Shown piece after piece: positions 1 to 64,000 of a stretch of 64,000 nucleotides of DNA. Each line of letters begins with the position of its first letter. The first letter of the stretch is position 1. Position numbers and translations under genes: made by a program. The stretch lies in contig JAIRVB010000016.1 in assembly GCA_031254105.1 (NCBI GenBank), positions 1 through 64,000 on the forward strand. Direction: 5' to 3'. This DNA is from Chitinispirillales bacterium. GTDB taxonomy: Bacteria > Fibrobacterota > Chitinivibrionia > Chitinivibrionales > Chitinispirillaceae. The notes beneath the pieces were generated by a model that made no database searches, had not been told where the DNA came from, and saw only the letters and a list, made by a program, of their open reading frames with translations.

Positions 1-2577
1 TTTGTCAACATTTGCGGTAAAAACCGCTTTTCCGGTAGTGTCGCTGGTTGCTGAAGAGGGGCCGACCGTTCCAACATTGCGCTCGGCGGTGCTGAACCCG
101 GTTACAGAGATGTTAACCGCTGCGGGCGTGTTAACAGGGTTGTCAAAACGGTCGCGTACCTCTACCACAACGGAGAAGTCGCTTCCGGGGGTTATTGACG
201 GAGTGCGGCCCAGATCTGAAAGCTGCGACCTGGGAATAGGATCAACGAAAGCTATCTTTGCAGCAGGACCGGGTCTTACCGTAATTTCAACCATGCCTGG
301 AAACGGCAGATACTGGCCGCCACCCTCATAAATACCAGCTCCGCTTATAAGCTCATTCGCGGCGCGCTTGAAATAGATGTTATAAACCATTGATTCAAAA
401 TGATTAAACGTTTTTGTGAACTCCTTGTCATCAGAGACATTCCACATCCTGGCGGCGGCATCGGAAGAGAGCATAAGTTCAATCTCCTTGAGCGGCCCTT
501 CGGTAAAAGACGTCTCAAATCCATTATCGATTTTGACCGGAATTAAACGAAGTTTTACCGGCTCCCCAACCATTACGCCAATATCGCTGATAACATCACC
601 GGCAGCGTTTCTGACCTTACTGAGTACTTCAGTACCGGCAGCATTAAGCACCTCTATTTTGAGAAGATGCTCGAGGGTACGAAAGGGCAGAAATCCAACA
701 TCCGAGATAATTTTATTCCCATACGCATCCTCCCCCTCCAAAACAATCTCAAAAAAGCCATACTCCGTACCTGTGCCTGCGGATATAGGAGGAATGCCGG
801 AAACATTAATATTGTTAATACCCTCGTTCACAGCAGTTCCCCCAGATACCGTAATGCCGCTCACGATGCTGCTTTGCGGAACTATTTTCGCGGCCTGTCC
901 GGTCTCGTTCGTGTTATTGGGAATCGGTGAAACCCAACGAATCAATTTTATTTGAGGATTATTAAAAACTCCGCCTTCGACACTGAGTCTAAAGCTGGCG
1001 GCAGCGGTAGTTCCTGATACCCTAACCACAGAGACCGGCGTGATCCTTGCCACTGTAGAACTTTGACTGGAACTCTGCCTGGCGCCAAGATCAACAGGTG
1101 CGCTTCCGGGAGCGACCGCGCCCCAACCCTGTTTTGAAATGAATTGCTGAACAAGCGGATGACTCCATTTCGGACGCAGAAAAGGCGCGTCATCAGCAGG
1201 ATCCGTTGAATCAAACAGATCCTCTATTCCCATAATACCGGTTCTGCTGGTAGTTTCAAGCCACCTTATGTTAGCTGAGGCGGGCCATACCGTACCTGTA
1301 AGCAAAGCTCCATGCGGTATAAAATTATTAGTCGTAACTGTCGCGGCAAGAGGAGCGTTGCAGCTCACAGTAGTCATAGCGGTATTGGGGTCAGGCATGC
1401 CATTACCCATCTGAACCTGAGTAATACCCCTTATCTCCTGTCCATAAATTCCCTGAGAGGGATCGGCGCATCCACCGATATACCTTTCCCCCGCTTCAAG
1501 CTGCCTTTGAGCGGCAAACACAGAGTTGTGCATACGGTAAGGAAACTTGTGCTGAATACTTCTGTCGCCAATAGCGGGATCATTCGGAAAACTGCTTGTC
1601 CTGCCAAAGATATTATTAAATAAAAGGTGCTGAGCGCCTATCTGCCAGTTGCCTATTATATTCATGTTATTGTTATTCAGAGTATTATTATAAATGGCGA
1701 CAGGCGAAAGGAAATTGTCCTTAAACGAGATCGCTCCGGCAGCCACATCATCCGGCGCGATGGTGGCGGGCAAAGCCGTTCCGGGCTGATGAAAGTTATT
1801 GAAAATAAGATTGTAACGAACCGTTGAACCCAAATCCCATGAACTTTCAAAGTAAACGCCCACAGAATTATTGTGTATGCGGTTATGTTCAAACAGGTGA
1901 TTTCCGGTTGTGCCGAATTTGGCTAAGGGAACCGTAGTATCATTATCGGAGGGGTTGCGGTTCGCAAAAATTCCTCCAGTGTTTCTGTCTTTTACGGCAA
2001 TCCCGAAATAGGCGTTGCGAAGATCACAGTTTTTGATAACAGCGCCGACGGACACAACAACCGCTATCGCGGCGTTACCATGAAAAAGCGGCCAGCATGG
2101 CGGAGAACCGTTCTTGTCCGCGCACCAAACACCTGGATATGCAAACGGCGCCGCACCGCCGCCATCAACCACGATACCGTCTATCGTAACCTTCTCAGCG
2201 CGTATAATACGCAAAGCGCCGCACTGCTCAAATTGACCGCTTAGAGCGGGATTCTGTGCTTCGGCCGGTGTTATCGGACTCCGGTTCGTAACATCCTGCC
2301 ATTTAATAACCGGCTTTATACGGCTCTTAGGATTACTTGAGCGCAAAGTAAGGCCGGTTTTTGTACTGTCGATGGTCACCTGCTCATCATAAGTTTCAGT
2401 ATCAATAATCTCAATTATGTAACCCGCCTTGGCCTCGTTTACCGCCCCCTGAATAGTCGTAAATTCGGCGTCCGGATCAATTTTTGACACCCTAAGAACA
2501 GATTGAGAAAACACCATTTGTACCAACAAACCCACCATAATAAGTGTCGCAGCGCTTAATCGTTTCGCTGTCATCAT
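1..2577 (-). CDS. Large secreted right-handed beta-helix / Ig-like surface protein, C-terminus cut by window edge
   Basis: An open frame of 859 codons runs from ATG at 2577 to the left edge without a stop, so the C-terminus is missing. A purine-rich stretch (aaaggggg, about 2583-2590) precedes the start. The first ~26 residues form a signal peptide (basic MMTAKRLS, hydrophobic core, cleavage near FSQS). Residues ~30-330 have the pectate-lyase-like pattern of short turns (for example IKNCDLRNAYFGIAV, HNRIHNNSVGVYF, AIYNNTLNNNNMNI) expected of a parallel beta-helix. The remainder is beta-rich and ends in a stretch like a bacterial Ig-like (Big_1/invasin) domain: VRDRFDNPV, then TSDTTGKAVFTANVD. 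It is probably exported and anchored at the surface or released; substrate and function are unknown. It resembles the beta-helix protein at 47001-48149 in its N-terminal layout (VDAEFTTIQGAV-like opening) but is much larger. Confidence 0.8.
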   Translation of the reverse strand, partial: MMTAKRLSAATLIMVGLLVQMVFSQSVLRVSKIDPDAEFTTIQGAVNEAKAGYIIEIIDTETYDEQVTIDSTKTGLTLRSSNPKSRIKPVIKWQDVTNRSPITPAEAQNPALSGQFEQCGALRIIRAEKVTIDGIVVDGGGAAPFAYPGVWCADKNGSPPCWPLFHGNAAIAVVVSVGAVIKNCDLRNAYFGIAVKDRNTGGIFANRNPSDNDTTVPLAKFGTTGNHLFEHNRIHNNSVGVYFESSWDLGSTVRYNLIFNNFHQPGTALPATIAPDDVAAGAISFKDNFLSPVAIYNNTLNNNNMNIIGNWQIGAQHLLFNNIFGRTSSFPNDPAIGDRSIQHKFPYRMHNSVFAAQRQLEAGERYIGGCADPSQGIYGQEIRGITQVQMGNGMPDPNTAMTTVSCNAPLAATVTTNNFIPHGALLTGTVWPASANIRWLETTSRTGIMGIEDLFDSTDPADDAPFLRPKWSHPLVQQFISKQGWGAVAPGSAPVDLGARQSSSQSSTVARITPVSVVRVSGTTAAASFRLSVEGGVFNNPQIKLIRWVSPIPNNTNETGQAAKIVPQSSIVSGITVSGGTAVNEGINNINVSGIPPISAGTGTEYGFFEIVLEGEDAYGNKIISDVGFLPFRTLEHLLKIEVLNAAGTEVLSKVRNAAGDVISDIGVMVGEPVKLRLIPVKIDNGFETSFTEGPLKEIELMLSSDAAARMWNVSDDKEFTKTFNHFESMVYNIYFKRAANELISGAGIYEGGGQYLPFPGMVEITVRPGPAAKIAFVDPIPRSQLSDLGRTPSITPGSDFSVVVEVRDRFDNPVNTPAAVNISVTGFSTAERNVGTVGPSSATSDTTGKAVFTANVDK

Positions 2578-2991
2578 AGCAGCCCCCTTTCGTAAAATTC
2601 AGATTACAAATCACAAATAAAATCAAAAAAACAAATTATATACGCGCGTTACCCGCAACGCCCTGTCCATTAATCCACTATCCTGCCATCAATAACCAAT
2701 ATAAACCACAATACCTCAAAACGCATCATAAACCGCGCATAAATCGGAAATCCGGGCAAGAATCTGTATTCAAAACCAGTACAGGACAAATATAATGACA
2801 TAGGGCGCCGAACCAACCGGCAGGAATGGAAATGGTAATTAATAAGCGGCAGAGGGAATTCCCTGTTGCATTAAACCCTTTCAATTACTATATTCTACAT
2901 TCTCTAATTGCTCGTAATTATATGTGATTTGGGAGCTCTAAGAACGTTTCTCGCGTCCCGGTAATCACTACCAAAAGAGGAGGAGTTGCAA
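2578..2991. other. Intergenic region between divergent surface-protein and etfB genes
   Basis: About 410 bases with no credible gene. It lies between divergent genes, so promoters for both should be here, but I cannot name convincing -35/-10 boxes. It holds a half-copy of the dispersed 'acaaataaaa' repeat near 2605-2630 and a degenerate GC palindrome near 2643-2668. Confidence 0.5.
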
Positions 2992-3780
2992 GTGAATATT
3001 GTGGTCTGTATCAAGCAGGTGCCCGGCACTACTCAGGTTAAGATTAATCCTGAAACCGGTACGCTCATACGCGACGGCGTAGAGGCGGTGGTAAACCCTT
3101 TTGATGAATACGCTATCGAAGAAGCTGTTCGCATAAAAGAGAAAACTGGCGGTACGGTAAAAGTTATAACAATGGGCCCGCCGCAGGCTGACGCGGTACT
3201 GCGCACAGCGATCTCTATGGGAGCTGACGAGGGGTATTTAGTTTCAGACCGCGCGTTTGCGGGTTCCGACACCTGGGCGACCTCCTATACATTGTCAAGC
3301 GGCATAAAAACTATGGGTAAGGTGGATCTTATCATCTGCGGCAAGCAGGCTATTGACGGCGACACCGCGCAGGTTGGCCCCGGCGTAGCGGAAATGCTTG
3401 ACATCCCGTTTGTAGCGTGGGTTAAAAAGGTTGAGGAGATCACAGAAAACTCTATAAAAGTGCAAAGACTTATGGAAGAGGGCTACGATGTGGTAGAGAT
3501 GCCGCTTCCCGGCCTTATAACAGTTGTTAAAGAGATAAACACTCCGCGCGTGGCAGGGCTTAAGGGTAAGATGAAAGCGAAATCCGCCGCCATTATAACG
3601 CTCAACACATCGAACATGGATGTAAACCCTGAGCGTATCGGGCTCAAAGGCAGCCCCACACAGGTGCTGCGTTCATTCGTACCTGAAAGAAAGAGCGGCG
3701 GTGAGAAGATCAGCGGAGATGTGGGGGAGCTTGTTCAGAAGACCGCGTCTGTTATCCAAAACCTTGGCGTTGTGAAATAA
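2992..3780 (+). CDS. etfB: Electron transfer flavoprotein subunit beta
   Basis: EtfB pairs with EtfA to carry electrons between flavin dehydrogenases and other redox partners in the cytoplasm, binding AMP or, in bifurcating types, a second FAD. The start chosen is GTG at 2992, giving MNIVVCIKQVPGTTQVKI, with aggagg ending 8 bases upstream; a TTG at 2986 lies inside the spacing and is less likely. Family hallmarks seen are the N-terminal VVCIKQVP, NPFDEYAIEEAVRIKE, the nucleotide-loop region ITMGPPQADAVLRTAISMGAD, and DLIICGKQAIDGDTAQVGP. Its length of about 262 residues is normal. etfA follows after 15 bases with its own ribosome site, so the two are co-transcribed. Whether the pair bifurcates cannot be decided from the sequence alone. 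Confidence 0.95.
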   Translation: MNIVVCIKQVPGTTQVKINPETGTLIRDGVEAVVNPFDEYAIEEAVRIKEKTGGTVKVITMGPPQADAVLRTAISMGADEGYLVSDRAFAGSDTWATSYTLSSGIKTMGKVDLIICGKQAIDGDTAQVGPGVAEMLDIPFVAWVKKVEEITENSIKVQRLMEEGYDVVEMPLPGLITVVKEINTPRVAGLKGKMKAKSAAIITLNTSNMDVNPERIGLKGSPTQVLRSFVPERKSGGEKISGDVGELVQKTASVIQNLGVVK

Positions 3781-3795
3781 AGGAGAGGCGACACA

Positions 3796-4995
3796 ATGGG
3801 AATCAAAGTAAATTTAGAAAAATGTATCGGCTGCAGCCTCTGCGTAAAAGCCTGCGGCCCTGGCGCTATTACAATTACAGATAAAAAAGCTGTTATTGAT
3901 ATGTCCAAATGCACCATGTGCGCAGCCTGCGTGGAATCCTGCAAAAAATTTCAGGCTATTGAGATTACAAAAGAATCAAGCGCTAAAATTGATGTAAAAG
4001 AGTACAAAAACGTGGCTGTTTTCATTGAGCAGCATGATGGCAAAATAGCCGGCGTCTCTTATGAGATGCTTGGCGAGGGAAGAAAACTTGCCGATGATCT
4101 TGGCGAGAAACTAGTGGCTGTGCTTTTGGGTTCCGGGATGAGTGATGCCGCGGCTGATCTTGTAAAGTATGGAGCGGACAAGGTCGTTTATTTTGATTCG
4201 CCCGAACTTGTACAGTTCCGTGACGATACGTATACGGCGCTTGTGTGCGAGTTTATTGAGAGCGACAAGCCCTCTATTCTTCTAGCCGGAGCCAGCTCGG
4301 TAGGCCGCTCTTTTGTTCCGAAAATCGCGGCGAGAGTTTGGGGAGGGCTGACAGCCGACTGCACCAAACTTGACGTTGACACAGAGCGCAGGCTGCTATT
4401 AGGAACCCGTCCGGCATTTGGCGGCAACCTGATGGCGACAATTATCGCTCCGCACCACAGGCCTCAGATCGCTACTGTCCGCCATAAAGTGATGAAAGCG
4501 GCTGCGCGCGACGAAAGCCGTACAGGCGAAGTGGTTGTAAAAAGCGTTGACGCGTCAAAAATTAACGAACGTACAAAAATACTTAATTTTGTTAAAGAGG
4601 TAGAATCAACCGTCAATATAACCGAAGCAGATGTTATAGTTTCCGGCGGACGCGGCATGGGCAAGGCGGAAAACTTCGCTCTTATCCGTGATTTGGCCGA
4701 GGCCCTCGGCGGAGCTGTCGGAGCAAGCCGCGCGGCTGTAGACAATGAGTGGATCGCCTACTCACATCAGGTCGGGCAGACCGGTAAAACCGTGTGCCCC
4801 AAGCTCTACATCGCCTGCGGAATTTCAGGCTCTGTGCAGCACATGGCCGGGATGCAGTCTTCAGATTTTATTATTGCCATAAATAAAGATCCCAACGCGG
4901 ATATATTCCAGATAGCGAATTTGGGAATAGTCGGCGACGCTCTTGAGATTCTGCCTGAACTTACTAAAGTTTTTAAAGAGAAAGTATGCGCGTAA
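3796..4995 (+). CDS. etfA: Electron transfer flavoprotein subunit alpha with N-terminal ferredoxin domain
   Basis: The first ~60 residues are a 2[4Fe-4S] ferredoxin-like module: Cys 10, 13, 16, 20 and Cys 39, 42, 45, 49 form two CxxCxxCxxxC motifs. An EtfA N-domain follows (YKNVAVFIEQHDGKI, GADKVVYFD) and then the C-terminal FAD-binding domain with VSGGRGMG, GASRAAVDNEW, QVGQTGKTV, LYIACGISGSVQHMAGM and INKDPNADIF. Length 399 fits the ferredoxin-fused EtfA type found in anaerobes, where the extra clusters probably link the flavoprotein to a ferredoxin or iron-sulfur partner. The start ATG at 3796 has aaaggagagg upstream. The gene is followed by hisG only 3 bases after its stop. No acyl-CoA or lactate dehydrogenase partner gene lies in the window. 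Confidence 0.95.
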   Translation: MGIKVNLEKCIGCSLCVKACGPGAITITDKKAVIDMSKCTMCAACVESCKKFQAIEITKESSAKIDVKEYKNVAVFIEQHDGKIAGVSYEMLGEGRKLADDLGEKLVAVLLGSGMSDAAADLVKYGADKVVYFDSPELVQFRDDTYTALVCEFIESDKPSILLAGASSVGRSFVPKIAARVWGGLTADCTKLDVDTERRLLLGTRPAFGGNLMATIIAPHHRPQIATVRHKVMKAAARDESRTGEVVVKSVDASKINERTKILNFVKEVESTVNITEADVIVSGGRGMGKAENFALIRDLAEALGGAVGASRAAVDNEWIAYSHQVGQTGKTVCPKLYIACGISGSVQHMAGMQSSDFIIAINKDPNADIFQIANLGIVGDALEILPELTKVFKEKVCA

Positions 4996-4998
4996 GTC

Positions 4999-5868
4999 AT
5001 GAAACTCTCATTAGGTATACCAAAAGGAAGTCTTGAGGAATCTACTGTAGGCCTTTTTAATAAAGCAGGGATCCATATCAGCCGCAGCAGCCGCTCCTAC
5101 TACCCTGCCTGCGATGATCCGGAGCTTGACCTTATTGTCATGCGTCCGCAGGAGATCCCCCGTTATGTGCAGCACGGGATAATAGACGCGGGGATAACGG
5201 GTCAGGACTGGGTCGCAGAAAATGAAGCTGATGTGGTTGAAGTAACGCAGCTTCACTACAGCAAAGCATCCCGTCAAAAATGTAAATGGGTGCTGGCGGT
5301 ACCGGAAGACAGCTGCTTTGCGGAAGCGAAAGATTTAAACGGTAAGCGTATTGCGACAGAGCTTGTCGGTACGACAAAGCGCTACTTTGCGTCTAAGGGC
5401 GTTAGTGTGACCGTAGAGTTTTCCTGGGGCGCGACAGAAGCAAAGCCGCCGCGCCTTGCGGATGCCATAGTAGACATAACCGAAACAGGCTCCTCCCTTC
5501 GCGCAAACCGTTTAAAGATTATTGACGTTCTCATGGAGACCTGCACAGTTATTGTAGCCAACAAAAACGCGTGGGCCGATGAGGAGAAACGGGGTAAGCT
5601 TGAGAACTTGAGGATGCTGCTGCTCGGAACGCTTGACGCCGAAAATTATGTGGGGCTGAAGTGTAACGTAGAGCAGAAGAATCTGGAGCGGATAATAAAA
5701 ATTCTGCCCGCTCTCAATAACCCGACTGTTTCAAATCTGTCAAACTCTGGCTGGTGCGCGGTTGAAACAATCTTGCCTTTTCAACAGACAAAACATGTGA
5801 TTCCGCTTTTAAAACGCGCCGGAGCTTCGGGGATTGTGGAATATCCGGTCAGTAAGATCATAGCGTAA
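4999..5868 (+). CDS. hisG: ATP phosphoribosyltransferase (long form, HisG-L)
   Basis: HisG catalyses the first step of histidine synthesis, joining ATP and PRPP to give phosphoribosyl-ATP. The 289-residue length and the C-terminal ACT-like regulatory region (about residues 215-289, [22 protein letters not shown]...) mark the long, self-regulated form that needs no HisZ. Visible hallmarks are [12 protein letters not shown] at the N-terminus, [12 protein letters not shown], the loop [15 protein letters not shown] and the PRPP-binding region [18 protein letters not shown]. It starts 3 bases after the etfA stop, so it is probably translated from the etf message. No other his gene is present. The coupling with etfBA is unexpected and has no obvious metabolic reason. 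Confidence 0.95.
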
Positions 5869-5873
5869 ATACG

Positions 5874-5902
5874 GCAGGGGCAGCCCTCGCGGCTGCCCCT
5901 GC
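5874..5902. terminator. GC-rich hairpin after hisG
   Basis: Perfect 12-base arms (5874-5885 and 5891-5902) enclose the loop CTCGC, starting 6 bases after the hisG stop. The downstream T-run is weak (GTTTACG), so it may act as an RNA stabiliser or a weak terminator. It belongs to the dispersed palindrome family with a CTCGC/GCGAG loop seen at 15047-15410 and 42107-42125. Confidence 0.55.
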
Positions 5903-5972
5903 GTTTACGCCCACATATTCAACTCTGTTAAGCACAACCAAACCATACCACTTTTACCTACGGAAAACCAAT

Positions 5973-6269
5973 ATGTGTGAAGAAGAGATGTGTGAAGACC
6001 ACTGCGGTGAAGGAACGGAATGCAAAAAATTTGATGAAGCGAAAGCAAAAGAGATTTTTGATGACTCCCTGATCAAAATGTTCAACTTAGTATCAAAATA
6101 TAAAGTCTCAGATGATGAGATGTGCTTAAAAAACTACTTTACACATCTTGAATATGCTTCCAAATACTGGAGAGAGAAAATAGAATCAGCTTTGCAAATA
6201 ATAAAAAATCAGGAGAAAAAACGTGAAACCGCAATATTGGATGAGATTGACAGAATGACAGGCGGGTAA
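5973..6269 (+). CDS. Small acidic Cys-rich hypothetical protein
   Basis: A 98-residue protein that I do not recognise. The N-terminus is acidic and cysteine-rich (MCEEEMCEDHCGEGTECKKF, four Cys in the first 17 residues), followed by a charged, mostly helical body (DDSLIKMFNLVSKYKVSD, KYWREKIESALQIIKNQEKK). There is no signal peptide or membrane segment. The Cys cluster could bind a metal. No strong Shine-Dalgarno is visible before the ATG; the upstream context is ggaaaaccaat. It stands alone between hisG and the convergent MATE gene. Coding is supported mainly by a consistent amino-acid composition and lack of a better overlapping frame. Confidence 0.6.
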   Translation: MCEEEMCEDHCGEGTECKKFDEAKAKEIFDDSLIKMFNLVSKYKVSDDEMCLKNYFTHLEYASKYWREKIESALQIIKNQEKKRETAILDEIDRMTGG

Positions 6270-6275
6270 TAGCAA

Positions 6276-6352
6276 AAAATGCAGAGATAAAATGGCAGAA
6301 TGCAGAAATAAAGCAGCTAATACTATTTGTTTAATGCAGAAATAACTCGGCA
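6276..6352. repeat. Degenerate 'aatgcagaaat' repeat cluster
   Basis: Three or four direct copies of the motif (A/G)ATGCAGA(A/G)AT lie just after the small acidic gene. It is the same motif that forms the inverted repeats around the four-helix-bundle gene at 35329-35896, and here looks like a decayed remnant. Confidence 0.5.
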
Positions 6353-6385
6353 ATGAGAAATTTGGTAATGATAACCTGGCGGCGG

Positions 6386-6442
6386 AAAAACGGAACGATG
6401 AAAAACGGAACGATGAAAAACGGAACGATCAATGATCGTTCC
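6386..6442. repeat. Three 15-bp direct repeats ending in a palindrome
   Basis: The unit AAAAACGGAACGATG is repeated at 6386, 6401 and 6416 (last base differs). The third unit forms a perfect hairpin with the following bases: GGAACGAT (6422-6429) and ATCGTTCC (6435-6442) with a 5-base loop. Confidence 0.7.
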
Positions 6443-6495
6443 CTACGGGGTGGTTCTTAAAAAGCAGATCAAAAGCAGAAGCAAGATACATGTAT

Positions 6496-6517
6496 GGGCG
6501 AACCTGCGTGTTCGCCC
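6496..6517. terminator. Hairpin downstream of the MATE gene
   Basis: GGGCGAAC (6496-6503) pairs with GTTCGCCC (6510-6517) over a 6-base loop, 10 bases beyond the MATE stop codon. There is no clear T-run on the minus strand, so termination is only possible, not shown. It may be one of the dispersed palindromes. Confidence 0.4.
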
Positions 6518-6527
6518 TCTCAAACCC

Positions 6528-7949
6528 TCACAAAAAAGACTCCCCGGCCCCCACATCAACGCCAACCGCCGCTTCCTGCGCCAGCGGATCGCCGTGTTTT
6601 ATTACAACTTTCTTCCAGCGCCCAGATTTATACCATAAGAGACTTATGCACATCATCACCAAAAAAGCTATAGCATAAGAGACCCAGATTCCAGTAAGTC
6701 CAAGACTTGTGCGTGAAAGCAGGATTGCAAGAGGAACGCGAATTCCCCACACTGCGACGAGTGTGAAAATGAGCGTTGTCATTGTATGCCCCGCGCCGTT
6801 CATGATACCGTTTGACACATACATCACCGCAAAAAAAACTGTTGCAGGCCCTACTATACGCAGATAGGTTTCTCCGATAGCAATCACATCCAAATCGGTT
6901 GTAAAGGGGAACAGAAGCATGCCGGGAATCGTCACAAAAAAGATGGAAAAAAAGAGCGTTATCGCAAGTGTCATAAGCATCGCCCATTTGAAAATGCTTT
7001 GAACTCTGTCGTATCTGCCCGCTCCGAGATTTTGACCCGTAATAGCTGAAACCGCAAGCCCCATAGACTGGGCGGGAAGAAAGGCAAGAGAGTCTATCCT
7101 GCCGGCAACACCAAAACCGGCCGCGGCCGCGGCGCCGAAAGAATTTACAAGTGATGTAACGGCGGCTATTCCCAATGCCAGGGCAGACTGCTGAATCATA
7201 GAGGGGAAACCTATTTTGAAAATTAACTTTGCGATACCCGCGTCAAGCTTAAGCCGGTTTATGCCCGCCGCTATCACACCGCCTTTACGTCTTAAATATA
7301 TCACCCCCAGGCTAAGCGAAACAAATGAGGAGATGATTGTAGCCCACGCCGCGCCGTTAAGCCCCATCGCTGGAAACGGCCCTATACCCATAATCATAAT
7401 CGGATCAAGCACCGTATTTAAGAAAAGCCCGGCGGCCATAAAATAAAGAGGCGTTCTGGTATCCCCTGCCCCCCGCAGAATTGACGTTACCAAAAGGCTC
7501 AAAAACATTAAGGGAATACCTAAAAAAGTAATCCGCAGGTAGGAGGAAGCTAAAGGAAAAATCGTTTCCGGCGTTCCCAGAACAGTAAGTATCCTGTCTA
7601 CAAACAGAATTCCGCAAACACTTGAGAGAACCGCCAAAATAATCGCTAAAACAGAAGAAGTACTTACGGTTTTTGTTACCATAAGATAATTACGGGCGCC
7701 GTAAAACTGAGAAACAAGTATAGTCGTAGCAACTGTTGCCCCGGCCGCTACCCCCACATATATAAAAATCACCGGGAAGCTCACCGCGATCGCTCCCATA
7801 GCCTCCCTGCCTATAAAACGGCCAACCCAAAACGCGTTCACCAAACCGTAACCCGCGCTAAGCAAATTAGCCAGAAGCATGGGTACCGCAAGCGAAAGCA
7901 AATGGCGCGGGATACTCCCTTCTGTCAAATCTTTCCCAAATTTATCCAT
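6528..7949 (-). CDS. MATE family multidrug/cation antiporter
   Basis: A 473-residue integral membrane protein with about twelve hydrophobic segments, of the usual length for MATE exporters. It begins MDKFGKDLTEGSIPRHLLSLAVPMLLANLL, the typical MATE opening in which the first helix follows 'GSI...LLxLAxP'. Two homologous halves are recognisable, with VNAFWVGRFIGREAMGAIAV in the first and LVNSFGAAAAAGFGVAGRID, then MGLAVSAITGQNLGAGRYDR in the second. It probably exports drugs or metabolites in exchange for Na+ or H+ across the inner membrane. It lies alone on the minus strand. Its upstream region holds the 108-bp duplicated repeat at 7951-8160. Confidence 0.9.
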   Translation of the reverse strand: MDKFGKDLTEGSIPRHLLSLAVPMLLANLLSAGYGLVNAFWVGRFIGREAMGAIAVSFPVIFIYVGVAAGATVATTILVSQFYGARNYLMVTKTVSTSSVLAIILAVLSSVCGILFVDRILTVLGTPETIFPLASSYLRITFLGIPLMFLSLLVTSILRGAGDTRTPLYFMAAGLFLNTVLDPIMIMGIGPFPAMGLNGAAWATIISSFVSLSLGVIYLRRKGGVIAAGINRLKLDAGIAKLIFKIGFPSMIQQSALALGIAAVTSLVNSFGAAAAAGFGVAGRIDSLAFLPAQSMGLAVSAITGQNLGAGRYDRVQSIFKWAMLMTLAITLFFSIFFVTIPGMLLFPFTTDLDVIAIGETYLRIVGPATVFFAVMYVSNGIMNGAGHTMTTLIFTLVAVWGIRVPLAILLSRTSLGLTGIWVSYAIAFLVMMCISLLWYKSGRWKKVVIKHGDPLAQEAAVGVDVGAGESFL

Positions 7950-7950
7950 T

Positions 7951-8160
7951 TTTAGTAGTGATTACCGGTATGCAAGGTGTATTTAGTACCTGCCGCACCT
8001 CTTTTAGTTGTGATTATCAATGCGCAAGATGTGTTAATACTCAACACATATTTCCTATTTTAATTGTGATTGCCGGTACGCAAGGTGTGTTAATACATGC
8101 CGCGCCTCTTTTAGTTGTGACTATCAATGCGCAAGATGTGTTAATACTCAACACATATTC
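7951..8160. repeat. Tandem repeat (2 x ~108 bp, each of two related ~54-bp halves) upstream of MATE gene
   Basis: Two ~108-bp units lie head to tail (period measured as 107-108 at two places). Each unit itself consists of two diverged ~54-bp halves with the core 'gtgatta/c...gcaagRtgt'. The second half of each unit carries the inverted repeat ATGTGTT-7 bases-AACACAT (near 8029-8049 and 8136-8156). The array starts at the MATE start codon, so it probably covers its promoter and leader. An open frame crosses it but only because the repeat lacks stops. Confidence 0.75.
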
Positions 8161-8279
8161 CTTATCGTCAAGATTTTATTACCATTGTTTAAACACAATC
8201 GGACAGCAAATGCTGTACAAGTTATTCAGAAGAAAGCATAGAAACAGCGGGAACAAACCAGCGGCAAGCTGGTGAAAAA

Positions 8280-8459
8280 TTATGCCGTCAGATCCACCAG
8301 TTCACCTTTGCCCATCTCCCGCGAAACAGTCACATTAACCCCTGCCGCGGCTTTCATGATTTTTTCAGCCATTTGCGTCATCTTAATATTCGATATCGTC
8401 ATCGTTTTATTAAGGGCGTCTATCATTTGGGCGCTTCTGGCTATAGATACCGGATCCAT
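8280..8459 (-). CDS. Small YjfB-like putative motility protein
   Basis: A 59-residue frame from ATG 8459 to TAA 8280-8282, beginning MDPVSIARSAQMIDAL and ending GELVDLTA. A ttggag sequence stands about 6 bases before the start. Length and the pattern 'MD...IA...', a short helical stretch and MxKxA..xxx are like the small putative motility proteins of the YjfB family (PF14070), whose role is unproven. The residues are amphipathic and cytoplasmic in character. The call on family is tentative; that it is a gene is likelier than the family name. Confidence 0.5.
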   Translation of the reverse strand: MDPVSIARSAQMIDALNKTMTISNIKMTQMAEKIMKAAAGVNVTVSREMGKGELVDLTA

Positions 8460-8467
8460 AAGTACTC

Positions 8468-8645
8468 CAAATTACAATGTATAATGTACAGTGTACAAAT
8501 TACAGAAAAATCCAACCCTTTCTGCGCTTCTTTCATAATATACTACAGTGCATGATATACAACCGCTATTTTCCCTGTTTTTAATTTGTACATTGTACAT
8601 TGTAATTTGTACATTGTACATTGTAAATTGTGCATTTACATTGTA
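8468..8645. repeat. Inverted 'attgtacattgta' AT-rich repeats
   Basis: The left side (8468-8505) contains caaattacaatgtataatg and similar steps; the right side (8585-8645) has repeated ttgtacattgtacattgta in opposite orientation. They enclose about 80 bases with no gene. This is one of the dispersed AT-rich inverted-repeat elements, also seen near 17690, 38100 and 39290. It fills the space between the divergent YjfB-like and fasciclin genes. Confidence 0.65.
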
Positions 8646-8741
8646 ATTTGCCTTTGGTATCCATATTGCTCTTTAAGACTGATAAAGCCGAGACATCGGC
8701 GGAAAATAAAGTGCACCTTAAAAATCTCAAGGAGGGTTCCT

Positions 8742-9314
8742 ATGTTACGCAAAAAATCAATAGCTCTCATAACAGCTCTATTCATAACCGCGTGCATGGT
8801 TGTAAGCTGCAGCGATGATGATGACGACGATAACTCAGGTGTTGGCGTTGGAGATGGCCCGACTCTGGCTCAGGTAATCAGTGATGAAGGTGATTTAAGC
8901 ACATTTGAAGAAGCGCTTGAGATCGCGGGACTCACCGATATGCTGCAGAACCAGGGACTGTTCACAGTATTCGCTCCGACTAACGCGGCTTTCGATTTGA
9001 TGTCCGAAGACGCGCGTGAAGAACTTTTCGGCGATTCGGCCAGACTTCGCGAAGTACTGCTTTATCATATGGCAAGCGGTAGACTTAATTTAGAGAATTT
9101 AGAAAACAGAACCAACGTAACCTCTCGTTTTGACAATAGGATTATCAACGTCAGAACAATCGACGGGGGTGAAGAATCGGCTGAGATCGTCCAGCTTAAC
9201 TATGTAGCAAATATTGTTGAACCTGACATTGAAGCTAAAAATGGTATTGTTCATAAAATCAGCAGAGTACTGACTCCGCCTGAAGGAGCCCCAGATACTG
9301 AAGAAGATGAATAA
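8742..9314 (+). CDS. Fasciclin (FAS1) domain lipoprotein
   Basis: The start at ATG 8742 is set by aaggaggg ending 5 bases upstream; longer versions of the frame begin inside AT-rich repeats. A lipoprotein signal (MLRKKSIALITALFITACMVVSC) is followed by a poly-Asp linker. Either the Cys of FITAC or that of VVSC could be the lipidated residue. One FAS1 domain occupies roughly residues 40-180, with the H1 motif FTVFAPTNAAFD, the central LLYHMASGRL and the C-terminal NGIVHKISRVL. FAS1 proteins mediate adhesion or surface interactions. It probably sits on the outer leaflet or in the periplasm. It is a single-gene unit followed by a hairpin with a T-rich tail at 9350-9374. Confidence 0.9.
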   Translation: MLRKKSIALITALFITACMVVSCSDDDDDDNSGVGVGDGPTLAQVISDEGDLSTFEEALEIAGLTDMLQNQGLFTVFAPTNAAFDLMSEDAREELFGDSARLREVLLYHMASGRLNLENLENRTNVTSRFDNRIINVRTIDGGEESAEIVQLNYVANIVEPDIEAKNGIVHKISRVLTPPEGAPDTEEDE

Positions 9315-9349
9315 TAATCGTCTAACGGCAGACAAAACCTAACAGAGAA

Positions 9350-9374
9350 GGCAGTCCTGTACTGCCCTCTTTGT
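9350..9374 (+). terminator. Probable intrinsic terminator of the fasciclin gene
   Basis: GGCAGT (9350-9355) pairs with ACTGCC (9361-9366) around CCTGT, followed by TCTTTGTTT. It lies 35 bases after the stop codon. Confidence 0.65.
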
Positions 9375-9862
9375 TTACTTCCCGTATATATATAGCGCAT
9401 TATTCTCCGCGCCCTGAAAGGGCGCACAGCCCCATTATATCTTCCCGCCACGCACAAAAACAACGCCTAACCCTACTAACAAACTGTACGGGCGTTGCGC
9501 GCAACGCCCTCCTATTTTCCAACTCCCAACTCCCAACTCCCAACGCACGCTTCCTATCCGCAGCGCTACCCGCTGCCCCGTATTTCAACACGGGGCTTTA
9601 GAGACAGCCTTTACGGCTGTGTACCCCTTCAGGTCACTGAGATTATCTCTCCGTCCGCTTAAATATTCCGCCCATACAACCGTAGTACATAAGAATAATA
9701 ATTTTAAAGAAAACAAAGAAAACGCGGGCGCAAAAAATTTAATTTTTTATAAAAAACTTGACCATTTGAGAGTTATAAACTATTTTATGACGTATTATTT
9801 TTTGCTACCCTTATAAACTCTGAAATTCCTATTAAAACTATAAAATCCGTAGAGAGGATAAG
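9375..9862. other. Gene-free stretch with one perfect GC palindrome
   Basis: No convincing gene in about 490 bases. It contains the perfect 20-bp palindrome at 9490-9509 (GGGCGTTGC-gc-GCAACGCCC), four direct copies of the short unit 'aactccc' around 9520-9543, and an AT-rich stretch before rpmE that should hold its promoter. Confidence 0.6.
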
Positions 9863-10075
9863 ATGAAAGAGAAGATTCATCCCAAATACGAAAGCGCGTC
9901 CTTCACCTGTTCATGCGGCAACGTCATTGAGACACGCGCGACAATCGGCAGCACCCCGGTTGATATCTGCAATAACTGCCATCCTTATTACACAGGCAAG
10001 CAAAAGCTTATCGACAGCGCCGGCCGTGTTGACCGCTTCCGCAAGCGCTACCAGAAGTCACAAAAGGAAGAATAG
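9863..10075 (+). CDS. rpmE: 50S ribosomal protein L31 (zinc-binding type)
   Basis: A 70-residue protein matching the small ribosomal protein bL31: [20 protein letters not shown] and [13 protein letters not shown]. The four cysteines C16, C18, C36 and C39 are all present, so this is the zinc-containing (C+) form. It sits on the large subunit near the central protuberance and contributes to subunit joining. gagaggataag precedes the ATG. The order rpmE, DUF1385, prfA, prmC is a known neighbourhood in many bacteria. Confidence 0.97.
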
Positions 10076-10097
10076 CTTTACATACTTATAAAACCGC

Positions 10098-10131
10098 GGC
10101 GGAAGAGGAGCAATCCTTTTCCGTCTTTTTT
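10098..10131 (+). terminator. Intrinsic terminator after rpmE
   Basis: A 12-base stem (10098-10109 with 10114-10125, G-U pairs allowed) and 4-base loop is followed by a run of T ending in 'tttttt', 23 bases after the rpmE stop. Confidence 0.8.
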
Positions 10132-10402
10132 ATTAGTGATGATAGGGGCGCCGGGGTTTATCTTACCCGGCAATAAAAATATAAAACAGGCGTATTTGGG
10201 TAGTCTGTGCGGGGAACGGCCGGCAATAATGATGAATCAAACATATTGATGGCCAACGCGGGGAGCGGTCTGTGACCGTTACATTATCTTAATACATATC
10301 GAGGATATTCATCCTATCAACGAGAACGATAAATCAAGCATCTTAAATAGTATAGTCACAACTAAAAAAACTCTCAATAGCAAAACAGGATCACTACTAA
10401 AA
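10132..10402. other. Intergenic region upstream of the DUF1385 gene
   Basis: About 270 bases without a gene. It carries a degenerate palindrome with 'cggggagcggtctgtgacc' near 10260-10280, which resembles the sequence after pilC at 20862-20887, and an AT-rich tail likely to contain the promoter for the DUF1385-prfA-prmC genes. Confidence 0.5.
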
Positions 10403-11398
10403 ATGTTGTTTTTTAAATACACGCTTTGGTTTCTCTCAATGCCCGCAAGCATACTGCTCTCTATTTCAGCCCCAAAAAACAAAGTCGGCGGACAGGCGAT
10501 TATTGAGGGGGTAATGATGCGCGGCAAGGAGAAAGTAGCATGGGCCGTACGCCGCGCTAACGGCGGGATGGTTATTGAAGATCAACCCTTTGTCTCCATC
10601 TGCCAGCCCAAAACATGGTACGCGCTCCCTATTGTCCGGGGAGCGATAAATCTGTACGAATCTTTTAAGTTAGGGTATAAAGCGCTGGCGCGCTCCGCGG
10701 ATATCGCGGCAGAAGATGAGCAAGCCGCTAAAGCTGAGCAAAAAACTGAAGAGAAACCTAAAAAAGAAAACTCCGTTAAAGAGAAATTATTTTTCGCCGC
10801 TAACATGCTGCTTGCGCTTGGGATATCAATAGGGCTCTTTATGTACGCCCCGATGTGGACTGTAAACCGTATCGAATTTATCAAGGACTCTCCCCTGCTC
10901 TTTAATCTCTCCGCGGGCGTAATACGTATTTTTCTGTTTTTAACTTACCTGGCCGCCATAAGCCTGTGGAAAGAGATGAGGCGGGTTTTTGAATACCATG
11001 GCGCGGAGCATATGGCTATTTTCACCTATGAAGACGGTAAGGAGCTTACTATTGACAATATGTCAAGCTACCCTACGGTTCACCCCCGCTGCGGCACAAG
11101 TTTTTTAATACTTGTAGGGATCTCAAGCATACTGCTGTTTACCATAATTGACGCGCTTTACATACAGTACTTCGGACAATTTGTAAATGTAGCGCACAGG
11201 CTTGGCGTTCATCTTTTACTTATACCTCTGGTCAGCGGATTTTCTTATGAGGTACTTAAACTTTCCGATAAATACCAGCGGTTACCTGTTGTGGGGCTTC
11301 TGATAAAACCCGGACTGTGGCTGCAGAAGATCACAACCCGCGCCCCTGACAACACTCAACTTGAAGTCGCTTCGACGGCTCTGAAGGCGGCCGCTTGA
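10403..11398 (+). CDS. DUF1385 family membrane protein
   Basis: A 331-residue protein of the DUF1385 family (PF07136), recognised by VGGQAIIEGVMMRGKEKVAWAVRR, the central membrane region (two or three helices around residues 130-190), EYHGAEHMAIFTYE and the C-terminal HPRCGTSFLILV with further helices. The conserved His/Glu/Cys residues (YHGAEH, HPRCGTSF) suggest metal binding, but the biochemical role is unknown. The family is commonly encoded directly before prfA, as here. The ATG at 10403 has only a weak aggatc upstream; ATG at 10439 is an alternative. The stop overlaps the TTG start of prfA by four bases, so the two are translationally coupled. Confidence 0.9.
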   Translation: MLFFKYTLWFLSMPASILLSISAPKNKVGGQAIIEGVMMRGKEKVAWAVRRANGGMVIEDQPFVSICQPKTWYALPIVRGAINLYESFKLGYKALARSADIAAEDEQAAKAEQKTEEKPKKENSVKEKLFFAANMLLALGISIGLFMYAPMWTVNRIEFIKDSPLLFNLSAGVIRIFLFLTYLAAISLWKEMRRVFEYHGAEHMAIFTYEDGKELTIDNMSSYPTVHPRCGTSFLILVGISSILLFTIIDALYIQYFGQFVNVAHRLGVHLLLIPLVSGFSYEVLKLSDKYQRLPVVGLLIKPGLWLQKITTRAPDNTQLEVASTALKAAA

Positions 11399-12465
11399 TT
11401 ATTGAAAAAGTACAAAACGTCTTAAGACGGCAGCGGGAATTAGAAGAAAAAATGGCTTCGCCTGAGGTCACTTCCGATCCGTCAAAAATGGAGAAAATCG
11501 GCAGGGAATACAATAACCTTACCCGCAGTCTGCCCACTTTTAAAAAGTATCTTGATCTGGCAAATAACATCGCGTCCGCCCGTCAGATTCTTGAAACCGA
11601 AAGCGACGCTGAGATGCTTGAGCTTGCTAAAGAGGAGCTTGACACCGCGGAACCGCAGCTTGCGGAATATGAACAAAAAGTAAAAATGCTTTTAGTGCCG
11701 CGCGATCCTAAAGACCTCAAAAACGCGATCCTTGAGATCCGCGCGGGAACAGGCGGGACAGAAGCGGGAATTTTCGCGGCAGACCTCTACCGCATGTACA
11801 TGCATTTCATCGAAAAAAAAGGGTGGGGTGTTGAAGTTCTCTCATCAAGCTTCGGAGATCTGAACGCCGTAAAGGAGATTATTCTTAATGTAAGCGGAAA
11901 TAACGCCTACGGCACGCTTAAGTATGAGTCCGGAGTACACCGCGTTCAGCGCGTACCGCTTACCGAAACTCAGGGACGGGTTCACACTTCCGCCGCGTCT
12001 GTGGCTGTATTCCCCGAAGCGGATGAGTTTGAAGTACAAATCGATCCGAATGATCTGCGCATCGACCTGTTCTGTTCCAGCGGCCCCGGAGGTCAATCCG
12101 TAAATACGACCTATTCGGCGGTTCGCATAGTACATGTGCCCTCAGGCCTCACAGTAAGCTGCCAGGACGAAAAATCGCAGCACAAAAACAAGGCAAAAGC
12201 GATGAAAGTGCTTCAAACCCGCCTCTATGAAATGGAACTTGCCAAGGTAGAGGCGCAGGAATCGGCGGCGCGCAAAAGCATGGTAAGCACAGGCGACAGA
12301 AGCGCTAAAATCCGTACCTATAACTTCCCGCAAAACCGGGTGACCGATCACCGCATTAATCTTACTCTTTATAATTTAGACAAACTTATAGATGGCGATA
12401 TGGATGAACTCATAGACGCGCTCTCTATTGCCGATCTTAACGAACGCATAAACAGCGAACCGTAA
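11395..12465 (+). CDS. prfA: Peptide chain release factor 1
   Basis: RF1 recognises UAA and UAG stop codons and triggers release of the finished peptide. The GGQ catalytic motif is at residues 232-234 (SSGPGGQSVNT) and the codon-recognition tripeptide is PLT at 188-190 in HRVQRVPLTETQGRVHTSA, an RF1-type (PxT, not SPF) signature. Length of 356 residues is normal. The start is TTG at 11395, overlapping the stop of the preceding gene (TTGA). The next gene, prmC, methylates the Gln of GGQ, so the pair is functionally linked. Confidence 0.96.
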   Translation: MIIEKVQNVLRRQRELEEKMASPEVTSDPSKMEKIGREYNNLTRSLPTFKKYLDLANNIASARQILETESDAEMLELAKEELDTAEPQLAEYEQKVKMLLVPRDPKDLKNAILEIRAGTGGTEAGIFAADLYRMYMHFIEKKGWGVEVLSSSFGDLNAVKEIILNVSGNNAYGTLKYESGVHRVQRVPLTETQGRVHTSAASVAVFPEADEFEVQIDPNDLRIDLFCSSGPGGQSVNTTYSAVRIVHVPSGLTVSCQDEKSQHKNKAKAMKVLQTRLYEMELAKVEAQESAARKSMVSTGDRSAKIRTYNFPQNRVTDHRINLTLYNLDKLIDGDMDELIDALSIADLNERINSEP

Positions 12466-12504
12466 GAGCGCTCTCTTATGACCACCCCCACATCACGCAT
12501 CCAC

Positions 12505-12698
12505 TCTCCGTACGGGCGTTGCGGGCAACGCCATCCAACAAAGCAAACACATTTGGCGATTACTTCCCAATCTCCGTACGGGCGTTGCGGGCAACGCCCT
12601 CCCCCACCGCCCGCATATCACATTACAGACACATCCATATACGGACGGCAACCTGCCGCCCGTGTGCCGCGCATACACGCCGCGCATGGATATCTACT
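12505..12698. repeat. Two near-identical GC hairpins between prfA and prmC
   Basis: GGCGTTGC-gg-GCAACGCC occurs at 12515-12532, and GGGCGTTGC-gg-GCAACGCCC at 12580-12599, each preceded by 'tctccgtac'. The copies are 65 bases apart. A third, weaker hairpin (cggacggcaacctgccgcccg) lies near 12641-12661. They separate two genes that are normally adjacent. Confidence 0.8.
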
Positions 12699-13529
12699 AT
12701 GACAATAGCCGAATTATTACGCAAACTTCAAGGAGAACTGTCCCCGCTCCTGGGAGAATTCGCCCAAAGCGACGCCGAACTAATCATAGGGTATTCATTG
12801 AATATCTCCCGAACTCAAATTTACACCGGTTGCGAAAAAAAAATCACCGGCCGCGATCTGAACCGGATCGAATCCATAGTCAAGCGGCGGTTGAGCGGTG
12901 AACCCCTGCAATATATTTTGGGCAGCGTTTACTTTTATGACCGTGAATTCTTTGTAAACCGCGACGTTCTTATCCCAAGACCGGATACCGAAACACTTGT
13001 TGAAACTGTGCTGAACGCTGAAAAAAGCAGTGAGGCCGTTTTTGTTGATATCGGCACAGGAAGCGGCATTTTGGCTGCCGTGCTTACCGCAAACAACCCC
13101 GCGTGGACTGCCGTTGCCGTTGATATCTCCTTTAAAGCGTTGAGAGTTGCTTCCCGCAACATCCCAAACAATGTCAAACCGCTGTGCGCCGATATGTTAA
13201 GCGCTTTTAAGCAGACTGAAAAATTTGACTTTTTAGTCAGCAATCCGCCGTATATCTCATTATCTCAAATGCAGACTCTTGATAAAAGTGTAGCTGATTA
13301 CGAACCTCACGGAGCGCTTTTCGGCGGTGAGGACGGACTCGGTTTTTACAGAACCATCTCAGTATCGGCGCCAATGGTTCTTAAGGATAACGGACGTATC
13401 TACTTGGAAATCGGATATGACCAGGGAGAAAGCGTTCCCGAAATTCTTTACGGTAACGGATGGAAAAACATCTCCGTTATCAAAGATCTGGCAGACAGAG
13501 ACAGGGTTGTAAAAGCAAACTACAAATAA
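12699..13529 (+). CDS. prmC: Peptide chain release factor N5-glutamine methyltransferase
   Basis: PrmC transfers a methyl group from SAM to the Gln of the GGQ motif in RF1/RF2. The ATG at 12699 gives MTIAELLRKLQGEL and a normal length of 276 residues; the longer open frame upstream runs through the palindromic repeats and is not credible. Motifs are the N-terminal helical domain, the SAM motif DIGTGSG (117-123), VDIS (141-144) and the substrate-binding NPPY (182-185). It lies downstream of its substrate gene prfA but 233 bases away, the gap being filled by repeats. Confidence 0.95.
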   Translation: MTIAELLRKLQGELSPLLGEFAQSDAELIIGYSLNISRTQIYTGCEKKITGRDLNRIESIVKRRLSGEPLQYILGSVYFYDREFFVNRDVLIPRPDTETLVETVLNAEKSSEAVFVDIGTGSGILAAVLTANNPAWTAVAVDISFKALRVASRNIPNNVKPLCADMLSAFKQTEKFDFLVSNPPYISLSQMQTLDKSVADYEPHGALFGGEDGLGFYRTISVSAPMVLKDNGRIYLEIGYDQGESVPEILYGNGWKNISVIKDLADRDRVVKANYK

Positions 13530-13549
13530 ACAATGATATGTCCTTGTAA

Positions 13550-13568
13550 GGGCGGCAGCCTGCCGCCC
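13550..13568. terminator. Hairpin after prmC
   Basis: GGGCGGCA (13550-13557) pairs with TGCCGCCC (13561-13568), 20 bases after the prmC stop. No T-run follows, so it may be only a member of the dispersed palindrome family. Confidence 0.4.
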
Positions 13569-13743
13569 GCTTACCGCTTTACCATACCGCAAAAATACCG
13601 TAAGGACGACCTGTCTGTTGCCGCGCCGCATGCCCCATCTATCCGTGCGCGTGCCTGCATCCATATAAGAACAGCTTGCAGTCGGGCCGCATCTAACATG
13701 CTATAACCGAAAATTATTAAAGCCGGGGTACACTTCAATTGCC

Positions 13744-14961
13744 CTATTCAAACCTCAGCGCCTCAATAGGATTAAGTCTCGCTGCCTTACGCGCGGGATA
13801 AAAACCAAAGAACACGCCTACAAAACCGGAAAAGCAAAGCGATAAAACAATTGTAGCTGGGTCAAGAACCGTCTTTAACCCGATAATATCGTTTGACAAC
13901 CACGCCAGAAGAAACGACAATCCCACGCCGATGGCTCCTCCTGTAATACTCAATACTATCGACTCTATAAGAAACTGCAATAGGATATCGACTTCTCTTG
14001 CGCCAACCGCCATCCTTATACCTATCTCTCTTGTACGCTCGGTAACCGAAACAAGCATTATATTCATTATCCCGATTCCGCCCACTATAAGAGACACTCC
14101 GGCTATGGCCCCTAAAAGCGCTGTCATGACCCGCGCTGTTTCAGTCGCGCTTTCCATAATTTCAGATTGATTTCTGATAATAAAATCATTCTCATCTCCA
14201 GGAAGGAGTCTGTGGCTTTCACGCAGAACCTCTTCAACCCGTTCCTCTACCTGCGGCAATATATCCATCGACGTTGTGCTTATCATTATCTGGTTGATGA
14301 AGCGGTTTCCGCTCATGCGCCGCATTACCGTTGTTACGGGCAGCAAAGCTATATCGTCCTGATCCTGCCCCATGGCGTTCTGACCGCGCGGCGTAAGTAC
14401 GCCTGTTATCCGTACAGGCAAAGAGCCTATGCGAATAGCCGCCCCAACCGGATCCTGAGATGGAAAAAGTTCATCCGCGACTGTTTTCCCTATGACAACT
14501 ACCTTGGCGGCTGTTTGAACATCCCTCTGTGTAAACATCTCTCCATCAGATAAACTCCAGTTGCGCACAGTGAGAAAGTCGGGGGTAACACCCATTGCGG
14601 AGGTCTGCCAATTGCCAACTCCCCCAATAAGCCGCCCGCTTGCGCGCGACACAGGAGAGATCGCGGCGATACCATGTACCGCGGTAGAAAGCCGTTCCAC
14701 ATCGGTAAGCGTAAGTGTGCGACTGGACCCCGCCTCGCGGACTCCTCCGCGGGCGTTCATCGATCCAGGCATCACCATAAGTATATTTGTACCCATAGAT
14801 TCGATCTGCTGGCGGATCTCAACCTGCGCGCCCTCGCCGACAGCAACCATAACAACTACAGACGCAACGCCTATAATAATTCCAAGCATTGTCAAAAGAG
14901 AGCGCACTCTATTGCGCAGCACGCTTTTTCCCGCGGTTTTGATAAGTCCGGTGAATCGCAT
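13744..14961 (-). CDS. MacB-type ABC transporter permease
   Basis: A permease of the MacB/LolE group, with one N-terminal membrane helix (LLTMLGIIIGVASVVVMVAVG), a large periplasmic domain (about residues 55-270) and three C-terminal helices ending with FYPARKAARLNPIEALRFE, the classic family end. It couples ATP use by the partner ATPase (15550-16242) to periplasmic substrate movement together with the adaptor at 16349-17638. I prefer ATG at 14961 (MRFTGLIKTAGKSVL...), with aggg upstream; ATG 14991 would add ten residues. The three genes share one strand, in the order adaptor, ATPase, permease, but the ATPase-permease gap is over 500 bases and filled with repeats. No TolC-like gene is nearby. 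Confidence 0.9.
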   Translation of the reverse strand: MRFTGLIKTAGKSVLRNRVRSLLTMLGIIIGVASVVVMVAVGEGAQVEIRQQIESMGTNILMVMPGSMNARGGVREAGSSRTLTLTDVERLSTAVHGIAAISPVSRASGRLIGGVGNWQTSAMGVTPDFLTVRNWSLSDGEMFTQRDVQTAAKVVVIGKTVADELFPSQDPVGAAIRIGSLPVRITGVLTPRGQNAMGQDQDDIALLPVTTVMRRMSGNRFINQIMISTTSMDILPQVEERVEEVLRESHRLLPGDENDFIIRNQSEIMESATETARVMTALLGAIAGVSLIVGGIGIMNIMLVSVTERTREIGIRMAVGAREVDILLQFLIESIVLSITGGAIGVGLSFLLAWLSNDIIGLKTVLDPATIVLSLCFSGFVGVFFGFYPARKAARLNPIEALRFE

Positions 14962-15046
14962 TCCGTATATAACCCTGCGTTTAAAATACAAAAATTTTAA
15001 AATCTATACATGGGGCCGGGATTTCGCCCTGCCCTCCTTTTTCTTT

Positions 15047-15410
15047 GTACGGGCGCCCCTTGCGGGCGCCCTTTTTGCGCCGAATGCCTTATACATATGC
15101 GTGACAGGGCGTCCGCGAGGGGCGCCCTTTTTTGCGCCGAATGCCTTATACATATGCGTGACAGGGCGTCCCTTGCGGGCGCCTTTTTTGCGCCGAATGC
15201 CTTATATATATGCATGACAGGGCGTCCGCGAGGGGCGCCCTTTTTGCGCCGAATGCCTTATACATATGCGTGACAGGGCGCCCGCGAGGGGCGCCCTTTT
15301 TTGCGCCGAATGCCTTATACATATGCGTGACAGGGCGTCCGCGAGGGGCGCCCTTTTTGCGCCGAATGTCTTATATATATGCGTGACAGGGCGCCCGCGA
15401 GGGGCGCCCC
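15047..15410. repeat. Tandem array of ~7 GC palindromes, 56-57 bp period
   Basis: The landmark 'gtgacaggg' (or atgacaggg) recurs at 15101, 15158, 15214, 15270, 15327 and 15383, a period of 56-57 bases, and one further unit lies at 15047-15100. Each unit is a hairpin of the type GGGCGCCC-GCGAG-GGGCGCCC (some arms carry one T change), then a T-run, then 'gcgccgaatgccttatac' and 'atatgcgtgaca'. The T-runs follow the hairpins on the plus strand, opposite to the ABC genes on either side. Confidence 0.93.
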
Positions 15411-15549
15411 TACCAATGGGCGCGATTTACCGCGTCCTGTATTCGCGCGCACACTATATCTATGTACGGGCAGCCCCCTGTGGATGCCCTCTATGCCTCA
15501 ACCAAAAACGCAATCCATTATTCATAAAAGATTATTTCTGCATCACATT

Positions 15550-16242
15550 TTATTTCCGCATCAACTCATCACTAATAATAATCCCATCCCTCATTTTTAT
15601 AAGGCGGTTCGCGTGCAGTGCGATATCTGGTTCATGTGTGACAAGTACAATGGTTTTGCCGCTGTTATTAAGATCCTTAAAAAGCGCCATGACCTCAAGT
15701 GAGGTTTGAGTGTCAAGCGCGCCCGTTGGTTCATCCGCCAAGATAAGCGGCGGATCATTCACAATAGCTCTCGCTATCGCGACACGCTGCTGCTGGCCTC
15801 CCGAGAGCTGATTCGGCATATGGTCAAGCCTGGCTCCAAGACCCACCTTTACAAGAGCGGCGCGGGCGGCGGCGCGGTGATCAACTTTTTTACCGCCGCG
15901 GCTGTAATGAGCCGGAAGTTCAACGTTTTCAAGCGCGGTCGTGCGGGCAAGCAAGCTGAAATTCTGAAACACAAAACCTATCTTACTGTTACGAAGATCC
16001 GCAAGCTCCCGCCTTTTTAAATGAGATGTCTCTTTGCCGTCAAGTGAATATGATCCCTTATCCGCAACATCAAGGCACCCGATAACATTCATCAATGTTG
16101 ACTTTCCAGACCCTGAGGCTCCCATTACCGCCACAAACTCACCCTTGCTGATGTTGAGGTCAACGCCCCTTAGTGCGTTAACCTCAACATCACCCATACG
16201 GTATGTTTTGCTGATCGACGAAATTTTAATCAGGCCTTCCAT
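15550..16242 (-). CDS. MacB/LolD-type ABC transporter ATP-binding protein
   Basis: A 230-residue ATPase with Walker [10 protein letters not shown] (41-49), Q-loop VFQNF, signature LSGGQ (146-150), Walker B LILADE (166-171) and switch histidine in VTHEPD. The opening '[18 protein letters not shown]' is typical of the LolD/MacB/FtsE group. It energises the permease encoded downstream (13744-14961). The adaptor gene lies just upstream on the same strand (106-base gap with a palindrome 'ggacattccttgcggatgtc'-like at 16322-16342). Confidence 0.94.
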
Positions 16243-16348
16243 CTGATGCCTGTTCTCCCTGACGTTTCTTACGCGTGATACGGGGCTGCCGCTACTGTTC
16301 CTACGGATATATCTTTTGTACGGACATTCCTTGCGGATGTCCTCTTCT

Positions 16349-17638
16349 CTACATCCTCCGCATACCCGCGGGCGGCCCGCTCTGCTGCGGCAGCAGAGAC
16401 CTGCCCTGCTTCTGACCCTGCTTTGTATTCACCATACCCGTCACAATCTTAAGCCCCTCATAAAGCTCCTCTCCCCCGCTTATAGAGGTAAGAGAGCCGT
16501 CGGTAATACCGGTACGCACAAGAACAGGCGTAAGTTCATTATTCCCGTCCAGCGTCCACAGTACATTTCTTCTGAATGCTCCGCCTCCCTGCCTGCCGCG
16601 CGAACCCGCGCCTCCCCTGCCCGCGTTCTCCATGGACTGGCGGCCCCCGCGGCCTGCCTCTCCCTTTTGCGTACCGGCGGGTGGTCCATCGCCTCCTCCG
16701 CGTTCCGCAAGCGCCTTTACGCGCATCTCCTCAAGTTTTTTTTGCGCGGCTTCCGGAGCTTGAAAACGAAACACCGATGAAGGAACCAAAAGCGCGTCGT
16801 CCGCCCTCTCCTCAACAAACTCCACGTTTGCGGTCATACCTGGTAAAAGTATCCCCTCATCATTAGCCGCGGAGATCACCACCGTATATGTTACCACGTT
16901 TTGAATAGTCTCAGGCTGAAGCCTTATCTGACTCACGCTTCCGGTAAAAGATTTATCCGGGTAAGCCTGAACGGAAAACCGCACTTCCTGATTCGTACGG
17001 ATTTTCCCTATATCTGTTTCGTCAACCTGCGCCATGATTCTCATCCGCTTTAAATCTTCCGCGATAATAAACAGCGTGGGGGCGCTGAGGCTCGCAGCCA
17101 CAGTCTGCCCCGCCTCAATATTGCGCTTTATAACAGTTCCCTTTACAGGAGAGCGTATCGTAGCGTATTTTATATTTGCGGCAGCTATCTCCACAGCTAC
17201 TTCCGCCGCCTGAAGCGAAGCTTTCTGCGTGAGATAGTCGGTACGGTATCTCATTAATTCCTGATCGGAGATAATTTTCTTCTCATGCAGCGTTTCGCTT
17301 CGCCCAAGTTCAGCCTCGCCCTGCGCGTGAAGCGCCTGCGCCCTCACTAAAGATGCCCGCGTTTCGGTGAGTCTGCTCAAAAGCAGAACTTTGTCAATCT
17401 CGGCAATTATCTGCCCCGCACGCACAGTATCGTTAAAGTCAACAAATACCTTCTCAACCGTACCCGATACCTGCGTCCCCACCTCAACAGAACCAACAGG
17501 CTCAAGCGTCCCGCTGCTCACTATCACCTTCTCTATCGATCCGCGGGTAACTTCAATTGTTTCGTATTTATCTACGGATGTTTTGGAGATACAGCCGAAA
17601 AGAGACGCGGTGAAAAGAACTGTCAGCATATTTTTCAT
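16349..17638 (-). CDS. MacA-like periplasmic adaptor (membrane fusion) lipoprotein
   Basis: The N-terminus MKNMLTVLFTASLFGCISK is a lipoprotein signal with lipobox SLFGC. A HlyD/MacA architecture follows: SGTVEKVFVDFNDTVRAGQ (biotinyl-lipoyl half), a coiled-coil hairpin (about residues 80-150), the second lipoyl half (TIRSPVKGTVIKRNIEAGQTV) and beta-barrel segments. An unusual Gly/Arg-rich low-complexity insert (about residues 310-350, GGGDGPP..., GRGGAGSRGRQGGG) precedes the C-terminal domain. It should link the MacB-type permease to an outer-membrane channel and carry an efflux or lipid/peptide export role. First gene of the three-gene set. Confidence 0.9.
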   Translation of the reverse strand: MKNMLTVLFTASLFGCISKTSVDKYETIEVTRGSIEKVIVSSGTLEPVGSVEVGTQVSGTVEKVFVDFNDTVRAGQIIAEIDKVLLLSRLTETRASLVRAQALHAQGEAELGRSETLHEKKIISDQELMRYRTDYLTQKASLQAAEVAVEIAAANIKYATIRSPVKGTVIKRNIEAGQTVAASLSAPTLFIIAEDLKRMRIMAQVDETDIGKIRTNQEVRFSVQAYPDKSFTGSVSQIRLQPETIQNVVTYTVVISAANDEGILLPGMTANVEFVEERADDALLVPSSVFRFQAPEAAQKKLEEMRVKALAERGGGDGPPAGTQKGEAGRGGRQSMENAGRGGAGSRGRQGGGAFRRNVLWTLDGNNELTPVLVRTGITDGSLTSISGGEELYEGLKIVTGMVNTKQGQKQGRSLLPQQSGPPAGMRRM

Positions 17639-17689
17639 TGTGTGTCCATTCGCGCCAAATTGCCTCCAAGCTTTTTCAATTAACTTGTT

Positions 17690-17870
17690 TGTATATTGTA
17701 CATTATAATTTGTAATTTGCAGTACCTACTACGGTTAGATATCTCTGAAATTGTAAACGTTACGCAAGGGAGAAATAACATACAAATTACAAATAAAACA
17801 AGCGGAAAGAGATCTGAATTTTGCTTTGTTTTGTTCTTGACTTTATTTGTAATTTATAATTCAATGTATG
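17690..17870. repeat. AT-rich inverted-repeat element (family with 'aaataaaac' interior)
   Basis: A perfect 14-base inverted repeat, AAATTACAAATAAA (17784-17797) and TTTATTTGTAATTT (17842-17855), encloses 44 bases of the form acaagcggaaagag...gttcttgac. The same interior pattern is seen at 38116-38177 and 39288-39380. A further 'ttgtatattgtacattata' copy lies at 17690-17715. Confidence 0.8.
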
Positions 17871-17972
17871 CAAATCCTTTATTACCATATTCCAGTATCG
17901 CGATTTATCATTTGACATATTTGTGGCCGTTATAATATAATGTAATCTATATATTATAAAAGGAGCTTACAT

Positions 17973-18107
17973 ATTGCTAAGCCTGTATCAAACGAAAAGC
18001 GCGCATCTATTATCAAACGCATACAGGCCGGTAAAAGCAAAAAGGATACAGCCCAATGACTATTTGTGTGCGTTAGAACGGTAACTCGCGTTTGGGATAA
18101 ATTTTAG
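17973..18107 (+). pseudogene. IS630-like transposase N-terminal remnant
   Basis: Reading from an ATT at 17973 gives IAKPVSNEKRASIIKRIQAG, then KSKKDTAQ-stop-LFVCVRTVTRVWDKF-stop. This resembles the N-terminal helix-turn-helix of IS630-type transposases. In-frame stops are TGA 18057-18059 and TAG 18105-18107, and the start codon is lost, while aaaggag (17958-17964) still stands 8 bases upstream. The rest of the transposase is not recognisable. Confidence 0.6.
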
Positions 18108-18420
18108 TATTCATATCCTGCTTATGCATCCAAAAAATTGGCGAAATATTTGCGTACGAATTGAACAAGCAGTTATTTTAGTAATGTGTCCTAAATTTTA
18201 TCAGGCGCAGTGTATCAAACACCATAGGGTCAGGAATATTACACTTACATTTATGTTCTCAAAAACAACAATGGACGTTTGTGATTCAAAAATTTCTAAA
18301 CAGTGTTCATCCTGTCGTATTGCAAGAAACCCTCCTGTACTGTTATGGATTTAGTAAACCGACATATTGTATATTCGCATATTGTAATAAACGCAAACTT
18401 ACAAGGACAAGGACAGTACG
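18108..18420. other. Gene-free sequence upstream of outer-membrane protein gene
   Basis: About 310 AT-rich bases with no recognisable gene. Part may be further decayed transposase sequence. An acaaggacaaggac stretch before 18421 provides the ribosome-binding site of the next gene. Confidence 0.5.
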
Positions 18421-19470
18421 ATGAAAAAGCTTCTCTCCGCCGCAATCTTTACCGTTATAACAGCTGTTTACGCACAGGGAGTCGGCGTTCCCCCGCAGAA
18501 CATGACCTCAAATTCAGTAGCTGTGGAATACAACGTAATGATGATCGGACACCCTGATCTGTACAATTTTGACGCGGCGCTGCCTATTAAGCCCGATGGA
18601 AGTTCTCAGCCTGAATGGTTTAATTTCAGAGGTTCCTCCTTAGTCTCGCACATGGCCCGCCTGCACTACTCACCCGTAAGGTTTATTCGTTTCTCCGCCG
18701 GAATCGGGGGATCTCACGCTTACTCAGACCCCAAGATCACCGGCGTGGATATTAGCCTGTCGGCAACCGGAGGCGCGGCGCTGTATCTGCCGAAGCTGCT
18801 CTCCGTTCTCTCTTTAACCGCGGGATACGATGGGTATTACCTCAAATATTCAGAGCTTGATACATTGCACTGGAACCAGGGGGGCGATATCAAGGACAGC
18901 AAATATTACCAGACTAAAGATGGAAGAACCTCCGGGACAATGCACGTCCCCTACGCAAGTCTCATCCTGCACCCTTCCCATTTCGTAGATATTGAGATAG
19001 GAGCCAGATATAATGTGTTTAAAGTGAATAAAGAGGTTTCCTGCCGGTCGGTTCAACAGCTTCCTATTATGGGTTATGATAAAGACAATAACTATGTAGT
19101 CGTTGATTCAGGATTTTTTTACACAGAAGCCATAACTCAGCTTAAAGGTGAATTCCTTGAGCAGTTCCGCGTTCACGGTTCCATCACTCTTCACGATCCT
19201 AAGAGCAAAGCGTACCTGAACCTCGGCTTAAGCGCGGCCCCCAATATAGAAAAGAAAGACAAAACCAACACCTGGCTCACACGCTCATCAATCTGGGCCT
19301 CAATAGGTATTTCAATTAAAGACGCTATCCCTTGTAAAAAGAAAAAGTCAGCGGTTGGATATTCGGGTTCCTATATCGAACTCAAGCAGATGCAGGAGGA
19401 GATGGCCCAGGAACTGTTAGATGATTTTGACCACACAACCAATGAGAATGAAGAAGAATACGAAGAGTAG
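18421..19470 (+). CDS. Putative outer-membrane beta-barrel protein upstream of the pilus genes
   Basis: A 349-residue protein with a signal peptide (MKKLLSAAIFTVITAVYAQG). The body is rich in alternating hydrophobic and aromatic strands (HMARLHYSPVRFIRFSAGIGG, HFVDIEIGARYNVFKV, GSITLHDPKSKAYLNLGLSAAP, SSIWASIGISIKD), consistent with a membrane beta-barrel. The C-terminus is a charged helical tail (KQMQEEMAQELLDDFD...EEEYEE) beyond the barrel, which is unusual. I do not recognise the family. It is first in the plus-strand run leading into pilC, separated from it by an AT-rich inverted repeat, so a link to pilus function is only suggested by position. Confidence 0.75.
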   Translation: MKKLLSAAIFTVITAVYAQGVGVPPQNMTSNSVAVEYNVMMIGHPDLYNFDAALPIKPDGSSQPEWFNFRGSSLVSHMARLHYSPVRFIRFSAGIGGSHAYSDPKITGVDISLSATGGAALYLPKLLSVLSLTAGYDGYYLKYSELDTLHWNQGGDIKDSKYYQTKDGRTSGTMHVPYASLILHPSHFVDIEIGARYNVFKVNKEVSCRSVQQLPIMGYDKDNNYVVVDSGFFYTEAITQLKGEFLEQFRVHGSITLHDPKSKAYLNLGLSAAPNIEKKDKTNTWLTRSSIWASIGISIKDAIPCKKKKSAVGYSGSYIELKQMQEEMAQELLDDFDHTTNENEEEYEE

Positions 19471-19475
19471 TAGAT

Positions 19476-19600
19476 AAATTTTGAATTTTAAATTCTTAAT
19501 TTTGAATTAAGGGCCTAAATATCAAAATAGAAGGTTTACCCGGCTTGTGACCGAAAATTCAATCTTTTGAATTCAAAATTCAAAATTCAAAATTCAAAAT
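19476..19600. repeat. 'attttgaatt' inverted-repeat element before pilC
   Basis: The left side (19476-19509) repeats ttttgaattttaaattc; the right side (19565-19600) repeats ttcaaaattcaaaattc in the opposite sense, around ~55 bases of unique sequence. The same design occurs at 30309-30432. Confidence 0.75.
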
Positions 19601-19619
19601 CTTAGAAAGTTGACAAAAA

Positions 19620-20858
19620 ATGGGAAAATACGCATATAAAGTACGCGACTCGCAGGCCAACCTTCTTACCGGACAGATGGATGGCAACTCCGTTGATGAG
19701 GTTATCTCGCGCCTTGAGGAGAAATCGCTCGTTCCGGTCTCTGTTGAAGAGCTCAACTTTGACGGAACGCTCAAGAATCGTTCGTTTTTTGATAAAATTA
19801 ATGAAGCTATTCTCAAATCGCAAACCAAAGTGAATTACGCCACAATGGTATTTTTCACACGCCAGCTTGCCACTATGATTAATGGCGGCGTAGCTCTGCC
19901 AAAAGCTCTGGAGCAGCTGGGGCGCAATGAGAAAGCAACGTTCAAACGAATTCTTGAGAAGATCAGCGAAGATATAGCGATGGGATCCACCTTCTCCGAC
20001 GCAATCGGGAAGCATCCCGGCGCGTTCAATAACATGTACGTGTCCGTAGTGCGTTCAGGCGAGGTCTCGGGGGCGCTTGACCAGGTGCTTGATGAGCTCG
20101 CCAATTATATGGAAAACGCAGAGGCGATGAAAGCCAAAGTTAAGGCCGCTATGCGCTACCCTGCCGCTATCGGCGGATTTGTTGCCGTTATTGTTATTGG
20201 AATTCTTATAAAATTGGTTCCTGTCTTTAAAGATATGTACAGCGGTTTTGGCGCTACTCTCCCCAAACCCACCCTTGTTCTTATAGCGATGTCCGACGCC
20301 ATACGATTTAACGCGCCGTTTGTCATTCTTGGCATATTCATTATGATAATCGCGTTTTTTGTCGCAATGAATATTGAGGTTACACGCTACCTGTGGCAAA
20401 AGTATCTGCTTAAATTTCCAATATTTGGAATAATTTTGAGAAAAAATATACTTGCTATTTACAGCCGTACAATGGCGCTTCTTATGAACAGCGGTACGCC
20501 TATCTTAGAGGCGACACAGATTGCCGGAGCCGCTGTAAGCAACAAGCACTACGCAAAAGCGCTCGAAGCGGTCTATAACGATCTTAAGCAGGGCGAGCTT
20601 CTCAGCGCCTCGCTTGCTAAGACCAAAGAGTTTCCGATACTTGTAACCCAGCTTGTCTCAACAGGCGAAGAGAGCGGTAAAATAGATGAACTCTTACGCA
20701 AATCAGCGGAATTTTATGAACGCGAAATCAAAAACACCGTAGATTCCATAGCGTCTATTATAGAACCGATTTTAATCGTAACGCTGGGCGCGATTGTAGG
20801 CGGAATACTTATAGCCCTGTATCTGCCGATCTTTTCAATCGGAAAGATTATCAAGTAG
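19620..20858 (+). CDS. pilC: Type IV pilus inner-membrane platform protein PilC (GspF family)
   Basis: A 412-residue GspF/PilC protein with two cytoplasmic GspF domains (about residues 70-190 and 275-395) and three membrane helices (around 170-190, 220-245 and 385-405). Motifs include FFTRQLATMINGGVALPKALEQL, VRSGEVSGALDQVLDELANY, and in the second half STGEESGKIDELLRKSAEFYE followed by IEPILIVTLGAIVGGILIALYLPIF. It anchors the assembly ATPase and moves pilins out of the membrane. It is first among the recognisable pilus genes here. Some 900 bases with a nuclease relic follow before the pilins. Confidence 0.95.
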   Translation: MGKYAYKVRDSQANLLTGQMDGNSVDEVISRLEEKSLVPVSVEELNFDGTLKNRSFFDKINEAILKSQTKVNYATMVFFTRQLATMINGGVALPKALEQLGRNEKATFKRILEKISEDIAMGSTFSDAIGKHPGAFNNMYVSVVRSGEVSGALDQVLDELANYMENAEAMKAKVKAAMRYPAAIGGFVAVIVIGILIKLVPVFKDMYSGFGATLPKPTLVLIAMSDAIRFNAPFVILGIFIMIIAFFVAMNIEVTRYLWQKYLLKFPIFGIILRKNILAIYSRTMALLMNSGTPILEATQIAGAAVSNKHYAKALEAVYNDLKQGELLSASLAKTKEFPILVTQLVSTGEESGKIDELLRKSAEFYEREIKNTVDSIASIIEPILIVTLGAIVGGILIALYLPIFSIGKIIK

Positions 20859-20999
20859 TGGTGCGGGGAACGGTCCGCGACCATTCCGCATACATAAAAC
20901 AGATACGGTTCCGTTCTTTGAAATTCCGGTAATAAAGTACTTTTCATTACGGCAGTAACGTATGTATCATATTAACGCTTTGACGATAGGGTAAAGGCG

Positions 21000-21530
21000 A
21001 TGGCTAAACTTGAGTATACTTTCAAGAGCGATGTTCTTTTCAAAAAGTTATTCATATAAAACAAGGATTTGTTGATGAGCCTTGTTTCTCAGTTTCTCAA
21101 CATACGGCTTGAAAGCATTGATGATCTCAGGGTAAAGAACTCTGATATGCCTCCTGCGGTTGCAGGCGATAAAAGTTCCCGCCTTGACATAAACATGTGG
21201 ATTAAGGGGCGGTTTGCAGACCTTGAGATACAGGTCAGCGATGAGGGCGATTATCCTGAGCGGTCGCTGTATTGTTGGGCGCTTTTGTATTCGGGGGCGC
21301 TTGCGACGGGCGAAGATTACCGCGATCTGCCGCCAACGGTAGTTATTAGTGTAATAGATTTTGTGTTGTTTAAAAACCATAAAGAATTTCACTCGGAATT
21401 TAGGCCCTGTGAGGTAACGCGCGGCAACTGGCTTACAGACAAGATGAGCCCGCACTTTTTTGAGCTGCCGAAAGCGGTAAGGGCATATGATGAATTAAGC
21501 TTACAGCTTGCGCGAAAAGCAGAGGCTTGA
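21000..21530 (+). pseudogene. Rpn/PD-(D/E)XK transposase-family remnant with in-frame stop
   Basis: The frame from ATG 21000 reads MAKLEYTFKSDVLFKKLFI, then TAA at 21057-21059, then continues NKDLLMSLVSQFLNIRLESI... to TGA at 21530. FKSDVLFKKLF, a Cx 'LDINMWIKGRFADLEIQVSD' core with D..E.Q (a PD-(D/E)XK-like site) and YWA-like 'YCWALLYSGAL' match the recombination-promoting nuclease (Rpn)/putative transposase family. Full-length members are close to 300 residues; this one has an early stop and ends after about 175 codons, so it is broken at both ends. A short product could in principle start at ATG 21075. Confidence 0.7.
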
Positions 21531-21761
21531 CGAAGCACTCGGTACAGATTAGGGCGAAAAACAAAAGAAAACAAAGTATCTTTTGAACTATAAATAAACT
21601 AAAAACTCACTAAACAATAAACAAAGGTGAAGAAAAGGAGGACACGGACAGAACTGATAAGTTTAACGGTTACTTTAAGTTACTTTTCGTTTAATTAACT
21701 TTAAACTTTTTTTCAACATCTTTTCTTTCCATTTTTACTTCATTTAAAAGGAGAATTACTA
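21531..21761. promoter_or_regulatory. Leader region of the first pilin gene
   Basis: An AT-rich 230-base stretch before the pilin with a strong ribosome site (aaaaggagaatt) immediately before the ATG and a second SD-like gaaaaggaggac at about 21634-21645 with no start codon in place. I could not identify a sigma-54 promoter. Confidence 0.35.
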
Positions 21762-22172
21762 ATGACTAAGTTACTTAAAAACAAAAAAGGTTTTACGCTG
21801 GTTGAAGTTATCGTTGTCGCTGTTATTGTTTTGATTTTGGCTGCTGTGGCGATTCCGCTTTATAACGGGTACATAAGAGATTCAAGAATAGCTTCTCTTG
21901 AAAACGCGGCCGGTTCCATAGCCTCCGGTGTAGGCGCCGCTGTTCAAACTAACAATGCCGTGGAGATAACAACAGCAGCAACAGATACATCAGCAGGTTT
22001 AATCACAATTGGCACAGGGGCGAATACCAGTCAGATTATAATTCCTAAAGGTATGCTCGTCACTTTTGACACTCCAGCTGCTGGTGATGTAACATTGTCT
22101 TACATAAATACAGCTATAGCAGCAACTGCTCCCGCTGTAACGGTGCGAGCCAGTACAGGTGCGATAGAATAA
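21762..22172 (+). CDS. Type IV pilin, probable major pilin (cassette 1, gene A)
   Basis: Type IV prepilin of 136 residues. The leader MTKLLKNKKG is cut by prepilin peptidase before FTLVEVIVVAVIVLILAAVA, with Glu+5 present; the hydrophobic helix of about 25 residues anchors the subunit and later packs the fibre core. The globular part is Ala/Thr-rich and lacks Cys, so no disulfide loop is expected. aaaggagaatt gives a strong ribosome site. A 16-base-pair hairpin follows at 22191-22227. The N-terminus is nearly the same as that of the pilin at 26092, which heads the second cassette. Gene B of this cassette lies 1 kb further, displaced by a transposase relic. Confidence 0.93.
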   Translation: MTKLLKNKKGFTLVEVIVVAVIVLILAAVAIPLYNGYIRDSRIASLENAAGSIASGVGAAVQTNNAVEITTAATDTSAGLITIGTGANTSQIIIPKGMLVTFDTPAAGDVTLSYINTAIAATAPAVTVRASTGAIE

Positions 22173-22190
22173 CATTTTAATAACTTTAAT

Positions 22191-22227
22191 AATTACCCGG
22201 TCATCCACAGAGGATGGCCGGGTAATT
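22191..22227. terminator. Long hairpin after the first pilin gene
   Basis: Sixteen-base arms (22191-22206 and 22212-22227, one G-U pair) around loop ACAGA, 18 bases after the pilin stop. No T-run follows on the plus strand. It may end or stabilise the pilin transcript, raising pilin level over the later genes. Confidence 0.6.
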
Positions 22228-22440
22228 ACCAAAAACATAAAAGATACTTCCGATACAGATATAAAAAAGGCAGTAACCGGCAGTACCATAAACTCAGAAA
22301 ACAAGCGGTACGTTTTTATAGATATATAAGAGATTTTGTAAACGATAAGGTTCTTTGACAGTTCGGCAGGTTTGTGATGTTTGGGAGATCTTGCTTTGGA
22401 GAGCGCAGGGTTGGGAGCCCCGCGCAAGCGAAGAGTGCGA

Positions 22441-22545
22441 AGGGCTGAAGCCCTGCGCAAGCATGATACGCTCCCCTACGGGGCGCGGGAGAATCCGCAC
22501 CCCTTTAGGGGTGCAATATCTGTAACCGTGGGTTTCAACCCACGG
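22441..22545. repeat. REP-like palindrome cluster, left of RAYT relic
   Basis: Consecutive palindromes: AGGGCTgaAGCCCT (22441-22454), CCCCtacGGGG (22473-22483), CACCCCtttaGGGGTG (22498-22513) and CCGTGGGTTtcAACCCACGG (22526-22545). A matching set stands on the other side of the transposase relic at 23032-23113. Confidence 0.8.
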
Positions 22546-22560
22546 AGGGGGGGAGGGAGC

Positions 22561-23000
22561 CACGCGGTATTTGCCGTTAAATACAGGGCATCCCTGATAG
22601 ACAGTAGCTGGCAGGATGATTTGCACCAATACATAGGGGGTATCATAAAAAGCCGTGGGAACAAGACGTTGGCGGTTGGCGGAGTATGCGGATCATATAC
22701 ATGTTTTGTTTGGATTGCGTCCTGCGCAATCAATATCGGAAATAATGCAGCATATTAAAGGCAGCAGCTCTGAATGGATTAACCGGCAAAAGTTGACCAA
22801 AGGCAAATTTAAATGGCAAAGCGGCTATGGAGCTTTTTCTTACGCGAAATCTCAGATTCCGGTAGTAACAAGGTACAAGGTATATAGAAAACCAGGAAAG
22901 ACACCACAAAAAAAGAACGTTTATTAATGAGTATAAACAAATTTTGACAGATTTTGACATTGATCACAGGGATGAATTTATATTTTGCGGTGTTAATTGA
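22561..23000 (+). pseudogene. REP-associated tyrosine transposase (RAYT, IS200-like) remnant, frameshifted
   Basis: Three frames together give a recognisable Y1/IS200-type transposase: frame 1 'DSSWQDDLHQYIGGIIKS', frame 2 'ADHIHVLFGLRPAQSISEI' with the HIH (HUH) metal site, then 'WQSGYGAFSYAKSQI', and frame 3 'YIENQERHHKKRTFINEYK' to the TGA at 22998-23000. Two frameshifts separate the blocks and the N-terminus is eroded, so it is inactive. It lies between REP-like palindromes, the usual setting of RAYT genes, and splits gene A from genes B-D of the first pilin cassette. Confidence 0.8.
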
Positions 23001-23031
23001 GTATTCCTGCTGTTTGACAAAAAAACTGCGC

Positions 23032-23113
23032 GGGGCTTAAGCCCCACGCAAGCGTGATATGCTCCCCTACGGGGCGCAATATTTTTAATCGTGGGTTTCA
23101 GTTTCAACCCACA
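23032..23113. repeat. REP-like palindrome cluster, right of RAYT relic
   Basis: GGGGCTTAAGCCCC (23032-23045), then 'acgcaagcgtgatatgct', CCCCtacGGGG (23064-23074) and CGTGGGTTT...AACCCACAG (23090-23114). The order and wording match the left cluster in the same orientation, so these are direct copies flanking the transposase relic. Confidence 0.8.
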
Positions 23114-23196
23114 GAGTTTGTCAGTACGGGATGTCTTTTTAAAAAATAAATAACTCTAAGGAATGGCCTCTGGCCGTTGCGGGGGTAAATATCAAC

Positions 23197-23694
23197 ATGA
23201 TGATTAAAAACAATAAAAGCCCGGCAAACGGCAGGTTGTACACTAAAAAAGGCGGATTTACAATAGTGGAACTATTAATCTCCGCGGTCATAATGATCAT
23301 AGCCACATTCGCTGTGATCGTAGTTGTACGCAAAGCAACCGACATTGATGTGGAAGACCACCACACAAGACAGGCGCGTATGATTATTATGGAAATTTTT
23401 GAACGGGATTTCGATTACAGGATGTACGCGAGCGGTTTGTACGGCAACGGCAAGTATCAAATTCAACCTGATCAGACATCTTTTGAAACTGAGTTTGACG
23501 TAGTTATTGACAGCAGAGATCTTCACTCAGAACCCCTTATGGGAAGGTTGAGTTTAAAGGTCGAACATGATGAGGTTACCGCGGGCGCTTTGAATGTAGA
23601 TATTCACAGGGTTACGGCAATGGTCATATGGACGGAAATTGGCGAGGTTATGGACACTGTAACATTAAGCAAAATACTGGCGGCCACAGAATGA
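23197..23694 (+). CDS. Minor pilin-like protein (cassette 1, gene B)
   Basis: A 165-residue protein with a prepilin-type N-terminus: a long leader ending KKGG before FTIVELLISAVIMIIATFAV, Glu+5 retained. The soluble part is charged with few repeats. It aligns by eye with the product of 26467-26982 (VVRKATDIDVEDHHTRQARMI against VVRKSTDMQVNDYHRRQARAI; the ends LSKILAATE and LTKRLAKTL also match), so the two are paralogs. Likely a minor pilin that primes assembly or sits near the tip. The next gene starts within its stop (ATGA overlap), so B, C and D are coupled. ATG 23200 is an alternative start. Confidence 0.85.
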   Translation: MMIKNNKSPANGRLYTKKGGFTIVELLISAVIMIIATFAVIVVVRKATDIDVEDHHTRQARMIIMEIFERDFDYRMYASGLYGNGKYQIQPDQTSFETEFDVVIDSRDLHSEPLMGRLSLKVEHDEVTAGALNVDIHRVTAMVIWTEIGEVMDTVTLSKILAATE

Positions 23695-24296
23695 AAAATA
23701 TATCAGCATATCGTAATAGCGGCAGCCAGCCGCCAGCGCGTCCGCGCCAGTATCTGTCCGGTAAGTCAGCAGGCTTCACCCTCATTGAAACCGTTGTCGC
23801 GGGCATACTTATAGCAGTACTGGCCATGGGTCTTTACGCCCTTTTTACCATGTACATAAAAAATTCGCGGGAATTGACCGCTGATTTCAAAATACAGAGA
23901 AACTACGACGGGTTAATGGATGATTTCGGGCGCAGGGTACGCGCCGCAAGCCGCGTTTTTACATTAACCGAATTCAAAAATTCCGATTTTGCCCTTATAG
24001 ATAAAACAGACGTTACAACTTTGACTGTCGCTCTTGTTGACTTCGATAATAATCTTATGATCGCTTACAATATTACGAATAACTACATTGAGATAAGCGA
24101 CAACGGCATTGACTGGCGTCCATTTATCATAGCAAACGATACTGTAAAGATCTCCTCCGTAAGCGCGCATATGCGGCGGTTTACCCTCAACAGCAACCGC
24201 ACTGCCGTGAGTCTTGATATTCCCTTAATGACAGTAATGGCCGGCGACACTGTCAACCTTCACATTAAGGAAGGAGTTTTCCTGTGCAGATTATAA
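23691..24296 (+). CDS. Minor pilin-like protein (cassette 1, gene C)
   Basis: ATG at 23691 overlaps the stop of gene B. A long basic leader (about 30 residues) ends KSAG before FTLIETVVAGILIAVLAMGL, a class III prepilin signature with Glu+5. The remaining ~170 residues form a globular domain that matches the product of 26979-27557 (LYALFTMYIKNSRELTADFKIQR against GYALFMMYLRSQAETVAHLKMQR; GVFLCRL against GAFRCKL). It resembles PilW/PilV-type minor pilins in size. Gene D starts inside its 3' end with a GTG. Confidence 0.85.
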   Translation: MKNISAYRNSGSQPPARPRQYLSGKSAGFTLIETVVAGILIAVLAMGLYALFTMYIKNSRELTADFKIQRNYDGLMDDFGRRVRAASRVFTLTEFKNSDFALIDKTDVTTLTVALVDFDNNLMIAYNITNNYIEISDNGIDWRPFIIANDTVKISSVSAHMRRFTLNSNRTAVSLDIPLMTVMAGDTVNLHIKEGVFLCRL

Positions 24297-25927
24297 AAAA
24301 ATTATTCAATATCATCGCAAAGACAGCCATTAGCGTCCGCGTCGCGTCCTTCCGCGCGATACCGCGGGAGCGGCTCCGCGCGCGCCCATTTCCCGGCGGC
24401 AATGAAGGTTCAATCTTAATAGGCGCTGTGGTTATGACAGCCATAATGGCTATAGGTACTGCCGGACTTATAGGAATCACCCGCAATACCCACACTCAGA
24501 GTGTTGACACTTTTGACGATACCAGAGTTTTTTTAGCGGCTGAGGCGGGACTTCATATAGGTACGAGGTGGTACAGAACAGCAAACCCCACGCCGCAGGC
24601 TGGCGAGGGTTTTAATACCGCGCATATGGGCATACCGGTGATGGTTGAGCTTATGGACTCAGACGAAAACCCGGGAATGCTGCGGATCACATCAACCGCG
24701 AACCTGAGCTTACTTCCCTACACCAAAATGCTTGAGTGGACAGTTACGGAATCGGACGGTAAAGATATGCCAAGCGGCCGCTTCGGATATTTTATAGATG
24801 ACGCGAACAACGGCAAGGAGGCCAGAAATTTCGGCAACTATCAGGGCTTCAGGGCTACATCGGTTTTTGACTGCCCGGTACACTTTAACGGGCCGCTTTG
24901 GATAAAAAACAATGACAGCCCCATATTCAGAGGTCTTGTCTCCCTGTTCAACCCTCCCTCAAAAGAGGATGGCGGAGACGGCACAGGGTATTACAACAGA
25001 TATGATCCGAATCTGAAAAGTACCAAAAATAAAAATCAGTATAATAAAGGAGGGCTGTCGCTGCCTAACGGAAGTTCTCCCGAAAACTATGTGGAACGTG
25101 ATATAGTAGGCAAGCTTGATGATATATTTCAAAACAAGCTTGAGATCACAGATCAAAAATATCAGGTAACTTTTAAAGAACCGCCCGCGGTGAGCGGGCC
25201 GGACAATGATGGGATAGAATGGTGGATTCTGCCCGCCTCTTCGAACGGGATAAACTCTCTGAGGTTTAACGGTACTACGGTAGACTATGTTTACAGTGTA
25301 AACACCGTAAACCCGCAAGGCAAAACTGTAACGAGTCAGGAAACAATAACATTTAACATCCCTCAGGATGATAGTACAGAAGCAATTATACACGCCGATT
25401 TTCCGCTCACCGTAACAGACGGCCACATGACAGGCGTTGTAAGCGTGAGGACAACTGACGGCAACGATTTGCACATTAATTTAGCCTCAGGCAAAAATCT
25501 GACTTATACCGGAGTTACCGTAAACGGCGGCATCGATAATAGGAATATCAACTATGGGTTAGGTAATGACAACAGGAATCTTTTGGCGTTTTATTCCGGC
25601 AATAATCTCTACTTAGACCACGCCGGAAACCATACAATAACAGCGCAGCTAATGGCTAAAGCCGGACAGGTAGTTATACCGAATTTTAGCGGCGGCAACA
25701 AGAATTACACGTATGAAATCGTTGGAAATATGATAGCGAGATACTGGTGGAACTACTCAAACGCCGGAACATTCGATGACTGCATAAAACTGTGGCATGA
25801 CCAGAGGGAGATGAACGCCCCGGGCGTCACGCTGGCTGGCGACCATGGCGGCGACGGCAGTTTCGGCGGAAATGTACCAATGGTATTTGAAATGATAAGA
25901 TGGAGAGAAACCAACATCCCCAGATAA
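24284..25927 (+). CDS. Large PilX-like pilus-associated protein (cassette 1, gene D)
   Basis: GTG at 24284, overlapping gene C by 13 bases, has aaggaaggag 8 bases upstream. The N-terminus has a basic leader, then NEGSILIGAVVMTAIMAIGT as the single membrane helix and, about 35 residues on, FLAAEAGL, the layout of PilX-type proteins; the canonical G-FTLxE is replaced by G-SILIG without Glu+5. The ~480-residue rest is Asn/Gly-rich and beta-rich, with the segment DCPVHFNGPLWIKNN, similar in style to the DUF4900 domain ('PVH.NGPL'). Its paralog at 27614 matches throughout (LAFYSGNNLYL/LALYSGRHIRI; RYWWNYSNAGTFDD/KYWWNYYNSSDIDN). It is probably a tip or shaft adhesin exported with the minor pilins; function unproven. 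Confidence 0.75.
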   Translation: MQIIKKLFNIIAKTAISVRVASFRAIPRERLRARPFPGGNEGSILIGAVVMTAIMAIGTAGLIGITRNTHTQSVDTFDDTRVFLAAEAGLHIGTRWYRTANPTPQAGEGFNTAHMGIPVMVELMDSDENPGMLRITSTANLSLLPYTKMLEWTVTESDGKDMPSGRFGYFIDDANNGKEARNFGNYQGFRATSVFDCPVHFNGPLWIKNNDSPIFRGLVSLFNPPSKEDGGDGTGYYNRYDPNLKSTKNKNQYNKGGLSLPNGSSPENYVERDIVGKLDDIFQNKLEITDQKYQVTFKEPPAVSGPDNDGIEWWILPASSNGINSLRFNGTTVDYVYSVNTVNPQGKTVTSQETITFNIPQDDSTEAIIHADFPLTVTDGHMTGVVSVRTTDGNDLHINLASGKNLTYTGVTVNGGIDNRNINYGLGNDNRNLLAFYSGNNLYLDHAGNHTITAQLMAKAGQVVIPNFSGGNKNYTYEIVGNMIARYWWNYSNAGTFDDCIKLWHDQREMNAPGVTLAGDHGGDGSFGGNVPMVFEMIRWRETNIPR

Positions 25928-25956
25928 AATCGGGGTGGACGATATATTTGTGTAAG

Positions 25957-26067
25957 GACAACCCTCGCGGCTGTCCAATAATAATTATAGAGGCAGACAA
26001 GCGTGTCCGCCCAACGATACGCAACAACGCAGACATTGCGCAGCAGGGACAGGCTCAGCACCTGCCC
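25957..26067. repeat. Cluster of three GC palindromes before second pilin
   Basis: Palindromes at 25957-25977 (GGACAACC-ctcgc-GGCTGTCC region), about 25993-26012 (ggcagacaagcgtgtccgcc) and about 26045-26067 (gggacagg...cctgcccc). They form the gap between the two pilin cassettes and share the CTCGC loop with other palindromes of the window. Confidence 0.6.
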
Positions 26068-26091
26068 CCAAATACAAAAAAGGAGACCGCG

Positions 26092-26448
26092 GTGCAAACG
26101 AAAAAATCTCAAAAAAATGGCTTCACTCTCGTAGAGGTGATTGTAGTAGCGGTTATAGTGCTTATACTCTCGGCAGTTGCTATTCCCATGTATAACGGGT
26201 ATGTGCGCCAGGCACGCCAGGACACGGCTCAAAACCTGGCGGAAACCGCGGCGGCGGCAGCTAATACCATTTGGAGAAGGATTGGAACGCCTCCGGGCGA
26301 TGGAACTGTTACCCCAAACGACCCCGCCAAGCTGAATATTCATTTTGACGCCGCGGCGCACGAAGTAAATATTACCGGCATTAACATAACCGTCACGGAT
26401 TTAAGAGACAATAGTATCAAAGCCACTGTGCCATACATGAACAACTAA
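26092..26448 (+). CDS. Type IV pilin (cassette 2, gene A)
   Basis: GTG at 26092, 7 bases after aaggag, gives MQTKKSQKNG then FTLVEVIVVAVIVLILSAVA, a classic prepilin with Glu+5; upstream in-frame codons run through palindromes and are unlikely to be translated. The mature protein is about 108 residues, smaller than most major pilins. Its N-terminal 30 residues are almost those of the pilin at 21762, whereas the globular parts differ (here NTIWRRIGTPPGDGTV...). The protein is thus a second pilin type that could share the same machinery. Gene B follows after 18 bases. Confidence 0.9.
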   Translation: MQTKKSQKNGFTLVEVIVVAVIVLILSAVAIPMYNGYVRQARQDTAQNLAETAAAAANTIWRRIGTPPGDGTVTPNDPAKLNIHFDAAAHEVNITGINITVTDLRDNSIKATVPYMNN

Positions 26449-26466
26449 AAAAGCGGAGACAGCGCG

Positions 26467-26982
26467 ATGTTTATTAAGCATTTTAAAAGTTCTTTTCGCG
26501 GCAGAAAAGGCGTTACATTAGTAGAGCTTCTTGTTGCGGGAGTTATAATAATTGTTGCTGTGTTTGCCGTGATAGCTGTGGTACGCAAAAGCACAGATAT
26601 GCAGGTGAATGATTATCACAGACGGCAGGCGCGGGCAATAATTATGAATATGTTCGAGACTGTGTTTACCGAAGCCAGATATAACGCAAACCTCCCTTAC
26701 ATATTGGAAAACGATGAGGAGGATGAAAGTGATGATCTTATTTTCGTTTTAGACGAAACTGTTATTTTTAACAATATAGTTATTGACCAAAGAGTTGGGG
26801 GCAACAACCCGTTAACCGGTACTATGACCGTTTTAATTACGCCCGAAAATATTAATGTTAACAGTTTAGACATAACGACAAACATACCGACTCACTTTGT
26901 TTCGATAAGCCTGTGCTGGAATACCTCTGACGGAACGCAGGAAGAGTTGGTACTAACTAAACGTTTGGCGAAAACCCTATGA
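26467..26982 (+). CDS. Minor pilin-like protein (cassette 2, gene B)
   Basis: A 171-residue prepilin-like protein: leader ending GRKG before VTLVELLVAGVIIIVAVFAV (first mature residue Val instead of Phe, Glu+5 present). An acidic loop (ENDEEDESDDLIF) distinguishes it from its paralog at 23197-23694, with which it shares the VVRKSTDMQVNDYHRRQAR block and end. The stop overlaps the ATG of gene C (ATGA). Likely a minor pilin. Confidence 0.85.
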   Translation: MFIKHFKSSFRGRKGVTLVELLVAGVIIIVAVFAVIAVVRKSTDMQVNDYHRRQARAIIMNMFETVFTEARYNANLPYILENDEEDESDDLIFVLDETVIFNNIVIDQRVGGNNPLTGTMTVLITPENINVNSLDITTNIPTHFVSISLCWNTSDGTQEELVLTKRLAKTL

Positions 26983-27557
26983 ACAAGCTCAATAAAAAAG
27001 GATTTACTTTAGTTGAAGTTGTTATAACAGCGGTGCTGCTCTCTGTGCTTGTTTTGGGCGGATACGCCCTTTTCATGATGTACCTGAGAAGCCAGGCGGA
27101 AACTGTTGCGCACCTGAAAATGCAAAGACAGTGTGAAGCGCTTATGGATGAAATATCACGCAGCGCGCGCGGTTCAAACCTTATTTTAAATGGCAACAGC
27201 GCTATTGTTTTTACTCTTGGAACAAATCCCAACATCTTTACCGATACCGAACACAGAAATACCAATTCGATTCTCATGTACGATGTCGAAAACGCAAATG
27301 TAACAGGTTTCAGATTCAACAATGGTATTGTGGAAACAACTGACGACGGCGCTATTTGGACTCCTTTTACAATAGTTGGTGATACTTTGTTTTTAAACGA
27401 AGAGCAGCCGAGCGGTTTTCTCCTTAATAGAAGTGTTGCAAGTATTGTAGTAACAGTCTCTTTAATGACAGTGTCAGGCGGAAATACTTACACTCTAACT
27501 GTCGAGAGAGGGGCTTTCAGATGCAAACTTCCTTACTTTGAAATGAACTTTGAATGA
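26979..27557 (+). CDS. Minor pilin-like protein (cassette 2, gene C)
   Basis: A 192-residue protein with a short leader MNKLNKKG and FTLVEVVITAVLLSVLVLGG, Glu+5 present. The globular domain matches the 23691-24296 product in length and wording (DDGAIWTPFTIVGDTLFL against DNGIDWRPFIIANDTVKI). Overlaps gene B at the start. Probably a PilV/PilW-type minor pilin. Confidence 0.85.
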   Translation: MNKLNKKGFTLVEVVITAVLLSVLVLGGYALFMMYLRSQAETVAHLKMQRQCEALMDEISRSARGSNLILNGNSAIVFTLGTNPNIFTDTEHRNTNSILMYDVENANVTGFRFNNGIVETTDDGAIWTPFTIVGDTLFLNEEQPSGFLLNRSVASIVVTVSLMTVSGGNTYTLTVERGAFRCKLPYFEMNFE

Positions 27558-27613
27558 GAATACCAGGCGAAAAGTACTTATTTTCTCCGTTAAGGAGAGA
27601 GAGGAGTTTTTTA

Positions 27614-29242
27614 ATGAAAACTTTGAAGAATGCGTTTGGGTCTGAAAACGGCTCCGCTTTGGTAGGTGCAGTGGCACTGTGCGTTATAATGGGTATCGGA
27701 GTAGCCGGACTTATGGGAGTCTCCCGCAATACAGTAAGCCAGGAGGTTGAATCTCTTGATGATGTAAAAGCTTATTTAGCAGCTGAAGCTGGGTTGTTTA
27801 CGGGTACAAGCTGGTTTAAAAACAGAACAGGCGCCTCTTTGAATACATTCAACTTTACCCATACTCATGGGACGGATGTTATACCGGTTAATGTAGAAAT
27901 AATTCCAAATCCTGCCGGCAATGTACGTTTAGTGTCAACAGTCAATTGGAAAAGACTTTCATACATTAAGCAATTAGAATGGACTATAAACGCACTGCCG
28001 CCGCTTGGAAGTTCAGCTTACCAGAATTTTACGGATCAAACTGACCCTGATGACAGTGAAATTGTTATGGGAACAAGGCAGAAAAATTATGACGGTCTTG
28101 TATCAAATTCAAGAATTGACGGCCCGGTGCATTTTAATTCACCTTTACGAATAACCAATACTGCCAACAAGCCTTTATTTAGAAGTAAAGTTACTATATT
28201 CAATCCACCCGAGGGCGGTATCTATAATAATTATGGCAGCGGCAAGTGGGATTATAATTCGTATTATGACTCTGAAACCGGCATCTGGAGAGGAGGCGGT
28301 TTGGCCATAGGCGTTGAAAACCATGAAAGTAGAGATCAGGCGTACCTTTTGGACAATGTATTTCAGAGCGAACTTAAAATTGTTAGCGAAAGAGCATGTG
28401 TGGAATGCGACCCCAGTGCCAATGGAATTACACTTTATGATCTCGACTTCAGTGCAGGTGAAAGCTCACTGCGGTTTGGGGTTAACATGACCGGAGACGC
28501 ATGTATTACTGGTTGCGTTACTATTTATAATAATTCAGGAACGGCAATACGTACCATTGTATACGGTAATGCTCCAACTGTTATCAGAGCAGATTTTCCA
28601 CTGACGGTGAGAGGCGGTGCTATGGACGGTGCTGTTACGGTTCTTACAACTCCGGGCAACGATATAATTGTCGATTTGGGATCTACTACCAGTAGTACGG
28701 CAAACTCTCAATTTAACCTGACTTATAGAAACGTAAACCCGCAGGATGCTGTAAATAATTGGGCCCAAAACGCAAACCCCAAAATGCCTTGGAGTAAAGA
28801 TGTAAGTGATAAAAATTTTGGTATAGCTGCAAATCGGAACGATGTTCTTGCGCTGTATTCAGGAAGACATATCCGTATAGGCCCCGATGATGATGCTACC
28901 GGTTCAAGTGCAAAAATGGGGATCATAACCGCGCATCTTTTTGCTCCGAATGGTCAGGTGGCGGTAGCGGTGCCTCTTATCAGTAATTCCTATGGCAAGA
29001 TTCATAGCGCCTCCGCTTATAGAGCCATAGGCGTTATGACTTCAAAATATTGGTGGAATTACTACAATAGTTCCGACATTGATAATGTGTTTCAGGTATT
29101 TTACGACCAAAGAGATGTTAATGCCCCGTGCATAGCGTATTCTGGCACCGGCAGTCAGACTCCGGAGCTTAACAATAACCAATTGATAAAAACCAGATAC
29201 CGTGAAACCAATACTTCAAGGGAGACAATGGGAACGATTTAA
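27614..29242 (+). CDS. Large PilX-like pilus-associated protein (cassette 2, gene D)
   Basis: ATG at 27614 follows gaggag by 8 bases; an in-frame start at 27554 is possible but lacks such a site. The N-terminus ENGSALVGAVALCVIMGIGV, then YLAAEAGL, repeats the PilX-like layout of its paralog at 24284, again without the Glu+5 residue. The 540-residue beta-rich body has DGPVHFNSPLRI, VIRADFPLTVRGGAM and KYWWNYYNSSDIDN, each matching the paralog. It contains a pair of cysteines in ERACVECDPS and another pair in GDACITGCVT not found in the first copy. Likely a pilus-tip or shaft-associated surface protein. Confidence 0.75.
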   Translation: MKTLKNAFGSENGSALVGAVALCVIMGIGVAGLMGVSRNTVSQEVESLDDVKAYLAAEAGLFTGTSWFKNRTGASLNTFNFTHTHGTDVIPVNVEIIPNPAGNVRLVSTVNWKRLSYIKQLEWTINALPPLGSSAYQNFTDQTDPDDSEIVMGTRQKNYDGLVSNSRIDGPVHFNSPLRITNTANKPLFRSKVTIFNPPEGGIYNNYGSGKWDYNSYYDSETGIWRGGGLAIGVENHESRDQAYLLDNVFQSELKIVSERACVECDPSANGITLYDLDFSAGESSLRFGVNMTGDACITGCVTIYNNSGTAIRTIVYGNAPTVIRADFPLTVRGGAMDGAVTVLTTPGNDIIVDLGSTTSSTANSQFNLTYRNVNPQDAVNNWAQNANPKMPWSKDVSDKNFGIAANRNDVLALYSGRHIRIGPDDDATGSSAKMGIITAHLFAPNGQVAVAVPLISNSYGKIHSASAYRAIGVMTSKYWWNYYNSSDIDNVFQVFYDQRDVNAPCIAYSGTGSQTPELNNNQLIKTRYRETNTSRETMGTI

Positions 29243-29352
29243 CAACAGATAAAAAACAGGTTTAATATGTACAATATGATACGGACAATACATAATTTTT
29301 ATAAAAACCGCAGACTTTGGTCTGCGGCGCATTGAAGGGACAGGAACAGCAG

Positions 29353-30306
29353 ATGGCAAAAAAAGAAACTTATGTAGGCATAGACCAGGACAACGGTTAT
29401 ATCCGCGCTGCTCGTCTCGGTTTGGAGCACCACAAATCCAGGAGCGCGAAGGCTGAGGAGTTCAGGCTTCTTGAGACATATGAGGTAGAGGGCGATTTTT
29501 CTCAGGATAAAGCGCTTTTTGACGCGCTAAGGCAGTTTAGGGAAAAAATGTCTTTGTCATCATCTGAGTTGATTGTAACCTGTTTATCCGGCAAGCAGAC
29601 TTTTGCGGCTGAGATGAACGTAAAAAAGCTTCCAGACGAAGAGATGAAGTCGATGTTAAAGCTTGAACTTCGCAAAACCATGCCATTTGAGCCAAGCGCG
29701 GCAATATTTGATTTTGCCTGGCTTCCTGTAGCGCCCGATACGCCACAAGAAAAGGGTGTGCCGATAATTGTAACCGCCTCTACAAACGCGGCTTTAACCA
29801 AGCACCTGAATGTTTACGAAAGAGCGGGTATAAAGCCTCAAATTGTCGATATTCTGCCTGTAGCGGTATCAAACGCGTTTTGGGCCATACACAGGGAAAA
29901 TATGGAGAGCAATCAGACGTATGTGATTATGCATGTTGGCAGCGAGACCTGTACGCTTGTTATTGACGGAGACAGGAGTCCGTTTTTCAACCGTTCGTTC
30001 TCTTTTGACATTAACGGCATAGCAAACCTGCCAACCGGTTCTCCGGAAGCCGCGCTTCAGATGAACATTTTGTCAGATGAATTAAACAAGTCACTCACTT
30101 ATTACCGTAACACCTTTAAGAATGATAATATTTCGACTATAACGCTTATGGGCAGCCACGCGAGCCATCCCTCTTTTGAGACTCTGGGTCGCAAAACAGG
30201 CCTTTCTGTAGAACCATCTCAAACCGCGCAGGTAGTAGGCAGGGCAAAACCACCGGCAGCGGGTAAATTTGACCTGGCGGTAGCATTAGCGATGCAGGCG
30301 GCATAG
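29353..30306 (+). CDS. pilM: Type IV pilus assembly protein PilM
   Basis: ATG 29353 (MAKKETYVGIDQDNGYIRAARLG) follows aggaacag. The actin-like fold of PilM is visible: VGIDQDNGYIRAA (phosphate 1-like loop), QTYVIMHVGSETCTLVI (second phosphate loop), LSDELNKSLTYYRN and TITLMGSHASHPSFETLGRKTG at the C-terminus. PilM binds the cytoplasmic tail of PilN (motif NLV in the next gene: KLNLVKSV) and joins the alignment complex. At about 317 residues it is a bit short of the usual 350. It starts the pilMNOPQ-like run. Confidence 0.85.
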   Translation: MAKKETYVGIDQDNGYIRAARLGLEHHKSRSAKAEEFRLLETYEVEGDFSQDKALFDALRQFREKMSLSSSELIVTCLSGKQTFAAEMNVKKLPDEEMKSMLKLELRKTMPFEPSAAIFDFAWLPVAPDTPQEKGVPIIVTASTNAALTKHLNVYERAGIKPQIVDILPVAVSNAFWAIHRENMESNQTYVIMHVGSETCTLVIDGDRSPFFNRSFSFDINGIANLPTGSPEAALQMNILSDELNKSLTYYRNTFKNDNISTITLMGSHASHPSFETLGRKTGLSVEPSQTAQVVGRAKPPAAGKFDLAVALAMQAA

Positions 30307-30308
30307 GA

Positions 30309-30432
30309 AATTTTGAATTATGAATTTTGGATTTTGAATGTAAAGCAGGAGATTCATAAATCAGGCAGTCAGAAAATTAAAGAGGTATTTTAGATTTTGA
30401 ATTCAAAATTCAAAATTTAGAATTTGAAATTT
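30309..30432. repeat. 'attttgaatt' inverted-repeat element between pilM and pilN-like genes
   Basis: Left side attttgaattatgaatttt (from 30309) and right side ending aattcaaaattcaaaattta near 30420 are inverted copies around ~60 bases of other sequence, the same design as at 19476-19600. Confidence 0.7.
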
Positions 30433-30455
30433 TTAAAAAAGGGGTTTTATACAAA

Positions 30456-31064
30456 ATGATCAAATACAAGTTAAATCTTGTAAAATCGGTGCGTGTCGCC
30501 GAGAAGCGCGCAAGAGGTGAACGCGCGCAGATGACGCTCATCGCTATTGTGTGTTTCAGTATCTTAGCGATTGCGGCCTTTTCCACATATCTCAAAATTA
30601 TGAGCATGGAGCAGACCATCGTAAATGAAAAAAACAAACTTGAGCTGATCAAGGCTGAATACCGTAATTATCAGGAAATGTATGTTTCTATAGACAAAGC
30701 CGATGTAGAGCTTTTAAACCAGCTTCAGATGAACAGGATTTACTGGACAAAGAAGCTTGAAGCTATCGCAAAACATCTTCCTGACCAGCAGCCGATCTCA
30801 TACTGGATAACTAAATTCGGTTACCGTTCAAGCAGCAGAATCTTTAACGTACAGGGATACGGCTACATCACCCAAAAACAGGAGCAGCTTCTGGCGCTTG
30901 ATAACTATCTTAATGATTTGCGGGCTGATGCCAGTTACTCAGATATTTTCAGCGCCACATATCTGAATTCGGCGATACGAAAGGATGAGGAGGAACGCGG
31001 ATTGAGCCGCGAAAGGGTAAGTTTTGAATATTCTTCTGTTAAAAAGGGAGCGCAGAGAAGATGA
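30456..31064 (+). CDS. pilN: PilN-like inner-membrane alignment protein
   Basis: A 202-residue bitopic protein: a short cytoplasmic start MIKYKLNLVKSVRVAEKRAR containing the (I/L)NLV-type PilM-binding motif, one membrane helix (about residues 27-46, LIAIVCFSILAIAAFSTYL), a coiled coil (50-75) and a periplasmic domain with QPISYWITKFGYRSSSRIFNVQGYG, the ferredoxin-like fold style of PilN. It is encoded between pilM and the PilO-like gene, whose start overlaps its stop by four bases. Confidence 0.8.
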   Translation: MIKYKLNLVKSVRVAEKRARGERAQMTLIAIVCFSILAIAAFSTYLKIMSMEQTIVNEKNKLELIKAEYRNYQEMYVSIDKADVELLNQLQMNRIYWTKKLEAIAKHLPDQQPISYWITKFGYRSSSRIFNVQGYGYITQKQEQLLALDNYLNDLRADASYSDIFSATYLNSAIRKDEEERGLSRERVSFEYSSVKKGAQRR

Positions 31065-31657
31065 ACGATAAAGGTTCTAAAAAAAATACGAACAGCAGCG
31101 TAAGCGGAGCCGCGCTTATTCTTATTTTTGTTATAATAGCGTTCGCGGGAGTTCTGGCGGCTAACCATTACTATATGCCGAAATTCAAGAAAGAATTCAG
31201 TAAAGTTGAGAAAGAGAGAGTTATTACGTCCAACAAGCTGACTACGGCGAAGATTGTTCAGGAAAATCTTAACCATGTACGCGAGCTTGTGTTTAACAAC
31301 ATGGATTTTGCGAATCAGCCCGACACGATTGACCATGAGACGCAATTTTACAACTTCGTTACTACATGTTTAAATGATCTCAAACTCAAGCTTGTATCGT
31401 TTAAACCGGTAAACCCAATTACCGCCAACCGTACAACAACTTATGGTTATGATGTGGAAATTGAGGGTGATTTCTTCAAATTTGGCGAATTGTGCGCAAA
31501 GTTTGAAAACAGCCGCCGAATCATGGCAATAGAGTCCTTTGACGTTGATCTGATTAATACAGATAACAGAAACCATGATCCTAAAACTCAAGCGCCCGAA
31601 GTCAAGGATATTAAAGTTAAAATGAGAGTTAATACATACAGGATAAGCAAAATCTGA
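31061..31657 (+). CDS. pilO: PilO-like inner-membrane alignment protein
   Basis: A 198-residue protein with one membrane helix (about residues 15-35, GAALILIFVIIAFAGVLAAN), a coiled-coil stretch (KFKKEFSKVEKERVITSNKL) and a periplasmic domain with YGYDVEIEGDFFKFGELCAKFENSRRIMAIESF, matching PilO ('...G.f..l..fl..l....Ri..i..f'). It should pair with the PilN-like protein to link PilM to the secretin complex. ATGA overlap with pilN. Confidence 0.85.
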   Translation: MNDKGSKKNTNSSVSGAALILIFVIIAFAGVLAANHYYMPKFKKEFSKVEKERVITSNKLTTAKIVQENLNHVRELVFNNMDFANQPDTIDHETQFYNFVTTCLNDLKLKLVSFKPVNPITANRTTTYGYDVEIEGDFFKFGELCAKFENSRRIMAIESFDVDLINTDNRNHDPKTQAPEVKDIKVKMRVNTYRISKI

Positions 31658-31722
31658 CAACAACTAACAATTATTAATTAATGATTATTAATTAATAATT
31701 ACTGGAGGGATATAACATTACT

Positions 31723-32304
31723 ATGGTAGAGAAAGATTCTTTTGCGAAAAAATACTCAGTCATGATTTTTGCCTGTGTCCTTGCGCTTGCTCTGGCCGGG
31801 TTCATGGCTTATAATGTTGACAACCAGAAAAAGTCATTCGACAAAGTCGTAAGCGACGCGCTTAAGACCTCGGAAGGGTATGACCAGGCGTTTATCGACA
31901 TGGTTAACAGGCTTGAGGATGAACTCGCCGAACGCGCAAGCTTCGGATACGCCGGACGCAAAGATCCGATGACGGGAACGGTACGCCAGGTAGCCGCCGC
32001 TCCCGTAAGGAGAACTCCGCCTAACAGAATCCGCTCCGCAAAGGACGAGCCGGGCGCTGCCAAAGAGGTAAAACAAGCCGCGGTGATTGATCCTGTACGT
32101 CTGACCGCTATAATTTTTGACAACACCAGAAACACATTCACCGCCGTTGTAATGGATGGGGAACGTTCTTATTCTGTTGATGTGGGCGACAGAGTGGCCG
32201 GACGCCGTATCACGAGAATAGCCGCGCAGGAGATTACGATGGAATCTGATACTGAACGTTTTACATATCATATCCTGGGCAACAACACAAGAGTTCATAA
32301 GTAA
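31723..32304 (+). CDS. PilP/GspC-like periplasmic linker protein
   Basis: A 193-residue bitopic protein with an N-terminal membrane helix (about residues 12-29, SVMIFACVLALALAGFMAY), a disordered Pro/Arg-rich linker, and a C-terminal beta domain of about 70 residues (LTAIIFDNTRNTFTAVVMDGERSYSVDVGD, then ITMESDTERFTYHI) of the HR type in PilP and GspC. PilP normally is a lipoprotein; this one is membrane-anchored like GspC. It stands where pilP is expected, between pilO and the secretin. An AT-rich palindrome (attattaattaat...) sits upstream at 31668-31702. Confidence 0.75.
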   Translation: MVEKDSFAKKYSVMIFACVLALALAGFMAYNVDNQKKSFDKVVSDALKTSEGYDQAFIDMVNRLEDELAERASFGYAGRKDPMTGTVRQVAAAPVRRTPPNRIRSAKDEPGAAKEVKQAAVIDPVRLTAIIFDNTRNTFTAVVMDGERSYSVDVGDRVAGRRITRIAAQEITMESDTERFTYHILGNNTRVHK

Positions 32305-32343
32305 ACTAATTATTTCATATCATATACCTTGAGGAGGTTTTTC

Positions 32344-33765
32344 TTGAAAAAGGCAACAGTTCTGATAGCAAGCGCCCTGTGCGCGCTGGTTATGGCGCAG
32401 CCGGCGCTCAGCGCCAAAGCTAAAAATGGGGAGAGTTCCCCTATTGTTTCGGCCAACACCAATCCGGCGTTAAAAGCGCCTATCACTCTGAACGCGCGTG
32501 AAGCGAGCCTCTCGGAGGTGCTCAGAGTTTTGGCCGACCGTTCCGGTATGAACTTCGTTGTAGCAGAAGGCGTACACCGGGAAAAGATCAGCATCATCCT
32601 GAACAATACCCCTCTTGATGAGGCAATCAACCTTTTAGTAAGAGCTTCCGGGCTCTCTTATGAGATCATCGGCAACTCAATTCTCATCGCCGAAGCTGGA
32701 AAGCTTAAGGATGAGGTCGGGCTCTCATCTTATGTCGTAGAACTGAAATACGCCAAGGCTGATGAAGTGGCCGCAAGCCTGGCAGACCTTACAAAAAGCA
32801 TAAAGGTAGACAAAGGCGGCAACCGTCTTATCTGCTTTACAAGCCCCCGGATGATACTTGAAATTGAGCGCATTGTGAAAGCTCTGGACCAGCCTCATAC
32901 TTTGGTTTTGCTTGAAACAAGGCTTATAGAGGTCGAAATGACCAAATTAGGCAAATACGGGGTCAACTGGGAGATGCTCGCGGGGGGTGAAGCAGGTCTT
33001 ACAACCGCGTTAACCGTCCCCGGACAGCCTGTATCAAAAGGGTTTAATTTCGGCGGCGGAGAACGCACCGCTTTCCAGATTGACGCGGCTGTTAATCTTA
33101 TGCTGCGCAACAACGACGCGCGCATCCTTATGGACTCCAAGCTCACTACAACCAACAACCGTGAAGCTTCTCTTCACATCGGCAAGGTGATCCCTTATGT
33201 GATTCAATCCTATAATCTTTCCGGATCAGGCGGCGCTAACCAGCAGATTGAGAAAGAAAACGTAGGCACCATGGTCACAATGACCCCTCATATCAACGAC
33301 AAGAACCAGATCACCCTCAGCCTCAAGCCGGAAGTGTCAACAATCGCCGAATGGAGAGGCCCGAATCTGGATATTCCTGTTGTTTCAACCCGTAAAACCA
33401 GCACAACCGTCCGTGTTGAAAACGGACAGAAAGTGATACTGGCCGGCTTGTTGAATGAGGAGATCATAGAGAGCGTAAACAAGCTTCCGATCCTTGGCGA
33501 TATTCCGATTATCGGCGCTCTGTTCCGTAACAAGCGGAGCGATGTTCTGAAAAAGAATCTGATTATTGAAGTTGTTCCCAGAATCATTAACAACCCCGCG
33601 GAAATAGCTCAGTTCATGCGTACCCAGTACCCAACCGAAAGCGGTACGGAGCATGCCGGTGAATCCGCCCCGGCAGCCGCGGCCGCGCCTGTCCAGGCAG
33701 TTGCGATTCCCGCGGTTGTTGAGCCTGAATCTCAGACGGATACCAAGGCCGCGCCCGCGGAATAA
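32344..33765 (+). CDS. pilQ: Type IV pilus secretin (PilQ/GspD family, short)
   Basis: The TTG at 32344 is chosen because gaggagg ends 6 bases before it; an earlier TTG (32329) overlaps that site. Signal peptide MKKATVLIASALCALVMAQP...A. Then an STN/N0 domain (about residues 40-110, LNAREASLSEVLRVLADRSG), one NolW/N1 domain (SSYVVELKYAKADEVAASLADL) and the secretin barrel (LLETRLIEVEMTKLGKYGVNW to NLIIEVVPRII). VENGQKVILAGLLNEE and LPILGDIPIIGALFRNK are secretin signatures. It has 473 residues and lacks AMIN domains of classic PilQ. The C-terminus ends in an Ala/Pro-rich tail. It forms the outer-membrane gate of the pilus. A terminator follows. Confidence 0.92.
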   Translation: MKKATVLIASALCALVMAQPALSAKAKNGESSPIVSANTNPALKAPITLNAREASLSEVLRVLADRSGMNFVVAEGVHREKISIILNNTPLDEAINLLVRASGLSYEIIGNSILIAEAGKLKDEVGLSSYVVELKYAKADEVAASLADLTKSIKVDKGGNRLICFTSPRMILEIERIVKALDQPHTLVLLETRLIEVEMTKLGKYGVNWEMLAGGEAGLTTALTVPGQPVSKGFNFGGGERTAFQIDAAVNLMLRNNDARILMDSKLTTTNNREASLHIGKVIPYVIQSYNLSGSGGANQQIEKENVGTMVTMTPHINDKNQITLSLKPEVSTIAEWRGPNLDIPVVSTRKTSTTVRVENGQKVILAGLLNEEIIESVNKLPILGDIPIIGALFRNKRSDVLKKNLIIEVVPRIINNPAEIAQFMRTQYPTESGTEHAGESAPAAAAAPVQAVAIPAVVEPESQTDTKAAPAE

Positions 33766-33821
33766 AATCATCATAGGAGCGCGCCTTTGGAACGTCCGGC
33801 TTTTTGACAAAAGATACATCT

Positions 33822-33846
33822 AACCCCGCCCCGGCGGGGTTTTTTA
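33822..33846 (+). terminator. Intrinsic terminator after the pilus secretin gene
   Basis: AACCCCGCC (33822-33830) pairs with GGCGGGGTT (33833-33841), followed by a T-run to 33846. It closes the pilM to secretin transcription unit. Confidence 0.9.
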
Positions 33847-34209
33847 CTTATGGGGCGGGCGGCACTGAAGCCCGCGCCTTTTACCGAAGAAAGTTTCCTT
33901 TCAGGCAGATGTATATTGTATATTTATATATATTAGCAAACGATATGAATTACGTTCACGCTCCAGGGTGACAAAAGAATATATGACTGATCAACTTGAA
34001 AGACATCTGCTGGCTATGTCCTCCCGCGCAGACGGGATCGTATTTATTAAACCGTAAGGCGTCTAATATTCCGTTCTTTTCTTAGATAAAACACCAGATA
34101 AGAATAATGGATCCCCGCTTTCGCGGGCGGACAAGCCGGACTCTTTTGAAGTAAATTGAATATACCTTTCGAAAACAGTTGCACTTTAAAAAATGGACAG
34201 TAAACAGAT
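33847..34209. other. Intergenic region upstream of pilT
   Basis: About 360 bases without a recognisable gene. A palindrome 'gggcggcactgaagcccgc' lies near 33855-33875, and a partial 'cccgctttcgcggg' repeat near 34113-34128. A 25-codon open frame at 33983 has no support. The promoter for pilT must lie here or in the preceding unit. Confidence 0.5.
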
Positions 34210-35322
34210 ATGCAACAAGCTTTAAACCAACCGCTGCCACAAATCCCTCAGCTGCCCCAACAGATAACACATATTAAAGAACTACTTATGGCGGCGGCTC
34301 AGAGCGGAGCGACAGATCTGCTGCTGTGCGTAGGCCAGCCTCCTAAAATACGCATCAACGGCTATCTGATGCCGCTTGAGTGCGAATCATTGACTCCCGA
34401 TAAATCGCTTGAGCTGTGCTACCAGGTGATGACCGAATCGCAGCAGAAAATGCTTGAAGACAACTGGGAGGTTGACTTTTCATTCGGCATGCGGGAGATC
34501 TCCCGTTTCAGGGCGAATGTGTTTATGCAAAGAGGCACTGTATCGGGAGCGTTCCGCAGAATTCCGGTTAACGTAAAATCATTTGAGGAATTAAATCTTC
34601 CATCCGTAGTTGAAGTTATGTGCGAAAAACCAAACGGTTTAATTTTGGTAACAGGACCGACAGGAAGCGGTAAATCAACAACACTCGCCGCAATGATTGA
34701 CAAAATAAACGACACGCGCTATCAGCATATTATTACTATCGAAGACCCCATAGAGTATCTTCACAAGCACAAGCGCTGCACGGTTGAGCAGCGGGAGATT
34801 AACTCTGATACCAAGTCATTTCACAGCGCTCTGCGGAGCGTGCTGCGCCAGGACCCCGATGTGGTTCTATTGGGTGAAATGCGCGACCCGGAATCTATCC
34901 AGGCAGCTCTTACAATCGCGGAAACAGGTCACCTCTGCCTTGCCACCCTGCACACCAACTCATGCTCGCAGACCCTGTCAAGAATTGTAGACGTATTCCC
35001 TTCCGAAAGGCAGCAGCAAATCCGTACCCAGCTGGCGATGAGCCTCAATTGCGTCTTTACGCAGGTACTGCTGCCGCGCATAGGCGGCGGTATCCAGCTT
35101 GCTATGGAGATTATGGTCGCAACCTCGGCAATAAGATCAATGATAAGAGAAAATAAAATCCATAACATCGACAACCATATTCAGCTCGGATCCAAATACG
35201 GTATGCAGACTTTGAACCAGTCTTTAGCCAGCGCGGTAAAGATGCGCCGCGTTACCGAGGAAGACGCGTTAACCGCAAGCACGGATCATGATGATTTTAG
35301 GAAATGTATGTCGTACGCTTAA
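34210..35322 (+). CDS. pilT: Pilus retraction ATPase PilT (first copy)
   Basis: A 370-residue PilT-family hexameric ATPase. After a Gln/Pro-rich start, the PAS-like N-domain (TDLLLCVGQPPKIRINGYLMPL) and the RecA-like domain with Walker A GPTGSGKST (149-157), Asp box IITIEDPIEYLH, Walker B region VVLLGEMRDPESIQAALTIAETGH and His box TLHTNSC are seen. The usual PilT C-terminal motif AIRNLIRE appears as AIRSMIREN. It disassembles pili for twitching or surface retraction. Starts at ATG 34210 with only a weak purine stretch upstream. A second, diverged PilT is at 38208. Confidence 0.93.
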   Translation: MQQALNQPLPQIPQLPQQITHIKELLMAAAQSGATDLLLCVGQPPKIRINGYLMPLECESLTPDKSLELCYQVMTESQQKMLEDNWEVDFSFGMREISRFRANVFMQRGTVSGAFRRIPVNVKSFEELNLPSVVEVMCEKPNGLILVTGPTGSGKSTTLAAMIDKINDTRYQHIITIEDPIEYLHKHKRCTVEQREINSDTKSFHSALRSVLRQDPDVVLLGEMRDPESIQAALTIAETGHLCLATLHTNSCSQTLSRIVDVFPSERQQQIRTQLAMSLNCVFTQVLLPRIGGGIQLAMEIMVATSAIRSMIRENKIHNIDNHIQLGSKYGMQTLNQSLASAVKMRRVTEEDALTASTDHDDFRKCMSYA

Positions 35323-35328
35323 AAAATC

Positions 35329-35896
35329 AATGCAGAAATAATAATGCAGAATGCAGAAATATTAACAATGGAGAGGTACACTTTGAAGGAGAGTGTTATA
35401 CTTGAAAAAAGTATGAATTTCTCGGTAAGAATTGTGAATATGTTTAAATATCTCTGCAATGAACAAAATGAATTTGTAATGTCTAAACAATTATTACGTA
35501 GTGGAACGAGTATAGGAGCAAATGCGTGTGAGGCGCATAACGCACAATCAAATAAAGATTTTCTTGCAAAAATGTATATTGCGTATAAGGAATCAACTGA
35601 AACTGAATACTGGCTGAAATTGCTTGCAAAAACCAATTACTTGCCATTGAAACTAAGCGAAAGCATATTAACCGATTGCGTGGAAATTAAAAAAATTCTC
35701 ACAGCAATCATTAAATCCGTAAAATCAAACAGTAATAAACAAAAATAGGACAAGGTTTTAGAGAGTGTAAATTATTTTCTATAATTTAGTTTGTTTAATG
35801 CAGAATGCAAAAACAAAGTAACTAATATTATAGGGTAGTTCTATTTTTACTAATGTTTTTAAATATTTCTGCATTCTGCATTATTATTTCTGCATT
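35329..35896. mobile_element. Inverted-repeat element carrying a four-helix-bundle gene
   Basis: Perfect 35-base terminal inverted repeats (35329-35363 and 35862-35896) made of iterated 'aatgcagaa(t)' enclose 498 bases with one gene (35368-35748). The repeats are identical over all 35 positions. The element sits between pilT and pilB, 7 bases after the pilT stop and 28 before the pilB start. Gene-less elements built on related repeats occur at 41275-41383, 45692-45836 and 50954-51062. Confidence 0.8.
35368..35748 (+). CDS. Four-helix-bundle protein of the 23S rRNA intervening-sequence (S23/IVP) family
   Basis: About 126 residues with the family pattern: an early hydrophobic helix (FSVRIVNMFKYLCNE), the highly typical LLRSGTSIGANACEAHNAQSNKDFLAKMYIAYKESTETEYWL and a final helix (ILTAIIKSVKSNSN). 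The family was first seen as ORFs in intervening sequences of 23S rRNA genes and forms small helical bundles, pentameric in structures of relatives; function unknown, with homology to Avd of diversity-generating retroelements. ATG 35368 is preferred; ATG 35344 lies within the terminal repeat. It has no functional link to the pilus genes around it; it is framed by perfect inverted repeats and is AT-richer than its neighbours, so is probably a passenger. Confidence 0.9.
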   Translation: MERYTLKESVILEKSMNFSVRIVNMFKYLCNEQNEFVMSKQLLRSGTSIGANACEAHNAQSNKDFLAKMYIAYKESTETEYWLKLLAKTNYLPLKLSESILTDCVEIKKILTAIIKSVKSNSNKQK

Positions 35897-35923
35897 AAAT
35901 AGCCATTAAGAGAGGATATAAAA

Positions 35924-38095
35924 ATGAACTCAACCGCGGCTGTGACCGAACCAACCACCGTCTCCCCTTACTCCATCACTCTGCTTGGATATTCTAAAAG
36001 TGATTTTGAGTATCTAAGCAAACTTATCAATCAGGTAAACCTGGGGCGCCCTGTTAAGTTTTACGGGGGAGATCTCGCTAAATACCATAATGTAGACTGC
36101 GATCTTGTGATAGTGGTTATTGACAACGCCGCCAATATTAACAGATATATCAAAGATATATCTGATGTAAAAAACCAGAGTCCGGCGGGTGAAATTATTA
36201 TATGCACGGCACAGGATAAGGATCGTAAAATTATTGAAAACAATAAAGACAAAATAGAAGCAGATGAGATTCTTTTTTTGCCGATGCAGCCTCAGGAGCT
36301 TGCGAAGGCGATAATGGTTCATCTGTCAAAAAGGGACAACCGGCGGCCTCAGAGCGCCGTCCCAACCTCTAAAAACCCTGAAAGCGCCGGTTCAGGCGGC
36401 CCTGTAAGGCTTGGCGACTTATTAGTTAAAAGCAAGCTTATAACCGGCTCTAACCTCAAAACCGCTCTTGATCATCAGAAAAAAACAGGTCAGCGCCTCG
36501 GAGATGTTCTCATTAATCTGGGTTTTATAACCGAAGAGCAGAAACTTGCCTGCCTGGCAAGCCAGCTTGACTTAGAGATCGCTACCGCGCGCCAGTACGC
36601 GTCTGTAGACCTCAACATCGCGGCGCTTATCCCTGAACACATGGCTAAACGGTTTTGCTGCCTTGCTCTTGAGAAAAACGGCGGAGAGCTTCTTGTTGTA
36701 ATGACAGACGCGCTTGATCTGAAAATGCTTGATACCCTCAGAGACGCGACTGATCTGCGCATCTTACCTGTCCTTGGTAAAAAGGATGACATCGAAACAT
36801 CTATAGAGCGGTGTTACCGCGATATCTCCTCCCACAATGACGCGACAAAATTCGCCGAAAGCATGGAGGAAGAGGATATTGAGGTTGTCAAAAAAGAGGA
36901 GGATCTTGACCTTGAACAGTCGGCGGCTGCCGGAGCGGAAATCGGAATCGTTAAGCTTGTAAACATTTTAATTACAAACGCGATACGGGACAAGGCAAGC
37001 GACATACACATTGAGCCGATGGAGACTGAAGTTGTGGTGCGTTACCGTATAGACGGCGACATGCGCAAAGTGATGTCCCCCCCAAAACGCTCTCATCACG
37101 CCATAGTGGCCCGTATCAAAATTCTCTCAGATCTCAACATTGCGGAGCGGCGCTTGCCGCAGGATGGGCGCATGGCGATAAAATTGGGCAGCCGCGAGGT
37201 AGATATCCGCGTGTCCATACTCCCGACAATTTTCGGTGAGAAGGCGGTTCTGCGTATTCTTGACAAAGAGGCATTTGAAAAGAGTACTTCAAATTTAGGT
37301 TTTACCCCTCACGATGACAAAATATTCAGATCTCAGATCGCCAAACCGTATGGAATAGTTATGGTAACAGGCCCAACGGGAAGCGGTAAATCCACCACCC
37401 TTTACAGCGCGCTTCAAATTGTAAAGGATGTCACTAAAAACGTTATAACAGTAGAGGATCCGGTTGAGTTTCACATGGCCGGTATAAACCAGGTTCATGT
37501 AAACTCCGCTATCGGCCTTACATTCGGGGCAGCCTTGCGCTCTATTCTCCGCCAAGACCCCGATGTGATACTTATAGGAGAGATCCGCGATTCCGAAACC
37601 GCTGATATTGCCACAAAAATGGCTCTTACAGGACACCTTGTGTTCTCTACCCTGCACACAAACGATGCCGCAAGTTCCATAGCGCGTTTGGTCGATATCG
37701 GAGTTCCGCCGATTCTTCTCGGTTCTTCTATTAACCTTATAATAGCGCAGCGGCTTGTGCGTAGAATTTGTACAAAATGTAAAGTTGAGTATGTTCCTGA
37801 CCACGAACTTTTAGAAGGCATAGGCCTCCCGCCGGAAGCGGTTTCTCACCTTTACAAAGGTACAGGATGCGTAGCCTGCAACGGCACCGGGTTTGCGGGC
37901 CGAATCGCCATATTCGAGATGCTTGAGGTATCAAAAACGATCCGTAAACTTATTCTAAAGGGCGCTTCCACCATCGACATTCAGGAACAGGCTGAAAAAG
38001 AGGGCATGAAAACCCTTCGTAAAGCGGGACTTGAGCTTGCCATAAACGGCACGACTACTATTGAACAGATAATAGCGGCAACGATGGAAATTTAA
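35924..38095 (+). CDS. pilB: Pilus extension ATPase PilB with N-terminal receiver-like domain
   Basis: A 723-residue GspE/PilB ATPase. Residues ~15-140 look like a degenerate response-regulator fold (SITLLGYSKSDFEYLSKLI, CDLVIVVIDNAANI, GEIIICTAQDKD, ADEILFLPMQPQELAKAI) in which the C-terminal Lys is not evident. An MshEN/GspE N-domain follows (~165-300, VRLGDLLVKSKLITGSNLKTAL). The ATPase core has SDIHIEP, Walker A GPTGSGKST (near 482), IRDSETADIA and TLHTNDAA. A zinc tetracysteine module (CTKC near 615, then CVAC) is present. It drives polymerisation of pilins on PilC. gagaggatat precedes the ATG. Confidence 0.94.
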   Translation: MNSTAAVTEPTTVSPYSITLLGYSKSDFEYLSKLINQVNLGRPVKFYGGDLAKYHNVDCDLVIVVIDNAANINRYIKDISDVKNQSPAGEIIICTAQDKDRKIIENNKDKIEADEILFLPMQPQELAKAIMVHLSKRDNRRPQSAVPTSKNPESAGSGGPVRLGDLLVKSKLITGSNLKTALDHQKKTGQRLGDVLINLGFITEEQKLACLASQLDLEIATARQYASVDLNIAALIPEHMAKRFCCLALEKNGGELLVVMTDALDLKMLDTLRDATDLRILPVLGKKDDIETSIERCYRDISSHNDATKFAESMEEEDIEVVKKEEDLDLEQSAAAGAEIGIVKLVNILITNAIRDKASDIHIEPMETEVVVRYRIDGDMRKVMSPPKRSHHAIVARIKILSDLNIAERRLPQDGRMAIKLGSREVDIRVSILPTIFGEKAVLRILDKEAFEKSTSNLGFTPHDDKIFRSQIAKPYGIVMVTGPTGSGKSTTLYSALQIVKDVTKNVITVEDPVEFHMAGINQVHVNSAIGLTFGAALRSILRQDPDVILIGEIRDSETADIATKMALTGHLVFSTLHTNDAASSIARLVDIGVPPILLGSSINLIIAQRLVRRICTKCKVEYVPDHELLEGIGLPPEAVSHLYKGTGCVACNGTGFAGRIAIFEMLEVSKTIRKLILKGASTIDIQEQAEKEGMKTLRKAGLELAINGTTTIEQIIAATMEI

Positions 38096-38109
38096 AAGGC
38101 AATGTATTA

Positions 38110-38200
38110 ATGTATAATGTACAAATAAAACAAGAGAAAGGCGCAATTTGATTTGTTTTTGACTTTATTTGTATATTGTACATTATAATTTGTACATTGG
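38110..38200. repeat. AT-rich inverted-repeat element between pilB and second pilT
   Basis: AATGTACAAATAAA (38116-38129) and TTTATTTGTATATT (38164-38177) are inverted (13 of 14) around caagagaaaggcgc...tttttgac, the same layout as 17784-17855. Confidence 0.75.
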
Positions 38201-38207
38201 GGGTATT

Positions 38208-39278
38208 ATGGACTACGATGAACTATTAGGCAGACTCGCCACATCAAAAGGCGTTTCTGATATACACTTCAAGGTAGGCAGGCCGCCGCTTGTCAGGGTG
38301 AACGGCGATCTTTTACCTATAGACGCTCCGCCATTGCAAACAAACGATTTGGAATCAATGGCAAAGCATTTCATGAGTGATGATCTCTGGGAGCGTTTTC
38401 GTAAAAATCCGGAAGTTGACACCTCATATTCCTTAAAAAATGTAAGCAGATTCAGGGTGAACGCTTTCAGGCAGCGCGGCAGCGTTTCACTTGTTTTGCG
38501 CACTATTCCCTACCGCGTACCCTCGTTTGAGGATCTGGGTGTTCCTGAGGTCATCCGCCAGATCTGTAAATCCCGGCGCGGACTTGTAATTGTAACAGGT
38601 ATAACGGGAAGCGGTAAATCCTCCACATTAGCGGCCATGGTTGACAATATAAACGAACAGTATGCCAGCCACGTAATAACTATCGAAGATCCGATTGAGT
38701 TTTTGCACCGGGATAAACGCGGATCGATAAATCAACGTGAAGTCGGACTTGACACCGAAGATTTCTCCTCAGCCTTCATATCCGCGCTCAGGCAGGATCC
38801 TGATGTTATCGTTGTCGGTGAGCTTAGAGACATAAAAACCATGACAACCGCCCTCCGCGCGGCGGAAACCGGCCACCTTGTACTCTCTACCCTGCACACA
38901 AGCGATGCCAAAGAGACAATAAACCGCTTTGTAGATTCCTTTCCGGCACATCAGCAAAAGCAGATAAGAATTCAGCTTGCCCACAACCTCAATGCCGTTA
39001 TTTCCCAGCGGCTCATCAGCCGCGCTGACGGCAGCGGACGGGCGCTTGCCTGCGAGATAATGGTCGTTAACGCGGCAATCAGAGAATACATAATGGATCC
39101 GGAGAAACTATCTGAAATTGTAGCCAACATGGCCAAAGGCAAAGAAAAATACGGCTCGCAGACATTCGACCAGTCTATTATGGAACTGGTGACCAAAGGC
39201 ATAATATCTGAAAACGAAGCGCTGGCCAACGCGACAAGTCCCAATGATCTGAAGCTTAAACTTATGCAAGGCTTGTAA
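38208..39278 (+). CDS. PilT-family retraction ATPase (second copy)
   Basis: ATG at 38208 (MDYDELLGRLATSKGVSDIHFKVGRPP) gives a normal 356-residue PilT; the open frame upstream runs through AT-rich repeats. Walker A is GITGSGKSST (131-140, with I in place of P), then VITIEDPIEFLH, VIVVGELRDIKTMTTALRAAETGH, TLHTSDAKETINRFVD, and AIREYIMD near the C-terminus, all PilT features. It may act as PilU or a retraction motor specific to one pilin type. Its presence next to pilB and a separate pilT is in keeping with organisms having several PilT paralogs. Confidence 0.93.
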   Translation: MDYDELLGRLATSKGVSDIHFKVGRPPLVRVNGDLLPIDAPPLQTNDLESMAKHFMSDDLWERFRKNPEVDTSYSLKNVSRFRVNAFRQRGSVSLVLRTIPYRVPSFEDLGVPEVIRQICKSRRGLVIVTGITGSGKSSTLAAMVDNINEQYASHVITIEDPIEFLHRDKRGSINQREVGLDTEDFSSAFISALRQDPDVIVVGELRDIKTMTTALRAAETGHLVLSTLHTSDAKETINRFVDSFPAHQQKQIRIQLAHNLNAVISQRLISRADGSGRALACEIMVVNAAIREYIMDPEKLSEIVANMAKGKEKYGSQTFDQSIMELVTKGIISENEALANATSPNDLKLKLMQGL

Positions 39279-39284
39279 AGCAAT

Positions 39285-39405
39285 GCACAATGTACAAATT
39301 ACAAATAAAACAGGAGAAAGAGGGGTAATTTGTGATTTGCTTTCAATGAGGTCATAATTTTGTTTTTTATTTGTACATTGTACATTGTATATTATAATTT
39401 GTATT
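39285..39405. repeat. AT-rich inverted-repeat element after second pilT
   Basis: CAATGTACAAAT (39288-39299) and ATTTGTACATTG (39369-39380) are perfect inverted repeats around acaaataaaacaggagaaag and further sequence. Same family as at 17784 and 38116. Confidence 0.75.
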
Positions 39406-39414
39406 TTAATTATT

Positions 39415-40554
39415 ATGAACTTCACACTCTCCCTCATAGTCCCATGCTATAACGAAGCGCAGACCATAGAAATCTGCGTCAAAAAACTTTTGGATTTTTC
39501 CAAAGGGCAGGACTTTTCACTTGAAATTATTACAGTAGATGACGCGTCAACCGACGGCTCTTTACAAATACTTGAGAGAATCGCCGAACGTCACAGTGAA
39601 ATCAAGGTTTTAAAGCATGAAAAAAACCGGGGAAAGGGCGCGGCTTTACGAACCGGTTTTATCCATGCCTCAGGAGACTTTGTCGGAATACAGGACGCGG
39701 ATGACGAGTACGACCCAAATGACTATTCCTTAATGCTTGAACCAATGACTAACGGCAAAGCCGATGTTGTGTATGGTTCCCGTTACCTCCTCCCCGATAC
39801 CCGCCGTGTACTTTATTTCTGGCACACGTGGATGAATAAAGCTCTGACCAAGGTATCAAATATGTTTACAAACCTTGACATCACAGACATGGAAACATGC
39901 TACAAACTTTTTCGGCGTGATATTATTCAAAAAATCGCCCCGCAATTAAAGGAGGAACGCTTTGGATTTGAGCCTGAAATAACAGCGCTTGCGGCAAACG
40001 CCGGATGCCGTGTTTACGAATGCGCTATCTCCTATAACCCCAGAACTTACGAAGAGGGTAAAAAAATAGGGTGGAAAGATGGGATGAGGGCTCTTTACTG
40101 CATATTCCATTACAGCGCTCACAGGGCGCCGCTGCCAATGCAGATACTGATTTATCTGTTTATAGGCACAGTATCCATGCTTGCGAATATGGCGTTTTTT
40201 ATCTCCGGAAATTTAGCTGGGCTTCCTCTGAACTACTCTATTACCGCAGCCTTTATCCTCGCCGCAACTGTCAACTACATATTATGCGTTTTGATCTTGT
40301 TTAAACATAACGCGCGGTGGAAAACACCGGGTGAACTGCTTTTATACGGAATTACAATTACCTTTATGGGCTCTTTAGATTTTGGCCTGACCCGTTTATT
40401 AATGACGCTCAGCGGCGGACTGGTCTTACCAAAATTTATAGCCGCAACCGCCGGTTTTGCCGGTAACTTTTTATTAAGGAAATGGCTGGTATTCCCGGAG
40501 AAAAATAGAACTAAGAACTTAGAGCTCAGAACTCAGAAAAATCAAAACTCGTGA
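39415..40554 (+). CDS. GT2 family glycosyltransferase with GtrA-like membrane domain
   Basis: Residues 1-230 form a GT-A glycosyltransferase of the dolichol-phosphate mannose synthase/GtrB type: LSLIVPCYNEAQTIE, VDDASTDGS, HEKNRGKGAALRTGF and the DXD-like QDADDEYDP, with SYNPRTYEEGKKIGWKDG. Residues ~240-370 carry four membrane helices of the GtrA type. Such fusions move a sugar from a nucleotide to a polyprenyl phosphate and help flip it. ATG 39415 was chosen over an earlier ATG in the repeat. The methyltransferase gene overlaps its stop (GTGA), so the two form one unit, perhaps for surface glycan or pilin modification. Confidence 0.88.
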   Translation: MNFTLSLIVPCYNEAQTIEICVKKLLDFSKGQDFSLEIITVDDASTDGSLQILERIAERHSEIKVLKHEKNRGKGAALRTGFIHASGDFVGIQDADDEYDPNDYSLMLEPMTNGKADVVYGSRYLLPDTRRVLYFWHTWMNKALTKVSNMFTNLDITDMETCYKLFRRDIIQKIAPQLKEERFGFEPEITALAANAGCRVYECAISYNPRTYEEGKKIGWKDGMRALYCIFHYSAHRAPLPMQILIYLFIGTVSMLANMAFFISGNLAGLPLNYSITAAFILAATVNYILCVLILFKHNARWKTPGELLLYGITITFMGSLDFGLTRLLMTLSGGLVLPKFIAATAGFAGNFLLRKWLVFPEKNRTKNLELRTQKNQNS

Positions 40555-41135
40555 ATGAACCTTTTCTTGAACCTGTTTTACGAAAAATTCGTATATCAAA
40601 GATATTGCCTCTTATAAAACAATTTCCGGAATGCAGGCTTTTAGACATTGGATGCGGTTGGGAGGCAAAACTTTTAAAAAGCGCGGAAGCCTACATCGCA
40701 AGCGGCGTGGGAGTAGATTTTAAAGCGCCTGATCTGTCAAATGGTAAACTCAAAACCATAAGCCTTACTCTATACAGTAAACTCCCGTTCGATGATAATT
40801 CTTTTGACGCGGTAACGTTAATGGCTGTTCTGGAACATTTGGAGAAGCCGCTGGATATTTTGCGGGAAATTCACAGGGTTCTGAAAAAATCCAATTCAAA
40901 TAATGACTCCGGCAGCGGTATATTAACCGGAACCGTGCCCGCCAAATCAGCCAAACCGGTATTGGAATTTTTGAGTTATAAACTGAAAATCATAAATGAA
41001 GCTGAGATCCGCGACCATAAACGCTACTTCGATAAAAAAGATTTAACTGAAATTCTTAAAACCGCGGGCTTTAAAAAGGTAGAACATAAATATTTTCAGT
41101 TCGGAATGAACAACTTCTTTATAGCGCACACTTAA
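40551..41135 (+). CDS. SAM-dependent class I methyltransferase
   Basis: A 194-residue methyltransferase: motif I RLLDIGCGWEAKLLKSA, acidic end of motif II GVGVDFK, LPFDDNSFDAVTLMAVLEHLEKPLDILREIHRVLKK, the typical Methyltransf_11 block. A GTG start at 40551 overlaps the stop of the glycosyltransferase. The target is unknown; the coupling suggests a role in modifying a lipid-linked sugar or glycan. Confidence 0.85.
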   Translation: MNEPFLEPVLRKIRISKILPLIKQFPECRLLDIGCGWEAKLLKSAEAYIASGVGVDFKAPDLSNGKLKTISLTLYSKLPFDDNSFDAVTLMAVLEHLEKPLDILREIHRVLKKSNSNNDSGSGILTGTVPAKSAKPVLEFLSYKLKIINEAEIRDHKRYFDKKDLTEILKTAGFKKVEHKYFQFGMNNFFIAHT

Positions 41136-41274
41136 AGCAAATTACAATGTACAAATTATAGCAATTTAACATGACATTGACATGTTTTCCGTGTTAAATA
41201 AATGATATTTTGACCTTTCGAATCTATAAACACAAACATGCCCTTTGCCGTTTGGTAAATTATGTTTTATAATA

Positions 41275-41383
41275 ATTCAACTTCAAAATAAATGTCCGAA
41301 TGCAGAGATAAAAGATCAGATCACCTCATTTCTGCATTCTGCCATCTATTTCTGCATTAATAAAACTCTTTTTCAAGTTGAAT
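41275..41383. repeat. 109-bp inverted-repeat element (copy 1)
   Basis: Ends are ATTCAACTT (41275-41283) and AAGTTGAAT (41375-41383). Inside lie 'gaatgcagagat' and 'atttctgcattc' in inverted orientation around 'aaaagatcagatcacctc'. A copy of the same length lies at 50954-51062 and a half-copy at 48454-48500. Confidence 0.85.
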
Positions 41384-41430
41384 AACTATAGAATAAACAA
41401 AACCACCAAAGGAGGCTTGGGAAGCATCCC

Positions 41431-42000
41431 CTACTCATTAAAATGCACAGTCTCATAAACCCACACTTCCGCGCTCTTCCATCCATCTTTGTCAACGCCT
41501 GCTTTTAGGGAGAGGTGTTCCAGAAAAGTTATTTTATCGGGAAGCTGTTCCCAAACATGAGGTAAAAATGTTGATCTGTGAAGCCCATGTTTAAGGATTA
41601 CGCCATGTACACAGGGTTGAAGTTTTAACAATAAATCCTCCGGAGAGCTGAACTTAAGCGGCCTGGGTGTTGTCAAAACAGAAATTTCGATGTTTATGCA
41701 AGCAAGTTCGGAAGCGTTTACTTTGGGGAAACGGGGATCATACATGCCCGCGTTCACCGCGTTGCTCATAACAGATTCGTAGAGCGGGCCGGCAGGTTCA
41801 ATATTTCCTATGCATCCTCTCAGCCTGCCTGAAGAGGTAAGTGTGACAAAGCAGCCGCGCTCCTGCATATACTTTGGCGCAAGTGAATCTGGACCAGGCA
41901 TTTTCTTACCGCAGACAACCGATTCAAGGGCGCCGCGCGCAAGACCTAAAAGATATTTTTCTTCATCGGGCTCAAACTTTTCCACTTCGCTATTTTCCAT
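41431..42000 (-). CDS. AMMECR1 family protein (AmmeMemoRadiSam system protein A)
   Basis: ATG 42000 (MENSEVEKFEPDEEKYLL) follows gggggaagag. The 189-residue protein carries the AMMECR1 domain: RGCFVTLTSSGRLRGCIGNIEP (with the invariant LRGCIG), AVNAGMYDPRFPKV, CINIEISVLTTPRPLKF and HGVILKHGLHRSTFLPHVWEQLP. Members usually sit beside a MEMO protein and a radical-SAM enzyme; only MEMO is present here (42196-42987). The reaction is unknown. Confidence 0.92.
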   Translation of the reverse strand: MENSEVEKFEPDEEKYLLGLARGALESVVCGKKMPGPDSLAPKYMQERGCFVTLTSSGRLRGCIGNIEPAGPLYESVMSNAVNAGMYDPRFPKVNASELACINIEISVLTTPRPLKFSSPEDLLLKLQPCVHGVILKHGLHRSTFLPHVWEQLPDKITFLEHLSLKAGVDKDGWKSAEVWVYETVHFNE

Positions 42001-42106
42001 CTCTCTTCCCCCTTGTATCCCGGCATTCCTGTTTGGACACCTCTTGCGGATGCCATATTTTGCGCCGTAATATCTTGCAATCATATGCTATACGTATGCA
42101 GGACGC

Positions 42107-42125
42107 GGCAGCCGCGAGGGCTGCC
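42107..42125. repeat. GC palindrome between AMMECR1 and MEMO genes
   Basis: GGCAGCC (42107-42113) and GGCTGCC (42119-42125) around GCGAG. This is the core of the hairpin after hisG in reverse orientation. It is set in a wider repeat region (42010-42130) with 'ttttgcgcc' and 'atacgtatgc' words also seen in the 15047-15410 array. Confidence 0.65.
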
Positions 42126-42195
42126 CCCACGGGGATCTTCTCTGTCCGTAAAAATCCCACGCCAACGCATGTGGGGCGGACGCGCAGGGCAGTCC

Positions 42196-42987
42196 CTACG
42201 GTACATATACTATACTGACATACCCCACCACCCTGTCAGGCGATCCATACTCAGGCGCGGTTTCGTATGATGTTCGCGCGTCAAGCAATTGCGGGTGAAG
42301 TCCCAGGCGTTTGGCTAAATCCATCACGACTCTGACCGCGGTTTCACCGCATCCGTCAATAAATCCATCGACAAGTCCTGTCATGATTGTTTTAATACTC
42401 TCATTATCAACCCTGCGCGCTTCATTCTGATCAAAAAAATGAGAGAGATCACTTGAGGCTATGACAAGAGAAGTATCATCCAGAAACGGCAGAAGCATTT
42501 CGGCTATGACGGATGGATTAACTTTTCCGGTTAGAACAGGGATAATTGTAAACCTGCCAAGCAAAATCTGCAAAAAAGGAAGCTGCACTTCAAGACAGTG
42601 TTCCAGCTTTTCCGCGTCCGGAACTGTGCTGCAGAACGGATTATCTCTCAGCCGCTTAACAATATCCTGGTTGACCTCCACAACACCAAGCGGAGTCTCA
42701 AAATACCGCGCGTCACTTACGTGCACCCCATTAAACCATTGATAATGCGATGGGCCGATTAAAAAAACATTCTTTACATCTTTGGAAACGCGGGCGTACC
42801 CTCCGGCTGCCACAGCGCCTGAAAATACATATCCCGCGTGAGGAGCTATAAGCATATTTACCGAAGGCAAAGCGTTGGAATTTTGGATTGACAAATATTC
42901 CTCTGCCTCCTCCCGCAACGCTGACGGCGAGGAGGGATAAAATTTTCCGGCTGCTGCTGCTTTTCTTATCTTATTTTCATGATTCAT
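42196..42987 (-). CDS. MEMO1 family protein (AmmeMemoRadiSam system protein B)
   Basis: ATG 42987 (MNHENKIRKAAAAGKFYPSSP) gives 263 residues, the family length. Hallmarks: AGKFYP, IAPHAGYVFSGAVAAGGYA (APHAGY..SG), FLIGPSHYQWFNGVHV, HCLEVQLPFLQ, VIASSDLSHF and the end GYVSIVYV. The metal-binding His/Asp/Cys set of the dioxygenase-like MEMO fold appears conserved (H in APHAGY, H in GPSHY, C in HCLEVQ), consistent with copper or iron binding. Partner of AMMECR1 on the same strand, with 195 bases of repeat-containing DNA between. Confidence 0.92.
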   Translation of the reverse strand: MNHENKIRKAAAAGKFYPSSPSALREEAEEYLSIQNSNALPSVNMLIAPHAGYVFSGAVAAGGYARVSKDVKNVFLIGPSHYQWFNGVHVSDARYFETPLGVVEVNQDIVKRLRDNPFCSTVPDAEKLEHCLEVQLPFLQILLGRFTIIPVLTGKVNPSVIAEMLLPFLDDTSLVIASSDLSHFFDQNEARRVDNESIKTIMTGLVDGFIDGCGETAVRVVMDLAKRLGLHPQLLDARTSYETAPEYGSPDRVVGYVSIVYVP

Positions 42988-43115
42988 TCTATCACCCTGT
43001 ACGGCGACTGCCCCTGCGGACACCCTCTCTCATACCCGCATATTCCATATCACATGCTGTATATCGACGCATGATATGAGGCAGCCGCAAGGCAGCCCCT
43101 ACGCGTTACTAAAAA

Positions 43116-43328
43116 TCACCGGGCCGTAAAAAAACGGCTGCTGGTTCCGCCCTTGCCGACGACAAGCCTGACCCTTCTAAAACACTTGGGACACATGCCC
43201 TCGTACGCGTCTCCTTTTCTATTTTTGTAGACGCGGCAATAGACGCTGCAGCACTCGAAAGTTATTCCGATAAAAGGTCTTGGTTTGCGCTTGGGAGTAA
43301 TGCCGTCTTCACCGGCGCGAATATCCAT
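43116..43328 (-). CDS. Small CxxC zinc-ribbon-like protein
   Basis: A 70-residue basic protein with CCSVYC and CPKC, a likely zinc ribbon (MCPKCFRRVRLVVGKGG). The ATG at 43328 lies inside the 3' end of nadD (20-base overlap), so the genes are coupled. I do not know the family. The basic tail KGGTSSRFFTAR could bind nucleic acid, which is speculative. Confidence 0.65.
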   Translation of the reverse strand: MDIRAGEDGITPKRKPRPFIGITFECCSVYCRVYKNRKGDAYEGMCPKCFRRVRLVVGKGGTSSRFFTAR

Positions 43329-43905
43329 ACAATCCCTTCTCCGCTATGTAATCAAGAACAACCTCAGGTATCAAATACCTGCATGATAAACCATTTTTCA
43401 GATAACCGCGCAGTATTGTTGAACTCAACCCCCACTCAGGCCCGCAGAATGTCTCAATATCCGCACATAAGATCGTATCGGGAGGTGTAATATCATATCC
43501 GGGCCGCTTGGCGACACATAGCGTTACTTTACTTAAAATTTCATCGGAGTAGTGCCACGCGGGAATCTCGGCCAAATTATCAGCGCCAATAATAAAATAG
43601 AATTTGGCATCACCGTATACACCGCCAAGTTCCGCCACAGTGTCAACCGTGTAGGCGCATCCGTTTTTATTGACCTCACCCTCCCAGATACTGAAATGAG
43701 GAGTATTTGCCAAAGCGAGCTTTAGCATCTTCAAACGTTCAGAAGCAGCTGCAGAGACCGTCTGTTTATGAGGAGGCGTACCAGCGGGAACAAAAATTAC
43801 CTGTTCAAGCCCGAAACCATCCTTTGCCAATTGCGCCATAGAAAGGTGTCCAAAATGAACCGGGTCGAATACTCCGCCTAAAATGCCGATACGTCTGTAA
43901 GACAT
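43309..43905 (-). CDS. nadD: Nicotinate-nucleotide adenylyltransferase
   Basis: NadD joins ATP and nicotinate mononucleotide to give deamido-NAD. GGVFDPVHFGHL (10-21) holds the nucleotidyltransferase (H/T)xGH motif, with VPAGTPPHKQ, FIIGADNLAEIPAWH and the C-terminal substrate motif ISSTxIR-like LSSTILRGYLKNG all present. Length of 198 residues is normal. Its 3' end overlaps the small zinc-ribbon gene. The usual neighbours obgE, proB and rsfS are absent. Confidence 0.94.
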   Translation of the reverse strand: MSYRRIGILGGVFDPVHFGHLSMAQLAKDGFGLEQVIFVPAGTPPHKQTVSAAASERLKMLKLALANTPHFSIWEGEVNKNGCAYTVDTVAELGGVYGDAKFYFIIGADNLAEIPAWHYSDEILSKVTLCVAKRPGYDITPPDTILCADIETFCGPEWGLSSTILRGYLKNGLSCRYLIPEVVLDYIAEKGLYGYSRR

Positions 43906-44334
43906 AGTTGTTTGTTATCAAAATCAAAGATAAATAAAAAAGTCAAAGTCAAAATCTGTATTTGAGGGCTGGGGCTTCGCTCATCCCTCTTTTTCTTTGT
44001 ACGGGCAACCCCTTGGGGCGCCCTTCTTTGCGCCAAATACCCTATACATACGCGCGACACGGCAGATTGTGTCAAAAATAACGATTTTTTGCTTAAATGA
44101 CGCATTCGTCAACACAAATTGACAAATAGATTGCGGACTTTGCTCAAAAAAAGCGTTTTAGCCTCTGTTAATCTATCTGTTTTGAGTTTTGACACAGTCT
44201 CTCAAGGGGGCCTTATCGATTACACACACCATATCCATGTATGGTCAACCCCCATAACGCTCTCAGCAAAAATCTCTTTCAACACAAATCCTCAGGCAAA
44301 ACACGCGGTCTTATATGGATAACGCTGTTCCCAC
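43906..44334. repeat. Gene-free region with an imperfect 137-bp inverted-repeat element and a degenerate array unit
   Basis: AGATTGTGTCAAAA (44064-44077) and TTTTGACACAGTCT (44187-44200) are inverted (13 of 14) and bound about 110 bases with an inner pair ATAGATT (44125-44131)/AATCTAT (44169-44175). Another 'ttttgacacaatctg' end occurs at 51213-51228. Upstream, 43995-44060 holds a degenerate unit of the 15047-15410 array ('tgtacgggcaaccccttg', 'gcgccaaata'). Confidence 0.7.
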
Positions 44335-45618
44335 CTATTCAGCTTTAGTTTCGGTATTCGGCTGCTTTGGTTCTGTTTCGAGCTGTTTAACCTCAACTTT
44401 ATTTTTTTCAGCATCAAATTTCAGTTGCTGAGGTTCGACTTTGAGCTGTTCCGGTTCCGCTTTTAGCTGCTTAATCTCGGCTCCACTCTTCCCCGTTTCA
44501 AATTTTACCGGCTCTGCGGAAGCCTTAGATTTTTCAGTTTCGGTTTCGGGTTGTTTGAGTTCGCCTTGAGCCTGTTCAGCTTGCGCTTCAGTCGGTTCGG
44601 TACCGGTTTTAGACTGTTCATTGTCCACATCACCCTGGTCAGCGGGAGCTTCCTCTTCTTCCGCTTCAACTTTCGCGGCTTCTTCCTCCGCTTTAATACG
44701 CGCGGCTTCATCAGCTTCCGCTTTAACGCGTGCGGCCTCAGCTTCAGCGGCTTCGGTTTCAGCTATTACGCGCGCGGCGTCAGCTACAGCGGCTTGCGCT
44801 TTGGCTCTGGCGCGTTTGCTTTTACTTTTTCTGACTTCGGGGCCATGCAGACCGACAGGTGAAGCCAGCCTTAATTTCACCATATCAAGCCGTCTTCTCA
44901 AAGTTTCGCTGAAATCCGCGATATCAAGTTCATCAACAATTTCACGCGCGTCCTCAACACGTCCGAGAGCGGTCAACGCTTCCACCATTCCAATTACGGA
45001 CTCGGAGGTAAACTTTGATTCGGGGTATTGCGTCATCACTGTTCTGAAATAGATTAAAGCCGCTTCATGCTCTCTCTGTTTGCGGTAGAACATTGCGATA
45101 TTGAACTCTTTTTCGGCAAGTTTGTTAACCGCGAGTGAAGAGAAATGCCGCGCGCTGTCAAGGTGAACGCCTTGAGGATAAAGATCCATATAATCGCCGA
45201 AAAGCCGCACTGCTTCCCTAGTCTCACTCTGGTCACGGCTGGAAGACCTTGATTGAAGGTAACGCATCTGAGCAAGCCTGTACCGCGCCTCTTCCACAAA
45301 AGGAGAGCGCGGATGCTCATGCTGAAGGTTCTCGAATTCAGTGCGGGCGTCAATGTACTGTTTGAGATGAAAATGAGACATCGCGGTATAATAAATAACA
45401 GTATCCATCATAGGACTGCCGCCGCACTGGTATTTTATCTCATCAAGAATACGTATGGCGCCGCCGTAATTTCTCTTGTCAAAATTCTTCTTTGCGGTCT
45501 CAAAACGGCTTTCACATTTATAAAGCCCTTTTTTGATAAGCTTACTCGAATTAGAGGCACAGCCGCATATAATAAAAGCTGCCGCAACGGTAAAAACCAA
45601 AATCCATTTAACTTTCAT
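44335..45618 (-). CDS. BamD-like TPR lipoprotein with long charged tail
   Basis: A lipoprotein signal (MKVKWILVFTVAAAFIICGC, lipobox IICGC) leads into TPR-like helices of about 240 residues (CESRFETAKKNFDKRNYGGAIRILDEI, EFENLQHEHPRSPFVEEARYRLAQM, REHEAALIYFRTVMTQYPESKF), matching BamD/YfiO, an essential part of the outer-membrane beta-barrel assembly machine. The C-terminal 160 residues are low-complexity: Ala/Glu/Lys coiled-coil repeats, then repeated Lys-Gln-Leu-Glu-type units, not part of normal BamD. It lies upstream of nothing related except the CpoB-like gene, across a repeat element. Confidence 0.8.
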   Translation of the reverse strand: MKVKWILVFTVAAAFIICGCASNSSKLIKKGLYKCESRFETAKKNFDKRNYGGAIRILDEIKYQCGGSPMMDTVIYYTAMSHFHLKQYIDARTEFENLQHEHPRSPFVEEARYRLAQMRYLQSRSSSRDQSETREAVRLFGDYMDLYPQGVHLDSARHFSSLAVNKLAEKEFNIAMFYRKQREHEAALIYFRTVMTQYPESKFTSESVIGMVEALTALGRVEDAREIVDELDIADFSETLRRRLDMVKLRLASPVGLHGPEVRKSKSKRARAKAQAAVADAARVIAETEAAEAEAARVKAEADEAARIKAEEEAAKVEAEEEEAPADQGDVDNEQSKTGTEPTEAQAEQAQGELKQPETETEKSKASAEPVKFETGKSGAEIKQLKAEPEQLKVEPQQLKFDAEKNKVEVKQLETEPKQPNTETKAE

Positions 45619-45691
45619 AGACCAGTGTTTCCCAATCTTTTAGTTAGATTAAAACCAATTAAAACAAGAGTACGCTCGTGTATACTAAAGT

Positions 45692-45839
45692 AATGCGGAA
45701 ATAAAATGTCCGAATGCCGAAATCAAAATCACTCAATATCCCTTCAGATTCGCTGCCTTATATGCATACATTTTTTAACTTCTATTTTAAGTACTTTAAT
45801 TTTATTCATTTCCGCATTCGGATATTTTATTTCCGCGCT
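45692..45839. repeat. Gene-less inverted-repeat element, relative of the 35329-35896 element
   Basis: The left arm (45692-45723, aatgcggaaataaaatgtcc...) and right arm (45808-45839, ...ggatattttatttccgc) are near-perfect reverse complements over about 32 bases with ~84 bases between and no gene. The arm words (atgcggaaat, tccgaatgc) are variants of the 'aatgcagaaat' type. It lies between the BamD-like and CpoB-like genes. Confidence 0.8.
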
Positions 45840-45843
45840 GCCG

Positions 45844-46686
45844 CTACTGCTTCAAGTCCGCAAGATACCTCTTCGATCTCTCCACATAATCACTTGCCGG
45901 ATAGCGGTCAATCAGCCTGCGGAATTCCGCCTGCGCCTGACCTGACTGTCCAAGCTTCTGATACGAAAGACCTATTTTGAAATGCGCGGCATCAGCTTTG
46001 ACAGAGTTTTGCACAGTAAAAACATTGCGGTACGCCTCTATTGCCGCGTTCATCTCACCTGTTTGATAATTGCACTCCCCAATCCAATACCAGGCGTTAT
46101 CCCTATACCTGCCCTCAGGAAATTTAGCTATACAATCGGCAAATACTTTAGCTGCCTCGCCGTATTTCCTGCTGTTAAAAAGCCGCAAACCGCTTTGGTA
46201 CAGATCGTACTCCGGTGTTGTAAGGAGAAGATCATCAGTTGCGGTAATAATAGAGCCTTTTGGAGCCGCCGGAGCGGGTCTGGGAGGAGGCGGTCTGGTT
46301 GCCAAAGCGTTTGTTTCAAGGGTACGCATCTGACCATGAAGCTCCTTGTAGGCTTCAATCAAAAGTGTAAGTTTCGTCTCAACCTCTTCAATCTTTGCCG
46401 CGGAAACGCTTGATACCTCTTCCGAAAGCATAAGCACTTTGTTGTCAAGCTCACTTATCCTTGCGTTAAGCGCGTTAATCTCCTGCCTTAAACCCCGGGA
46501 CATCCGCAGCGCCTCATCTGCCGCTTCCTTAACTTGTATTACATCGATCTGCGGTAAAACCGCCTCGTTGCCCATGCCCAGTTTTTGCCTGGCATTAACT
46601 TGCAAGACCAAAACAACCGTAAGCGCGGCTATAAACCGCCAGCCGTAAATACCCGCCATTCTACCAAAGATAAGGTCAGACCTCAT
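45844..46686 (-). CDS. CpoB/YbgF-like periplasmic TPR protein
   Basis: ATG 46686 follows ggggagcgg; an upstream in-frame ATG (46737) would add 17 residues. A signal sequence or membrane anchor (FIAALTVVLVLQVNA) is followed by a coiled coil (about residues 60-130), a Pro-rich linker (RPPPPRPAPAAP) and three TPR repeats (YDLYQSGLRLFNSRKYGEAAKVFADCI, NAWYWIGECNYQTGEMNAAIEAYRNV, AAHFKIGLSYQKLGQSGQAQAEFRRLI). This is the architecture of CpoB (YbgF), which links Tol-Pal function to cell-wall synthesis by PBP1. tol and pal genes are not in the window, but a PBP1A gene lies 1.8 kb away on the same strand. Confidence 0.88.
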   Translation of the reverse strand: MRSDLIFGRMAGIYGWRFIAALTVVLVLQVNARQKLGMGNEAVLPQIDVIQVKEAADEALRMSRGLRQEINALNARISELDNKVLMLSEEVSSVSAAKIEEVETKLTLLIEAYKELHGQMRTLETNALATRPPPPRPAPAAPKGSIITATDDLLLTTPEYDLYQSGLRLFNSRKYGEAAKVFADCIAKFPEGRYRDNAWYWIGECNYQTGEMNAAIEAYRNVFTVQNSVKADAAHFKIGLSYQKLGQSGQAQAEFRRLIDRYPASDYVERSKRYLADLKQ

Positions 46687-46814
46687 CCGCCGCTCCCCGC
46701 GTTTTGTGTAAAGGCAGATCACTGCGCGCCTGCCCATAAATATTAAAGATGATCTCCATCAATACAAAGATCCGCAGCAAATTAACAGGTGCAACAAAAA
46801 CTGCCGTTGACACG

Positions 46815-46885
46815 TCACCCCCCGAAAACGGGGCTATTGTTCCGATCCGAAATTACGGAATAAGAACATTGCTTTCTAAATATCA
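46815..46885. repeat. 'attgttccg...ggaataagaac' palindromic element, copy 1
   Basis: CCCCG-aaaa-CGGGG (46820-46833) followed by ATTGTTC (46836-46842) and GAACATT (46864-46870) in inverted orientation. Copies with the same wording lie at 54628-54722 and 55583-55668. Confidence 0.7.
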
Positions 46886-47000
46886 GCAAGAACACCATCC
46901 CCCTCACTTTAGGCGGGAAGAGCTTTGTTGCGCCGTTCATACTATTAAATATAGTTTATGCTGCCCCCGCAATAAGAGAAGACCACCGTTGAGCTCCATC

Positions 47001-48149
47001 TCATTGCGTCTCAACATTGACAGATGAATCTTGCGTTTGCGCGTCATCAACCTCTTCAGTTTGCGCGATACCACTCTTTGCGGCTTCCTGCGCCGCTTTT
47101 AACGGCGCTGCCAGTCCGCTTTGCTCAGGCTCATCTCTTTGCAATTTCGCGGGAAACGGCTCTTGACCGCCCTTTGCCCGCTTTTGTTCAAATTCGCCGG
47201 ATGATCCGGCCTCTTCCTGACACACAGGTACAATATTTTTATCTTTGCCGGATCCGGTCTGCTTTGACGATTTTTCGATATTCACTTTCCGCGTCCCGCC
47301 GTCCTGCCCCGGCTGCCCTCCGTAAAACGTTCTCTTTAAAGGTCCGATCACTCTTCCGCCGCCGCCCTGATTTTTTGCCCCGCCCTGCCCATCATTCCAA
47401 AATGTAAAACCATTTGAGCTGACAGCGCTGTACTGCGGATCATAATGCTGGTTTGTTTGATCTATTGCCGAATACTGGTTACCGGAATTGCGGTTTCCAA
47501 AAAAGTTATTATTAACGATACGCGACCTGCGCGCGCCTTCAGCGGCAAAAACTCCATACTGTTTGTTAAAATAAAAAATGTTGTTTTCTACCAAAACCTG
47601 ACTCTGCCCCGCAAGCATTACCCCGCAGTAACCGTTTTCAGCTATCACGTTGTTTGAAACCGAGCCTCTGTGAGTGCGGGTCGTTTCGCAGAAAATCCCG
47701 CTCCACCTGTTGCGAAACACGATATTGTTGCGGATAAGGGGCAGTGCGATAACGCAATGTATCCCGGTTCTGTTGCCCTTAATGACGCAGTTCTCAATTG
47801 TCATTATAGTGTTTTCGCACTGAATGCCGTTATAGCCGCCCTCTATTGTAAAATGACTTATCGACGCTCCGTGCGCCCCTGTTACAACAGCGCCCTTTCT
47901 GTTGCCGCGCAGAATAGTATGCTCAGCGGACATACCCATAAGTATAACATCATCCCGCATAATAATTGGGCCTTTGTAAACCCCCTCGCTCACTAAAACC
48001 GTATCTCCCGCCTCCGCGTGGTCAAGAGCTGTCTGGATACTCTTGACCGTCTGGGGGACACGTATAAGCTTTGCGCACTGCGCAGGCTGATGCAAAACTA
48101 AAAGCGTTAACGCAATAGCAGAGATAGCTGTGTAATACCTGCCCCTCAT
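47001..48149 (-). CDS. Secreted right-handed beta-helix protein
   Basis: A 382-residue protein with a signal peptide (MRGRYYTAISAIALTLLVLHQP, cut near QCA). Residues ~30-230 show the DUF1565/PbH1 pattern: VKSIQTALDHAEAGDTVLVSEGVYKGPI, NTIMTIENCVIKGNRTGIHC, ALPLIRNNIVFRNRWSGIFC, QVLVENNIFYFNKQYGVFA, SRIVNNNFFGNRNSG, each turn about 22 residues. The C-terminal 150 residues are Gly/Gln/Lys-rich, disordered and of low complexity. Probably a surface or periplasmic carbohydrate-binding or structural protein. It resembles the N-terminal part of the 1-2577 protein. Confidence 0.85.
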   Translation of the reverse strand: MRGRYYTAISAIALTLLVLHQPAQCAKLIRVPQTVKSIQTALDHAEAGDTVLVSEGVYKGPIIMRDDVILMGMSAEHTILRGNRKGAVVTGAHGASISHFTIEGGYNGIQCENTIMTIENCVIKGNRTGIHCVIALPLIRNNIVFRNRWSGIFCETTRTHRGSVSNNVIAENGYCGVMLAGQSQVLVENNIFYFNKQYGVFAAEGARRSRIVNNNFFGNRNSGNQYSAIDQTNQHYDPQYSAVSSNGFTFWNDGQGGAKNQGGGGRVIGPLKRTFYGGQPGQDGGTRKVNIEKSSKQTGSGKDKNIVPVCQEEAGSSGEFEQKRAKGGQEPFPAKLQRDEPEQSGLAAPLKAAQEAAKSGIAQTEEVDDAQTQDSSVNVETQ

Positions 48150-48520
48150 ACCGCCATACCCCTTTCCCGGTTATACAAACTCACTTCTATAATTTAACAA
48201 AAAGCAACGGTGATAATCAAACTTCTCATACGGTTTGTAATTAGCAGCAAAAAACGGACTCAAAGATATAAACCCGCATTCACTTATGGTAAGATGAAGC
48301 GCGAACAGAGAGTTTATCTTTTTTATTTGTAGAATTTCTTATTTTGCGATATATCTATTGCACTGATATGAAAAACATTGCAGGCCTGTGCAACACCGGA
48401 TATTTGCGTTGGACAAACTGCATGCCTGAGAGGATTTTTCACCGTGTATAATAATTCAACTTTAAAATAGATGTTCGAATGCAAAAATAAAAGATCAGAT
48501 AACAACTTCAATGAGGGAGA
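48150..48520. other. Gene-free region with half-copy of the 109-bp element
   Basis: No gene seen. ATTCAACTT at 48454-48462 begins 'ttaaaatagatgttcgaatg' and runs to about 48500, matching the first half of the elements at 41275 and 50954; the right half is missing and the sequence passes into the end of the PBP1A gene. Confidence 0.6.
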
Positions 48521-50782
48521 TCAAAACATAAAGGAGCGTTTTCCCGGTTCCCCTGAGCGTTTGGAAGGGCCGAAAAGCTCTATCATACCACTGCCTTCGC
48601 GAGGAGCGCGCGCCGCGCCGTGCTGAGCGCAAGTATCAAGCGTTGTTTCGAAGGTAAAGTACTCTATTTTGCTCCTTGGGCAGGAGTTTCTTGATATCAA
48701 GTTAGATTCGGCGCAGATATATTCGGATTTAATATTTCCCGGACGTCTGAAATCCTCAACAGGCAGCTCTCTGTGAAGAGCTTTCATAGCGTCAACCCAC
48801 ACAGGAATGGATCCCACTGAACCGGTGACTCCCCGGCCCATTGAGCGGCGTTCATCAACCCCGGCCCAAACCCCGCATACAACCTGGGGCGTATATCCGA
48901 TGAACCATGTGTCGGAGTAATCGTTTGTCGTACCTGTTTTTCCGGCGGCAGGTCTCCTAAAGCCAAGCCCGGGAATTGAAGCTCCGGTACCGCAGCACAC
49001 AACGCTGCCCATCATCGAATTCATTAAAAACGCGATCTGAGGAGAAATAACTTCCCTTTTCTTAGGAGCGGCTTCCTCAAGCACTCTACCGTTCTTATCA
49101 GTGATTTTCTGAATAAAATAGGGTTCGGCGTGCACGCCGTTATTTGCGAATATTGAATACGATGAGATGATCTCCATAGCCGTCACCTCACAGGAACCCA
49201 TTGCAAGCGACGGAACAGGATTAAGCTGCTGCCTGATCCCCATTCTGCGGGCGTAATCAACCACTGTCTCCCCGCCTATTCTGTTAAACACCTGAATCGC
49301 TACAAGGTTGTTAGATTTCGCAAGCGCATCGCGGATACTCATCGGGCCTGAAAACTTGCGGTCGTAATTCTCCGGCCTCCACTCGCCCTCAGGGGTAATC
49401 AGAGTAATCGGCTGGTCAAGAACCACAGTCGCGGGATGAAAACCGTTTTCAAGAGCGGCGGCATACACATAAGGCTTGAATGATGACCCCGGCTGGCGCT
49501 TGCCCTGAACCGCGCGGTTAAATTTACTCTCCTCAAAATTCCTTCCGCCCACAAGGGTTAAAATCGCACCTGTTGAAACATCAAGCGCAACTACCGCAAG
49601 CTGCGCCTTGCGCAGCTTCATAGAATCCGGGAGCTGTGAATATTCAGCTTCGTTAAGAGCGTAAAGCGAATCGAAATTAGCAAGAAACGTTTCACGATTG
49701 ACTTTTAACTTCCGGTCAACATCTGTACTGTCAAGAAATAAACGGTTGAGGCGGTTCTGAAGCAGCGCAGCCTGGCGTGCGACACTTTTTTCCGTAGAAT
49801 CCTGAGCCACGGGGTCAATAGTGGTTTGAATTACAAGACCGCCGTTGTATAACTGCTCGTCTCCATATTTATCCGAAACATACTTGCGCACCATCTCCAT
49901 AAAATACGGCCCCATGGGCGGGCGGTATACTTTCGGGTTAGCTGTCAGCGGCTCATCAACAGCGGCGCGCGCCGTATTTCCATCAATAAATTTAGAGGAA
50001 GCCATTGAGCGCAGTATGATATTGCGCCGCGCCGTAATACGGTCTATATTGTTTGGCCGGTCAGGCCGGTGATGTTCAGGCAGCTGGATGATCCCCGCAA
50101 TAACAGCGCATTCACCAAGAGTAAGCTGCGAAACGTGTTTACTGAAGTAATGCTCCGCGGCAGCCTGTACCCCATACACCCCGGCCCCCAGGTAAGCCTG
50201 ATTGAGATAGAGCTCCATAATCTCTTTTTTTGTATAGGTGCGCTCAAGTTTAATTGAGGTTAACATCTCCCGTATCTTACGGATATAAGATTTTTCCGCT
50301 GTCAGATAAAGATTTCGCGCAAGCTGCTGAGTGATGGTGGATGCCCCCTGGGCGCGTTTTTTGCGCACTACATTTACCACGGTCGCGCCAAATACTCTAT
50401 ATACATCGATACCCCAGTGCCTGTAAAAGCCGCGGTCTTCTATGGCGATTACAGCGTTTTGGAGATCAGCCGGGATTTCATCCAGCGGCACCCAAAAGCG
50501 CCTCTCAACACTAAACTCATGAATGAGACTGCCATTTTTATCGAGCACTTTGGATACAAGCGACTGTTCAACATTCTGAAGCTGGCTGTGAGAAGGCAGT
50601 GTTTCATAGAGCCGGTAGAGGAAACGGCCGACAAGAGCGCTTCCAAAGGAGATTGCGAATAAAGCTATAAGAACTAAGGCAAAAAACGGCTTGCCTTTTA
50701 CTGCGCCGGCTACAGGTTCTTTGCCTGCGCCGCCGTTACTGTTTTTTTCCAATATATGAGAATCGTTGTTTTCTGTCTGCAT
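48521..50782 (-). CDS. mrcA: Bifunctional penicillin-binding protein 1A
   Basis: A 753-residue class A PBP. One membrane helix (about 33-57) is followed by the GT51 glycosyltransferase domain with the catalytic Glu in VIAIEDRGFYRHWGID (E115), GASTITQQLARNLYL and KIREMLTSIKLERTYTKKEIMELYLNQAYLG. The transpeptidase has the SxxK Ser in PGSSFKPYVYA, the SxN motif in AKSNNLVAIQV and KTG in AGKTGTTNDYSDTW. It polymerises and cross-links peptidoglycan. An extra C-terminal tail with several Cys (NSCPRSKIEYF, LDTCAQHG) is unusual for the family. Start at ATG 50782. Confidence 0.95.
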   Translation of the reverse strand: MQTENNDSHILEKNSNGGAGKEPVAGAVKGKPFFALVLIALFAISFGSALVGRFLYRLYETLPSHSQLQNVEQSLVSKVLDKNGSLIHEFSVERRFWVPLDEIPADLQNAVIAIEDRGFYRHWGIDVYRVFGATVVNVVRKKRAQGASTITQQLARNLYLTAEKSYIRKIREMLTSIKLERTYTKKEIMELYLNQAYLGAGVYGVQAAAEHYFSKHVSQLTLGECAVIAGIIQLPEHHRPDRPNNIDRITARRNIILRSMASSKFIDGNTARAAVDEPLTANPKVYRPPMGPYFMEMVRKYVSDKYGDEQLYNGGLVIQTTIDPVAQDSTEKSVARQAALLQNRLNRLFLDSTDVDRKLKVNRETFLANFDSLYALNEAEYSQLPDSMKLRKAQLAVVALDVSTGAILTLVGGRNFEESKFNRAVQGKRQPGSSFKPYVYAAALENGFHPATVVLDQPITLITPEGEWRPENYDRKFSGPMSIRDALAKSNNLVAIQVFNRIGGETVVDYARRMGIRQQLNPVPSLAMGSCEVTAMEIISSYSIFANNGVHAEPYFIQKITDKNGRVLEEAAPKKREVISPQIAFLMNSMMGSVVCCGTGASIPGLGFRRPAAGKTGTTNDYSDTWFIGYTPQVVCGVWAGVDERRSMGRGVTGSVGSIPVWVDAMKALHRELPVEDFRRPGNIKSEYICAESNLISRNSCPRSKIEYFTFETTLDTCAQHGAARAPREGSGMIELFGPSKRSGEPGKRSFMF

Positions 50783-51257
50783 CCTTTAAAAATAATAAGA
50801 GGACGGAATAAATAAAAGGGGGAGTCTTCGCTTCGCGAAACGAACGAATTCGAACACAGATCCGAAAAGCAGTGGCAAAAGGATTGAAAAACGTAAGCGG
50901 TCGAACTTTCTCTGACTTTTCTTGCTTACAATTTCAAGCGTGTGATTATAATAATTTAACTTCAAAATAGATGTTCGAATGCAGAAATTAAAGATCAGAT
51001 CACCTCATTTCTGTATTCGAACATCTATTTCTGCATTAATAAAACTCTTTTTCAAGTTGAATGACTGTAATACTTTGGGGACAAGAAAATTACTTGAATG
51101 CGATAGCAGCATAATGCTTACCATTTAAGCATTTTCTTTTAGTGTTATTGCCGTTTGGTTTTTAAACCTTATACATTCTTCCACAAAAAATTTATGTGTC
51201 GAAAAATTTAAGGTTTTGACACAATCTGGCGAGGCTGCTCTATAGACCCATAGAGTC
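50783..51257. other. Gene-free region with a 109-bp element and a half terminal repeat
   Basis: About 475 bases without a gene. It holds the 109-bp element (50954-51062) and a 'ttttgacacaatctg' end near 51213-51228 like that of the element at 44064-44200. The sequence between is AT-rich. Confidence 0.6.
50954..51062. repeat. 109-bp inverted-repeat element (copy 2)
   Basis: Ends ATTTAACTT (50954-50962) and AAGTTGAAT (51054-51062). The inner arms TGTTCGAATGCAGAAAT (50972-50988) and ATTTCTGTATTCGAACA (51007-51023) match in 16 of 17 positions as inverted repeats. Same length and order as copy 1 at 41275-41383. Confidence 0.88.
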
Positions 51258-52133
51258 CTAAGGCTCCAATACCTTCCTAATGTTTTCCGGCAAGCAAAAC
51301 GCTCCAGTGTGAATCTCTTTATTGTAATATGCGCATGTTTCAGCTATCTGTTCATAAAGTTCGCTGTTAAACCCATCAAGTGAACCTTCCTCATTACAAA
51401 CCATCAAAAAACTGCAGATTCCTGCCGGAAAAGTGCGCAGGTAACAAATATAAGATCTCCTGAGTTTGAAGGACGCTGAGGTGTCCGTGATGATTTGTCT
51501 TATCATATCGGCTTTGATTACAGGAGAGTCTGTCTGTAAAACAGCGATTCCCTGGGGTGTGAGGGCAGCGGCGGCGTTGTTAAAAAAATCGGCTGTCTCA
51601 AGACTGCGTACAGGCCCGCCTGGATCGTAGGAATCAACCACTATCAGATCAAACTTTTGTTTCGCCTCTTTGAGATATTCATATCCGTCATTAATAACCA
51701 CTTCGGTTCTGGGGTCGCTGAAACCTGTAGCAAACGCGGGAATATAGTTCTCAACAGTTTCTTTAACAAGGCTGTCGATTTCAACCACAATGACTCTTTT
51801 TACAGAAGGGTACTTAAGCACTTCTCTGAGACATCCGCCGTCCCCTCCGCCTATAATGCAGATGTTTTGAGGATCGGCTTGCGTCATCATAGCCGGGTGT
51901 ACTATCATCTCATGGTACGGCTCATAATCCCGTTCAGTAAGCACAACTGTTCCCCCTAAGCATAGAACAAGCCCAAAGCTGTAAGTGTCGAACACCTCAA
52001 CTTTTTGAAAGGGGCTTGAGCCGCAGAACACAGATTGTTTTGCCTTGATGAGCAAACCGGATTGACCGTAAACAAGGTTTTGAAGCCAAAGGGAAGTTTC
52101 ACTTTCAAGAGGATAACCGGAGTAACTGTTCAT
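51258..52133 (-). CDS. speE: Spermidine synthase-like aminopropyltransferase (copy 1)
   Basis: A 291-residue member of the polyamine aminopropyltransferase family: TYSFGLVLCLGGTVVLTERDYEPYHEMIVHP, the SAM/dcSAM site IIGGGDGGCLREVLKYPSVKRV (GGGDGG 95-100), NDGYEYL, and the catalytic Asp loop LIVVDSYDP (in SpeE DSTDP or DMYDP). It transfers aminopropyl from decarboxylated SAM to a diamine, usually putrescine. A second family member lies at 53645-54574 in the same cluster, so substrate division is possible. Confidence 0.9.
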   Translation of the reverse strand: MNSYSGYPLESETSLWLQNLVYGQSGLLIKAKQSVFCGSSPFQKVEVFDTYSFGLVLCLGGTVVLTERDYEPYHEMIVHPAMMTQADPQNICIIGGGDGGCLREVLKYPSVKRVIVVEIDSLVKETVENYIPAFATGFSDPRTEVVINDGYEYLKEAKQKFDLIVVDSYDPGGPVRSLETADFFNNAAAALTPQGIAVLQTDSPVIKADMIRQIITDTSASFKLRRSYICYLRTFPAGICSFLMVCNEEGSLDGFNSELYEQIAETCAYYNKEIHTGAFCLPENIRKVLEP

Positions 52134-52439
52134 ATTTTTAGTTCCTTATGTTAAACTTCTCAGGGAACGGCCAGGAAACCGTTTCTGCTGCTTAATTGAA
52201 AATAAACAATCAAAATCTACATGCGGGGGCCAAGTTCCGACGGCCTTGACAGGGGACACTCCCGTAAGCCCCGGCAAAAATATTTTACCATTCCAAGTAC
52301 TTTCAAGCTTACAATTATCTCAATGCCGCTCGCATGCCTCAACGCTCCCGTGTACGGGCGTTGCGTGCACGCCCTTTATCCGCAAACGCAATCCACTATT
52401 CTATCATGTACGGGCGAATCTTATTCGGCCCCCGCTCTT
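52134..52439. other. Gene-free spacer with GC palindromes
   Basis: About 306 bases between the decarboxylase and aminopropyltransferase genes. It contains GGGCG(T)TGC...GCA-CGCCC near 52356-52374 and GGGCGAAT...ATTCGgCCC near 52412-52431, both preceded by 'tgtac', like the hairpins at 9490 and 12580. Confidence 0.6.
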
Positions 52440-53546
52440 TCATTCCACCACCACGATCTTCGCCTTGGGAAATCCATTAAAATTAGAAGCGCTCGCAACC
52501 GTATAAGCCCCCATAGACTCAAAAACCAGGACATCCCCTATCTCAAGTAAAGGTAAAGAGATGTTCTCATAAAGCACATCAATCGAATCACAGGTAGGCC
52601 CGGCTAATACCGAGTTATAACGCTCGCCACCCATAGATCCGAGAAACATCGGATAATCGGCATGATCAAACATCTTCCCAGAAAATGAGCCGTAGATTCC
52701 TTCGTCAAGATAGTACCACCAGACTCCATTGCGTAAGGAACGTCCCATTACTTTTGTCGCAAGTGTCATTGTTGGCCCGCTTAGTACGCGGCCAGGTTCC
52801 GCGATAATCCGGTAATTAGTAAAGTAACGGGAGATATACTCGACTATCGGCTGACAAAAGGAAGCTATGGGAAGTACCTGAGTGAGGTAAGAGATGGGAA
52901 ATCCGCCCCCTATGTCAATAATCTCAATGTTTATGCCCGCAAGCGCGGCCCTGCCGCAGATATCTTTACAGTAATCAAGCGCTTCTATATATTTAAGAGG
53001 ATTTTCGTTTTGAGACCCCGCGTGAAATGAAATTCCCTTAACGCAAAGTCCCATATCATGCGCTTTCTTTATGAGATCATAAGTCTTTTCAGGCGCGACA
53101 CCGAATTTTTGGGACAAGTTCACAAGACAGCCGGGATTCTGAATACTCATTCTTATAAGTATTCCCGCTTCGTTTTTATATGGAATGAACTTAAGCAGTT
53201 CATCTTCGTTATCACACACAAAAAGCTTTATACCGTAGTCAAGCGCGTACCGAATATCGCTGTCCCGTTTTATTGGGTGAGTGTGAAGGCAGCGCTCAGC
53301 CCTGACGCCGCACCTTTTTACAATATCTATCTCGCCGTTCGTACAGACGTCAAAAAAGCTTCTCTCCTCAGTTTCAAGGATCGATATCAGCTGAGGCTGC
53401 GCGTTTGATTTTACAGCGTAGTAAAGATCAACACCGGGCAAGGCTGCAGCCAGATTGCGGTACGCCTCGCGGCTGCGGCTCTCAGAAAGAAACAGAATCG
53501 GCGTACCATGTTCCGCAACTAATTCCTGTACACGAGTAAATTCCAT
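52440..53546 (-). CDS. Ornithine/lysine-type decarboxylase (fold III PLP enzyme)
   Basis: A 368-residue alanine-racemase-fold decarboxylase. PLP Lys46 lies in YYAVKSNAQP. Other motifs are HAGSQ (175-179), the phosphate-binding GGGFP (213-217), EPGR (250-253) and GPTCDSID (316-323) with the active-site Cys supplied by the second subunit. The short length, SxxRxxYRNL start and CDSID are typical of the ornithine decarboxylase group rather than diaminopimelate decarboxylase (usually about 420 residues). It should make putrescine (or cadaverine) for the aminopropyltransferases on both sides. Substrate is not settled by sequence alone. Confidence 0.9.
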   Translation of the reverse strand: MEFTRVQELVAEHGTPILFLSESRSREAYRNLAAALPGVDLYYAVKSNAQPQLISILETEERSFFDVCTNGEIDIVKRCGVRAERCLHTHPIKRDSDIRYALDYGIKLFVCDNEDELLKFIPYKNEAGILIRMSIQNPGCLVNLSQKFGVAPEKTYDLIKKAHDMGLCVKGISFHAGSQNENPLKYIEALDYCKDICGRAALAGINIEIIDIGGGFPISYLTQVLPIASFCQPIVEYISRYFTNYRIIAEPGRVLSGPTMTLATKVMGRSLRNGVWWYYLDEGIYGSFSGKMFDHADYPMFLGSMGGERYNSVLAGPTCDSIDVLYENISLPLLEIGDVLVFESMGAYTVASASNFNGFPKAKIVVVE

Positions 53547-53644
53547 CTTTTTAAGTTAGCTTTCTTGGTTGATAGTTTCCAATTACCAGTTAAAGAAAGA
53601 GTGTTTCTACTGTTTTTTCCGGCAAATGGTAACTTAAAAAACAT

Positions 53645-54574
53645 TCAATGCAAAAAATCATCCGGAAATTCCGCTTTCGCGTCGGTTATAATACGAGACG
53701 GTTTTGATAAAATTTCGGTTATATAAGGATAAGGCACCTGCATGGCGGCATGCGTAGAACCGTTGTAAAGCTTAAGGCAGCCGTCAAGTCCATATTTTTT
53801 CAGCTTTTTATCGATTATTGAAGGTTTACATTTGCTAATATCAGTTTCATCGCTTGAGACGGTGACAGACCAGAGTACCGCGTACATCTGAATATAGGTA
53901 TAAAGAGGGGTGACAGATTTAAAAACCGATTTCAAAGTCTTCTGGATGCATGAAAAAGCGCCGGGGCGCGACACCGGGGATTCCGAGTGCATGATAAATA
54001 AACCAGCCCTGTCACGCATAGACCTCTTCACTAAACGGTAAAACTCTTTTGTGTATAACATACGGGACGGCCCGCACGGATCCGTCATATCCATAATCAC
54101 CACATCAAACTGCCCCGGATGATCTTCTGTAAATTTACGGCCGTCAGTGATATTTACATTAACCCTGCCGTCATCAAAACCGCCCCCATGCACAGCTTCT
54201 AAATACTTTCGTGAAAACGAGACCACACCTTCGTCAAGTTCAGCAAGCTCTACACGTTTAACGGTTGGGTATTTGAGAACCTCATTCATTATCCCCCCAT
54301 CCCCTCCCCCGACAATCAGAATATTTTGCGGGTTCGGATGGCTGCACATTGCCGGATGAACCATGGGCTCATGATACATAAAATGGTTACTCTCAACAAC
54401 CTGAGTAATATCGTCAAGAAGAAGAACTTTCCCGAACTCATCAGTGTCAACAAGTTCGATTTTCTGATACTTTGTCGCAACTTTACGCAGACTTTTCTTA
54501 ATCGTATAAAAGTATCCGAAATAGGGGTTGAGCGCTTCAGTGTACACACGTCTTTTTTTTACTATTCTGTCCAT
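53645..54574 (-). CDS. Spermidine synthase-like aminopropyltransferase (copy 2)
   Basis: ATG 54574 (MDRIVKKRRVYTEALNPYFGYFYTI) is preferred; aggaaag lies 11 bases upstream, and ATG 54610 is an alternative. About 309 residues. It has the N-terminal beta domain (KIELVDTDEFGKVLLLDDITQVVESNHFMYHEPMVHP), GGGDGG (89-94), DGRKF, and the Asp loop VIMDMTDPCGPSRMLYT. This type is like the SpeE of organisms with E. coli-type AdoMet decarboxylase. It differs strongly from the copy at 51258 and is encoded beside speD. Confidence 0.9.
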   Translation of the reverse strand: MDRIVKKRRVYTEALNPYFGYFYTIKKSLRKVATKYQKIELVDTDEFGKVLLLDDITQVVESNHFMYHEPMVHPAMCSHPNPQNILIVGGGDGGIMNEVLKYPTVKRVELAELDEGVVSFSRKYLEAVHGGGFDDGRVNVNITDGRKFTEDHPGQFDVVIMDMTDPCGPSRMLYTKEFYRLVKRSMRDRAGLFIMHSESPVSRPGAFSCIQKTLKSVFKSVTPLYTYIQMYAVLWSVTVSSDETDISKCKPSIIDKKLKKYGLDGCLKLYNGSTHAAMQVPYPYITEILSKPSRIITDAKAEFPDDFLH

Positions 54575-54627
54575 TTCAGTAAGCTTTCCTATGGTAAAAA
54601 CTACAAACATTTAAAATAATATGCTAA

Positions 54628-54722
54628 CATCTGTCACACATCCGCGAAGGCGGGGACTATTGTTCCTCTCCGGGGTTACGGAATAAGAACATTGCTTCCC
54701 GTTTTCGCGGGAATGACAGATG
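54628..54722. repeat. 'attgttcc...gaataagaac' palindromic element, copy 2
   Basis: Ends CATCTGTCA (54628-54636) and TGACAGATG (54714-54722) are perfect inverted repeats. Inside are CCGCGAA...TTCGCGG and ATTGTTC...GAACATT. It lies between speD and the second aminopropyltransferase gene. Confidence 0.85.
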
Positions 54723-54733
54723 TGATATTTACT

Positions 54734-55528
54734 TCACGATTCGCGATCAAAAATATTCTTACATTCAAAAATCTCCTGTATCTCCTTTTTAAGAAGAGTG
54801 CGCACTCTTGTCTTTTCCGTCTTTGACATTTTCTCGCTGTCGGAACCGAACAGGTAGTTTTCAAGCTTCATCTTTTTGAGCATCATCTTTGAGTGAAATA
54901 TATTGTCAGAAACAATGTTTATGTCATAAGCCGTATACTCGTCAAGGATCTCATCTGAGATATAGTCCTGAATAGAGGTTATGTCATGGTCGATATAGAC
55001 CTTGCGCCCCTTTACATCACGTGTAAAACCGCGAACCCTGTAGTCCATGAGTACGATATCCGAATCGAAACTGTCAATAAGAAAGTCAAGCGCCCGCAAA
55101 GGAGAGATTGTTCCGCAGGTGGAAACATCAATATCTACCCGAAAAGTCGCTATCCCGTTAACGGAATCATTTTCAGGATAGGTATGCGCCGCTATATGGC
55201 TTTTGTCAAGATGAGCCACAGCGCCGCCGCCCTTCTCATCCATTCTTGGGGAATGCCCCTCATTTATCAGAATAGTAACGCTTGCGCCGCGCGGATCATA
55301 ATCCTGAGTAGAAATGTTTACAATCTTAGCTTCAATAATATTCGTCACCTCTTCAAGAATACTCCTGAGCTTCTCAGAATTGTACTCTTCGTCTATATAT
55401 TCAAGATAGTCAATCTGAGATGATTTTGAAGCCGCATAGCATATGTCATAGATGTTGAAACTCAGCGACTTTGTAAGATTGTTAAAACCTTGAAGCTTAA
55501 TTTTCCTTCCACGGCAATGATTCAGCAA
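54734..55528 (-). CDS. speD: S-adenosylmethionine decarboxylase proenzyme (E. coli type)
   Basis: A 264-residue proenzyme of the Gram-negative (class 1a) type. Self-cleavage is expected between K109 and S110 in AHLDKSHIAAHTYPE, Ser110 becoming the pyruvoyl cofactor. FRVDIDVSTCGTISPLRALDFLIDSFDSDIVLMDYRVRGFTRDVKGRKVYIDHDITSIQ is the family core. It supplies decarboxylated SAM to the two aminopropyltransferases. It begins the minus-strand polyamine cluster. The start is ATG 55528, with agaggtaaaa upstream. Confidence 0.95.
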   Translation of the reverse strand: MLNHCRGRKIKLQGFNNLTKSLSFNIYDICYAASKSSQIDYLEYIDEEYNSEKLRSILEEVTNIIEAKIVNISTQDYDPRGASVTILINEGHSPRMDEKGGGAVAHLDKSHIAAHTYPENDSVNGIATFRVDIDVSTCGTISPLRALDFLIDSFDSDIVLMDYRVRGFTRDVKGRKVYIDHDITSIQDYISDEILDEYTAYDINIVSDNIFHSKMMLKKMKLENYLFGSDSEKMSKTEKTRVRTLLKKEIQEIFECKNIFDRES

Positions 55529-55843
55529 TTTTTTACCTCTCTAATTATGATTTTGGAGTGTAACAAAGAGCTTCATTTCACCTCACCGCCGCAAAGGCAA
55601 GTGTTTATTGTTCCGATCTGTGATCACGAATAAGAACAACGCTTCCCGCCTTCGCAGGGACAATGAGGATATGCTTTTGTTACTGCCCGTTCATGAGAAA
55701 AAATCAACGATTACTAAATATAAATTAAAGATACTGTCGTTTTGGCTTTTCCAGGCGTTAAATTGCCCATTAAAAACTGGGCGGCCGCAGACCGTCCCCC
55801 CTGCAAACATTTATTCCTTATCATGACCACTAATCACTAACCG
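55529..55843. repeat. Gene-free region with 'attgttccg...gaataagaac' element, copy 3
   Basis: An element near 55583-55668 shows ttattgttccgatc, gaataagaacaacgcttccc and gccttcgcaggg, matching copies at 46815 and 54628. The rest of the region has no recognisable gene. Confidence 0.6.
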
Positions 55844-56743
55844 CTATATTTCATTTATATAAAGCGGCTTATAGCCCCGGTACTTACCTGATAAGTAGTT
55901 CATTATGATTACCTCAGTGCGTTTATTGCGTTCAATATTTATGACCATACGGTCCGCAAACAGACGGCTCATATGAAGCCCGCGTCCGGAATCATCTAAA
56001 ACGCCTGCGCCTGTGATCTGGCGCTCCATTTTGCTCAGGACAACATCTCTGGTCAATCTGCCCTGCATGTCAAGTACCGAAACAGCGTACTTTTCCGAAT
56101 CGTATCCGACTTGCGCGTAAATATATTCCGAAGGTTCAAGCTCTACCTCTGTAAACTGAGCGTATTTTTCGGAACCCTCCTCCTTAGCCGGAGCGTGATA
56201 AATCGCGTTAGACAAAATCTCGTCAAGTATAAGTCTTGTATCTCCGGAGCTCTTAAATCTTTCTTCAAGTTCAGTCACGATTTTTTCCCTCACATCACGC
56301 GACTCCGCAGAGGATTTTATACAGTATTTATTTGAAATAATGCCATCTTCCAGGCGCAGAAAACGTGAAATTCCAAAAATTTCGCCGCTGAGCAGTCCCT
56401 GTAAAATCAACTCTATCTCATTAAAATTAAAAGGCGCTGTCTTTGGAATTATACTTGAGATTGAATTCTCGCGGGCAAGAGTGATGTATTCATCAATATT
56501 TAAACAGGTAAGAAGCGCGGTTTTGACCGTTGGATAGAGCCTGTGAACCTCCGCGAGAAACTGAGGTCCTTTCATTCCAGGCATGTTTATATCGGAAACA
56601 ACCAGATCAAAACCGCCGTTACTCAAAACATTCAACCCTGCCGACGCGTTTTCAACTGTAACAACTTCGAACTGTTCCCTGAAATATTCAAAGAGCATGT
56701 CGCGGATAAAATCTTCATCGTCAACAAACAGTACTTTGTACAT
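55844..56743 (-). CDS. Response regulator fused to RsbW-like HATPase domain
   Basis: Residues 1-118 form a receiver domain: DDE at 9-11, phosphoacceptor Asp in LVVSDINMPG, Thr in ALLTCLN and the C-terminal Lys in IIPKTAPF. Residues ~150-290 resemble a GHKL ATPase of the anti-sigma (RsbW/SpoIIAB) type: TRLILDEILSNAIYHAP (N box with E, N), YAVSVLDMQGRL (D box) and DDSGRGLHMSRLFADRMVINIE (G box). Such fusions usually relay a phosphorylation signal to an anti-sigma factor antagonist or act as a serine kinase. No partner kinase or STAS protein is near. It is single on the minus strand, divergent from gspE. Confidence 0.85.
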   Translation of the reverse strand: MYKVLFVDDEDFIRDMLFEYFREQFEVVTVENASAGLNVLSNGGFDLVVSDINMPGMKGPQFLAEVHRLYPTVKTALLTCLNIDEYITLARENSISSIIPKTAPFNFNEIELILQGLLSGEIFGISRFLRLEDGIISNKYCIKSSAESRDVREKIVTELEERFKSSGDTRLILDEILSNAIYHAPAKEEGSEKYAQFTEVELEPSEYIYAQVGYDSEKYAVSVLDMQGRLTRDVVLSKMERQITGAGVLDDSGRGLHMSRLFADRMVINIERNKRTEVIIMNYLSGKYRGYKPLYINEI

Positions 56744-57075
56744 CTTGACAGCCTGGCCTATTTATGCAATTTTTAGAATTTCGTTTCCGCAGTCCACACG
56801 GCGCTGCCGGTACTTCCGCCCGCTCATCAGGTACGTTTTGTTTGAGCAGGCGCGAAATGAAGCGGTTATACTTTTAATTATAAAATATATAAAGACGCGC
56901 AAAGAGGTACCGATTTGTTTGGCGAAAGTTACGGCCAATAGCTGCCGGCAGCCAAACTTATTTATCCGGCCAGGCGCAATAGTCTCCTGCTTTTTTTTAC
57001 TTTACTCCTACACAATAGTTATTTTAGTTGTACTATAGTACTCCTTAAATCGCGCATAATATCAGGAATAGAGCT
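56744..57075. other. Intergenic region between divergent regulator and gspE genes
   Basis: About 330 bases; no gene or clear repeat seen. It must hold the promoters for both directions. aggaatagagct precedes the GTG start at 57076. Confidence 0.4.
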
Positions 57076-58797
57076 GTGATCACAAGAATAGGCGAGATAA
57101 TAGAGACTCTGCACCCTGTTGACCGGGCGGCGCTTGATACAGCGGAGCGGCAAGCGCTCAATGCAGGCAGGCTTATTGGGGAGCTGCTGCTTGAAAAGTG
57201 CGCAGTGAGTGAGATAGTACTGTTCAAGGCGCTTGCGAAGCAGTTCTCTCTTGAATTCATTACTTGCTTCGATCAGGAGATCAGTATGGAGCTTATCCGC
57301 GAACTTCCTGCGCAAGCTTTTAAACAGGGGCGCTGCCTGCCTCTTATAAGTGAAAATGACCTTTTGCGCATCGTAAGCGCTGATCCGCTTGATCTTGACA
57401 CATCATTAGAGATTGCATCGGTAAGCAATCTGCCTGTACAGACTGTTCTCACCACACCATCGGAACTTAAGGCCGCTGTGGCGCGGCTTTTTGAGGGGGA
57501 CAGCGTTTTTAAACAATCAACCGGAAAAATCCTTAAGGAATATGAACGGATCTCTCAACAAGGGGACGACGCTCTGAGTCTTGACGAGATCCGTGAAAGA
57601 ACCGAGTCTGAGCCGGTAGTAAAGCTTGCGTCCCTTATTTTTGATGAAGCGATCAAGTGCAGAGCTTCAGATATTCATATTGAACCTTATGAACAGAGCG
57701 CGGCGGTAAGATTCAGAGTAGACGGGATGCTGCGGCAGCATATTGAGGTCACACGCTATATGTACACTCCGCTCACCTCGCGAATAAAGATTCTTGCGGA
57801 TCTTGATATCGCTGAAAAGCGGATTCCTCAGGATGGCCGCATACGCTACAGCGCGGAGGGTGAAGCTTTTGATCTGCGTGTATCTACCCTGCCGACGCAT
57901 TACGGTGAGAAAACCGTTATCCGCATACTCAAGCATGATAAGACTCTTTTGAGCTTTTCAAACATCGGGATGGCTCCCGTCCAGCTTGAGCAGCTAAGCG
58001 AACTGATTGAGAAACCGCAGGGGATTGTATTTGTAACCGGGCCTACCGGAAGCGGCAAGAGCTCTACCCTATTCTCCTGTCTGAACAGGATACGGGGCAA
58101 AGCGATAAATATAACTACTATTGAAAACCCTATTGAGTATAAACTGGAGGGTATTAATCAGGTACAGATAAATGAAAAAGCGGGCGTTACTTTCGCGGCG
58201 GCTCTTCGCTCTATACTGCGCCAGGATCCGGATGTTATACTTATAGGAGAGATTCGTGATCCGGAAACAGCGCAGATCGCTGTTCAGTCAGCTCAAACAG
58301 GGCACCTTGTATTTTCCACACTGCATACAAACGACGCGATCAGCGCTGTAACGCGGTTGAGGGATCTGGGAATTCCCGGATTTTTGATCTCATCATCTCT
58401 TATAGGTATATTAGCTCAGAGGCTTGTAAGAGTGTTGTGTCCCGAATGTAAGCGTGAGCAGCCCATGCTTGCGGAAACTCAGGCGCGCTGGAGGGCGATT
58501 TTCGGCAAATCACAGCCGCTGCCGCGGTCTTTCTCCGCTTCAGGGTGTAAAAATTGCCGCGAGAGCGGTTATAAAGGAAGAATAGGTATTTTTGAGTTGG
58601 TTACTGTAAGCGAAGATATGCGTTCCATGATCGCCGACAATGTTACGGAGAGCGGCCTGCGCAAATATCTCAAGGAAACAGGATTCGTATCTCTTGTGCA
58701 GGACGGCATACATAAAATCGAAACTGGGATCACCTCACCCGAAGAACTTTTGAGAGTAGTGCAGGTGGAAGATTCCATGCAGATGAGAACAAATTAA
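57076..58797 (+). CDS. gspE: Second GspE/PilB-type secretion ATPase
   Basis: A 573-residue ATPase with a GTG start at 57076. The N-domain (about 1-150, GRLIGELLLEKCAVSEIVLFKALAKQF) is of MshEN/GspE type. The core has SDIHIEPYEQSAAVRFRVDGML, Walker A GPTGSGKSS (near 321), ITTIENPIEY (with N in place of the usual D), IRDPETAQIAVQSAQTGH and TLHTNDA. The zinc module CPEC...CKNC is present. It shares its unit with a secretin and GspL/M-like genes and thus likely drives a type II secretion-like or a second pilus system. It lacks the receiver-like extension of PilB. Confidence 0.93.
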   Translation: MITRIGEIIETLHPVDRAALDTAERQALNAGRLIGELLLEKCAVSEIVLFKALAKQFSLEFITCFDQEISMELIRELPAQAFKQGRCLPLISENDLLRIVSADPLDLDTSLEIASVSNLPVQTVLTTPSELKAAVARLFEGDSVFKQSTGKILKEYERISQQGDDALSLDEIRERTESEPVVKLASLIFDEAIKCRASDIHIEPYEQSAAVRFRVDGMLRQHIEVTRYMYTPLTSRIKILADLDIAEKRIPQDGRIRYSAEGEAFDLRVSTLPTHYGEKTVIRILKHDKTLLSFSNIGMAPVQLEQLSELIEKPQGIVFVTGPTGSGKSSTLFSCLNRIRGKAINITTIENPIEYKLEGINQVQINEKAGVTFAAALRSILRQDPDVILIGEIRDPETAQIAVQSAQTGHLVFSTLHTNDAISAVTRLRDLGIPGFLISSSLIGILAQRLVRVLCPECKREQPMLAETQARWRAIFGKSQPLPRSFSASGCKNCRESGYKGRIGIFELVTVSEDMRSMIADNVTESGLRKYLKETGFVSLVQDGIHKIETGITSPEELLRVVQVEDSMQMRTN

Positions 58798-58947
58798 ACC
58801 GGTGCTGAAATATTAACGCAAAATGCAGAAATAAAACAACAAGTATATGGAATCGTGTATCTTTATACTATAAAATACGCTTTTAATATTCGCCTTATAG
58901 ATCAATAAACACGGCCTGCATTACACAAGGGATAAGAGGTTTACTCT

Positions 58948-60900
58948 ATGAAAAATACCGCGTTCTTTTTAGTTTTCCTGCTTTTTGCGGGCCAGCTCCA
59001 CGCCCAGCAAAATGCGGCTGATTCGCCAGCGCCAAAAGAGCCGCAGCTTTTGTCACTTGACGTAAAAGATACAGATCTGCGTGATGTTATCCGCATGATC
59101 TCAAAAGGTTATAATTTGAATATTATTTTGGATCATGACGTCAAAGGCAAAGTAACCCTGCACCTCACCGATGTGCCTATAATGGAAGGACTGCGCAAGA
59201 TCGCCCAGTCCAACGGTCTTGACGTAATACAGGATGGCAGCGTATACAAAATACAGCGCGCGGCGGAACAGTTTCAATCGATGGTTAAATTTGCCGATGG
59301 AAAACTTACTGTAGACGTGCAGAATGTAGATGTAAAGGAGTTTCTCACAGAAGTCAGCGCTAAAACATCGGTAAGCATTGTGCCAGACTCTAAAGTCGAG
59401 GGAAGGCTGACGGGAAAGCTCTATGGGGTGTCAATTGACGACGGGCTTAGGGCGATGCTTGAGGGAAACGGATTTAAAGTTACCAAAAGAAGAAATATCT
59501 ATCAGATCAGTCCCGGAGAAACAGCCCCTCCTTCGACCAGCGCCGCGCGTCCGCGTACAGGCAGCGGGCCTAACAGCGACTTTTATGTTGACTACACAAA
59601 CGGACTGATTACTATCAGTGTGATCAACGGAGACCTTGAGGAGATTATCAGGGCGATTTCAGAGCAGGGGGATGTTGAGATCATAACCTACGGCAGTATT
59701 AAAAGTGAAGTTAACGCCAAAATAATCAGCGCTCCGATCACAGACGCGCTGGCGCTTCTTTTGGGCGGAACCAGGTTTACATTTGTTCAGCGGGGAAATA
59801 TTATCCTTATCGGAGACCGCAACGCCTCTACCCCCTCAGGACAAACGTTGTCCAAATCCGAACTTATTCATCTGCGCCACATTAAGGCCGACAACATTCC
59901 GTCCATACTGCCCAGAAGCATCCCCGCCGCTAATGTGCGTGTAGTAAAGGAACAGAACGCGCTTCTGATTTCAGGCACTTCCGAAGATATAATCACAGCG
60001 CGCGAATTTTTGCAAACGATTGATATACCTACCCCTCAGGTGCGCATAGACGCGGTAATTGTAGAATACAAGGAAAATCTCGACAAAGAGAAAGGTATCA
60101 GGTACGGGAAAAAAGAGAAAGAGTACACGGGCGGCAACTCATATTTCGCAACTCCCGCCCCCGCAACGCGGATCAGCGATGAATCCGCATACACGGAAGC
60201 GGGTATCAGCGGTAAAGGCATTCTTGATTTTGTTAAGAAAAACATATCAAGTTCAGAGACCATTATTAAAAATCTCATATCAGATGATTTTTTTCTTGTA
60301 CTGAAATTTCTCGAAGATCAAAACAAAGCGAAAGTACTAGCTCAGCCGTCCATAATGACCCTTAACGGCAACAAGGCTTCTATTGACGTAAGCGAGACAC
60401 AGTATTTTAAAGTTACTACCGGAACAGCCGATAATTATACGATCCGCTTCCAGCCGATAAAATTCGGTATACAGCTTGACATCACCCCATGGATAAGCCA
60501 GAGCGGTCAGATTACAGCTGAGATAGTTCCCGTAATATCCAACTCGGATAAAACCAATGTTGAAGGATACCCTAACGTCTCTTCCCGCTCTCTGAGCACC
60601 ACGGTGCAGCTTAACGACGGCGAAACTCTGATTCTTGGCGGGCTCATCAAAAATCAGGAGAGCCAGTTCAGATACAAGGTGCCTGTTTTAGGCAGTCTTC
60701 CCATTTTGGGCGCTCTCTTCAGGCACAGCGGAATAACAAGAAACAAAACAAACCTAGTTATGTATATCACCCCAACCATAGTCACACGCGATCATGTTGT
60801 TAATCTTGATACTGAACTTAAACAATTTGAGATGCAGCAAAAGGACTTTTTAAATTCTACGAAGAAAAAACCGGCGGATGAAAACGACGAGCAGTACTGA
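58948..60900 (+). CDS. gspD: Type II secretion/pilus secretin (GspD family)
   Basis: A 650-residue secretin with a signal peptide (MKNTAFFLVFLLFAGQLHAQ). Three STN/N-type repeats are visible (LLSLDVKDTDLRDVIRMISKGYN; KLTVDVQNVDVKEFLTEVSAKTS; LITISVINGDLEEIIRAISEQGD), each about 70-100 residues, then NolW-type (SELIHLRHIKADNIPSILPRSI) and the secretin barrel ending VPVLGSLPILGALFRHSG and NLVMYITPTIV. LNDGETLILGGLIKNQE is the signature segment. It forms an outer-membrane channel; compared with the secretin at 32344 it has additional N-domains. The next gene begins inside its 3' end. Confidence 0.93.
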   Translation: MKNTAFFLVFLLFAGQLHAQQNAADSPAPKEPQLLSLDVKDTDLRDVIRMISKGYNLNIILDHDVKGKVTLHLTDVPIMEGLRKIAQSNGLDVIQDGSVYKIQRAAEQFQSMVKFADGKLTVDVQNVDVKEFLTEVSAKTSVSIVPDSKVEGRLTGKLYGVSIDDGLRAMLEGNGFKVTKRRNIYQISPGETAPPSTSAARPRTGSGPNSDFYVDYTNGLITISVINGDLEEIIRAISEQGDVEIITYGSIKSEVNAKIISAPITDALALLLGGTRFTFVQRGNIILIGDRNASTPSGQTLSKSELIHLRHIKADNIPSILPRSIPAANVRVVKEQNALLISGTSEDIITAREFLQTIDIPTPQVRIDAVIVEYKENLDKEKGIRYGKKEKEYTGGNSYFATPAPATRISDESAYTEAGISGKGILDFVKKNISSSETIIKNLISDDFFLVLKFLEDQNKAKVLAQPSIMTLNGNKASIDVSETQYFKVTTGTADNYTIRFQPIKFGIQLDITPWISQSGQITAEIVPVISNSDKTNVEGYPNVSSRSLSTTVQLNDGETLILGGLIKNQESQFRYKVPVLGSLPILGALFRHSGITRNKTNLVMYITPTIVTRDHVVNLDTELKQFEMQQKDFLNSTKKKPADENDEQY

Positions 60901-62140
60901 GCGCAAAAACAAAAAGCGGGTAACCGGTGTGATTCATACCCAGGACGGTTCAATTGTCTGCGCTAAACTTAAGATAAAGAACGGATGCTGGAAAATAAAG
61001 ACCGCGCAGTGGCCTGTGTCCAAGGTATTTAAAACGGCTCTGACTCTTTCAAACGGCGCACAATCGGCGCTTCACGCTCAATGGCATAGAACCCTTCCGG
61101 ACGCTGAGCTTGAACCGCCGCTCCGCGCGCCAAATTCAGATACAGCGCTTACCCCTTACCTGGATCCTCAAAGAACTTCCATTATTTTAGAAGCGCTCAG
61201 CGGCCAGCTTACATCCATTGTCACAGAGGATTCTTTTCTTCTCACCTTTCCTCTTGCTTTCAGAAAAGAGGCGCCCCCCTCCTTTCTGTCTGTTTTTTGT
61301 GAAGATGGTATTGTAACATTCGGCGTAGTAACCGCAAGAAAACTTGAGGCTGTATTTTCTTTTCCGCAAAGCGGCGTTTCCTGCGTGGAAGCGTCCGCTG
61401 CAAGAATCAGGCGCTACTGGGTTCATGTGCTGAAGCGCGGCGATTTTCCTCAAAAAGCTTTTGTTCTTGATCGGGACAGCAAAATAAGCGAGTGCGACGG
61501 TTTAGAGGTAGAAAAACTAACGCTTCCAAAAGAGCTTTATGACAGCAGCGCAATGAAAGCTGCCGGCGCGGCGTTAACAGCGCTCTACCATGCCCCCGCA
61601 TTCAAAGTACCCGATGAGCGCCGCTTTAAAATTCACCGCCCGCTGCTCTTAAAAGCCGCCGCGGTTCTGCTTTGCGTATCGCTTGTTACCGCATTAGTGC
61701 CCGCAGCGGCAAATATTCACGCCGAAAGAAAGCTTGGCCGAAGCGAAAATATTTATAATACAAAACTCAATGAAAATAAGGCTTTACAAAATCTTGAAAA
61801 AACAGCAGGTGAACTCTCTGCTAAAGTTCTCTCTATTAAAAAAACATACGCGCAAAGTTCACGCTGGGGAAATCTGTTGCAGCTTCTGGGAGAGATTAAA
61901 CCCGACGATCTGTTTTTAGAACGGCTTGGATCCGATCAAATACAGGGATCTGAAAACAGAGTAAGGATCGCGCTGAGCGGCTGGTCGCGGTCGGAAACAT
62001 CGGTAACGGAATTTATCTCCTCCCTGCAAAAGTCAGGGTTTATCAGCGGCGCTTCGTTAGCTTCAATAGAAAGAGACGCTAAAAATAAAAACATCTGCAG
62101 GTTCAGGGTATTATGCACAATGCAACCGCAAAACGACTGA
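60878..62140 (+). CDS. GspL/PilM-PilN-like assembly protein
   Basis: A 420-residue protein beginning in the 3' end of gspD (23-base overlap). The N-terminal ~240 residues are cytoplasmic with weak actin-like character (TSIILEALSGQLTSIVTEDSFLLTFPLAF). One membrane helix lies near 250-272 (LLKAAAVLLCVSLVTALVP), followed by a coiled coil and a periplasmic domain (LLQLLGEIKPDDLFLERLGSDQ, VRIALSGWSRSETSVTEFISSLQKSGF) of the PilN type. The layout equals GspL or a PilM-PilN fusion. It should link the ATPase to the inner-membrane platform. The next gene overlaps its end. Confidence 0.7.
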   Translation: MKTTSSTERKNKKRVTGVIHTQDGSIVCAKLKIKNGCWKIKTAQWPVSKVFKTALTLSNGAQSALHAQWHRTLPDAELEPPLRAPNSDTALTPYLDPQRTSIILEALSGQLTSIVTEDSFLLTFPLAFRKEAPPSFLSVFCEDGIVTFGVVTARKLEAVFSFPQSGVSCVEASAARIRRYWVHVLKRGDFPQKAFVLDRDSKISECDGLEVEKLTLPKELYDSSAMKAAGAALTALYHAPAFKVPDERRFKIHRPLLLKAAAVLLCVSLVTALVPAAANIHAERKLGRSENIYNTKLNENKALQNLEKTAGELSAKVLSIKKTYAQSSRWGNLLQLLGEIKPDDLFLERLGSDQIQGSENRVRIALSGWSRSETSVTEFISSLQKSGFISGASLASIERDAKNKNICRFRVLCTMQPQND

Positions 62141-62682
62141 TTCACGACAGCCCGGTAATTGTTCTATTCAGCATTGCAAGCCTGCTGTGCTGCGCTTCCA
62201 TAATATATTTGGCCATACCGCAATGGTCAATGTACAAAGAGCGCATGGAACGCATCAGCCATTATGACACATTTATCTCCTCCACCGAAGGATTTGACAA
62301 AATGCGCCGGGAGTTTGAGCTGAAAAACGAAGCTCTAAGCTCAAAACTCAACAACGCGTCATCCCACACTCCCTCACGTTCCCTTTCAGGCATACTTGAG
62401 GAGCTGATAAGCCGCAGTAAGGAAAACGGCATTGTGCTGGCAAAGATCCAGCCTCAACCCGAAATAAAACCGCAGTCCGCAAACTCCGCGTTAACATATA
62501 TTCCCGTATTTTTAGAAACAAACACCGATTATCATAAACTCGGCAGATTTACCGCGTCGCTTGAAACGCTGCCCCAAATTTTACAGATAAGCAAGATGGC
62601 TGTTGAAACAAATAAGAACGGTGAATTAAATGTAAAGCTTTTAGTTACGTGTTTAGCGGCGGCTGATAAATCCGATGAATAA
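62113..62682 (+). CDS. GspM/PilO-like assembly protein
   Basis: A 189-residue bitopic protein: membrane helix at about 15-37 (VIVLFSIASLLCCASIIYLAIP), coiled coil (about 60-85), periplasmic domain with ILEELISRSKENGIVLAKIQPQ and LGRFTASLETLPQILQISKMAV, the style of PilO/GspM. Overlaps the GspL-like gene by 28 bases. No GspF/PilC, pilin or prepilin peptidase gene of this module lies in the window, so it may share pilC at 19620 or have genes elsewhere. Confidence 0.7.
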   Translation: MHNATAKRLIHDSPVIVLFSIASLLCCASIIYLAIPQWSMYKERMERISHYDTFISSTEGFDKMRREFELKNEALSSKLNNASSHTPSRSLSGILEELISRSKENGIVLAKIQPQPEIKPQSANSALTYIPVFLETNTDYHKLGRFTASLETLPQILQISKMAVETNKNGELNVKLLVTCLAAADKSDE

Positions 62683-62738
62683 AAAATAATATGTAAACAG
62701 CATCAACAATTCAATAAAGATAGCAGCCGTAATCAATT

Positions 62739-63335
62739 CTACGCTACTGTTTGCGGAACAGTCTCCGTAAAGTATTTAGAAACGAATTCCCTCTCGAATT
62801 CTGCCTTTGAATAAGTAAAAACATCCTTAAAATACAACTTTTTGAAACGGTGAATGCCAAACCGTATCATATGAGTATTGGCACGTTTGAAAATCGGTTT
62901 TTGCACCAGTCCTATTCCTGTATCTTCAAATTGTTTCTCCCCATGAGAAACGCTTTCATTATATACAAGAATGAAATTCATATATTCCCGCGTATATTTA
63001 ATTGTTTTATCAAACTTCTCAGAAAGCATGAGCAATGTTTCAAAAATTTTCACATTTATCTCATAATTTTCTATACCTTTAATTATACCGTTTTTAAATT
63101 CAATCATAAAAAATTCATCCTGAGGAGTCATATATAAAGCATCACAGGATTTAGGAGCTTTAGTTAATTTCATATTCTTAACAAAACTATCTTTTAACTT
63201 GTCAATATTGACGACATCGTCTTGACACGCAGTCATATTTACATGTTGAGTACAATCCTCAGATGTCTTTTCAAGCGTTTCATGGAAATCATTTAACATT
63301 TCGTTATAAACATTTTCTACCATTTCAATCCTCAT
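62739..63335 (-). CDS. Hypothetical partner of AAA ATPase, PD-(D/E)XK-like core
   Basis: A 198-residue protein that I do not recognise by name. The segment KSCDALYMTPQDEFFMIEFKNG has an Asp followed by E-x-K (EFK) after a hydrophobic strand, the pattern of a PD-(D/E)XK nuclease core. NYEINVKIFETLLMLSEKF follows and is helical; the C-terminus is basic and aromatic (RFGIHRFKKLYFKDVFTYSKAEFEREF). Its ATG overlaps the end of the ATPase gene by 11 bases, so both are made together. Pairs of an SMC-like or OLD-like ATPase with a small nuclease-like protein are common in phage defence, which is the inference here. The last ~60 residues look like a domain found at the ends of such proteins. Confidence 0.6.
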   Translation of the reverse strand: MRIEMVENVYNEMLNDFHETLEKTSEDCTQHVNMTACQDDVVNIDKLKDSFVKNMKLTKAPKSCDALYMTPQDEFFMIEFKNGIIKGIENYEINVKIFETLLMLSEKFDKTIKYTREYMNFILVYNESVSHGEKQFEDTGIGLVQKPIFKRANTHMIRFGIHRFKKLYFKDVFTYSKAEFEREFVSKYFTETVPQTVA

Positions 63336-64000
63336 AAATTAGATCTTCAAGTTTTTGAAAAGGCGCCGCTAATTGCTTATATATGGTATCAATACTATCG
63401 GTGACTTCCCTAACATTAGATATATCGCCGTCATTTTCAGCTAAATAAAAGTTTAGACGGTTTTCAATGTCATGTTTTTTACCATAAGCCTCTATAGCAT
63501 AAAGAAAATATGGGCTGTGAGTATTAAGAAGTATTGTTAAATTGAATTCTTTCTGTAAAAGTACCAAAAGTTCGGCAAATTGTAACTGCCATGACGGATG
63601 AAGATGTATTTCCGGTTCATCAAGAATAAGAACATCGCGCTCTTTGATTTCACCCAATTCTAAAAGACGCTTAATGATGAGAAATGTTTTAATCCCTGTT
63701 GAAATACCTGAAAGAGGAACAGGTTTATTTAATCCGTTTTCCATAAACATTAACCCGCGGTTATCTTCTTTGAACTCCCCGTTAGCAATAAAAGATAGTT
63801 TTAACAAAATATCCGAAATCTTTTCGTTAATCATTACCTCTTCGAGAACGTTATTATTTGAATATCGTTTAGCAAGACGACGCTTAAGAACTTGCCTATG
63901 ATTATAAACCATCTCCGGGAAATGTTGCAACTGTTCTCTAATCCGTGTTTCTCGAATATCATCCAAGACAAGCGGAGTATCTATATATATTGCTTTATGG
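63325..64000 (-). CDS. AAA_21/AAA_15-type ATPase, N-terminus cut by window edge
   Basis: The frame is open to the right edge, so the 5' end with the Walker A is outside; there is no need for the TTG at 63966 as a start. The visible 225 codons contain an ABC-type signature (LSGISTGIKTFLIIKRL), Walker B LILDEPEIHLHPSWQLQFAELL and the switch-like THSPYFLYAIEA, typical of AAA_21 (OLD/RecF-related) ATPases. It lacks a TOPRIM domain at its C-terminus, so is not a full OLD nuclease. The downstream overlapping gene could be its effector. Confidence 0.85.
   Translation of the reverse strand, partial: HKAIYIDTPLVLDDIRETRIREQLQHFPEMVYNHRQVLKRRLAKRYSNNNVLEEVMINEKISDILLKLSFIANGEFKEDNRGLMFMENGLNKPVPLSGISTGIKTFLIIKRLLELGEIKERDVLILDEPEIHLHPSWQLQFAELLVLLQKEFNLTILLNTHSPYFLYAIEAYGKKHDIENRLNFYLAENDGDISNVREVTDSIDTIYKQLAAPFQKLEDLIYED

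Follow-up and report, generated by a model that had tools for sequence, protein, structure and literature searches.

Genes of the S23/IVP family (PF05635), whose job is unknown, were found in many bacterial phyla to sit between mirrored arrays of 7- or 8-letter DNA words, and in related species they come and go between neighbouring genes, which suggests a widespread and apparently undescribed kind of small insertion. In 80 PF05635 loci from many phyla, 47 had strong inverted repeats around the gene, compared to 3 of 551 shifted placements and 9 of 252 flanks of other small ORFs. We consider it somewhat more likely than not that these units represent a class of mobile elements that encode S23, lack a transposase and are related to the intervening sequences (IVS) of 23S rRNA; that S23 itself is the mover is inferred.

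The unit between pilT and pilB

The starting point was a 568-bp unit in a window of 64,000 nucleotides (positions 1 to 64,000 of contig JAIRVB010000016.1, assembly GCA_031254105.1, Chitinispirillales bacterium). The initial annotation described it as one four-helix-bundle gene enclosed by perfect 35-bp terminal inverted repeats between pilT and pilB, and this observation was confirmed. The match between the two arms extended to 40 nt at 95% identity, and the arms were composed of GCAGAAT-type heptads. The best inverted repeat at random placements of the same geometry in the window scored at most 28, in comparison to 70 for the unit, and RNA folding of the unit gave z = -6.0 with the arms paired. 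pilT ends 6 bp before the unit and pilB starts 27 bp after it. The features are collected in Table 1.

Table 1. Coordinates of the unit, its neighbours and related arrays in the window
Position	Strand	Feature	Basis or remark
34210..35322	+	pilT-like ATPase gene, upstream neighbour	ORF; T2SSE profile match
35329..35363	+	left arm, 35 bp = 5 x 7 (AATGCAG AAATAAT AATGCAG AATGCAG AAATATT)	exact inverted copy of the right arm
35370..35376	+	GGAGAGG, Shine-Dalgarno-like sequence	6 nt before TTG 35383; inferred from sequence
35383..35748	+	S23/IVP four-helix-bundle gene	likely TTG start; in-frame ATGs at 35344 and 35368; closest PDB chain 2rld_A, E 2.7e-38
35761..35795	+	segment R (AGAGAGTGTAAATTATTTTCTATAATTTAGTTTGTT)	left outer end of a second repeat family with insertion-sequence-like ends in this genome
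35796..35813	+	inner word arm (TAATGCAGAATGCAAAAA)	with 35857-35896 forms a complete gene-less element of about 100 bp
35862..35896	-	right arm	exact reverse complement of 35329-35363
35924..38095	+	pilB-like ATPase gene, downstream neighbour	ORF; profile match
19477..19600	.	gene-less inverted array of GAATTTT words, about 124 bp	words of the S23 element on contig C21 (locus L012) of the same genome
30308..30432	.	second gene-less inverted array of GAATTTT words, about 124 bp	words of the S23 element on contig C21 (locus L012) of the same genome

The only gene between the arms matched PF05635 (E 1.2e-26; 93.4 bits against a curated cut-off of 33.8) and TIGR02436 'four helix bundle protein' (E 6.9e-31; 106.7 against 24 bits), and no transposase was encoded inside. 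The TTG is probably the better start, because it gives the length of the relatives, whereas the ATG at 35344 lies inside the left arm. A single-sequence AlphaFold prediction gave no usable model (pLDDT 43.6), and we relied on the sequence match to 2rld. No relative was found among viral contigs and phage records, and a search against Rfam gave no hit at 34900-36300.

A same-genus genome (G001) has the two pil genes joined by a 42-bp spacer, with neither an S23 gene nor a repeat, although the junction has diverged too far for the exact insertion point to be read. This genome has no PF05635 match anywhere and only a handful of the repeats of the window.

In the genome of the window the same ends occur at about 45 places (a lower bound, as the counts come from lists of search matches), mostly as gene-less inverted repeats of 57-214 bp, and among the listed matches only the copy in the window carries a gene. 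The gene-less copies are short, multi-copy and have terminal inverted repeats, as MITEs do; however, their ends are word arrays, many interiors are unrelated to each other, and in 29 copies there was no excess of target duplications at k = 2-7, nor at shifted boundaries. Some copies sit inside a second repeat with outer ends GAGAGTGTAAATTATTTTCTGTAA / TTTACAGAAAAAATTTTACACGCTC, which often encloses the word-array elements in this genome. One complete case (locus L003, 1451-1618) has an apparent 8-bp flanking duplication, but no transposase was seen in the three candidate stretches that we read in search of a partner for this outer repeat. The right part of the unit, 35761-35896, is such a copy without its right outer end, so that the right arm is doubled, and another locus (L007) has the architecture of the window without the S23 gene. 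Hitch-hiking in another repeat is thus a real contributor in this genome.

Word arrays around S23 genes in many phyla

Other S23 genes of the same genome are also framed by word arrays, but with different words: TTAGTGG (locus L009), ATTATGA (L010, with a contig end on the other side) and GAATTTT (L012). To examine whether this is general, we scored inverted repeats around S23 genes in further genomes. For own-genome and own-phylum loci the median score was 30, compared to 18 for shifted controls. The 80 cross-phylum loci were found by protein pattern alone, and the 47 counted above score 28 or more (p about 1e-45 against the shifted placements), whereas about 40% of these loci fall below this strict threshold. 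Many loci are from metagenome bins, and the controls are placements and ORFs in the same loci and not a matched gene family genome-wide. All ten plasmid S23 loci that we examined, in Nostoc, Anabaena, Euhalothece, Gloeocapsa, Treponema, Bernardetia, Monoglobus and Chlorohelix, have an array inverted repeat with scores of 25-69.

Self-similarity in both flanks peaked at lags 7, 14 and 21, which was absent in controls. Of 79 elements with clear arms, 62 have period 7, 17 have period 8 and none has another period from 5 to 12. Read inward, the 7-mers share NNNAGNN (A in 59 of 62, G in 45 of 62), with an information content of 3.98 bits in comparison to 3.25-3.49 bits in letter-shuffled words. An upstream arm matches its own downstream arm at a score of 28 or more in 56% of elements, but the downstream arm of another element in only 1.8%, so the words are private to an element and shared by its two ends.

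The S23 gene is under purifying selection, with dN/dS of 0.06-0.13 in the informative, diverged pairs. In Fibrobacter, genomes that hold the S23 type with GACGAGA words carry more GACGAGA arrays (median 43.5 per genome) than genomes with other S23 genes only (18.5) or with none (6; p = 0.005 and 8e-6, not corrected for descent).

Empty, filled and replaced sites

Fibrobacter is the best-sampled genus in the phylum (locus L084 is contained in L092, a Fibrobacter contig). At one junction of two co-directional genes, which look lysS-like and lolE-like from their peptides alone (the argument does not need these names), empty alleles, gene-less arrays (loci L191 and L194) and filled alleles coexist in one genus. 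We noted at least 18 distinct empty alleles and 24 distinct filled ones, the latter with at least four word sets and several S23 subfamilies. An empty allele can be 98-99% identical in the left flank to a filled one (L185 against L072). A second Fibrobacter site shows the same, with empty alleles 93-96% identical to filled ones. In different species the two sites are empty, filled or refilled with different S23 elements. In Nostoc plasmids the event can be given a direction: three plasmids have an intact DNA cytosine methyltransferase gene, and in three others it is split by an S23 element that replaced about 328 bp. One of these also carries a gene-less element with the same word and the same ends (L279). 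The intact target (L278 and L288) already holds CAATTCG, the array word of the element, at the left junction, which may be microhomology at insertion or the source of the word.

The Fibrobacter and Nostoc junctions show loss of target bases and no duplication. In 17 of the 24 filled alleles of the first Fibrobacter site, the upstream junction carries a hairpin with a stem of 5 or more, consisting of the last bases of the host gene, a 3-nt loop in most cases, and their reverse complement, for example AATCGGC-GAA-GCCGATT; none of 20 empty or gene-less alleles has it. At loci L195, L072, L081, L187 and L073 the hairpins have GAA, GGA or GTA loops, and some of them change the last codons of the neighbour. 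At the second site some filled alleles have a similar hairpin inside the neighbour's last codons. This is what fold-back synthesis or template switching would leave; however, a separate Fibrobacter habit cannot be excluded, since such hairpins may serve other roles.

Possible mode of movement and relation to known elements

The interpretation in the initial annotation, a small mobile or formerly mobile element in which the gene is the mover or is needed by it, was partly supported. A small mobile or formerly mobile element with no transposase is well supported by the empty pilT-pilB site and by the filled and empty alleles at two Fibrobacter sites and one Nostoc plasmid site, and the condition named in advance as refuting, that the repeats are unlinked to family genes elsewhere, failed strongly. 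Three points need correction: the same letters do not recur, as each element has its own words; the repeats of the window occur in its genome almost always without the gene, and partly inside another repeat; and there is no target duplication to find.

In the reading we favour, with moderate confidence, the unit is one member of a cross-phylum class of small mobile elements (about 400-600 bp), an S23 gene between inverted arrays of 7- or 8-nt words with no recombinase, inserted without target duplication, mostly between genes of an operon and in sense. Our data show the linkage of S23 genes to inverted word arrays, the element-specific words shared by both arms, the empty, filled and replaced alleles, the loss of target bases, the purifying selection on S23 and the abundance of gene-less arrays with the same words. 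The rest is inferred: the S23 protein, a relative of the accessory protein Avd of diversity-generating retroelements (DGR), would recognise the arrays in single-stranded DNA or RNA hairpins and bring the two ends together, and host replication and repair would then copy the element into a break by template switching. This would explain the missing duplication, the variable target loss, the fold-back copies of the flank at many left junctions and the 7-nt growth and shrinkage of the arrays. Gene-less copies would be moved in trans, and the 23S rRNA IVS with S23 genes would be the rRNA-sited members of the same class. However, no transposition was observed, the S23 protein has no known catalytic site, its binding to the words is only inferred, and the array copies that travel inside another repeat in the genome of the window may have been spread by another enzyme. 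The sense orientation (53:6 among co-directional neighbours) was dropped as evidence for an RNA route, because it does not differ from that of ordinary small ORFs (126:28, p = 0.21).

A further possibility, which we regard as tentative, is that S23 genes define a categorically new class of prokaryotic mobile element with neither a transposase nor a reverse transcriptase (RT), in which a small four-helix protein recognises private word arrays and spreads both the gene-bearing elements and the gene-less heptad arrays seen across bacteria, the 23S rRNA IVS being its rRNA-sited members.

Alternatively, the arms may be ends for a transposase encoded elsewhere, with S23 as a passenger in an ordinary non-autonomous transposon. 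The numerous gene-less copies with the same ends in this genome, some of them inside the repeat with insertion-sequence-like ends and the 8-bp duplication, agree with this. We consider it unlikely, since no element of transposase size with the AATGCAG ends appeared among the listed matches, there was no duplication, the ends differ in sequence from element to element while the gene family stays the same across phyla, and S23 is kept by selection. It is slightly less likely still that S23, like Avd, partners an RT supplied in trans, the RNA of the element, closed by its arms, being copied at a target 3' end. PF05635 resembles Avd (PMC10053308), the arms read inward in the direction of 3'-end growth and carry the same words, and the elements sit in transcribed gene strings, mostly in sense; however, an RT profile hit occurred in only 18 of 80 Fibrobacter genomes and in none of several near-complete genomes with S23 elements, and no RT gene lies next to the elements read, so an RT in trans is not general. 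The weakest alternative, that the arrays are slippage-prone host repeats or regulatory sites and S23 genes are merely captured by recombination between them, draws on the commonness of heptad arrays, which have been read as translation-control sites (PMC4679880), and on the word already present in the Nostoc target, but is improbable given that the gene inside is almost specific, that both arms share words specific to the element and that genomes with a given S23 type hold more of its word.

The IVS of Coxiella burnetii (PMC4990558) has the same protein family and a similar size (428 nt), with an ORF in sense to the host transcript closed by a 28-bp terminal stem, and was earlier suspected to be mobile, although the origin of IVS as a mobile element was only a conjecture. 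The unit described here lies between protein genes and not in a 23S rRNA gene, its arms are tandem 7-8-nt words, and gene-less copies abound. Heptanucleotide arrays (STRR) such as the TAACTGA arrays of Beggiatoaceae, Cyanobacteria and Bacteroidetes (PMC4679880) are likewise 7-nt tandem words in intergenic DNA, often next to start codons and patchy across phyla, and the reverse complement of TAACTGA, TCAGTTA, is one of the S23 arm words; they were described as direct repeats without any gene or mechanism, and no link to S23 or to an element was made in that paper. Avd is a homologous four-helix protein according to PMC10053308, but no RT and no template or variable repeat was seen beside the S23 units. 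Full-text searches found no report that links S23 genes to word arrays, although a prior report cannot be excluded because subscription papers and preprints lay outside their reach. The link gives the S23 family, known for decades only as a 'ribosomal' or intervening-sequence protein, a shared genomic setting, and it gives the heptanucleotide arrays, long noted in cyanobacteria and others without cause, a gene partner. The mobility of rRNA IVS, so far only suspected, becomes testable with naturally filled and empty alleles. If S23 does move these elements, the way it works has no counterpart among known transposons.

A PADLOC search gave no defence-family hit. In four plasmid loci (L283, L285, L286 and L287), S23 elements sit inside defence or modification operons: between hsdS and hsdR, between cas2 and cas1, and next to N-6 methylase or DUF1156/HEPN genes. 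In addition, three S23 genes (L265, L269 and L273; genome G037, contig C68, 1565-2584) were found in tandem with ATTAGTA-type words between them, as if elements had inserted beside or duplicated one another.
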